Source: Deltaproteobacteria bacterium | GTDB lineage: Bacteria > Desulfobacterota > WTBG01 > CAIYCZ01 > CAIRTM01 | Direction: 5' to 3' | Assembly: GCA_016932595.1 (NCBI GenBank) | Contig: JAFGCP010000082.1 | Coordinates: 1 to 37,959 of the forward strand | DNA: 37,959 nt | Part shown: positions 1-37,959 of the stretch, piece after piece | Numbering within the stretch: the first letter of the stretch is position 1 | Layout: the number at the start of each line of letters is the position of its first letter | Notes under the pieces: generated by a model | Database searches by the model: none | Told to the model about the DNA's origin: nothing | What the model saw: the letters and a program-made list of their open reading frames with translations, nothing else | Translations under genes and position numbers: made by a program

Positions 1-200
1 GGGGGGGGGGGGAGCGACTTCTCTTTTTCGTGATGATTCCCTCAGTCTGGCTTATGGGCTGCTTTTAAATTTTCTGAAAGTTTTTATGCCCCGCCTGAGA
101 TCAACTTGCCACCATCGGACTATTGTGCGGCAGAACAAATCCCCACATATGACAATGTTGATCCCGATTACTCCTTTGAAGTCTATATTTGATGGGCACA

Positions 201-232
201 TTGCAGGGGTTCAAAATTTTGGACCCCTGCAA
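201..232. repeat. 32-bp near-perfect palindrome TTGCAGGGGTTCAAAATTTTGGACCCCTGCAA
   Basis: Read directly: the arms are reverse complements except for one T/G position; no flanking T-tract on either strand. Confidence 0.85.
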
Positions 233-314
233 AACAATCAAGGTGCGCACAAAAGCAGCCTTTGCGGTTGACATAACACCACATATGAGGCCGCCCGCCG
301 CACATTTTTCGCCC

Positions 315-410
315 GGAAGCCCTGCCCGTATCTTGCGCCCATAAGTTACATTGACACATCATCATCCTCGTCGTATATTCTCTCCATCCTAAAGCGAGGT
401 CCTAGCAATT
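315..410 (+). repeat. Promoter-bearing direct repeat, copy A
   Basis: ggaagcCctgcccgTatcttgCgccc...ttacattgacaca...tatattCtCtccatc..aaagcgag.tcct..caat is shared with 3073-3166. Confidence 0.75.
351..379 (+). promoter_or_regulatory. Sigma70-like promoter TTGACA-N17-TATATT
   Basis: -35 at 351-356, 17-nt spacer, -10 at 374-379. Confidence 0.65.
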
Positions 411-617
411 GAGAAGGTAAAGGTTTTCAGGTATACGCACGGGTGGAGTGATTCTTAAAGTGAGGTAACTTCTGGGGGAGAAGTCAATTGCCTGGTAAGC
501 AGAGCCTCAATCCTGTTTTATATCATTTATCTTGACATGGAAGCAGGTCTGTTTTAAGTTTTGTTTGCAGCAAAGCGATTTACTACACAATACTAACTGC
601 TTACAGGAGGATGTAAA

Positions 618-1076
618 ATGAAAAAAGTTCTGCTGACCAGTTTGGTACTATTGCTAACAGTTTCCGGGGCTGTTTTTGCTGCCCCACCAAGGGACAACTG
701 TGGTTGCGGACTGGGCTCAATGCTTTTCGAAGGGAAGTCCGGCTTTGTCCAGCAGATTCTTGCGTCAACTACAAACGGCAGCTTCGGCTCACAGACTTTT
801 GGCATCAGTTCAGGGACATCTGAGTGTAAACAACCGACACATTTTGCATCCAATGAAGAGCTGAATATCTTTGTTGCCGAAAATATGGATAATATAGCCA
901 AGGACGCGGCCATGGGCAAGGGTGAGTATCTGGATACTCTGGCAGGGCTCATGGATGTTCCTGAGTCCAATCGCGTTGAATTTTCGCAGATGCTCCAGGA
1001 TAATTTTTTGAAAGTTTTCCCTGATGCCTCTGTCAGTCATGCGGATGTGATTGAGAATATTGCAAGCCTTATGTAG
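618..1076 (+). CDS. DUF3015-like exported protein
   Basis: ORF with clear signal peptide (MKKVLLTSLVLLLTVSGAVFA), Shine-Dalgarno 'aggagg', and DUF3015-like CGxGSxxF...FGI(S)SGTS pattern. Confidence 0.75.
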   Translation: MKKVLLTSLVLLLTVSGAVFAAPPRDNCGCGLGSMLFEGKSGFVQQILASTTNGSFGSQTFGISSGTSECKQPTHFASNEELNIFVAENMDNIAKDAAMGKGEYLDTLAGLMDVPESNRVEFSQMLQDNFLKVFPDASVSHADVIENIASLM

Positions 1077-1077
1077 T

Positions 1078-3027
1078 ATGATTAAGAGCTTGGCAGTAAC
1101 GGCTATACAAGGAAGATACGGGCGACGTTTCGTATCTTCCTTTTTTTTTACGCTGGTTTTCCTTATGTCGGCTGTTTGCTTTCCCCGAGAGGGTTCCCTG
1201 GTTGACCTTCTGGTGGAGCAGGCCATAGCTGAAAAACTCCATGAAGACGAGTACTGGCTTATTTTGCTTCACTATAAACAGGGAATTTCAGGTTTTGAGA
1301 GCAAAATCGATGACCCTGATTTTTTTCTTTCTGAAAAGGGGAAGCATAATCCGCTTGCTGAACTTGAAGCAACGCTTCGCGCTTTTTTTCAGGAAGATGA
1401 AGAAAAAGCAAAAGAAGTGCTTTGCCGTTTTACAGCACGCTATTTCTGGCTGAAAAAAAAGCTGAACTTTGATGCACCAGAACGTACCTCTGACGGTTGC
1501 GAGGCCTTTGATACCATTCTTAAGCAGATCAAGCCGGACTCTGCAGCGCTGATATTTCCAACAGCTCATATTAATAGCCCTTCCTCAATGTTTGGGCATA
1601 CGCTGATTCGGATCGATTCTGCTGAAAAAAGCCTTCTCCTCTCGCATGCTGTCAGCTATGCAGCACAAGCACATGATAAGAATGGCCTTCTTTATGCGTT
1701 TAAGGGCATTTTCGGTATCTACGAGGGCTATTTTTCAATTCTTCCCTATTATCAGAAGGTAAAACAATACGGTGATATTGATCACCGGGATATTTGGGAA
1801 TACCAGCTTAACCTCACGGACGATGAAATATATTTAATGCTGCTGCACCTGTGGGAGCTGCAGGGTATTTATTCAGACTATTTTTTCTTTGATGAAAACT
1901 GCGCATATACGCTGCTGTTTTTGCTTGATGCCGCACGGCCGAGCTTAAAGCTTACCGACGATTTAAGTCTCTGGGTGATGCCGATTGATACCATCAGGCT
2001 GATGATGCAAAAAAACCTCATAGAAGAGGTGATCTACCGGCCGTCAAAATCAACAAAGATAAAATATCTTATTTCCGCCGCCGGGGAGGAAGAGCAGGAC
2101 ATTGCGCTTCAAATATATGACGGCGCTGTCCGCTCAGACGATGTTTTAAAAAAGGATTTTACGCAGGCGGAAAAAGCAAACGTTCTTGATCTGGTAATGG
2201 AATACTCGCAATACAGGTACTCGCGGAAAGAGCTCACAAAGGAAAAATACTTTGATGTTTTTTTAAGCGCCTCAAAAACACGAAGCACAATTAAAAACAA
2301 TGATTCATATTTGGGCAATATCCAGGTCCCGGTTCGTCCTGAAAAGGGACATAAGCCGAACAGACTGGGTGTGGGGCTTGGCGTGTTAAACAGTCGTGAC
2401 AGACGCCATGATGAGTTTTTTCAGGAGATAAGAATACGACCGGCATATCATGATCTTCTTTCTAATGACCGGGGATATGTCAAAGGCGCTCAGATTGATT
2501 TTATGAATCTGGCCCTGCGCTATTTTTCGTCCGATACAAGGCTGCGGCTGGAAAAATTTGATATTCTCAACATTATTTCAATTTCGGATAGGGACAGGTT
2601 TTTTAAACCTGTTTCATGGAAAGTAAGCACCGGTTTTTACCGTCAGATGTTACCCGGACGAAAGCGGGCCCTTTTTTATCAATTGGCCGGCGGTGGCGGT
2701 TATGCCTGGAAGCATGATTTTTTTGGCGCCTTTTATATAACGGCTGACGGGGAACTTGATGTGAGCGGAAGGATACATGATTCTTTTACCCTTGGTCTGG
2801 GGGCTTCAGCAGGGCTTTTAAAAGAATTCTCAAGCAGATATAAAACCAATCTGTTTATTCGGCCTATGTATTTTATGCCGGGGGACAGCCATGCCGGTGT
2901 TGCATGGAAACTAATAAATCAGGCTTCAATAACCACCAATACAGCCCTGTCTCTTGAGCTTTCAGGAAAAGATTCTTTCAAACAGTATGAATCAACATCG
3001 CTGCTTTGTTTCCACGTCTATTTTTGA
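1078..3027 (+). CDS. DUF4105 (Lnb N-terminal periplasmic domain-like) exported protein
   Basis: Motif SPSSMFGHTLIRID and following region typical of DUF4105; ATG at 1078 follows the previous stop at 1076, inside ORF 1051-3027. Confidence 0.8.
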   Translation: MIKSLAVTAIQGRYGRRFVSSFFFTLVFLMSAVCFPREGSLVDLLVEQAIAEKLHEDEYWLILLHYKQGISGFESKIDDPDFFLSEKGKHNPLAELEATLRAFFQEDEEKAKEVLCRFTARYFWLKKKLNFDAPERTSDGCEAFDTILKQIKPDSAALIFPTAHINSPSSMFGHTLIRIDSAEKSLLLSHAVSYAAQAHDKNGLLYAFKGIFGIYEGYFSILPYYQKVKQYGDIDHRDIWEYQLNLTDDEIYLMLLHLWELQGIYSDYFFFDENCAYTLLFLLDAARPSLKLTDDLSLWVMPIDTIRLMMQKNLIEEVIYRPSKSTKIKYLISAAGEEEQDIALQIYDGAVRSDDVLKKDFTQAEKANVLDLVMEYSQYRYSRKELTKEKYFDVFLSASKTRSTIKNNDSYLGNIQVPVRPEKGHKPNRLGVGLGVLNSRDRRHDEFFQEIRIRPAYHDLLSNDRGYVKGAQIDFMNLALRYFSSDTRLRLEKFDILNIISISDRDRFFKPVSWKVSTGFYRQMLPGRKRALFYQLAGGGGYAWKHDFFGAFYITADGELDVSGRIHDSFTLGLGASAGLLKEFSSRYKTNLFIRPMYFMPGDSHAGVAWKLINQASITTNTALSLELSGKDSFKQYESTSLLCFHVYF

Positions 3028-3072
3028 TCAATACTGTTTTGTCACGGATTTAAAGCTTGAATTGTGCATACA

Positions 3073-3166
3073 GGAAGCACTGCCCGCATCTTGAGCCCGT
3101 ATTTACATTGACACACAACCCCCCTTAATTTATATTCTGTCCATCTCAAAGCGAGTTCCTGTCAAT
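3073..3166 (+). repeat. Promoter-bearing direct repeat, copy B
   Basis: Clear similarity to 315-410 by eye. Confidence 0.75.
3108..3136 (+). promoter_or_regulatory. Sigma70-like promoter TTGACA-N17-TATATT upstream of the AlkD-like gene
   Basis: -35 at 3108-3113, -10 at 3131-3136, CDS starts at 3169. Confidence 0.7.
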
Positions 3167-3168
3167 AT

Positions 3169-3900
3169 ATGTTTAAGAAAATTATCCATGATCTCGCACA
3201 GCTTGCCGATCCGGAGCAGGCCGAGGTGCTGCGGGGGTTTTTCAAGACCGGGCCGGGCCAGTACGGGGAAGGGGATGTGTTTCGCGGGATCAAGGTGCCG
3301 GTGCTCCGGCAAATCGTGAAAAAATATCCCGGCCTGCCCCTTGCCGATGCGGAAAAACTGCTGCATGCGCCGCATCATGAAGACCGCATGCTCGGGCTGC
3401 TTTTTCTTGTGGCAGCCTTTGAAAAAGGCGGGCCTGAACTCAGGAGGCGGATTTACCGGCTGTACCTTGCCAATACGCGCTTCATCAATAACTGGGACCT
3501 TGTGGACGCAACCGCACCCCATATTGTCGGGGCATACCTGTTTGACCGGAACCGGGCACCGCTGCGGCGCCTGGCGCTCTCAGGTCTGCTGTGGGAGCGG
3601 CGCATAGCCATTGTCGCCACATTTTATTGTATCCGGCGGGGACAGTTTGAGGATACGCTTGAGCTTGCCGCCATGCTTCTTGATGACAAACATGATTTGA
3701 TTCATAAGGCTGTTGGCTGGATGCTGCGGGAGGTGGGCAAGCGCGACCGCGAAGCTGAAGAGATTTTTCTGCGAGTCCACTGCAGCCGCATGCCCCGCAC
3801 CATGCTGCGCTATGCCATCGAACGGTTTCCCCGTGAGAAGCGCCAGCTCTATCTCGGCGGCCTCAGCGCAGCCCGGCAGCGAAAGGCTGTTTTAAGTTGA
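3169..3900 (+). CDS. DNA alkylation repair protein, AlkD-like HEAT-repeat glycosylase
   Basis: YFKTGPGQYGEGD-like FFKTGPGQYGEGDVFRGIKVPVLRQI, NNWDLVDATAPHIVGAYL, DLIHKAVGWMLREVGKRD: AlkD family signatures. Confidence 0.92.
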   Translation: MFKKIIHDLAQLADPEQAEVLRGFFKTGPGQYGEGDVFRGIKVPVLRQIVKKYPGLPLADAEKLLHAPHHEDRMLGLLFLVAAFEKGGPELRRRIYRLYLANTRFINNWDLVDATAPHIVGAYLFDRNRAPLRRLALSGLLWERRIAIVATFYCIRRGQFEDTLELAAMLLDDKHDLIHKAVGWMLREVGKRDREAEEIFLRVHCSRMPRTMLRYAIERFPREKRQLYLGGLSAARQRKAVLS

Positions 3901-3925
3901 CACCAGTGCCCTGATGGCCTAGTGT
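3897..3925 (+). promoter_or_regulatory. Possible promoter TTGACA-N17-TAGTGT overlapping the AlkD stop codon
   Basis: TTGACA at 3897-3902 and weak -10 at 3920-3925, upstream of the SLC13 permease. Confidence 0.4.
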
Positions 3926-3977
3926 TTTTCCAATTCAGGCATACACTATCCGAATATGTGTTGTTAGTTACTTCAAG

Positions 3978-5759
3978 GTGCACAGGCCTTTTATGACCGC
4001 TGCCGCCCTTATCACCATCGCCTGTATTGTTGGCGCCCTGGCCGTTATGGCCGCTGGGCTTATCCGTGCAGAGCTCGCCCTGTTCGGCGCGCTCGGCCTC
4101 CTCATGCTGCTTGGTGTCATTGATCCTTCGCGGGCGCTGAGCGGTTTTGCCAATCAGGGCATGCACACGGTTGCCCTGCTGTTTATTGTAGCCGAAGGTG
4201 TTCGCCGCAGCGGCATCATGGAAACAGCCATACGGCTGCTGTTCGGAACGACGAGAAAGATGCTGTCTGCGCAGGTGCGGCTGCTCATACCCATGGCGGG
4301 GGCGAGTGCGTTTTTCAACAATACCCCCATTGTGGCCATGCTGCTGCCGGTGGTGCGCAGCTGGTGCCGTTCGGTACAGCTGCCAGCCTCCCTCATGCTC
4401 ATACCGCTCAGCTATGCAACCATTCTCGGCGGGCTCTGCACCATCATTGGCACAAGCACCAACCTTGTCGTGGCCGGCATGGTGAAAACCGCAGGGCTCC
4501 CCGTTCCCGGCTTTTTCGAGATCGGCAAAGTCGGCCTGCCAATTTGTGCTGCCGGCCTTTTGCTTATTTTTGCTCTCAGCCGGCTGCTTCCCCGCCGAAA
4601 GCCCGAGGATCTGCTGGGAGAAGACCCTCGTTCTTTTACCTCGGAATTTATCGTCGAGCCTGACGGCCCCCTGGCAGGAAAGCGCATTGATGAAATACGC
4701 GTTTCTGCTTTTCAGCGGCTGTTTCCGGTTGAAATTGAGCGCGGAGAAACTATTATCCCGGCGCCCCATGGCGGAGAGATGCTGCAGGCAGGCGACCGGC
4801 TTGTTATTGCCGGCGAGGCAGGGCATATCATCGAAGCCCAGGGGATACCGGGCCTGCGCAGCGCCCGTGACCATCAGTTCGGACCTGATGAGCCGGAGCG
4901 GCGCAGGCGCCAGGTAGAAATCGTCGTCAGTCACACCTGCCCGCTGGTGGGGCATTCGGTCGGCGACGGCAGCTTCCGCCGCCGCTACAATGCCGCGGTC
5001 ATTGCTGTTGCTCGCCATGGCGAGCGCGTGGAGCGGCAGGGCCTCAAGGGCTGGAGGCTCCAGGCCGGCGACTCGCTGCTCGTCGAGGCTGCGCCGGGGT
5101 TTATCTGGCAGCATCGCTTCAATCCGGAGTTTTACGTTGTCACCGACCGGCCCGAGCTTGCCCCTACCGAGCCCCGCCATGTGCGCGTGACCATGGCCAT
5201 ATTCATTGCCATGATAGCTCTTGCGGCCTGCGAGGTGCTCACCATGTTCCAGGCTTCCCTGGCTGCGGCCTTTCTGCTCATCGGCCTGCGGGTGATCTCA
5301 TGGAACGATGCCCGCGCATCGCTTGACACGGGGATACTCCTTGCCATAGCCGCTGCCGTCGGCCTGGGCGAAGCCATGGTTGCAAGCGGCGCTGCTGACG
5401 TGCTCGCAGGCTATGCCGTGAGCCTCGGGGGCGATAATCCCTGGCGGGCCATGGCGCTCATCTATATTGCCACGGTTATCTGCACCGAAGTAGTCACCAA
5501 TACTGCCGCAGCAGCGGTCATGATTCCTCCTGCTCTTGCAACAGCCCATCGCCTGGGTGTCAGTTATGAGCCTTTTGTATTTGCGGTCATGGTTGCCGCA
5601 AGCGCAAGCTTCATAACCCCCATCGGCTACCAGACAAACCTTATGGTATACGGCCCCGGAGGCTACCGCTTTACCGATTATATGAAAATCGGCATACCCA
5701 TGAGCCTCGCTGTCGGCGTACTGGCCATTGGCCTTATTCCCCGGATATGGCCGTTTTAG
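3978..5759 (+). CDS. SLC13-family permease with central TrkA-C/RCK_C domains
   Basis: Multi-TM ORF; GTSTNLVVAGM and TEVVTNTAAAAVMIP...TPIGYQTNLMVYGPGGYRFTDYMKIG are SLC13 signatures; central soluble region has two RCK_C-like repeats. ATG at 3993 is an alternative start. Confidence 0.9.
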   Translation: MHRPFMTAAALITIACIVGALAVMAAGLIRAELALFGALGLLMLLGVIDPSRALSGFANQGMHTVALLFIVAEGVRRSGIMETAIRLLFGTTRKMLSAQVRLLIPMAGASAFFNNTPIVAMLLPVVRSWCRSVQLPASLMLIPLSYATILGGLCTIIGTSTNLVVAGMVKTAGLPVPGFFEIGKVGLPICAAGLLLIFALSRLLPRRKPEDLLGEDPRSFTSEFIVEPDGPLAGKRIDEIRVSAFQRLFPVEIERGETIIPAPHGGEMLQAGDRLVIAGEAGHIIEAQGIPGLRSARDHQFGPDEPERRRRQVEIVVSHTCPLVGHSVGDGSFRRRYNAAVIAVARHGERVERQGLKGWRLQAGDSLLVEAAPGFIWQHRFNPEFYVVTDRPELAPTEPRHVRVTMAIFIAMIALAACEVLTMFQASLAAAFLLIGLRVISWNDARASLDTGILLAIAAAVGLGEAMVASGAADVLAGYAVSLGGDNPWRAMALIYIATVICTEVVTNTAAAAVMIPPALATAHRLGVSYEPFVFAVMVAASASFITPIGYQTNLMVYGPGGYRFTDYMKIGIPMSLAVGVLAIGLIPRIWPF

Positions 5760-5796
5760 TCTCCCGCCTTTGCCTGCAGGCAGTAGCAGGGGCCAA

Positions 5797-6189
5797 TCAC
5801 CGAATGAACTGTATGCTCCAGGGGTAGTTGTAATATTCGCCCCGGCTGGATGCCACGATTGCCTTTATTGTCGCCACCAGGGCGAAGATGCCAAAGCCTA
5901 TCATCATAAGAATGCCGATCAGCACGAAGGACAGCAGCAGGCCTGCCAGCATGGCGATGAGGAATGTTAGCTGGAAGTTCATGGCCTGCCGGGCATTATA
6001 GTCGACAAAGCCGTACTGGTCTTTTTTTATCAGCCAGATAACCAGAGGCCCGATAATATTACCCAGCGGCACTATGCACCCGGCAAACACAGCCACATGG
6101 CAGAACATGCCCCAGTTTTTTTCATCCTGGGACAGCACGGCTTTGTCCCCGGTATCGCCCAGGGTTTTTGTCTGTTTGCGGTCCTCCAT
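5797..6189 (-). CDS. DUF4870 domain-containing membrane protein
   Basis: NWGMFCHVAVFAGCIVPLGNIIGPLVIWLIKKDQYGFVDYNARQAMNFQLTF signature. Confidence 0.88.
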   Translation of the reverse strand: MEDRKQTKTLGDTGDKAVLSQDEKNWGMFCHVAVFAGCIVPLGNIIGPLVIWLIKKDQYGFVDYNARQAMNFQLTFLIAMLAGLLLSFVLIGILMMIGFGIFALVATIKAIVASSRGEYYNYPWSIQFIR

Positions 6190-6267
6190 TTTTTATGGCT
6201 CCTGTGCGGGGATGTGCACTGAGGTGTTCGCCAAGATGTATACAGCAGGCCTTTAACTTTCTCCAGC

Positions 6268-6305
6268 ATAAAAAATGGCGGCCAGGCGAAACGCTGCGCC
6301 GCCAT
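6268..6305 (-). terminator. Rho-independent terminator-like hairpin (minus strand)
   Basis: ATGGCGGC/GCCGCCAT stem with inner GGCG/CGCT pairing followed on minus by TTTTTT. Confidence 0.6.
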
Positions 6306-6399
6306 GAAAACTGCATTTCATATTCCTGGTATCTCTACAGCCTGACAGAAAAGCCTGCATTTGATTGTATGTGTTTGTTGTATTTTTGTGCCTTAAAAC

Positions 6400-6429
6400 A
6401 AAAAAAGGGGGAAACAATCGATCCCCCTT
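6400..6429 (-). terminator. Rho-independent terminator for the 6474-7115 gene (minus strand)
   Basis: AAGGGGG ... CCCCCTT stem followed on minus by TTTTTTG. Confidence 0.65.
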
Positions 6430-6473
6430 AGATGTTTTGAACATTCGCTTCAGCGCCTCAAAAGCTGGCCGGG

Positions 6474-7115
6474 CTAATTCAACCTCTGGATTACCGTGGC
6501 GCAGGTTTTGAGAAGTGTCCTGACACCGGCCTTCAGTGCGGGGCTGTCGTCCATGGCTTTGGCCAGGGCCGGAGAATACTCATAAAACAAATCCACCGCT
6601 TTTTGGCCGAATCGGGTTTTGTTTAGGACTTGATCTCTGAAAGTGCGGAGCGCATTCAGGCTCCCGCTGTCTTCGCTCAGGGCGGTCCGCGCCGCGCACC
6701 TCTCTTTAATCTCAAAGCTCCACTGTAAAAGCAGTTCATTGTTGTAATAAAACTCTACCTGCCACTGGCCGGGCATATTCATTGTTTCTGTTCCGAATAT
6801 TTTCATGGTTCTGCTCATGCACTCAAGATTTGTCGAGTTCACCGTGTCAGTGTCCCCGTCTATATAGAGCATCCCCTCATGGTACCACTTTGTTTTGTAT
6901 GTATCCCCAATAAAAGAATCATCAAAAGAAACAAAAAAACAAGCCTGCTTTTTATTTTCATAATACGTATTCACGACGCGAAGACGCGCAGGATCGCAGC
7001 TGGATGGCTCGGCATCGGTCATGAAAGCATTTGTGATAACGATAGCATTGGCAGTGCTTGCCGTAAAAAGAAATGCTAAACCTGCCAGGAGACTTTTCAA
7101 TTCCTTCATTGTCAC
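6474..7115 (-). CDS. Exported protein with a degenerate CFI-box-like C-terminal region
   Basis: Signal peptide MTMKELKSLLAGLAFLFTASTANA; C-terminus LRTFRDQVLNKTRFGQKAVDLFYEYSPALAKAMDDSPALKAGVRTLLK matches my recollection of the CFI-box CTERM consensus. Confidence 0.65.
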   Translation of the reverse strand: MTMKELKSLLAGLAFLFTASTANAIVITNAFMTDAEPSSCDPARLRVVNTYYENKKQACFFVSFDDSFIGDTYKTKWYHEGMLYIDGDTDTVNSTNLECMSRTMKIFGTETMNMPGQWQVEFYYNNELLLQWSFEIKERCAARTALSEDSGSLNALRTFRDQVLNKTRFGQKAVDLFYEYSPALAKAMDDSPALKAGVRTLLKTCATVIQRLN

Positions 7116-7473
7116 CTCCTATGTGAAATACGCTGCTCGTTTTGAACAACCTGAAAACCGGGTACGCAGAATGGTAAAAACACTAATCTACTAAGTGCCA
7201 TGATTGTTCAATTTGTCAATAATAAATTTCTATTTATTCCAGTCAGCTGAACCGCAGCCCTGAGCTGTGTCCTGTAGTAAACTGCCTGAAAAACGGGGTG
7301 GCTGCCTGCTGCTTCACCCCAAAAAACGCCAGGGCATGCGCCTTGCAGGCGTGCATGAACATCCTGCAGGGCATCTATCAATCAGGCGTGAACGGGTCTG
7401 TTCGATTGGTGCGGCGCCCGGATTGAATTTCCCGGGAGCACAGACAGGCCAGCACTTTTTTTGTGCGTTTCTC

Positions 7474-7502
7474 TTGACTCACAGCCGGCGGCATGCTAAA
7501 TA
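7474..7502 (+). promoter_or_regulatory. Promoter TTGACT-N17-TAAATA for the arsR-like/permease operon
   Basis: -35 at 7474-7479, -10 at 7497-7502. Confidence 0.6.
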
Positions 7503-7524
7503 TGAACATATGATCATATATTCA
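7503..7524. promoter_or_regulatory. Candidate ArsR/SmtB-type operator
   Basis: TGAACATATGATCATATATTCA: 22-bp palindrome with one mismatched pair, abutting the -10 and 8 bp before the regulator start. Confidence 0.7.
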
Positions 7525-7532
7525 GTGAATTC

Positions 7533-7895
7533 ATGGTAATCAAAAATCAGGATATCTGTCAGGTCAAGTGCATCAATCCCGGGAAGATAGCCCGGACCCG
7601 CCGGGCTATGGCCTCGGAAGCCGACTGCGCCGGCCTTGCAGGCATTTTTAAAGTTCTGGGAGATGTGACGCGTGTGCGCATGCTGCAGGCCCTGTCGATT
7701 CAAGAGCTCTGCGTGTGCGATCTTGCGGCTGCGCTTGATCTGAACCAGTCGGCGGTTTCTCATCAATTGCGGCTTTTACGCTCGGCACGGCTGGTGAAAT
7801 ACCGCAAAGACGGCAAGGTGGTGTATTACAGCCTTGATGATGACCATGTGAAGACCCTGTTTGACCAGGGCCTTGAGCATGTGCAGGGGGGGTGA
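7533..7895 (+). CDS. ArsR/SmtB-family metal-responsive transcriptional regulator
   Basis: ELCVCDLAAALDLNQSAVSHQLRLLRSARLVKYRKDGKVVYYSLDDDHVKTLF. Confidence 0.93.
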   Translation: MVIKNQDICQVKCINPGKIARTRRAMASEADCAGLAGIFKVLGDVTRVRMLQALSIQELCVCDLAAALDLNQSAVSHQLRLLRSARLVKYRKDGKVVYYSLDDDHVKTLFDQGLEHVQGG

Positions 7896-7912
7896 GTGTG
7901 AAAGAAAGAACC

Positions 7913-7940
7913 CAGAAGTCAGGAGCCGGAATTCGGAAGG
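7913..7940 (+). repeat. Degenerate heptanucleotide repeat tract
   Basis: CAGAAGT CAGGAGC CGGAATT CGGAAGG, four consecutive 7-mers. Confidence 0.65.
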
Positions 7941-8017
7941 AAAAAAAGAGAATGCGCAGGAGAGATGCCGGGCTTCGGGAACCATGATTCAGACGCCGGG
8001 TCCGGAGATAAAAGTAT

Positions 8018-9091
8018 ATGATAGAACTGCTGATCACTATACTACAGGAAAGCTGGCTGGTGCTCAACGAATCTGCAGGCTACTGCCTGTTCGGCATTTT
8101 TATGGCGGGGCTGCTGCGGGCTTTCATGCCGGATGATTTTGTGCTCAAGCATCTCGGAAAGAACAATATAACCTCGGTTATAAAGGCATCCCTTATCGGT
8201 GTGCCCATGCCAATCTGCTCCTGCGGCGTCATGCCCGTAGCCATGGGCCTGCGCAAACAGGGAGCGGGCAAGGGCCCTACCGCGGCCTTTCTCATATCAA
8301 CGCCCGAGTCGGGCGTTGATTCCATCGCAGTAACATGGGCGCTGCTTGATCCCCTCATGACAGTTGTGCGGCCGCTTGCGGCATTCATTACGGCCACTGT
8401 TGCGGGTATTATTGTGAATTTCGTTCCCGAGCATAAACAAAATGGAGCAGTCCCCGAACCTGCCTGTGCCTGCTGCTGTGAAGCGGAAGGCGCTCATGAT
8501 GGCGAGCATACCCGTGCCTGCAATCATAGCCATTCACTGCTGGAGCGCATGCGCTCTGGGCTTGCTTTCGCTTTCGGGGGCCTGCTGGCAGACATGGGGC
8601 CTTCGCTGCTTTTCGGTATTCTCATTGCAGGCATGATTTCAGCTCTTGTGCCGCCCGGCTTTATCGAGCAGAACCTGGGCGGCGGCATACGACCCATGCT
8701 GGTTATGCTGCTGGTTGGCATACCGCTGTATGTCTGTGCCACGGCATCAACGCCCATCGTTGCCGCCCTGGCGCTCAAAGGCCTTTCTCCGGGCGCGGCC
8801 CTTGTTTTCCTGCTTGCGGGGCCTGCAACGAATGCAGCCACGATTCTGCTCGTGGCAAAAATTTTAGGCAAGCGTATTGCTGCCGTCTATGTGGCGGTAA
8901 TTGCTTCAGTGGCGCTGCTGTTGGGTATGGCCGTCAACACCCTGTACAGCATGGCCTCCCTGAGCATCACCGGCTGGATCAGCGCCGAGCATCATGAAGG
9001 AGGAGGGTTTTTCCCCGCTGCGTTTTCGGTGATTCTTCTTGTGCTCATCCTGAGAGCAAAATTCCCCGCAATCCTGAAAAAAAGAATCTGA
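8018..9091 (+). CDS. SO_0444-like Cu/Zn efflux permease (DUF318 permease family)
   Basis: PMPICSCGVMPVAMGLRKQGAGKGPTAAFLISTPESGVDS and a His/Cys-rich central loop. Confidence 0.88.
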   Translation: MIELLITILQESWLVLNESAGYCLFGIFMAGLLRAFMPDDFVLKHLGKNNITSVIKASLIGVPMPICSCGVMPVAMGLRKQGAGKGPTAAFLISTPESGVDSIAVTWALLDPLMTVVRPLAAFITATVAGIIVNFVPEHKQNGAVPEPACACCCEAEGAHDGEHTRACNHSHSLLERMRSGLAFAFGGLLADMGPSLLFGILIAGMISALVPPGFIEQNLGGGIRPMLVMLLVGIPLYVCATASTPIVAALALKGLSPGAALVFLLAGPATNAATILLVAKILGKRIAAVYVAVIASVALLLGMAVNTLYSMASLSITGWISAEHHEGGGFFPAAFSVILLVLILRAKFPAILKKRI

Positions 9092-9572
9092 TTTTTTTGC
9101 CATCAGAAAAAAGTGCCGGCTTCGCCATTTTGAACGCCGTGAAGAAAATATTGCTGTTGTGCGGGATGAAATCATTGGCTGTGTTCAGAATAGCATGGGG
9201 GGACTTTTACAAATTATTTCCTGTCTGCTGGATAAATTTTTTTTGCAGCCAGCCTGCTTAAAAACACGGAAAAAGGAAGATTATGTTAAAATATAACAAT
9301 TATGCTTAATAAAATTTTAAACAAATATGGAGATATATTGATTTAATAAGCATTCTTCTGTATAATAATTAGTATGTTAAGCAATGGTTTGTCCGTCTTG
9401 TTTTGCAGTATGCTTCGAGCGGTCGCAGCATGCACAGATGATGAGATTTTTAAGACCTGAACTGGCGCTGCAGAACATGCAGCCTGCGATGCGCAGCGGT
9501 TGAGCAAATAAATACGGCGCAAGCCAACATATATTTAACATTGTCCTGTGAGGCATTACTAAGGAGAGCAGT

Positions 9573-10037
9573 ATGGAAGATAAGCTTTTTAAGTACCTGT
9601 CGTTTTTGCGTGATTTCAGTCGCGTGTATACCCAGTCGATCATGGAAGGCAATATACCGCTGCAGTCTGATTTGAAACTGTCGCAGCTCAAGGCCCTGTA
9701 TGCCTTTCGCGACAAAGACTGCATCACCATGAAGGAATTTGCCATAAATCTCGGCGTGAAGTTCCCCAATATGACCATGATTGTCGACGGACTTGAGCAT
9801 GAAGGCATTGTGGAGCGTGAGCGCGGACAGGAGGACCGGCGCAAGGTTTTTGTGACGCTCACACCCAGGGGCAAAGAGATCCGCAATGGTTTTCTTCAGC
9901 AGCGCCATAAGGTAGCCGAGGATATTTTCGCGCATATCAGTGAAAAGGAGCGCGATTTGCTGCTCAAATCGCTCGAAAATGTCTGTGCGGTTTTCAGCAA
10001 GTCTTTTGCTGAGCGTTTAGAGAAAAAGAGCAAGTAG
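9573..10037 (+). CDS. MarR-family transcriptional regulator
   Basis: LSQLKALYAF...ITMKEFAINLGVKFPNMTMIVDGLEHEGIVERERGQEDRRKVFVTLTPRGKEI winged helix. Confidence 0.92.
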   Translation: MEDKLFKYLSFLRDFSRVYTQSIMEGNIPLQSDLKLSQLKALYAFRDKDCITMKEFAINLGVKFPNMTMIVDGLEHEGIVERERGQEDRRKVFVTLTPRGKEIRNGFLQQRHKVAEDIFAHISEKERDLLLKSLENVCAVFSKSFAERLEKKSK

Positions 10038-10160
10038 GCTTTCAGCCCGGCCCGTTTTTTTTAATCAAGTCGAGCTTTATATATGCGGGCATGGCGTTTT
10101 TTTTAGTCCGGCTGACGCTTTTGAGCCCCCCGGATTTGGGCGCCGCTGAGGAGTTATAGC

Positions 10161-10586
10161 ATGAAAAAACCAGTTGTGCAGTTTCTTGCCGCCGCCGCAG
10201 GATCGGTTGCCGGCGGTTTTTTTTACGCTTGTCTGTGGCCGCATATCGACCGCTTTTTTTATGAGGCATTCGGCATTATCCTTCAGTGCGACGGCTGCCT
10301 CACTCCCTCGCTGAGCCTGCTGTACGTGTTTGCTCCCTGCACGGCTGCTTTTTTTGTTTTTGTCGCTACCCGTTTGTTCTCTGCACATTGCGGTTGTGCC
10401 TGTTTGCTGGGAGCGCTGGCGAGCAGCATTTGCATTGGCGGAACGATCTCGCTTCTTGCGGTGCAGATGGCAAGCGGCATGACCGCGGCAGTGCTTGTGG
10501 CAGGCAGTGTGGCCCTGGCCGCAACGGCCGGCTGCAATTATGCCGGCAGGACGCATATGCTTGAGCCTTTCCCGCCAAAGGAGTGA
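10161..10586 (+). CDS. Small polytopic membrane protein of unknown function
   Basis: ORF with several hydrophobic helices and conserved-looking Cys, positioned directly before the ferredoxin. Confidence 0.65.
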   Translation: MKKPVVQFLAAAAGSVAGGFFYACLWPHIDRFFYEAFGIILQCDGCLTPSLSLLYVFAPCTAAFFVFVATRLFSAHCGCACLLGALASSICIGGTISLLAVQMASGMTAAVLVAGSVALAATAGCNYAGRTHMLEPFPPKE

Positions 10587-10593
10587 GTTTCTC

Positions 10594-10758
10594 ATGAAAA
10601 TAGATGCAAAAAAATGCGCGGGCTGCGGAGGCTGCGTCAACCTGTGTCCGGTTGAGGCCATCAGCTTCATTGATGACCGGGCGCGGATTGATGAAGCAGC
10701 CTGTACGGATTGCGGCACATGCGCTCAGGTGTGCGGTGTTGAAGCCCCGGGAAAGTGA
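10594..10758 (+). CDS. 2[4Fe-4S] ferredoxin-type protein
   Basis: CAGCGGCVNLCPVEA and CTDCGTCAQVCGVEA; Shine-Dalgarno AAGGAG; start internal to ORF 10495-10758. Confidence 0.9.
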   Translation: MKIDAKKCAGCGGCVNLCPVEAISFIDDRARIDEAACTDCGTCAQVCGVEAPGK

Positions 10759-10810
10759 TTTTGGATTGGCGTAGTGCTGCCGGACAGGCGCTTCAACTCC
10801 ATGTTCAAAA

Positions 10811-12169
10811 ATGTACGCTGCAGAGATGGCAATCATGCAAAAAAAATACGATGTGATCATTGCCGGCGCCGGACCCGCAGGCCTTATGACGGCGCAGGTG
10901 TTGGGTGAGAGAGGTGCACGCGTCCTGCTTGTCGATATGAAAAAGGACATTGCGCGGGTTTACCGGGCCTGCTGCGCCAATTTAATTATCGAGCCGGGGA
11001 CTCACCGGGAACTGGTGACCTATGCCGGCGGCGCTTTTCATTTTGCCGAGAATAAATTTTCCATTCCGTACGGCGGCTCGATTATTGCGCTGAAGCGCAG
11101 CGTCAAAGTATCGGCAGGAGGCAAAACGCTGATCATCAGCGGCAAAAGCCCTGAGGGCAATGTTGCCCTTTCGTTTGAGAAGGAGATTCTGCTGCAGGGC
11201 ATGCTTGCAAAGGCGGCTGCATGCAGCACTATAGAAATTATGCCCGAAACGCAGGCCCTCAGGGCTGAAAATACAGCGGATGGTGTCGCGGTGACACTGC
11301 GATACGGAGGCCGTGAATGCGCTGCCGTCAGCCGCATTGCCGTGGCTGCCGATGGCGTCAACTCGAGTATCGTTGAAAGCCTGGGGCTGAATAAAACACG
11401 CCGCACGGCTTTTGGACGGTTCATGGTGGCCTCCTGCCACATGGCAGGCGTGGACTGTCCGTACCCCGAGTCATGGGTTACCTTTATGGGCAAGGGGCAC
11501 ACCCTTGGCGGCAGAGGGCAGATATATATGTGCCCAAAGCCGCACAGCGGGGCCAAAGATACGGTGGTGTATGAGCTGACCGTGGGCGTGCCCGCCCTCG
11601 GGCCTCCGACGCCCTCGGCAAAACAGGAGCTAGACCATTTCATCAACCAGGGCAATTTTGCTTCCTGGTTCAAGCATGCACGGATTATTGATACACGGGC
11701 AGCCGCGCTCAACTTCGCCACTCCCCTTATACATCCTGTGGAGGGGAATGTGGTCGTTGTGGGAGATGCCGCTGCATTTATCGAGACCTATGTGCAGGGC
11801 GCCATCATGTACGGCTACCAGGCCGCCCATGCCATTGCGCAACAGCTCGCAACGGGCTCGGGTCTTGATGCGTACGCCCGGTCATGGAAACATTCGTTTG
11901 AGTACAATGATCCCGAAGAGATCAAGCTTTCCACGCAGGGCTTCGGCCTGCATGTGCTTGATGACGGCGATATCGACTATCTGTTCGGCCTGACCGCCGG
12001 CGACGATATACATGGCTTTGTGAATGAGTTTTCAGAGCCCATGACCGTGCGCGGGGCAATTTTTAATCATATGGCTCAGATCAAGAATGAGCGCCCTGCA
12101 CTTGCCGGAATGCTCGAGCGTTTCGGCGAGGTATCAGTGAAGGATGCGCTTCAGGTCGGCAGCTCCTGA
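10811..12169 (+). CDS. FAD-dependent oxidoreductase, geranylgeranyl reductase-like family
   Basis: DVIIAGAGPAGLMTAQVLGERGARVLLVD Rossmann motif and GDAAAFIETYVQGAIMYGYQAA; the true start may be an internal Met (10826 or 10835). Confidence 0.82.
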   Translation: MYAAEMAIMQKKYDVIIAGAGPAGLMTAQVLGERGARVLLVDMKKDIARVYRACCANLIIEPGTHRELVTYAGGAFHFAENKFSIPYGGSIIALKRSVKVSAGGKTLIISGKSPEGNVALSFEKEILLQGMLAKAAACSTIEIMPETQALRAENTADGVAVTLRYGGRECAAVSRIAVAADGVNSSIVESLGLNKTRRTAFGRFMVASCHMAGVDCPYPESWVTFMGKGHTLGGRGQIYMCPKPHSGAKDTVVYELTVGVPALGPPTPSAKQELDHFINQGNFASWFKHARIIDTRAAALNFATPLIHPVEGNVVVVGDAAAFIETYVQGAIMYGYQAAHAIAQQLATGSGLDAYARSWKHSFEYNDPEEIKLSTQGFGLHVLDDGDIDYLFGLTAGDDIHGFVNEFSEPMTVRGAIFNHMAQIKNERPALAGMLERFGEVSVKDALQVGSS

Positions 12170-12402
12170 ACAGTTCCTGGTGCGTGCTTGACCGAAAAAA
12201 TCGCAGCAGGGCTTCCTTCCGGAGAGCAGCGCGCCTGTTCCATGCTTCCTTTTTACTATGAAATTTTCTCTGCCATAGTGAGATCCCAGGTGCAGCGGGA
12301 ATAGTCGTGGCTTCGGAAAACCATCGCGAATTCAGGCTTTTTAAGAGACTGTTCTGACTAGAGCATGTATCTTTCTTCTGTAACAGCTTGCATCGGGGAC
12401 TC

Positions 12403-12492
12403 TTTGGTTCATTCGCCCGTGCTAAATTCTCGCAAGATACACCAAGTGAGAAACTACGCAATGGCTCGAACCGCACGGGCTGCTTCACCAAA
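12403..12492 (+). ncRNA. Candidate structured RNA / 5' UTR element upstream of yjbQ
   Basis: Nested pairing: TTTGGT/ACCAAA, 6x6 internal loop, GCCCGTGC/GCACGGGC, inner TTCTC/GAGAA. Confidence 0.4.
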
Positions 12493-12558
12493 AACTCCAC
12501 GGTGACCATATGGCTACTACATTTTGTTAAATGCTCTATACATTTGCCGGGAGCAGCC

Positions 12559-12978
12559 ATGAAAAGTTATCGCAAAGAACTCTGGTTCAGCACGGGCAAG
12601 CGACGCGCTTTTATCAACATAACCCGCGAGGTGGAAGCATGCCTGCGGGAAAGCGGCATACGGGAGGGCTTGGCCCTTGTTAATGCGATGCACATCACCG
12701 CTTCTGTGTTTATTAACGATGACGAGTCGGGCCTGCATCAGGATTATGAGCAATGGCTTGAGCATCTTGCGCCACATGCGCCTGTGTCGCAGTATCAGCA
12801 CAACCGCACAGGTGAGGATAACGGGGATGCGCATCTGAAGCGGCAAATCATGGGCAGGGACGTGGTAGTGGCAATAACTGCAGGTAAGCTTGATTTCGGT
12901 CCGTGGGAGCAGATTTTCTACGGTGAGTTCGACGGGCGGAGAAAAAAGCGAGTTCTTGTAAAGATCATAGGAGAATAA
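12559..12978 (+). CDS. YjbQ/UPF0047 family protein (secondary thiamine-phosphate synthase family)
   Basis: [36 protein letters not shown]...[52 protein letters not shown]. Confidence 0.95.
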
Positions 12979-13092
12979 AAGCAGCGGTGTGCTGAATGCA
13001 AACTTTTTTTGCAGACGGAAAAAAAGGTGGTGTGTAGCCCTGCTTCATGCCTTCGGATGTGCCTGCAGTTAGAGAGTGAGGGTAATCATTCA

Positions 13093-13122
13093 TTGACACC
13101 GGGCTGTGTTTTTTTCTATACT
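13093..13122 (+). promoter_or_regulatory. Promoter TTGACA-N18-TATACT
   Basis: -35 at 13093, -10 at 13117-13122. Confidence 0.6.
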
Positions 13123-13187
13123 TGCCGCAGCGTAAGGCGCCTTCGTATCAGGATCACATACGCATCACCCAACCAAAGGAGGTTCCG

Positions 13188-13415
13188 ATGAAATGTATTC
13201 GGTGTGGAAGCGAAGCGCTGGTAAACGGCGCGGTATACAGCCCGATTCGGACCTCATTTCGGCCGCAGGGATCCAAGTTCCTCACGCTTGAGACCGGGGA
13301 TATTCAGACAAAAGCCTTTATGTGCAAGAACTGCGGGCATGTTGAGATTATCGGGGATGCCATGAAGCTCAGGAGGCTTACCTCCGATACGGGAGGATCA
13401 TTAGAAAATACCTGA
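13188..13415 (+). CDS. Small zinc-ribbon protein
   Basis: CIRCGSEALV ... CKNCGHVE; Shine-Dalgarno AAAGGAGG. Confidence 0.8.
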   Translation: MKCIRCGSEALVNGAVYSPIRTSFRPQGSKFLTLETGDIQTKAFMCKNCGHVEIIGDAMKLRRLTSDTGGSLENT

Positions 13416-13492
13416 CAGGATTCATAACAGAAAAGATTGTGCAGGCCGGCTGGAAACATACAGCCAGACCTGGTTGTCGTATATATCCAAGC

Positions 13493-13518
13493 AAATCGGG
13501 GACAGCTGTCCCCGATTT
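13493..13518. repeat. Perfect 26-bp palindrome AAATCGGGGACAGCTGTCCCCGATTT
   Basis: Identical to its own reverse complement. Confidence 0.9.
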
Positions 13519-13551
13519 AGTCTATGTGGAGTTCAATGAACAGGGATTGCC

Positions 13552-14877
13552 GTGATGCTTGATTGCGAACCGGTTATTGCTGTAGGCCTTATTGAAGGGG
13601 CAGGGCAGATTGATTTCGAGCTTCAGGGCGTTTACAGCCTTGGCGGCAGGGTAGTGCGCGCGGGCTGCTACCGTTCTTTTTTTGACCGCGGCTGCATTGT
13701 TCTGTCGGATGCTCAGGGCAGAGAGCTTGAGCGGTCGGCGCGGCTGCAGTATGTCCCGGCGGCGGCTTCTGAAAATTTCTTCACCCTCCATAATGCAGTC
13801 ATCGGCAGGGACTTTCACTGGGAGCGGCTGCAAAGCCAGCGCTTTCGCGGCGAGATTGCTTTTGACACCTTCGGCACGAGCGGCATCACGGTGGTAAACC
13901 GCATCGGGCTTGAAGCATACCTGGAAGCGGTGATCTGTTCTGAGATGAGCCCGGAAAGCGACCCTGAATTTTTAAAGGCCCACTGCGTCATCTCCCGCAG
14001 CTGGCTGCTGGCGCAGCTTGAGCTGAAGCGCGCAGCCCGCATGCCTGCAGCCCCTGCTGACGCGGCCTTTACCGATGCGGCCGCCCATAAAAATTTTGAT
14101 GTCTGCAACGATGACCACTGCCAGCGCTATCACGGCATGAGCCGGGTGAATGGGGCTGCGCAGCAGGCCCTTGCCGAAACGCGGGGCAAGGTGCTCGTTT
14201 TTGATGGTAAAATCTGCGACACGCGGTTTTCCAAATGCTGCGGCGGCATCAGCGAGCGCTTCTCCGCCTGCTGGCAGGATGTGGATTTTGACTATCTCTC
14301 CCCTGTTGCCGACTGCGCCCATGGCAGCGCAGGGTTCAAGCCTCCCGCGAGCAGCGAGGCCGAGGCGCGAAAGTTCATTCTTGCAAGCCCGCCGGCTTTT
14401 TGCAATGTGACGGACCGCACGCTTCTTGCCCGCGTGCTTCCGGACTTTGATTGCGAGACGCAGCAGTTTTTCCGCTGGAGCGTCTCGCTTGCTCAGGATG
14501 AATTGCAGGGCCTCTTGAAACAGAAGGCAGGCATCGACTGCGGTGCGATCATGAGCCTCATGCCCCTTGCCCGCGGCGATTCGGGCCGTATTTACAAGCT
14601 GAAAATAATCGGCACAAAAGCCGAAAAGGTTATTGCAAAAGAGCTTGCCATACGCCGGGCGCTGTCGCCTACGCATCTGTACAGCTCGGCATTCATTGTT
14701 GAAACTTCAGGAGCGAAAGACGGAATTCCCGCAAGCTTCACCCTTCACGGCGCTGGCTGGGGCCACGGCGTCGGCCTCTGCCAGATAGGGGCAGCGGCCA
14801 TGGCTGCACAGGGCTACCGCTACGACGCCATCCTTGCCCACTATTTTCGGGGCGCAGCCCTACACGCCATCTATTAG
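13552..14877 (+). CDS. SpoIID/LytB domain-containing protein
   Basis: VNRIGLEAYLEAVICSEMSPESDPEFLKAHCVISRSWLLAQL ... HGAGWGHGVGLCQIGAAAMAAQGYRYDAILAHYF; GTG at 13552 or ATG at 13555. Confidence 0.92.
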   Translation: MMLDCEPVIAVGLIEGAGQIDFELQGVYSLGGRVVRAGCYRSFFDRGCIVLSDAQGRELERSARLQYVPAAASENFFTLHNAVIGRDFHWERLQSQRFRGEIAFDTFGTSGITVVNRIGLEAYLEAVICSEMSPESDPEFLKAHCVISRSWLLAQLELKRAARMPAAPADAAFTDAAAHKNFDVCNDDHCQRYHGMSRVNGAAQQALAETRGKVLVFDGKICDTRFSKCCGGISERFSACWQDVDFDYLSPVADCAHGSAGFKPPASSEAEARKFILASPPAFCNVTDRTLLARVLPDFDCETQQFFRWSVSLAQDELQGLLKQKAGIDCGAIMSLMPLARGDSGRIYKLKIIGTKAEKVIAKELAIRRALSPTHLYSSAFIVETSGAKDGIPASFTLHGAGWGHGVGLCQIGAAAMAAQGYRYDAILAHYFRGAALHAIY

Positions 14878-14903
14878 TAAAATCATATTTCGCCGATAGA
14901 AAA

Positions 14904-16715
14904 CTATTTCCCGATGAGGCACAGGGACAGCCAGGGGATATAGGTCACCAGAGCCACGATGATGGCGCCAAGTATCAGGAAGGGGACGACCGCGCGGTAG
15001 ACATCGGTCAGCGGCCGCTCGAACCGGTAGGCCGAGAAGAAGAGGTTCAGGCCCATGGGCGGCATGAGATAGCCTAGCTCCAGGTTTACGAGAAACATGA
15101 CCCCCAGGTGCACCGGATCGATGCCGTAGGCCGTTGCAATGGGCAGCATGATGCGCACCACCACCACGATGGCGCTGAAGATATCCATCATGCAGGCCAC
15201 CACGATGAGCAGCAGGTTGAGAATGATGAGGAAGAGAAGCTTTGAATGGATCGTTGCCTGCACCCATGTTTTCAGAAGCGCCGGAATTTCAGCATCGATC
15301 AGGTAGTTGGTCAGTCCGAAAGCAAACCCCAGAATAATGAGCACGCCGCCCACGATTTCGCCGCATTTTACCATGGTGCGGGGAAGCCCCACGGAGAACG
15401 ACAGCGTCTTGTGAATAAAACATTCAAGAATAATGGCGTAGAGCACGGTTAAAGCAGCTGCCTCTACAATGGTTGTTAATCCCCCGAAAATCCCCACAAT
15501 AACGATTACCGGCAGCAGCAAATCCCACTTGGCAACAGAGATTGCCCGCCGCAGAGTTGTGAAATGAAAAGGTGTTGACGCGATACGCTTGAATTTTGAC
15601 AGCCCGATTCCAAAGCCCGACACCAGCGTTACCAGCATCAGCCCGGGAATAAGGCAGGCGATGAACATCCTGTCGATAGGAATAGCCGCCACCACTCCGT
15701 AGATGATGATGGGCAGCGACGGCGGGAAGAGCAGCCCGATGGAGCCCGATGCTGTCACCAGCCCCAGAGAGAACCGCTCCGGGTAGGCTTCCTTCACAAG
15801 CATGGGAAACAGAAGTCCGCCGAGAGCCAGAATCGTTACGCCCGAGGCGCCGGTAAACGTGGTGAAAAACGCGCAGACAAGCACCGTGGCGACGGCCACA
15901 CCGCCGGGCATCCAGCTGAATAGGGCATGAAACAGGTGGACGAGCCTTTTTGACGCCCCGCCTTCCGAAAGAATATAGCCAGCAAGGGTGAAGAGCGGTA
16001 TTGTCGGGAGCGTGGGTGATGCTACCACGCGGTAGGTCTCCGATGGAACCGCGGCAAGGGGTATGCCGTCCATGAAGAAGAGAAAGAGCGCCAGCCCGCC
16101 GAAGACGGTAAACAGCGGGGCGCCGGCCAGAAGCCCAGCCAGCAATACGATGATCGTGGGCATGAGCAGCGCCCCGCGGTTTGCCTCGGGCACAAAGCCG
16201 ATGCAGAGCATGGCCCCGGCAAGCGCGAGAACGGTGATGCGGCTGGCCCACCCTTCAGCCTTGCGCGTGAAGCTTACCGCTACCATGGCCATGCACAGGG
16301 GCATGGGTATCTGGGCTATCCAGGTTGGTAGAAACGGCGCCACGTTCATGAGGTTTGCCCGCTCCGCTGAAATGAGCTCAAAGCAGGCGATGACAAAACC
16401 GGCTGAAACGGCAACGGCAAGAGAGGATTGAAAGACGAACAGGATTGTTTTGAAGGGCTCTTTTTTGATGAAGTCGCCGGAGGCCATTTTTAGATGAACG
16501 CCCTCCCGTGCGGCAAGGGCAGCGCCGATGAAAGCGACCCAGAGCGTGCCGTGGCGAACGTATTCGGCGGCGCCCGGCAGGGTGAGGCTGAAGAATTTGC
16601 GAAGCGTTGCCTCCAGAACCGGCAGCACCACCATGACGGACATGACGGCGACGGTTGAAATATTTTCAAACCTGCGCCAGGCGAATTTCCCGAAATTTAT
16701 GAAGCGTCGTACCAT
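14904..16715 (-). CDS. TRAP transporter DctQ-DctM fusion permease
   Basis: N-terminal DctQ-like 4-TM region then DctM motifs (ASGSIGLLFPPSLPIIIYG, NLELGYLMPPMGLNLF); start set at Met MVRRF inside ORF 14904-16898. Confidence 0.9.
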   Translation of the reverse strand: MVRRFINFGKFAWRRFENISTVAVMSVMVVLPVLEATLRKFFSLTLPGAAEYVRHGTLWVAFIGAALAAREGVHLKMASGDFIKKEPFKTILFVFQSSLAVAVSAGFVIACFELISAERANLMNVAPFLPTWIAQIPMPLCMAMVAVSFTRKAEGWASRITVLALAGAMLCIGFVPEANRGALLMPTIIVLLAGLLAGAPLFTVFGGLALFLFFMDGIPLAAVPSETYRVVASPTLPTIPLFTLAGYILSEGGASKRLVHLFHALFSWMPGGVAVATVLVCAFFTTFTGASGVTILALGGLLFPMLVKEAYPERFSLGLVTASGSIGLLFPPSLPIIIYGVVAAIPIDRMFIACLIPGLMLVTLVSGFGIGLSKFKRIASTPFHFTTLRRAISVAKWDLLLPVIVIVGIFGGLTTIVEAAALTVLYAIILECFIHKTLSFSVGLPRTMVKCGEIVGGVLIILGFAFGLTNYLIDAEIPALLKTWVQATIHSKLLFLIILNLLLIVVACMMDIFSAIVVVVRIMLPIATAYGIDPVHLGVMFLVNLELGYLMPPMGLNLFFSAYRFERPLTDVYRAVVPFLILGAIIVALVTYIPWLSLCLIGK

Positions 16716-16761
16716 GGGAATACATTTATTTATGGTAGGGTGCGCTGCGCGCATTAAACTA

Positions 16762-17781
16762 TTATTTTTTGCCTGCCCGGTACTGGTTGCGAAGCTCGAT
16801 GGTTGTGTCAAAGATGTCTTTTGGAATGAGCTTTTCGCGGATTTCCGGGTAAATTTTCTGCAGCGGGTCCAGCCACGATTTGACATCCTGAGGCGCAACC
16901 TCGGTCGTCTGCAGGCCGTATTTTTTCATTTCGGCAATGGCCTTCTCATCCATGCTGCGCACCTCGGCCTGCGACTGGGCCACGAGGTCCTGCGAAGCTT
17001 TTATAAAGGCCTTTTGCAGATCCGACTCGATTTTATTCCAGACGCTTTTCTGCACGATGGTGGCGCCAATGGCTATGCCATAGCTGACATTGATCATGTT
17101 CGGGGCTTTGGCAAAAATCTGGAGAGACAGGGCAAATACCGGGGTATCCATGAACCCGTCGATGAGGCCGGTCTGCAGGGCCGTCATCATTTCGCTCATG
17201 GGGACGTCAACCGCGTTGAAGCCTGCCTTGGCCCATATTTCTTTGCTGGCCTGATCTCCGGCGAAGGTGCAGATTTTTTTCTTCTGCAGCTCGGCGATGG
17301 AGCCGGTTTTTTTTGCGGTGAAAAAGTACATATGCCCCAGGTCGCAGTAGTTGGCGACCACAAAGCCCTTGTCGGCAAAGCGTTTTTCTATCTGGGGAGC
17401 TAGCTGCCTGCGAACATAGTCGAGCTCCTCGTACGTGGACATCATGCCCGGCAGCTGCAGCGCCGTGTATGAGGCGTCGATCTGCATCATGCCTATGGCT
17501 GACAGGGTTGCTGCATGGAGCTGGCCGATGCGGATTTTGCGCACCATGTCATCCTCGGAGCCGGCAATGCCGCCGGCGTAAATTTTCACCTTCACTTTTC
17601 CGCCGGACAGGCGCGTCCATTCATTGGCCATTTTCAGAAGCGAGTCATAAAAAATAGTGCCTTCCGGGGCCAGGGTTGCAAGCTTGATGGTCAGGGGCTG
17701 CTGCTCGGCCCGGGCGGCCGGGGCAGCTGCCAGGCAGAGGAGCACGGCACACAGGGAGGCAATACGTTTTGTGAGTTTCAT
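16762..17781 (-). CDS. TRAP transporter substrate-binding protein, DctP family
   Basis: Signal peptide; KLATLAPEGTIFYDSLLKMANEW...GGIAGSEDDMVRKIRIGQLHAATLS. Confidence 0.93.
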   Translation of the reverse strand: MKLTKRIASLCAVLLCLAAAPAARAEQQPLTIKLATLAPEGTIFYDSLLKMANEWTRLSGGKVKVKIYAGGIAGSEDDMVRKIRIGQLHAATLSAIGMMQIDASYTALQLPGMMSTYEELDYVRRQLAPQIEKRFADKGFVVANYCDLGHMYFFTAKKTGSIAELQKKKICTFAGDQASKEIWAKAGFNAVDVPMSEMMTALQTGLIDGFMDTPVFALSLQIFAKAPNMINVSYGIAIGATIVQKSVWNKIESDLQKAFIKASQDLVAQSQAEVRSMDEKAIAEMKKYGLQTTEVAPQDVKSWLDPLQKIYPEIREKLIPKDIFDTTIELRNQYRAGKK

Positions 17782-17783
17782 TC

Positions 17784-18740
17784 CTATTCTCCAAGAAAAA
17801 GGTCATCTTTTTTCTGCAGAAGATACTGCGCCCGCTTCCGGGCAATGGCGTTCACCAGCCGGTTTTCCGGGCAGACGTCAAGGTTGAATGACAGTATTTT
17901 CTGAATGTATTCGTCAAACTCTTTTTTGTTCTGGCCGGGGATGCTGACTGCTTCCACATAGGTGAGCCAGGGCGAGAGCTTTTTACCTGCCGCAAGGGCT
18001 TCGGCCTTTTTGAAGTATTCGACAGCTTTTTTCACATCACCGCCCATGATAGCGCCCCGGGCTTCATAGGATATGAAAAACTCCTGAATGGAGCCATTGT
18101 CATAGTCCGGGTCCAGCTCAAGAGCTCGCTGCATGCAGGCTGCGGCTTCAGGCAGCCGGGCTGCTGCCGCAGGGTCGGTCTTGGCAAGGGTTATCCATTT
18201 GGCAAGGGCTGCGCCTGACCAGTACAGATACGGTACGCTCGCCTTGTCATCTACCAGCTTCACAGCCTCGACGCAGTTTGCCGCGCAGGCTTTGGCATAG
18301 CCGGGAGAGCTGAGCTCAAGCCCCCGCCGGGCATAGCCGTGGGCGCGCTGGTAGAATAGTTTGGCCCTGTCGCGCTGGAGCTGGTAGCGGGCAAAATCCA
18401 AATCTTTCACCTCATCGGCTTTAAGTTCGCAGAATGCATAGCCGTAGAGCATATACCCTTGAGCAAGCGACAGGCACAGGCCCGTGTGCCGCGGCGTTTT
18501 TTCAAGCAGGGCTTCCATTGTTTTGAGGCTGAAGGGCAGGGCCCCCTCCACAAGCTCAAGATCGCTTTCTGAGGTGAAAGTTGTGCCGGCGCCTGACCCG
18601 AGGGCATCGGCAAAGGAGTTGACGGCTATTTTTTTAATGGAGCATGCCGGGAAAAAGAGCACAGCGGCAAGGACGCAGCAGAGTATGCTTCTGGAGATGA
18701 ACGCTGATTTCAGCCTTCTGGATTGACGGTGAGAGCTCAT
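17784..18740 (-). CDS. TRAP-associated TatT-like (T component) lipoprotein/TPR protein
   Basis: Lipobox-like LFFPAC, helical repeat region, stop 2 nt before the DctP start. Confidence 0.85.
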   Translation of the reverse strand: MSSHRQSRRLKSAFISRSILCCVLAAVLFFPACSIKKIAVNSFADALGSGAGTTFTSESDLELVEGALPFSLKTMEALLEKTPRHTGLCLSLAQGYMLYGYAFCELKADEVKDLDFARYQLQRDRAKLFYQRAHGYARRGLELSSPGYAKACAANCVEAVKLVDDKASVPYLYWSGAALAKWITLAKTDPAAAARLPEAAACMQRALELDPDYDNGSIQEFFISYEARGAIMGGDVKKAVEYFKKAEALAAGKKLSPWLTYVEAVSIPGQNKKEFDEYIQKILSFNLDVCPENRLVNAIARKRAQYLLQKKDDLFLGE

Positions 18741-18947
18741 GCCGCTAACCTTTACATAGTAAAAAGGGCGTTATTTTATTAATACAGACCCCTGTCGAGG
18801 TCAACAGAATAGTTGTAAAAGCGTCTGTTTGATCGAAGGTTTCAACCAGCCCGGCGGACTGGTTTATTGTGCTTGTTTGGCCTTTTATTATGTAGTATGT
18901 ATGTAAACTATCAGAGTCAGCGCTACAAGCTAACGATGAAAATAACA

Positions 18948-18975
18948 GGGATACAGCCTTGGCTATACGAATCCC
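18948..18975 (+). promoter_or_regulatory. 5' UTR hairpin upstream of cyclophilin gene
   Basis: GGGAT-ac-AGCC-tt-GGCT-atacga-ATCCC nested stem, 40 nt before the ATG. Confidence 0.4.
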
Positions 18976-19014
18976 GACAGCTTCAGTTAAATAAACTATA
19001 ACAACAGGTGCGCT

Positions 19015-19644
19015 ATGAAGAGAAAAAAAACAGGTATTGCCGTCGTGGCATGGTTTGCAGCCGCATTGCTTTCAGGTGGTTTTTTTACTGCACACGAGGC
19101 GCAGGCTATGCAGGAAAATAAAACTGTAAAGAAAATGGAGAGCAAAAAAATGGAGAATACCGAGGTCGTTTTTTCAACAAATCAGGGTGACTTTACTATT
19201 GAACTGTATGCCGACAAGGCCCCCATAACCGTGAAAAATTTTCTGGCCTATGTGGATGAGGGTTTTTTCAGCGACACGATTTTTCACCGTGTTATTCCCG
19301 GGTTTATGATTCAGGGCGGCGGCTTCAAAAAAGATATGTCGCAAAAACCGACAAAAGCGCCCATTAAGAACGAGGCCGACAATGGCCTGCGCAACAGCCG
19401 GGGCACGCTGGCGATGGCGCGCACAGGGGTTGTGGACAGCGCCACGGCGCAGTTTTTTATCAACCTTACCGACAACAGCTTCCTTGACCACGGCGTTCGC
19501 GATTTCGGGTATGCCGTGTTCGGCAAAGTAGTGAGCGGCATGGAGGTCGTGGACAAGATAGCAGCGGTCAAAACGGCCACGACAGGCGGTCATCAGAACG
19601 TGCCTGTTGAGCCTGTGATTGTCACCGGCGCAAAGCGCAAGTAG
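19015..19644 (+). CDS. Exported cyclophilin-type peptidylprolyl isomerase
   Basis: [67 protein letters not shown]; signal peptide. Confidence 0.96.
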
Positions 19645-19664
19645 AAAAATAGTGGCAATTTATG

Positions 19665-19706
19665 CAGCGCGGCCCTGAACCATGTTCTGCCGCGCTGTTT
19701 TTTTTT
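19665..19706 (+). terminator. Rho-independent terminator
   Basis: CAGCGCGGC...GCCGCGCTG 9-bp stem followed by a run of nine T. Confidence 0.85.
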
Positions 19707-19754
19707 GCTCAATCGCCGCTTGTTGTCCGGAAAAAATCGTGCTATTAATGCCGC

Positions 19755-20822
19755 ATGTCAACAGCCCAGAACACCTTACCGGCAGCAACCGGGGCGAGCG
19801 AGGCTTTTCAGCAGGCCCTGCCCAAGCTTGTCGTTTTTGTGAATGACAAATTCGCCCTTGAAAACCGTTTTGCCTGCGACGGCGTCGCCTGCAAACACAT
19901 GGATATTGCCCGTGAGTTCACCAGGCGCTTCGGCGACCTTCTTCTGGGCGTTTACAGCTTCGACCTTGTCGGGCAATTGCCTGATGAGGCTGCCGCCCAC
20001 ATCGCTTCCCTGGACAGCCGCGGCATCAAGCCCCCGTTTGTCGAGGCACTGCTGAAATCCTGGATCATGGCCATACAGTGCCTTGTGAAGCGTGAGGCTG
20101 CAGACCAGCTCATACCCGCCGTGCAGCATCTTTTACAGCAGCTGCCCTCCCTCTACGAGCGGCTGCAGAAGCCGCCGGAGGCCCTGCCCGCCGAAGCACA
20201 GCCGTTTTTCGATCTGCTCATGGCCAAAAACCGCAAGTTCGCAGCCGAAAATATCCTTTCCCGCATTCGCGACGGCGCCTCCATAGAGAGCGTCTATTCA
20301 GACATCCTGCTGCCCGCCCTTGAGCGCATGCGCCTTTTATGGCTGCAGAATAAAGTGAGCGCAGTTGATGAGCGCGCTGCTGATGATATCAGCCGCTATG
20401 TGATCCTGAGGGTCATCGACAGCATTTTCGGCGAGCGCCGCTTTCCCTTCAGGGCGCTTGTGGCCTGCATGCCCGGCGAACAGGAAGCCCTCGATGTGGA
20501 GGTTTTTGCCAATTTTCTCGAAATCAAGGGCTGGTCCGTCTACTTCCTTGGCAGCGATGTGTCAGATGAGGACATCATGTATGCCATTTTGAAGAACAGC
20601 CCGCAGGCTGTTGTGCTGGCTGTTTCATCAATCGCGGGCCTGCCCGAGGCGCAGCGCCTCATCGCCCAGCTCCGTGAGAAATACCCGCAGATAAAACTGG
20701 CGGTTCATGGCAGGGCTGCTTTGCTTGCGCGACAGCGCCTTGCCGCCCATGTCGATTTATTTATAAGCGGGCTTGAGGGCGGCCACAGCGAGCTTTTGAA
20801 GAAGGTGCTTCCCGATGCGTAG
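19755..20822 (+). CDS. B12-binding-like (cap + Rossmann) sensor/regulatory protein with degenerate cobalamin motif
   Basis: Cap-like LMAKNRKFAAENILSRIRDGASIESVYSDILLPALERMRLLW and PGEQEALDVEVFANFLEIKGWSVYFLGSDV; the canonical H and G of DxHxxG are absent. Confidence 0.75.
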   Translation: MSTAQNTLPAATGASEAFQQALPKLVVFVNDKFALENRFACDGVACKHMDIAREFTRRFGDLLLGVYSFDLVGQLPDEAAAHIASLDSRGIKPPFVEALLKSWIMAIQCLVKREAADQLIPAVQHLLQQLPSLYERLQKPPEALPAEAQPFFDLLMAKNRKFAAENILSRIRDGASIESVYSDILLPALERMRLLWLQNKVSAVDERAADDISRYVILRVIDSIFGERRFPFRALVACMPGEQEALDVEVFANFLEIKGWSVYFLGSDVSDEDIMYAILKNSPQAVVLAVSSIAGLPEAQRLIAQLREKYPQIKLAVHGRAALLARQRLAAHVDLFISGLEGGHSELLKKVLPDA

Positions 20823-21936
20823 CCGCGTAGCTTTCAAAATTCTCCTGCATGACCGCTCCACCACCGCTGGGGCTCTCATCGGCGTTATAGCCATTGTGTT
20901 TCTTGTTGGCCAGCAGATATCGGTATTGTTCGGGCTGTTCACCTACATGTCGGTGCTTGTTGACCATGGCGGCGCCGATATCTGGGTATGTTCCAAAAAT
21001 ACCGATAATATCAACGGCGCCGGCTATATACCCGAGCGGTATGTTGACCGCGTGTCGGGCCTTGCCGGGGTTGCATGGGCCGAGCCCCTGCTCTTTGGCG
21101 GGGCAAGCCTGGTGACGCGCGACGGAAAAAATGAGGCTGTACAGGTGGTGGGCCTGCGCAATCCGCGCGGAGCCGCAGGGCCGTGGCGATTCTATCAGGG
21201 AGGACAGGATGGCCTTCTCGAGTTTGAGGGGGCCACCATCGAGCGGCTCGATGCCAAGCTCTACGGCAATCCTCAGATCGGCGACAGCATCGAAATCGGC
21301 AATGTGCGCGTCCGGGTGAGCGCCATCACGCAGAGCGTGAAAGGCTTTGCAGGCCGCCTGGTTTTTACCAATATGGTCAAGGCCCAGGAAATTATTAAAA
21401 GTCCGCCCGGCCGGTGCAAGGCCGTGCTGGTGAAATTAAAGGATGGCGTCAGCCTGGAGGCCGGCCTTGCGCATGTGCGCAGCATGCTTCCTGGAGCCGA
21501 GGTGCTGAGCGCCGATGAGCTTTCGCGCATGACGCGCATTTATTATGTTAAAAATACGGGCATGGGGGGCAGTTTCGGCCTGTCAACACTCATCGGCGCG
21601 CTGGTTGGCATTATCATCATTACCCTTACCATGTACACGGGCGTGCTGCAGCGGCAGAAGGATTTTGCCGTGCTGCGGGCACTCGGGGCGCGCAAGCTCG
21701 ATATTTTTATTATCGTTCTTGCCCAGTCGCTCATGATCGGTGTCGTGGGGGTGTTCATCGGCTTTTTGCTGCTTGCCGGTTTTTTGAGCGGCACGCTCGA
21801 TTCTCCACTGCCGAGCTATATGCCTCTTTGGATTGCGCCCGTGCTGGCAGGCGCAACCCTGTTCATGTGCGTACTCGGGTCGCTGCTGGCCATGCGCAAG
21901 GCCATAAGCGTTGAGCCTGCGTCGGTGTTTAGATGA
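20815..21936 (+). CDS. FtsX/DevC-like ABC transporter permease
   Basis: MacB/FtsX architecture; C-terminal RQKDFAVLRALGARKLDIFIIVLAQSLMIG; start overlaps the upstream stop. Confidence 0.88.
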   Translation: MRSRVAFKILLHDRSTTAGALIGVIAIVFLVGQQISVLFGLFTYMSVLVDHGGADIWVCSKNTDNINGAGYIPERYVDRVSGLAGVAWAEPLLFGGASLVTRDGKNEAVQVVGLRNPRGAAGPWRFYQGGQDGLLEFEGATIERLDAKLYGNPQIGDSIEIGNVRVRVSAITQSVKGFAGRLVFTNMVKAQEIIKSPPGRCKAVLVKLKDGVSLEAGLAHVRSMLPGAEVLSADELSRMTRIYYVKNTGMGGSFGLSTLIGALVGIIIITLTMYTGVLQRQKDFAVLRALGARKLDIFIIVLAQSLMIGVVGVFIGFLLLAGFLSGTLDSPLPSYMPLWIAPVLAGATLFMCVLGSLLAMRKAISVEPASVFR

Positions 21937-21944
21937 AAAGAAAC

Positions 21945-22030
21945 AGCCTGTAGGTATTTAGGCTGTAGGCTGTAGCAGTGGCATCGGAGGAAGTCAGAAG
22001 TCAAACTTACACCTTGAACTTTGAACATCT
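21945..22030 (+). repeat. Composite in-register heptanucleotide repeat tract between permease and ATPase genes
   Basis: TTTAGGC TGTAGGC TGTAGCA ... AGTCAGA AGTCAAA ... CTTGAAC TTTGAAC. Confidence 0.7.
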
Positions 22031-22059
22031 ACGTTCCGGCGAAAAAGGCCCTGAATCAA

Positions 22060-22770
22060 ATGCTGCAACCCATTCTTCAGCTTGAAAGCATAACGCGGGA
22101 TTTTTCCGACGGCCGGAAGATTCGGCGCGTGCTGTATACGACCGATTTGTCGATTTTTCCCGGCGAGTTTACCATCATCGCAGGCCCCTCCGGCAGCGGC
22201 AAAACAACGCTGCTCACCATCATGGGGCTCATTCTGAAGCCTTCCGAGGGGGAGATAAGCATTCAAAACGAGCGGGTGACCCATCTGCCGGAAAACAGGC
22301 TTGCCACGGTGCGGCAGCAGAAATACGGCTTTGTCTTTCAGCAGGCCGAGCTTTTGCCTGCGCTGGATGTGCTTGAAAATGTGGTGGTTGCCAGCGGCAT
22401 TCAGGGACAAACGGTATCGGCAGGCCTGCGCAAAAAAGCCGGCGAGCTGCTCGACAGCTTCGGCATGGGCGACTGCCTTTCCATGACCACCCAGCAGCTC
22501 TCCGGCGGCCAGAAGCAGCGCGTGGCCATAGCCCGGGCCCTTATCAATGCGCCGGCCCTTCTTTTATGCGATGAGCCGACCTCAGCCCTTGATTCCGAGA
22601 GCAGCACCATCGTGCTCGACGCGCTCAAGCAGCTTTCAAAAGACACGACGCGCGGGCTTATCATGGTCACGCATGATCCGCGCGTGTTTCCGTATGCGGA
22701 CCGTTTGATTAAAATTGAAAACGGCTCCATTGTCTACGATTCGCGCCCCCAGGGCGCACAGGAGGCATGA
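22060..22770 (+). CDS. ABC transporter ATP-binding protein (LolD/DevA-like)
   Basis: Walker A GPSGSGKTT, signature LSGGQKQRVAIARAL, Walker B LLLCDEPTSALD; ATG 22060 preferred over TTG 22021. Confidence 0.95.
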   Translation: MLQPILQLESITRDFSDGRKIRRVLYTTDLSIFPGEFTIIAGPSGSGKTTLLTIMGLILKPSEGEISIQNERVTHLPENRLATVRQQKYGFVFQQAELLPALDVLENVVVASGIQGQTVSAGLRKKAGELLDSFGMGDCLSMTTQQLSGGQKQRVAIARALINAPALLLCDEPTSALDSESSTIVLDALKQLSKDTTRGLIMVTHDPRVFPYADRLIKIENGSIVYDSRPQGAQEA

Positions 22771-23636
22771 TGAAACTGTCATTCAAGTCCATCGTTATTA
22801 TAATCGTTTGCATTGCGGGGCTCGCATTCATTCTTTCGAGCCTGAAAAAATCATCGGCCCCTCCCCGGGTTGCGCCGCCGCCCAACCTTGCCGATGCTCC
22901 CATGCGGCTGTACGGCATGGTGGAGCCCGAAGGCCGTGAGGTGCTGGTCGGGCCGACCATGAGCAAGCGCGTGATCGAGGTGTTTGTGAAAGAAGGCGAT
23001 GCCGTGAAGACGGGCCAGCGCCTGTGCACGCTGGAGAGCAATGTCGAGCAGGAGCAGGTGAACCTTGCGGAGTCCCGCATGGCGCTGGCGCAGAAATCGC
23101 TCGAACTGTCAAACGATGATCTCAACCGCACCCGCAGCCTGTATGCCAAGCAGGTTGATTCTGAATATAAATTCACCCAGGCGCAGCTCCAGAATGCCAT
23201 GGAGCTGAAGCGGCTCAAGGTGGCAGGATCCGAGCTTGATGTGACCAAGGCCAAATTCGAAGAAACCGTTCTGCGCTCGCCCATCGACGGCGTCGTGTAC
23301 AAGTTCGATGTGCGCATCGGAGAGACCCTGCAGGCCGGCGATAACTCGAAGATCATACTCGGCGCAACGCAGCTCTGGGTGCGCCTTGCCGTTGAATCAT
23401 TCTGGAAAGACAGGGTGAAGGCAGATGCGGTTTTCAAGGTCTATGATTCGGAAACCAGGGAGTTTCTCGGAACGGGCGGCGTTGTGAGGCGCGTGCCCTA
23501 TATGGGCCGCCGCAACTACCGCACTGAAGACCTGCAGGAGCGGTTCGACACCAAGTTTCAGGACGTTATTCTGGGTCTCAAGCCCGAGAAGAAGGATATC
23601 CCCATCGGTCTGTCGGTGATCGCAGAAATGCAATAA
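22767..23636 (+). CDS. HlyD/DevB-like periplasmic adaptor subunit
   Basis: N-terminal TM anchor, biotinyl-lipoyl-like halves and coiled coil; ATGA overlap with the ATPase gene. Confidence 0.9.
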   Translation: MMKLSFKSIVIIIVCIAGLAFILSSLKKSSAPPRVAPPPNLADAPMRLYGMVEPEGREVLVGPTMSKRVIEVFVKEGDAVKTGQRLCTLESNVEQEQVNLAESRMALAQKSLELSNDDLNRTRSLYAKQVDSEYKFTQAQLQNAMELKRLKVAGSELDVTKAKFEETVLRSPIDGVVYKFDVRIGETLQAGDNSKIILGATQLWVRLAVESFWKDRVKADAVFKVYDSETREFLGTGGVVRRVPYMGRRNYRTEDLQERFDTKFQDVILGLKPEKKDIPIGLSVIAEMQ

Positions 23637-23753
23637 TGGTTTGCCCGGGTGTTGTGTTGAGGGGCAGGTGTCAAAACGCTATGTGAATAAAAAAGATATC
23701 CTCCTTGCGACTGGGAAAGCGGGGATGTATTCGTCTGTACTGAAATAATACTG

Positions 23754-24722
23754 TCAGTTGATTTCTATGTAGGCCTTCTGCCTGAGCTGCTGCATCCACA
23801 GAGTCATCTCTTTTTCAAACTGAGCGCCATAGATGGCGTTCTGGATATTTTTTTTGTGATCTTCCCAGGAGCCTCCGGGTGCATTGTCGCTGACGCTGCC
23901 TGCAGTGTCGATTACCTTGATGATGTGAAAGCCGATTTCCGTTTTGAAGACAGGGCTTACCTGGTCTTTTTGGAGGCTGAAGGCCAATTTCTCAATTTCC
24001 GGCATCAGCTCATCCTTGTGGAAATAGCCGATGTCTCCGCCCAGCTGGGCGCCTGCTCCCTGGGAATATTTAACAGCAAGCTTTCCAAAATCCTCGCCTG
24101 CCAGTATCTTCCTGTGCAGGTCTTTTGCGGTTTTTTCTATGTCGGTTATTTGGGCCTGCGATGCCTGGCCGGGGATGAGCAGCAGTATCTGCTGAATGCG
24201 AACGCGGGGGCCGGCCTTGGTGCTTCCGCGCATGTTTTGGTCGTAAAACTCCTGCATGTCCTTATCGGTTATATTTATTTTTGAGTGCACGGCCCGCCCG
24301 ATGGTACGCGACTGGATCAGCTCCCCCTCCAGGATTTTTTTATAATCCGCAACTGTTGTGCCCTTCCTGGCAAGCTCTTTGGCAAGCGTTTTCAGATCGA
24401 TCTTGTTCCGCCGAAGGACTTCATCAAGGGCATTTTCAATGTCCTTGTCCTTGATCGTTATCTCAAGTTTTTTTGCCTCCTGCAGGATCAGTTTTTTTTC
24501 AATGAGCTGGCCCAGCAGCTGGCGGTCTGCCTCCATGTCGGCCGGTATTTCCTGCGCTCCCATGAGCAGCATGGCTTTGTACTTTTCAAATTCAGACTGC
24601 GTAATGATTTCGCCGTTGACGGTTGCCAGAATGCGGTCGACGGTGACGCGGGCAGCGTCAGCCGGGGCGCTGTTGATCAGCAGGGCCAGCGCAAGGGCCA
24701 AACAGGTTTTATTCACGGACAC
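23754..24722 (-). CDS. SurA/PpiC-type periplasmic peptidylprolyl isomerase
   Basis: VDRILATVNGEIITQSEFEKYK SurA-N; RVRIQQILLLIP...GEDFGKLAVKYSQG..GGDIGYFHKDELMPEIEKLAFSLQKDQVSPVFKTEIGFHIIKV parvulin. Confidence 0.94.
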   Translation of the reverse strand: MSVNKTCLALALALLINSAPADAARVTVDRILATVNGEIITQSEFEKYKAMLLMGAQEIPADMEADRQLLGQLIEKKLILQEAKKLEITIKDKDIENALDEVLRRNKIDLKTLAKELARKGTTVADYKKILEGELIQSRTIGRAVHSKINITDKDMQEFYDQNMRGSTKAGPRVRIQQILLLIPGQASQAQITDIEKTAKDLHRKILAGEDFGKLAVKYSQGAGAQLGGDIGYFHKDELMPEIEKLAFSLQKDQVSPVFKTEIGFHIIKVIDTAGSVSDNAPGGSWEDHKKNIQNAIYGAQFEKEMTLWMQQLRQKAYIEIN

Positions 24723-24883
24723 TACTCCTTTCAGCGGGAGCGCACTATAAGCGGTGAACTCTGGGCCGATGAGATGTATTGTTTAATAATTTTTAATCTT
24801 GTGCAGCAGCATGCAGGGCATAGTGTATTGAATTATACTCATATACGCCGAGGAAGTAAAACATAATTGTTGGATATTTAGGG

Positions 24884-24911
24884 TTGACTTTGTGAAAACC
24901 TGAGCTACAAA
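24884..24911 (+). promoter_or_regulatory. Candidate promoter TTGACT-N16-TACAAA for the 24935-26497 operon
   Basis: -35 at 24884-24889, -10 at 24906-24911, 24 bp before the first ATG. Confidence 0.5.
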
Positions 24912-24934
24912 ATGAAAATGAGAGTTGAAGCCAT

Positions 24935-25174
24935 ATGCAGAACAAGGACTATTCAAAACTTGACCTGAGCCATATACGAATCAGCCTTGTCCTCAAGTGC
25001 ATGATTGCGGTGTGGTCGTTCTGCATCGCCATTACCAGCGAGACGCATGCCTCGGCGGTCTTCTACCTTGTCATCTGCATTTTGTTTGCTGGCCTTTTTG
25101 TCTTCCAGCTGAGCTTTTATAATGAGCTGAAAAAAAGCAGGAGGGACAGTCTTGACGACCTGCACCGGAGTTGA
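24935..25174 (+). CDS. Small two-TM membrane protein
   Basis: 79-aa ORF with two hydrophobic helices; overlaps the next CDS. Confidence 0.65.
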   Translation: MQNKDYSKLDLSHIRISLVLKCMIAVWSFCIAITSETHASAVFYLVICILFAGLFVFQLSFYNELKKSRRDSLDDLHRS

Positions 25175-26039
25175 CCCCAGAGCATTTTTTAAAAGAGTTG
25201 TTTTCTCAGGTGCGGCGATAGCCTGCCTGTTCATTGCAGGAGGAGCCATGCAGCAAAAATGCGCCAGCTATCCGAAACTTGACCGGTTTGAGGTTCTCCA
25301 GTATCTGTTTCATCCGAGAAAGGAGCCTCCGTCAGAGCCCATGCAGGGCGCTGTGGATTATGCCATTGCCGTGGATACGGATGCCGTTATCGTCTGCAGG
25401 TTTTATCCTGCAGGATCCCGGGCGCCGGCCATACTTTTTTTTCATGGCAATGGCGAAACGGTTGAAGAGTATGCAGAGATCGCCGCGATGTATAATCGTC
25501 TCGGCATCAGCCTGCTTGCCGTTGAGTACCGGGGCTATGGCCGCAGCACCGGAAAGCCTGCTGCAAGCTCAATGATCAGCGATGCGCACAGGATTTTTAC
25601 CGAAGTCAGGAAATGGCGCATGCAGCAGAAACATGGAGGCCCCCTCTTTGTCATGGGCCGCTCGCTCGGAAGCGCCCCGGCCATCGAGCTTGCTGCCCGC
25701 TATGAGGCGGAGCTTGCGGGCCTCATCATCGAGAGCGGCTTTGCCTATACCGAGCCCCTGCTGAGGTTTCTTGGCGTTGACACGAAGGGCCTGGGTATCA
25801 CCGAGGCCGACTGCTTCGGGAATTTCGAGAAAATCAAGGAATTTAAAAAACCGCTGCTCGTTATCCATGCACAGCTCGATCAGTTCATTCCTGTATCGGA
25901 TGCGGAAACGCTTATGAAAAACTGCCCCTCCCGGCGAAAACAGCTGCAGGTGATTCCCCGGGCCGATCATAATTCCATTCTGGGTTTTGCGGGCTCAGAC
26001 TATTTCAGATTTATTAAACAGTTCATTGATGGGCAGTAG
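25152..26039 (+). CDS. Alpha/beta hydrolase with N-terminal membrane anchor (TTG start)
   Basis: FFHGNGETVEEY, nucleophile elbow GRSLGS, Asp in QLDQFIPV, His in ADHNSIL; AGGAGGG Shine-Dalgarno 6 nt before the TTG. Confidence 0.9.
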   Translation: MTTCTGVDPRAFFKRVVFSGAAIACLFIAGGAMQQKCASYPKLDRFEVLQYLFHPRKEPPSEPMQGAVDYAIAVDTDAVIVCRFYPAGSRAPAILFFHGNGETVEEYAEIAAMYNRLGISLLAVEYRGYGRSTGKPAASSMISDAHRIFTEVRKWRMQQKHGGPLFVMGRSLGSAPAIELAARYEAELAGLIIESGFAYTEPLLRFLGVDTKGLGITEADCFGNFEKIKEFKKPLLVIHAQLDQFIPVSDAETLMKNCPSRRKQLQVIPRADHNSILGFAGSDYFRFIKQFIDGQ

Positions 26040-26041
26040 CC

Positions 26042-26497
26042 ATGCAGCCCTGCGCGGACCGTATCAGCACGTTTTGTCCGGCTGTACCTGGCGAGCCCCG
26101 CCGCAGCAGGGAAACTCCGGCACAAACCCCGGGCGAAATCGACGAAGAGGCCTGCCGGTATGATGAAGAGGGGAAGGAGCCGTACTGGGAGGAAAAAATT
26201 CTCTGCCGGCAGTGCATGCAGGTAATAACCAGCCCGGCAGAGCGCATCGAGGTTAAGGGCTCACACCGCCATACATTCTCAAATCCCCTGGGCCTTCTTT
26301 TTCAGATCGGCTGTTTCAAGCGCGTAAAAGGCTGTGTTGATGCAAGCCCGCCTGAGGCCGAGTGGAGCTGGTTCCAGGGGTATGTCTGGCAGGTCGTGCT
26401 GTGCAGCGCATGCGCCACCCACATGGGCTGGCGCTACACAGGGCCGCAGGAGTGTTTTTACGGCCTCATCCTCGACAGGCTCATGCAGGCAAGCTGA
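26042..26497 (+). CDS. CULT-domain (cereblon thalidomide-binding-like) protein
   Basis: C55xxC58 and C121xxC124; HTFSNPLGLLFQIGCF; SWFQGYVWQVVLCSACATHMGWRY with Trp spacing of 6 and 14 as in human CRBN W380/W386/W400. Confidence 0.88.
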   Translation: MQPCADRISTFCPAVPGEPRRSRETPAQTPGEIDEEACRYDEEGKEPYWEEKILCRQCMQVITSPAERIEVKGSHRHTFSNPLGLLFQIGCFKRVKGCVDASPPEAEWSWFQGYVWQVVLCSACATHMGWRYTGPQECFYGLILDRLMQAS

Positions 26498-26507
26498 AAA
26501 TGAGAGA

Positions 26508-26535
26508 AGAATTCAGAAGCCGGAATCCAGGAGCC
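26508..26535 (+). repeat. Heptanucleotide repeat tract
   Basis: AGAATTC AGAAGCC GGAATCC AGGAGCC. Confidence 0.7.
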
Positions 26536-26617
26536 AAAACAAAAGGCATATAGTCATTCAAGGGTTTGCTTGTTTCTTTCCCCTGAGCTGATCCTGAAAC
26601 GTTTTTTCTCTTTTTCA

Positions 26618-26650
26618 TTCTGAATCCCGACTTCTGGATCCTGGCTTCTG
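26618..26650 (-). repeat. Heptanucleotide repeat tract, inverted orientation
   Basis: Minus strand: CAGAAGC CAGGATC CAGAAGT CGGGATT CAGAA. Confidence 0.7.
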
Positions 26651-26685
26651 TTTTTGTACAACCCTAATTTAATTTTCAACATACA

Positions 26686-27480
26686 ATGCAGAAGCAGTTC
26701 TTCACCCCGGAGCCAAGAATTTTCGCCCATCGCGGCAATGCCGCGCATTTTCCGGAAAACACGCTCCCCTCATTTCAAAGCGCTGTCGAGATCGGCGCCG
26801 ATGTGATCGAGACTGATGTACAGCGAAGCAGAGACGGTCACTTCATGGTCTTTCACGACGACACCATCGATCGGATTACCGAGGGGGCCGGAAGGGTAGG
26901 GGACCACACGCTTGAGGAGCTGAAGCGCCTTGATGCAGGCTATCGCTATTCTGCCGATGGCGATAGCTTTCCCTTTCGTGGCAAGAGAATAGCCATTCCC
27001 TCCCTTGATGAGGCCCTGCACGAGTTTCCGCAGCAGCGCTTTAACGTGGACCTTAAGACCGATGACCCATCTCAGGCTGCTGATTATTGCACCCTCATCA
27101 GGCGCTGCAATGCAGGGGAGCGGGTGCTGACGGCATCGGAATTCACCGGAAACCTCAAGGCGGTGAGAAGCCTGATGCCGGAGATGGCAACTTCGGCCTC
27201 GCACAAAGAGGTGGCGGGTGTTTTTTTTCTTTATAGAAGCGGTCTGCTTTTTACAAAAAACAATTTTGCAGCCGATGCCCTGCAAATACCCGAATTTTAT
27301 CGCCACTGGCATGTTGCAGCGCCAGATCTGATGCGCAGGATGCACAAAAAGGGGATCCGTGTCCATGTCTGGACAGTCAACAGGGAGGCCGACATGCGCC
27401 GCCTTCTGGATGCCGGCGTCGACGGCATCATCACCGACGACCCCCTCCTGCTCAAAAAGGTCATCGACTCCCGTGCATAA
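26686..27480 (+). CDS. Glycerophosphodiester phosphodiesterase family protein
   Basis: IFAHRGNAAHFPENTLPSFQSAVEIGADVIETDVQRSRDGHFMVFHDDTIDRITEGAGRVGDHTLEEL. Confidence 0.96.
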   Translation: MQKQFFTPEPRIFAHRGNAAHFPENTLPSFQSAVEIGADVIETDVQRSRDGHFMVFHDDTIDRITEGAGRVGDHTLEELKRLDAGYRYSADGDSFPFRGKRIAIPSLDEALHEFPQQRFNVDLKTDDPSQAADYCTLIRRCNAGERVLTASEFTGNLKAVRSLMPEMATSASHKEVAGVFFLYRSGLLFTKNNFAADALQIPEFYRHWHVAAPDLMRRMHKKGIRVHVWTVNREADMRRLLDAGVDGIITDDPLLLKKVIDSRA

Positions 27481-27563
27481 TGTCCGGGCCCGCCATTGCA
27501 GTCTGGCTGGGCGATGCGAACGGACCATGATGGCAGTTTTGGTTTTTACTGGCCGCTTTTCCT

Positions 27564-27592
27564 TTGACACGCAACCGGACCGGGCCTATACT
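27564..27592 (+). promoter_or_regulatory. Promoter TTGACA-N17-TATACT for nfeD-like gene
   Basis: -35 at 27564-27569, -10 at 27587-27592. Confidence 0.65.
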
Positions 27593-27642
27593 CCCCTCAT
27601 CCAAAACAAATTCAATCAACTCACCCTATATGGAGGCGGCGT

Positions 27643-28098
27643 ATGTCTGAGCACATGCTGAGCAACCCCGGATTGTTATGGTTCATTGCAGGGCTGGCGC
27701 TGCTGCTTACGGAGCTGTTCGCCCCGTCCCTCATTCTGATGTTTTTCGGGCTCGGGGCCTGGATCGTAGCGGCACTCTATCTGCTTTTCACCATAGGGCT
27801 CCCGGCGCAGCTCAGCGTTTTTGCCGTTTCATCAATCCTGCTGCTTGTTTTTCTCCGCAAAAAGCTCAAGCCGGTGTTCCTTGGGTATGTTTCATCGAAA
27901 CAAACGACCGGTCAGAACATGGATGATTTTTTAGGAAAGGAGGCCGTCGTGCTGGCCCGCATAGAGCCTGGCAAGCCCGGAAAGGTTGAATTCAACGGGG
28001 TCGCCTGGGATGCTGTGTCTGATGACAGCATTGATGTCGATTCCCGCGTCAGGATTATAGACAGAAATGGCCTCAAGCTGAAGGTTATGCCTTTTTAA
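27643..28098 (+). CDS. NfeD family membrane protein
   Basis: Short TM region then OB-like domain; next to an SPFH gene. Confidence 0.88.
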   Translation: MSEHMLSNPGLLWFIAGLALLLTELFAPSLILMFFGLGAWIVAALYLLFTIGLPAQLSVFAVSSILLLVFLRKKLKPVFLGYVSSKQTTGQNMDDFLGKEAVVLARIEPGKPGKVEFNGVAWDAVSDDSIDVDSRVRIIDRNGLKLKVMPF

Positions 28099-28222
28099 GC
28101 GGGGCGGCGGCTTTATCGTGCGGACACCAAGGTCCGCCCCTACCGTTAGCCGTATGCAAACGGCACGATCACTGCGACAGGAGACACCAGGCTGCTAACA
28201 CTTATGACAGGAGGTATTTGCG

Positions 28223-29176
28223 ATGGGAATTTCTACTATAATTTTAACTGGTCTGATTATTTTTATCGTTGTGGCATTTCTCAAGACCGTTATGATCGTG
28301 CCGCAGAAAAGCGCCTACATTGTCGAGCGCTTAGGCAAATATTCTTCGACTCTTGAAGCCGGCTTTCATATCCTCATCCCGTTTATCGACCGGGTATCGT
28401 ACAAACACACGCTCAAGGAGCAGGCTATTGATGTGCCTCCCCAAACCTGTATAACCAATGACAATATCCCTGTGGAGGTTGATGGCATTCTGTATCTCCA
28501 GGTTATCGACCCGAAAAATGCGAGCTACGGCATCAGCAACTATCAGTTCGCCTCTGTGCAGCTCTCCCAGACCACGATGCGCTCCGTTATCGGCAGGCTT
28601 CCCCTGGACAAGACCTTTGAGGAGCGCGAGACCATCAACAGCTCCATCGTCTCTGCTGTCGATAAGGCCTCCGAGCCCTGGGGCGTTAAGGTCATGCGCT
28701 ACGAAGTAAAGAATATTGTGCCGCCGCAGACGATCCGCGAGGCCATGGAAAAGCAGATGCGCGCCGAGCGTGAGAAGCGGGCGCTCATACTCGAATCTGA
28801 AGGCGAAAGGCAGTCCAAGATCAACCGGTCGGAAGGCGATAAGCAGGAATTCATCCTGCGATCCGAGGGTGAAAAACAGCGCCGCATCAACGAGGCCGAA
28901 GGCCTTGCCAAAGAGATAACGCTTGTGGCGGAGGCCACAGCTGCCGGCATTGCGGAGATAGCCAAATCCATCGGTTTGAACAATGGCCCTCAGGCTGTTA
29001 ATCTGCGGATTGCGGAATTGTACATCGCCCAGTTCGGCAATCTTGCCAAGACCAACAATACCATGATCGTTCCGTCAAATCTTACGGATATCTCGACCAT
29101 GGTGTCAACAGCCCTCACGGTTATGAAGGGTACGGAGCAGGGAAGCAGCGCAGGTAGTGGTAAGCAGGTAGGCTAG
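28223..29176 (+). CDS. SPFH/Band 7 (stomatin/paraslipin-like) protein
   Basis: VPQKSAYIVERLGKYSSTLEAGFHILIPFIDRVSYKHTLKEQAIDVPPQTCITNDNIPVEVDGILYLQV. Confidence 0.95.
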   Translation: MGISTIILTGLIIFIVVAFLKTVMIVPQKSAYIVERLGKYSSTLEAGFHILIPFIDRVSYKHTLKEQAIDVPPQTCITNDNIPVEVDGILYLQVIDPKNASYGISNYQFASVQLSQTTMRSVIGRLPLDKTFEERETINSSIVSAVDKASEPWGVKVMRYEVKNIVPPQTIREAMEKQMRAEREKRALILESEGERQSKINRSEGDKQEFILRSEGEKQRRINEAEGLAKEITLVAEATAAGIAEIAKSIGLNNGPQAVNLRIAELYIAQFGNLAKTNNTMIVPSNLTDISTMVSTALTVMKGTEQGSSAGSGKQVG

Positions 29177-30297
29177 AAGTCAGGCATGCGATTTTGCCCA
29201 GGTCCCAGGGTCTGCCATGCCACAGTCTTTGTATAGTCACAATCCTGTCGGGATTTTTCAGCGGGCGTCATCACTATGTGGCCGCACATTGTTTATTGCA
29301 TGGGACATTGTGTTCTTCCCGGGATGAACCCCGGGCGGCACACCTGGCGCGGCTGCCCTCAGCGCGCACCGGTTCTGTTTGCACATCTCGTTTGGCTGAT
29401 TTTTTATACCGTGCTCGGCCCGGCTACCACAACAGCTCAAGTGCAGCCATGAACGCTATAACGAGAGACCATGCAAGGACTAAATGCTCTACCGGGGTCT
29501 TGTGCTTAAGAACTATTTTGTTTTTTTTGACTCTCATAAAAAAAATTTTTCTGACCGTTAACCCCGAACGTGCATGAGATGTATACAGCTGCAGTGCGTT
29601 CATTTGTCTCAGGCAGAAAAGTCCTTTGCCGCAATTTTATATATGGTAACAGGTTCGGCAGTAAGGCAAGGGGCCGGCATGCGTATAGCCGCATTCTTAA
29701 TCTCCCCGCCGCCTTTTTTTGGCCGTGCTTTTAAAAAGCCAAGTGATAATATGAAAAAAAGAGGGGCCGGGCAATAGCACCGGGGGCTATTTTTAAGGCA
29801 CCAAAGTGCCATTGCCAGGAGGCTGCCGGCATCACGGAGAGGCTTTCCAGCAGAATACGCTTTTCCTGGATCATGGTGCTTGCATCAAGGTTGTTTCTTT
29901 GCGCAGCATAGAGGGCATAGTTGTTATGTGGTTCTTGACGGTGTTTTGTGAAAGGCTGAGGTGCCGCGAGTTTTTTTATTCTGATTTCCATGGGCGGGAG
30001 GTCCCGGACGGTGGGCGATGTAACAACGGTAAACTGCCGGTCACACGGAACAACCATGACCAATTACCGCAGTTGGCGATAAAGTGTTTTTAAATTTTAA
30101 AAAGCGCTGCCACTGCCATTCAGCGGCGGTCATTCGTGCCGGGGCTCGGCTTTATTAGAAACTTGATTTATTCGGACGAATAGATATAATGTGCCCCCTG
30201 TGCATGAGGGCAGCCCGTGGTGGTTTTATGATTCCGGGCTTTTATGAGAGCGGGTTGTGCAGCCCGTATTTTTTTATAGGTGTAAGGAGAGAACATC

Positions 30298-31416
30298 ATG
30301 ATACGTGTCGGATTTGTCGGCTGGCGGGGCATGGTCGGCTCGGTGCTTCTGGAGCGCATGCTTGCGGAAAAAGATTTTCAGGGCTTTGAGCCGCTTTTTT
30401 TTACCACTTCCCAGGTCGGGCAGCAGGGCCCGGATATAGGCATTGCCCTCCCGCCGCTTGAGGACGCTTATGACATAAAGCAACTTTCCGCTCTGGACAT
30501 CATTGTTACCTGTCAGGGCGGTGATTATACGGGCAGCGTCTATAAGCAGCTGCGCGCCGCGGGCTGGAGGGGCTACTGGATCGACGCGGCCTCAACGCTT
30601 CGCATGGAGAAGAGCAGCATCATCGTACTCGACCCGATCAACCGCGAAGTCATCGACAGCGGGCTTGCCGCCGGCATCAAAGACTATATCGGCGGCAACT
30701 GCACCGTGTCGCTGATGCTCATGGCTCTGGGCGGCCTTTTTCATAAGGGCCTTGTCGAGTGGATGACCTCCATGACCTACCAGGCGTCATCCGGCGCAGG
30801 AGCGAAAAACATGCGCGAGCTGGTGGCGCAGATGGCCGGCATCGGCCAGGCGTCGCAGGCCGAGCTGGCAAAACCGGCATCGGCTATTCTCGACCTTGAC
30901 CGGAAGGTAACGGCAACTCTTCGCGATGGCAGCCTGCCCACCGAAAATTTCGGCGCGCCGCTTGCTGCAAGCCTTATTCCCTGGATAGACCGTGCTGTTG
31001 AGCAGGGCCAGACCCGCGAAGAGTGGAAGGGCCTTGCAGAGACCAACAAGATTCTGGGCAGAGAGACAAACCCGATTCCCATAGACGGCCTCTGCGTGCG
31101 CGTTGGCGCCATGCGCTGCCACAGCCAGGCTTTGACGATCAAGCTTTCCAAAGATGTGCCCCTTGACGAGCTGGCTGCCATGATTGCCGCAGACAACCAG
31201 TGGGTGAGGGTCGTGCCGAACACCAAAGAGGAAACGCTCAAGCACCTGACGCCTGCTGCTGTTTCCGGCACCCTTGCCGTTCCTGTGGGCAGAATTCATA
31301 AAATGAATATCGGGCCAGACTACCTTACCTGCTTCACCGTCGGCGATCAGCTTCTGTGGGGGGCTGCCGAGCCCATACGCCGCATCCTTCGCATTGTGCT
31401 TGAACAGAGAGGGTGA
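30298..31416 (+). CDS. asd: Aspartate-semialdehyde dehydrogenase
   Basis: [34 protein letters not shown], close to the E. coli-type Asd throughout. Confidence 0.96.
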
Positions 31417-31431
31417 GAGGCTGTTTTGAAT

Positions 31432-31469
31432 AAAAATGCTGTGCGGCATCGGGCTGCGCAGCATTTTTT
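31432..31469 (+). terminator. Rho-independent terminator after asd
   Basis: AAAAATGCTGTGCGGC / GCTGCGCAGCATTTTT stem with T-run. Confidence 0.8.
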
Positions 31470-31528
31470 ATTGTTGTACAGGATGTTTCAGCCGCAGGGC
31501 CGGCATTGCAGGGCCATGGGTGTCTGGC

Positions 31529-33247
31529 TCAGCCTGAGGACAGCAGGTAGGCGCGCAGGTTTACCTTGCGGTTTATGAGGCCGAGCTTTTTGCGGATGCT
31601 TGCCCGGTGGCATTCGATGGTGCGGGGTGAGAGGCTGGTTATACCGGCAATTTCCTTGGCCGTCATGCCATGCTTGATCAGGTTGGCGATTTGAATCTCC
31701 GCGGGCGTCATCGAAAGGTTGCGCGAAGCCGTCCTGCCGGCAAAAGGGGCGACAATATCCTTCAGATTAGCCTCAATAATAGCCAGGGAAGAGCGCTGCC
31801 GTTCGTCAAGGCGCGTTGCCTTCAGCCTGTCCAGATAGGGCAGCACCAGTTCATTGACATTGGCCAGTATTTTGTCCTCGTGGGTCTGTTTATCCTCTTC
31901 GCGGCCCTGCAATAAAACACGCAGGGCCGTATTCATTTCCTCGAGGGTTTCCGTGCGCTCGCGCACCTTTTCTTCGAGCTGCTCATGGGACTGCCGCAGC
32001 TCTTCAAGAACGCGCCTGCGCTCGGTTATATCGCGCACGGATGCCACAATACCGTTGTAGTCGCCCGCCTCGGTTTTCAGCACCGCAAGCCTGACCTCGG
32101 CTGGAAAAACCGTGCCGTTTTTGCGCTTCCAGCGGGCTTCAAAAAGGCTCAGGTCATCTTTGTTGTCCATGGCTTTCATGATCTGCTGTGAGAGTTCAGC
32201 ATCGGAATCATCGGCCAGCAGGGATGCCGCCGAGCCCCCTATAAGCTCTTCCTGCCGGTAGCCCGTAATGTCGGAGAAAGCCTGGTTGATCATGATGCAC
32301 TGGCCCTGGGGGTCGGACACATAGATGCCGTCGCGCGTTGTGGCGAAGATGTTTTCAAGAAAAAGCTTTGTATTGAGAAGCTGTTTTTCAGCCTTGACCC
32401 GTGTGGTGATATCGCGACAGATGGCAATGGTCCCGCGGCGGTTGCCCTCCGGGTCTGTCAGCAGCGACAGTGCCGCCTCCATGGGCACGACAACGCCGTC
32501 TTTTTTATTCATGTAGAACAGGCCCTGCGCACGGCCGGTTTCAAAAAGCTCATTGGTGACTTCTATCTGCGTATCATAATACCCTTTGTCGATGCTCAGC
32601 ATCTCTCCGGTGGTGCACATATGGGTGCCTTCAAATGAAGCAAGTTCCAGCAGAAATTTTCCCACGATGTCTTCACTGCGCTCATAGCCGAGCATGCTCA
32701 CCAGCGAGTCGTTAACCGTGACTATCATGCTGTTGAAGTCGGTGATTATAATGCCGTCTCCCGAGTGCTGCAGGATATTGCGGTAGTTTTGCTCGAGTTC
32801 CCAGTTGCCGTGCGCGTGGGTCGGATCGCGGGGCTGTTCTTCCTGCCCCTGTTTTTTTATGAGAGTGATGATGCCTGCTGCCACGGCCGTCTCGCCGGCC
32901 CTGGTGCGCGTTATAACAGAGCGCATGGTTACCTGGATCGGCGTGCCGTCGCTGGCGAGGAGCTTTATGGGCAGGGGGGCCTGCTCGGCAAGGTAGAAAT
33001 AGTAAAGGCCGAAATCGGCTATGCCTTCACGCGTTGAGGGGACAAGATTCGGAAGTATGCCCTGGTTGATGTCAAAAAATGTTTTGCCCATAAGCTCGTG
33101 CCCGGCATAACCGAGCATGGCGCAGAAGGAATCGTTTGCCTGCAGGATATGCCCCTCGGCATCGATAAAAAAAATGCCCTGCTCCGAGGCTGTATACAAC
33201 TGCCTGATGCAAATATTGATATCTTTCGTGATTCGATTTATTGCCAT
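31529..33247 (-). CDS. Multi-PAS protein with C-terminal LuxR-type HTH
   Basis: Three or four PAS/PAC modules (GIFFIDAEGHILQANDSFCAMLGY; GIIITDFNSMIVTVNDSLVSMLGY; GIYVSDPQGQCIMINQAFSDITGY), coiled coil, TPAEIQIANLIKHGMTAKEIAGITSLSPRTIECHRASIRKKLGL. Confidence 0.93.
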   Translation of the reverse strand: MAINRITKDINICIRQLYTASEQGIFFIDAEGHILQANDSFCAMLGYAGHELMGKTFFDINQGILPNLVPSTREGIADFGLYYFYLAEQAPLPIKLLASDGTPIQVTMRSVITRTRAGETAVAAGIITLIKKQGQEEQPRDPTHAHGNWELEQNYRNILQHSGDGIIITDFNSMIVTVNDSLVSMLGYERSEDIVGKFLLELASFEGTHMCTTGEMLSIDKGYYDTQIEVTNELFETGRAQGLFYMNKKDGVVVPMEAALSLLTDPEGNRRGTIAICRDITTRVKAEKQLLNTKLFLENIFATTRDGIYVSDPQGQCIMINQAFSDITGYRQEELIGGSAASLLADDSDAELSQQIMKAMDNKDDLSLFEARWKRKNGTVFPAEVRLAVLKTEAGDYNGIVASVRDITERRRVLEELRQSHEQLEEKVRERTETLEEMNTALRVLLQGREEDKQTHEDKILANVNELVLPYLDRLKATRLDERQRSSLAIIEANLKDIVAPFAGRTASRNLSMTPAEIQIANLIKHGMTAKEIAGITSLSPRTIECHRASIRKKLGLINRKVNLRAYLLSSG

Positions 33248-33338
33248 CGGTGCGTCCTGATAATATTTTATATACTATAGCAAAAGCTTAAAAATGTACA
33301 GGCCGGCGTCTGCGCCCGGAGGGCCGGTCTGATTTATA

Positions 33339-33367
33339 TTGACGGGGGGCGGCTTTTCTTTTAAAAT
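33339..33367 (+). promoter_or_regulatory. Promoter TTGACG-N17-TAAAAT for purB
   Basis: -35 at 33339, -10 at 33362-33367. Confidence 0.6.
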
Positions 33368-33402
33368 TATGAGCCGCACTCTATACAAGCAGGAGGATGT
33401 TC

Positions 33403-34695
33403 ATGATAGACCGCTACAGCCGCGAGGCAATGAAAAGCATATGGTCCGATGAAAACCGGTTCAGGACTTGGCTGCAGATCGAAGTTACAGCATGTGAGGC
33501 GCTGTGCAAACTGGGGCAGGTTCCCGAGGCTGCGCTGAAAACGATACAGGAAAAGGCCGACTTCAATGTCGAGCGCATTCTTGAAATAGAAAAAGTGACC
33601 AGGCATGACGTAATCGCCTTTACGACCTGCGTGGCCGAGTATGTGGGCGAAGATGCCCGGTATATTCACTGGGGCATGACCTCTTCAGACGTTCTTGACA
33701 CAAGCTTCAGCATGCAGCTGAAGCAGGCTGCGGAGATTCTCCTTCAGGATATCGACGATCTGCTCGCGGTCATTAAGGATAAGGCCTTCCAATACAGGGA
33801 TACCGTCATGATCGGCCGCAGCCACGGTATTCATGCCGAGCCCATCACGTTTGGCCTGAAGATGGCGCTGTGGTTTGATGAAATGCAGCGGCAGAAGCGA
33901 CGCATGCAGGCTGCAGCCGAAAATGCCGCTGTCGGCAAAATATCAGGGGCCGTGGGCACATTTGCCTATATCCCGCCTTTTGTGGAGGAGTATGTCTGCT
34001 CGGCGCTCGGCCTGAAGCCGGCGCCGGTATCATCGCAGATCGTGCAGCGGGATATCTACGCCGAATTTTTTTGCGCCATGGCGCAGGTGGGCTGCTCGCT
34101 TGAAAAGTTTTCAACTGAAATACGACACCTCATGCGAACCGAGGTCTCTGAGGTGTCCGAGTATTTTTCGCCGGGGCAAAAGGGCTCCTCGGCCATGCCG
34201 CATAAAAAGAACCCCATTCTTTCTGAAAACGTATCAGGCCTCGCCCGCCTTTTGCGTGCCAATGCCCTTGCCGCCATGGAGAATGTGGCGCTGTGGCACG
34301 AGCGCGATATCAGCCACTCGTCGGTAGAGCGCGTTATCGGCCCGGACAGCACCATTGTGCTTGATTTTATGCTTGCTCGGTTCACCGGGCTTTTGAAAAA
34401 ACTGCTCGTCTATCCTGAGGTCATGCTGGAGAATATGAACAAAACAGGCGGTATGTTCTACTCGCAGCGGGTACTGCTTGAGCTGACGCAGCGCGGCGTT
34501 TCCCGGGAAGACGGCTACCGCCTGGTGCAGCGAAACGCCCATGCAGCATGGGAAAACAGGGCGGCTTTCGTTGACACTATCTGCCGGGATGCCGAGGTGA
34601 CGGCTGTTATTTCTGAAGCAGAAATAAAAAGCTTCTGCACCCCCGAGTTTTTTACGCGGCATGTCGAGACGATTTTCAGGCGCGTGTTTACATAA
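33403..34695 (+). CDS. purB: Adenylosuccinate lyase
   Basis: MIDRYSREAMKSIWSDENRFRTWLQIEV, HWGMTSSDVLDT, GSSAMPHKKNPILSENVSGLARL; Shine-Dalgarno AGGAGG before ATG 33403. Confidence 0.97.
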   Translation: MIDRYSREAMKSIWSDENRFRTWLQIEVTACEALCKLGQVPEAALKTIQEKADFNVERILEIEKVTRHDVIAFTTCVAEYVGEDARYIHWGMTSSDVLDTSFSMQLKQAAEILLQDIDDLLAVIKDKAFQYRDTVMIGRSHGIHAEPITFGLKMALWFDEMQRQKRRMQAAAENAAVGKISGAVGTFAYIPPFVEEYVCSALGLKPAPVSSQIVQRDIYAEFFCAMAQVGCSLEKFSTEIRHLMRTEVSEVSEYFSPGQKGSSAMPHKKNPILSENVSGLARLLRANALAAMENVALWHERDISHSSVERVIGPDSTIVLDFMLARFTGLLKKLLVYPEVMLENMNKTGGMFYSQRVLLELTQRGVSREDGYRLVQRNAHAAWENRAAFVDTICRDAEVTAVISEAEIKSFCTPEFFTRHVETIFRRVFT

Positions 34696-34784
34696 GACTT
34701 CACACCTGACTAACGCAGGCATGGATTTGCCCTAGAGAGCATGGTTGTTGCAGTTTTTTTGAAAATTTTACGAGGAGGGACTCT

Positions 34785-36176
34785 GTGATGGTATCCACCG
34801 CAAAATTTGCCCGGAACATTCTGTGTATCGGCGCCGGCTATGTGGGCGGCCCGACAATGGCCATGATCGCGGCACGCTGTCCTCAGTATAAGGTGACTGT
34901 CGTTGATATCAATGCCGCGCGGATTGCAGCCTGGAATTCAGACGCTCTGCCCATTTACGAGCCCGGCCTTCTTGGCGTAGTCAAAGAGGCGCGGGGCCGC
35001 AATCTTTTCTTTTCCACTGATATTGAGGCCGCCATCAAAGACGCGGAGATAATTTTTGTTTCGGTCAATACGCCAACGAAAACATTCGGCGCCGGCGCGG
35101 GCAAGGCCGCGGACCTGCAGTACTGGGAGAAAACCGCCCGTATGATCAAGCGGGTTTCAACCGAGCCTAAGATCATTGTTGAGAAGAGTACGCTGCCCGT
35201 CAGAACGGCTGCCGCCATGTCGCGTATATTAAATGCCAATGGCAATAATATACATTTTGAGGTCCTTTCAAATCCCGAGTTTCTTGCCGAAGGCACGGCC
35301 GTGGAGGATATGAAGAACCCGGACCGCGTGCTGATCGGTGCGCCGGACACACCCAGCGGCATTAAAGCCCGAGATATTATGGTCGAAGTATACGCGAACT
35401 GGATACCCCGCGACAGGATTCTCACCAGTAATGTCTGGAGCGCGGAGCTTTCCAAGCTCGTCGCCAATGCCTTCCTCGCGCAGCGCATTTCATCGATCAA
35501 TTCTATTTCAGTGCTGTGCGAAAAGACCGAGGCTGATGTGGCCGAAGTAGCCCGCTCCATCGGCATGGACTCGCGCATCGGCTCGCGGTTTCTCGCATCG
35601 AGCGTCGGCTTCGGCGGCTCCTGCTTTCAGAAAGATATTCTCAATCTTGTCTATATAGCCGAGTCCTACGGCCTGCATGAAGTGGCCAGCTACTGGGAAA
35701 GCGTCGTTCTTATGAACAACTACCAGAAACGCCGGTTCGTCGCCAATATGATAGCGGCCATGTTTAATACGGTGGCCGATAAAAGAATTGCCGTGTTCGG
35801 GTTCGCCTTTAAGGCAGACACCGGCGACACGCGCGAATCCCCTGCAATCGCCGTTGTGCGGCAGCTTCTGGATGAGCGCGCACGGGTTGTGATTACTGAT
35901 CCTGAAGCGCTTGATAATGCAAAAACCGATCTGGCGGACTGCCTTGACCAGGTGGAAATGGTCAGCGATCCGTACATGGCCGCTCAGGGCGCTCATGCCA
36001 TTGCAATCTGCACAGAGTGGCAGCAGTATAAGGTCCTTGATTATAAGAAAATATTTGACAGCATGGAAAAGCCTGCCTGCATATTTGACGGCAGGAATAT
36101 TCTGGATCACGAGAAGCTATTTGCTATCGGCTTTAATGTTTTTTCTATCGGAAAGCCTGCCCGGAAGCATTATTAA
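34785..36176 (+). CDS. UDP-glucose 6-dehydrogenase, eukaryotic-type subfamily
   Basis: [51 protein letters not shown]..., [51 protein letters not shown]. Confidence 0.95.
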
Positions 36177-36240
36177 GACTTGAACGACGGAATTTTTTTA
36201 AACGGCCGCCATGGTTTTTTAAGGCGGTCGCTTTGTGTCC

Positions 36241-36280
36241 TGTTGCCGGAAGAGCGCTCTGTGGCCTGCGGCAACATTTG
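36241..36280 (+). terminator. Hairpin downstream of ugd, possible weak terminator
   Basis: TGTTGCCG/CGGCAACA 8-bp stem with inner palindrome AGAGCGCTCT, short T-tract. Confidence 0.4.
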
Positions 36281-36282
36281 TA

Positions 36283-36312
36283 TTGACACTGATACTGGCC
36301 CCGGCCTATCCT
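36283..36312 (+). promoter_or_regulatory. Promoter TTGACA-N18-TATCCT for heptosyltransferase
   Basis: -35 at 36283, -10 at 36307-36312. Confidence 0.5.
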
Positions 36313-36344
36313 TCCTTCATCTGAAAATTATTTACTGACGCTGC

Positions 36345-37400
36345 ATGATGAGGATTTTGATCATACGCCTCAGCGCCATCGGCGATGTCGTGCATACCCT
36401 GCCGGCGGTGCATCTTCTTAAAAAATACCTGCCCGGCTGTCATATCACCTGGGTTGTTGAGCAGGCTGCGGCGGATTTGCTCTGCGGCTATGCGGGAATA
36501 GACGAGTTGCTCGTCTCACAACGCAAAGAGTGGCTGCGGCTGGTGCGGACAGGAGCCTTTGCTTCAGCTGCCGCGCAGGCCGGCGCTTTTTTTCGCCGGT
36601 TGAGAAACACCGAGTATGATCTTGTTCTTGATTTTCAGGGGCTTTTCAAAAGCGCGGTTCTTGCGGGTCTGGCACGCGGAAAACGCAAAATAGGATTTGC
36701 CAATGCCAGGGAGCTTGCCACCCTGGTGTATACTGAGCGGGCTCCGGCGCCGGATTTTAATGATCATGCGATCAAGCGGCATATGGGCCTTTTGCGGCAT
36801 CTTGGCATAGCCGATGCGCAAGCAGTATTTTCCCCTTTTTGGGGAGAAGCCGAGCAGGCAAGCACGGCAGGGCTTGTATCGAATTCTGACGGCGCGTCAA
36901 AAAGCCCTCTTATCAGTGTGCATCCCTGTGCAGCGTGGCTGACAAAATGCTGGAATGCCAAAAAAATTGCCATGATGTGCGACAGCCTGCAAAAGGATTT
37001 TGGAGCACGAATCGTTTTTACCGGCGCAGCAGCAGAACGGGACTATATAGCAGAAATTCTGTCGCGCATGCCTGCGCCGGCTTTAAATCTTGCAGGGCGC
37101 ACGAGCCTGCGGGAACTCGCCTGTCTGTTTGCCGGAGCAGCCCTTGTCATTTCAATGGACTCCGGCCCTCTGCACCTTGCCTGCGCGGTTGGCACGCCGG
37201 TTGTGGCGCTTTTCGGCCCTACGGCGCCATGGCGGACAGGCCCTTTCGGTGCACGATACAGTGTTGTCAGAAAAGAGCTTGCCTGCAGCCCCTGCTATAG
37301 AAAGAAAAAATGCCAGCAGGGCCATCATCGCTGCATGGAGGATATAACCGTTGAGGATGTGCTGCAGGCATGCGCTCAGTATCTGCGTCAGGGGACTTGA
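36345..37400 (+). CDS. Glycosyltransferase family 9, lipopolysaccharide heptosyltransferase
   Basis: RILIIRLSAIGDVVHTLPAVHLLKKYLPGCHITWVVE ... ISMDSGPLHLACAVGTPVVALFGPTAPWRTGPFG. Confidence 0.94.
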   Translation: MMRILIIRLSAIGDVVHTLPAVHLLKKYLPGCHITWVVEQAAADLLCGYAGIDELLVSQRKEWLRLVRTGAFASAAAQAGAFFRRLRNTEYDLVLDFQGLFKSAVLAGLARGKRKIGFANARELATLVYTERAPAPDFNDHAIKRHMGLLRHLGIADAQAVFSPFWGEAEQASTAGLVSNSDGASKSPLISVHPCAAWLTKCWNAKKIAMMCDSLQKDFGARIVFTGAAAERDYIAEILSRMPAPALNLAGRTSLRELACLFAGAALVISMDSGPLHLACAVGTPVVALFGPTAPWRTGPFGARYSVVRKELACSPCYRKKKCQQGHHRCMEDITVEDVLQACAQYLRQGT

Positions 37401-37425
37401 TGAGCCGCTGCGCTTTCAGTTTTTG

Positions 37426-37480
37426 TAGGTTGGGTTAAGCACGGAAAACATTGCTGGGTTTCGTTTCTTAACTCAACCTA
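37426..37480. repeat. Inverted repeat TAGGTTGGGTTAAG ... CTTAACTCAACCTA
   Basis: 14-nt arms with one mismatch, 27-nt loop. Confidence 0.75.
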
Positions 37481-37612
37481 TCCAAAAAAAATGTCTGCAA
37501 AAACAAACGTGCATAAGGGCGAACCCAACAAGTTCTTGGTGCAGAGTTTTCGTTTATGCGCTACGTTTCGGCAAGACTGAATTTTGAATCATTGCAAAGG
37601 GAGATAAACGCA

Positions 37613-37801
37613 ATGGCCGTCAGTAAAGAACTTCTTGATATTATCGCCTGCCCCAAATGCAAGGGGACTATCTATTTGAACCAGGCTGGCGACGGGCTCA
37701 TCTGTGAGGCATGCCAGCTTGTATACCACATCAGGGACGATATACCCATCATGCTGATTGATGAAGCCACGAAGCTTGATGCAGAGCAGGCAAAGCCCTG
37801 A
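37613..37801 (+). CDS. Trm112/UPF0434 family protein
   Basis: SKELLDIIACPKCKGTIYLNQAGDGLICEACQLVYHIRDDIPIMLIDEA. Confidence 0.93.
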   Translation: MAVSKELLDIIACPKCKGTIYLNQAGDGLICEACQLVYHIRDDIPIMLIDEATKLDAEQAKP

Positions 37802-37874
37802 GAATGCGTTTACGCTTTCTGGTTAGAGCATTTTTCTTTAATTTGTAGCCGAATTCTCCATACATGGCAATCCC

Positions 37875-37937
37875 GTTCGTGGTGAGCTTGTCGAACCATG
37901 AACGGAAAGTCGGCCCTTCGACAGGCTCAGGGCGAAC
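37875..37937. repeat. Intergenic inverted repeat GTTCGTGGTGAGCTTGTCGAA ... TTCGACAGGCTCAGGGCGAAC
   Basis: 21-nt arms with four mismatches; resembles a dispersed REP-like element remembered from other genomes. Confidence 0.75.
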
Positions 37938-37959
37938 GGATAGGAGTTTCGTTTTCGGA

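Follow-up and report, generated by a model that had tools for sequence, protein, structure and literature searches.

A lipase-like serine hydrolase gene directly precedes a cereblon-type CULT gene in three bacterial genera

Targeted protein degradation uses the ligand-binding domain of cereblon more than any other handle, and we know of no established role for its bacterial relatives. The closest described of these is MsCI4 (MGR_0879) of Magnetospirillum gryphiswaldense (PDB 4V2Y), a stand-alone CULT protein with two CxxC pairs and a cage of three tryptophans plus a tyrosine, which binds uracil/uridine and thalidomide (PMC4287342). Human cereblon recognises C-terminal cyclic imides (PMC11974815; PMC12117711). 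A hydrolase neighbour of CULT has no mention in the MsCI4 paper (PMC4287342), and our literature search found no gene-neighbourhood analysis of bacterial CULT. Here we analyse computationally a CULT gene that lies directly behind an alpha/beta-hydrolase gene in a bacterium of sulfate-reducer type. The window, by which we mean the whole stretch of DNA analysed, spans 37,959 nt and is contig C146 of a draft genome that amounts to 3.87 Mb at 76% completeness. A simple script based on codons served for gene calling, and the genomes compared are mostly draft assemblies in partial samples. Genera are labelled g1, which holds the window and its sister species G001, to g9.

The CULT protein of the window closely resembles MsCI4. 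A phmmer search matches it to the M. gryphiswaldense CULT structures at E 7e-24 and to cereblon at ~1e-8 to 1e-10. Identity to MsCI4 is ~40% with the same fold, and the window protein differs from it in a longer, variable N-terminal tail and in its position behind the hydrolase. The zinc CxxC pairs (C55/C58 and C121/C124) are invariant in 12 relatives; in the cage, W110, W116 and W130, equivalent to W79, W85 and W99 of MsCI4, are invariant and Y132 is nearly so. Both the CxxC pairs and the cage tryptophans are present in all complete CULT proteins that we collected. The AF2 model has pLDDT 87-97 in the domain blocks and low confidence over the first 50 residues, and with this beta-tent fold the best Foldseek matches are all MsCI4, followed by human CRBN. 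Sequence match, residues and fold bear out the CULT assignment made in the original prediction. The thalidomide-binding domain of human cereblon has the fold and cage in common with the window protein, at ~28% identity, whereas the window protein comes without the LON domain, the DDB1-binding part and a ubiquitin system. It has neither a hydrophobic segment nor a signal peptide, and by analogy with known CULT biology its cage most likely binds cyclic imides or uracil-like rings.

The three tandem genes first proposed for the locus, together with their junctions, agree with the ORF coordinates (Table 1). The hydrolase, read from a TTG, overlaps the 79-aa ORF by 23 nt, and its TAG lies 2 nt before the CULT ATG. 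That ATG is not conserved in G001, whose CULT starts slightly further downstream, and the end of 26535 given originally for the operon lies beyond the CULT stop at 26497. All three are real genes, since dN/dS relative to G001 is low throughout: 0.06 in the small ORF outside its overlap, 0.20 in the hydrolase and 0.16-0.26 in CULT (0.16 in its core). Upstream of the trio lies a divergent PpiC/SurA-type gene, and 188 nt downstream of CULT in the window is a gene for GDPD (glycerophosphodiester phosphodiesterase). No CULT gene was found on plasmids. A role in phage defence was rejected, as none of the three proteins has a PADLOC match.

The promoter proposed for this operon, TTGACT (24884-24889) followed after 16 nt by TACAAA (24906-24911), is present, but taken as a pattern it does not rise above chance (3 sites found against 1.8 expected), and we rejected the motif as independent evidence. 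Its candidate -10 box is weak (TACAAA / TAAAAG). The candidate nevertheless gains weight because the surrounding block is conserved with G001: positions 24856-24876 and TTGACTTTG-GAAAACCTGAGCTA are conserved, while the remaining intergenic region has diverged. At the other end, opposed copies of a dispersed intergenic repeat sit between CULT and the GDPD gene and likely mark the 3' boundary of the operon. This repeat is 7-nt-periodic (AGAAGYC/AGAATYC units) and has 53 matches in the draft genome against 0 for a reversed-pattern control. The opposed copies came from the dispersed-repeat search; a repeat finder returned no inverted repeat after CULT.

Table 1. Coordinates of features in the window and of related loci in other genomes.
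Feature	Locus	Coordinates	Strand	Basis
Conserved upstream block with candidate promoter	window	24856..24911	+	near-identical in G001; pattern alone at chance level
Small two-hydrophobic-segment protein, 79 aa (family member)	window	24935..25174	+	dN/dS 0.06-0.10 vs G001; murJ-adjacent homologues in five genera
Alpha/beta hydrolase, 295 aa	window	25152..26039	+	Pfam Hydrolase_4, E 1e-24; orthologues in g1, g2, g4, g8; AF2 model resembles MAGL structures
CULT protein, 151 aa	window	26042..26497	+	phmmer to 4v2y and others; alignment; AF2 + Foldseek
Opposed copies of dispersed 7-nt-periodic intergenic repeat	window	26515..26649	.	53 genome copies vs 0 in control
Small-protein family member	L088	1763-1999		
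Small-protein family member	L089	4199-4426		
Small-protein family member	L090	256-492		
Small-protein family member	L091	6265-6489		
Small-protein family member	L092	6699-6914		
CULT-Lon-BFN locus	L078	7244-11081		
CULT-Lon-BFN locus	L080	6945-10419		
CULT-Lon-BFN locus	L114	3414-6712		
CULT-Lon-BFN locus	L115	1918-5569	-	
CULT-Lon-BFN locus	L116	4929-8408	-	

The small membrane protein had been counted as a part of the module. Its two hydrophobic segments are as predicted and it is under strong purifying selection, but its homologues in five other genera (g2, g4, g5, g8 and g9; genomes G002, G004, G005, G009 and G010) adjoin murJ, not CULT. In G001, murJ is at a different place from the trio, and small gene, hydrolase and CULT occur together only in the two g1 species. 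Because of the murJ linkage in five genera we rejected the small protein as a functional part; its gene is probably a recent arrival in the g1 operon and not part of the core unit. Searches of Pfam, NCBIfam and PHROGs gave no match for the window's protein. It belongs to an undescribed family of ~75-aa proteins that share the two hydrophobic segments as well as invariant K, S, E and Y residues and are usually encoded close to murJ, the gene for the lipid II flippase.

The hydrolase belongs to Hydrolase_4, and its predicted catalytic residues Ser171, Asp243 and His273 (nucleophile motif GRSLG) are invariant in five orthologues. The nearest solved structures, both by sequence and by Foldseek with an AF2 model of pLDDT 75, are monoglyceride lipases and small or feruloyl-type esterases. 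It has the alpha/beta core, GxSxG, Asp and His in common with MAGLs and Hydrolase_4 esterases such as human MGLL, M. tuberculosis Rv0183 and the T. thermohydrosulfuricus lipase, at 15-22% identity, and differs from them by an N-terminal hydrophobic extension in this genus. These likenesses point to an enzyme of the monoacylglycerol-lipase/esterase type, which is more likely to be an ordinary acyl esterase than an imide opener. The original prediction had the hydrolase opening or releasing the cyclic imides, esters or amides that CULT recognises, in a damage-recognition or salvage module. Alpha/beta hydrolases as a superfamily are able to act on amides and lactones, and the adjacency to CULT is conserved in three genera; yet this hydrolase matched only alpha/beta-hydrolase families and no cyclic amidohydrolase or imidase family. 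In addition, enzyme and CULT are predicted to occupy compartments that likely differ in this genus, and C-terminal imides hydrolyse anyway, their half-life being ~1 day (PMC11974815). We consider ring opening by this enzyme very improbable.

The description of the hydrolase as membrane-anchored likely holds for this genus but not beyond it. An alternative start, ATG 25248, has its own AGGAGG; orthologues in g2, g4 and g8 start at or near its equivalent and have no N-terminal hydrophobic segment, and most of 20 phylum-wide relatives likewise start there. An anchor as a trait of the hydrolase family was rejected on the position of these starts. The longer form is nonetheless likely in g1, because G001 has an ATG in the column of TTG 25152 and retains the hydrophobic N-terminus. 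Selection on the N-terminal extension is weak (across 24 codons, dN/dS is ~0.48 in this frame and 1.9 and 0.9 in the other two), and we take the anchor as likely real in this genus and confined to it. There the N-terminus carries K/R residues and then one hydrophobic segment, from which we infer that the catalytic domain may be periplasmic or exported, across the membrane from CULT.

CULT is encoded in 10 of the 11 genomes of the order and in 39 of the 395 of the phylum. The hydrolase gene directly precedes it in the window and G001 (g1), in G004 (g4) and in G002 (g2), with gaps of 2, 10 (~50 with a better start), 19 and 5 nt, respectively, in keeping with the tight coupling first noted at this locus. 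In g1, the pair is flanked by PpiC and GDPD, whereas in g2 and g4 it adjoins divergent galE and radical-SAM genes (both named by eye). These different flanks indicate that the pair was kept across contexts or was lost piecemeal from an ancestral pair. The original prediction would have failed without conserved adjacency in related genomes; hydrolase and CULT pass this check, recurring together in three genera and two flanking contexts, but the small gene, which joins them in g1 only, does not. Elsewhere, CULT occurs without this hydrolase in five genera: in g5, where it sits beside the same galE, in g3, where its neighbour is that radical-SAM gene, and in g6, g7 and g9. A second family carries the hydrolase apart from CULT; the orthologue in g8, 59% identical, is unlinked. 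Among ~43 CULT loci inspected none outside the window's family has this hydrolase as a neighbour. Our phylogenies, which are small and weakly supported, suggest that the pair-bearing genera are not one clade: either an ancestral pair was lost in places or the linkage arose repeatedly.

Such a distribution leaves a substantial chance, somewhat short of even, that the two genes are incidental neighbours, one chance arrangement having been inherited with only a transcript in common. The hydrolase family is found in 111 of the 395 phylum genomes (cut-off 1e-60), and at 20 loci elsewhere nothing recurs beside it beyond close relatives. CULT, for its part, has varied neighbours elsewhere, and the linkage is missing in most genera of the order. 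A purely incidental arrangement fits less well with a pair that three genera keep at a spacing of 2-50 nt though both flanks differ, or with the enrichment of the hydrolase in CULT-positive genomes (21/39 against 90/356; OR 3.4, Fisher p 5e-4, not corrected for phylogeny).

The g1 flank raises another reading, that of a lipid-turnover locus in which a lysophospholipase/monoglyceride-lipase-like esterase is combined with the downstream GDPD and CULT is a passenger. In both g1 species, GDPD lies behind CULT and is read in the same direction, and the fold of the hydrolase is MAGL-like. However, the GDPD gene is 120-188 nt away, with the opposed repeat copies between in the window, and g2 and g4 retain CULT at loci that lack it. 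We judge this reading improbable.

We give about an even chance to a lineage-specific operon with a two-gene core, in which a serine esterase and a cytosolic CULT reader have separate roles. In most relatives the hydrolase would be a soluble, lipase-like serine esterase, and in this genus one that is exported or held by an N-terminal anchor; its gene would be co-transcribed and co-inherited with that of the stand-alone CULT protein. CULT would read a damage mark or ligand, its cage binding either uracil-like rings or cyclic imides, the latter as aspartimide or glutarimide at the C-terminus of a damaged protein. The esterase would carry out separate acyl-ester or thioester hydrolysis within the same expression programme, leaving the ring bound by CULT untouched, and the small membrane protein would have joined the operon recently. 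From the gene arrangement, a functional link between esterase and CULT is plausible. We count this explanation as weaker because of the five genera with CULT but without this hydrolase, the unlinked g8 hydrolase and the differing predicted compartments.

A different CULT neighbourhood was found in another class. Here, in five genomes of three families, a second CULT subtype has as neighbours the genes of a LonC/LonB-type protease (AAA_32, LonC_helical, Lon_C) and of a BFN-domain protein. Three of these genomes have CULT ahead of Lon, at 13, 87 and 444 nt, and in the other two it follows the Lon-BFN pair, at 121 and 266 nt. This neighbourhood suggests that bacterial CULT may serve proteolysis. 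More specifically, CULT could be a degron reader that feeds damaged proteins, marked by a cyclic imide, to an ATP-dependent protease; at the present locus the protease would be encoded elsewhere and the esterase would be accessory. The two gene orders speak for such a role, as does the Lon subtype in all eight genomes with the second CULT subtype (identity at least 61%, the count covering CULT-bearing genomes only); G049 and G450, of the same class and with canonical CULT, have only a 44% Lon paralogue. The second subtype is also closer to human cereblon (~52-63 bits, against 37-45 for the window CULT; roughly 58 against 40), and at L075 an ATE-type transferase gene lies right beside CULT. On the other hand, the window CULT is of the other subtype, and the Lon subtype is missing from all six genomes of the window's family. 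Degron reading is therefore, to us, a somewhat unlikely account of the present locus. The CULT-Lon lead merits separate study because cereblon itself joins a LON domain to CULT.

Other CULT neighbours were seen as well. At L075:7020-8363, the gene that CULT directly abuts is for an ATE_N/ATE_C aminoacyl-tRNA-protein transferase, an N-degron enzyme by family, and the same contig carries a more distant LonC-type gene, ~6.6 kb off. At L064, L065 and L074 (family f19), CULT lies in conserved order behind a CobA/HemD-like uroporphyrinogen gene (by eye). UROD, a heme-pathway enzyme, is a reported substrate of human cereblon (PMC11974815). At L024 (g7), the gene directly upstream of CULT, on the opposite strand and diverging from it, encodes an alpha/beta hydrolase distinct from the one studied here (324 aa, apparently secreted; by eye).

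The hydrolase-CULT pair offers a first genetic handle on the role of the cereblon domain in bacteria, and an enzyme neighbour in one lineage together with a Lon-type protease neighbour in another provides specific candidate partners. CULT proteins may be readers of cyclic-imide damage that feed proteins to dedicated systems, a Lon-type protease in one lineage and an esterase-coupled route in that of the window, a reading that we regard as unlikely. If this is true, the LON and CULT architecture of cereblon echoes an older bacterial partnership; and if bacterial CULT is a degron reader, the purpose of cyclic-imide recognition would become testable in simple organisms.
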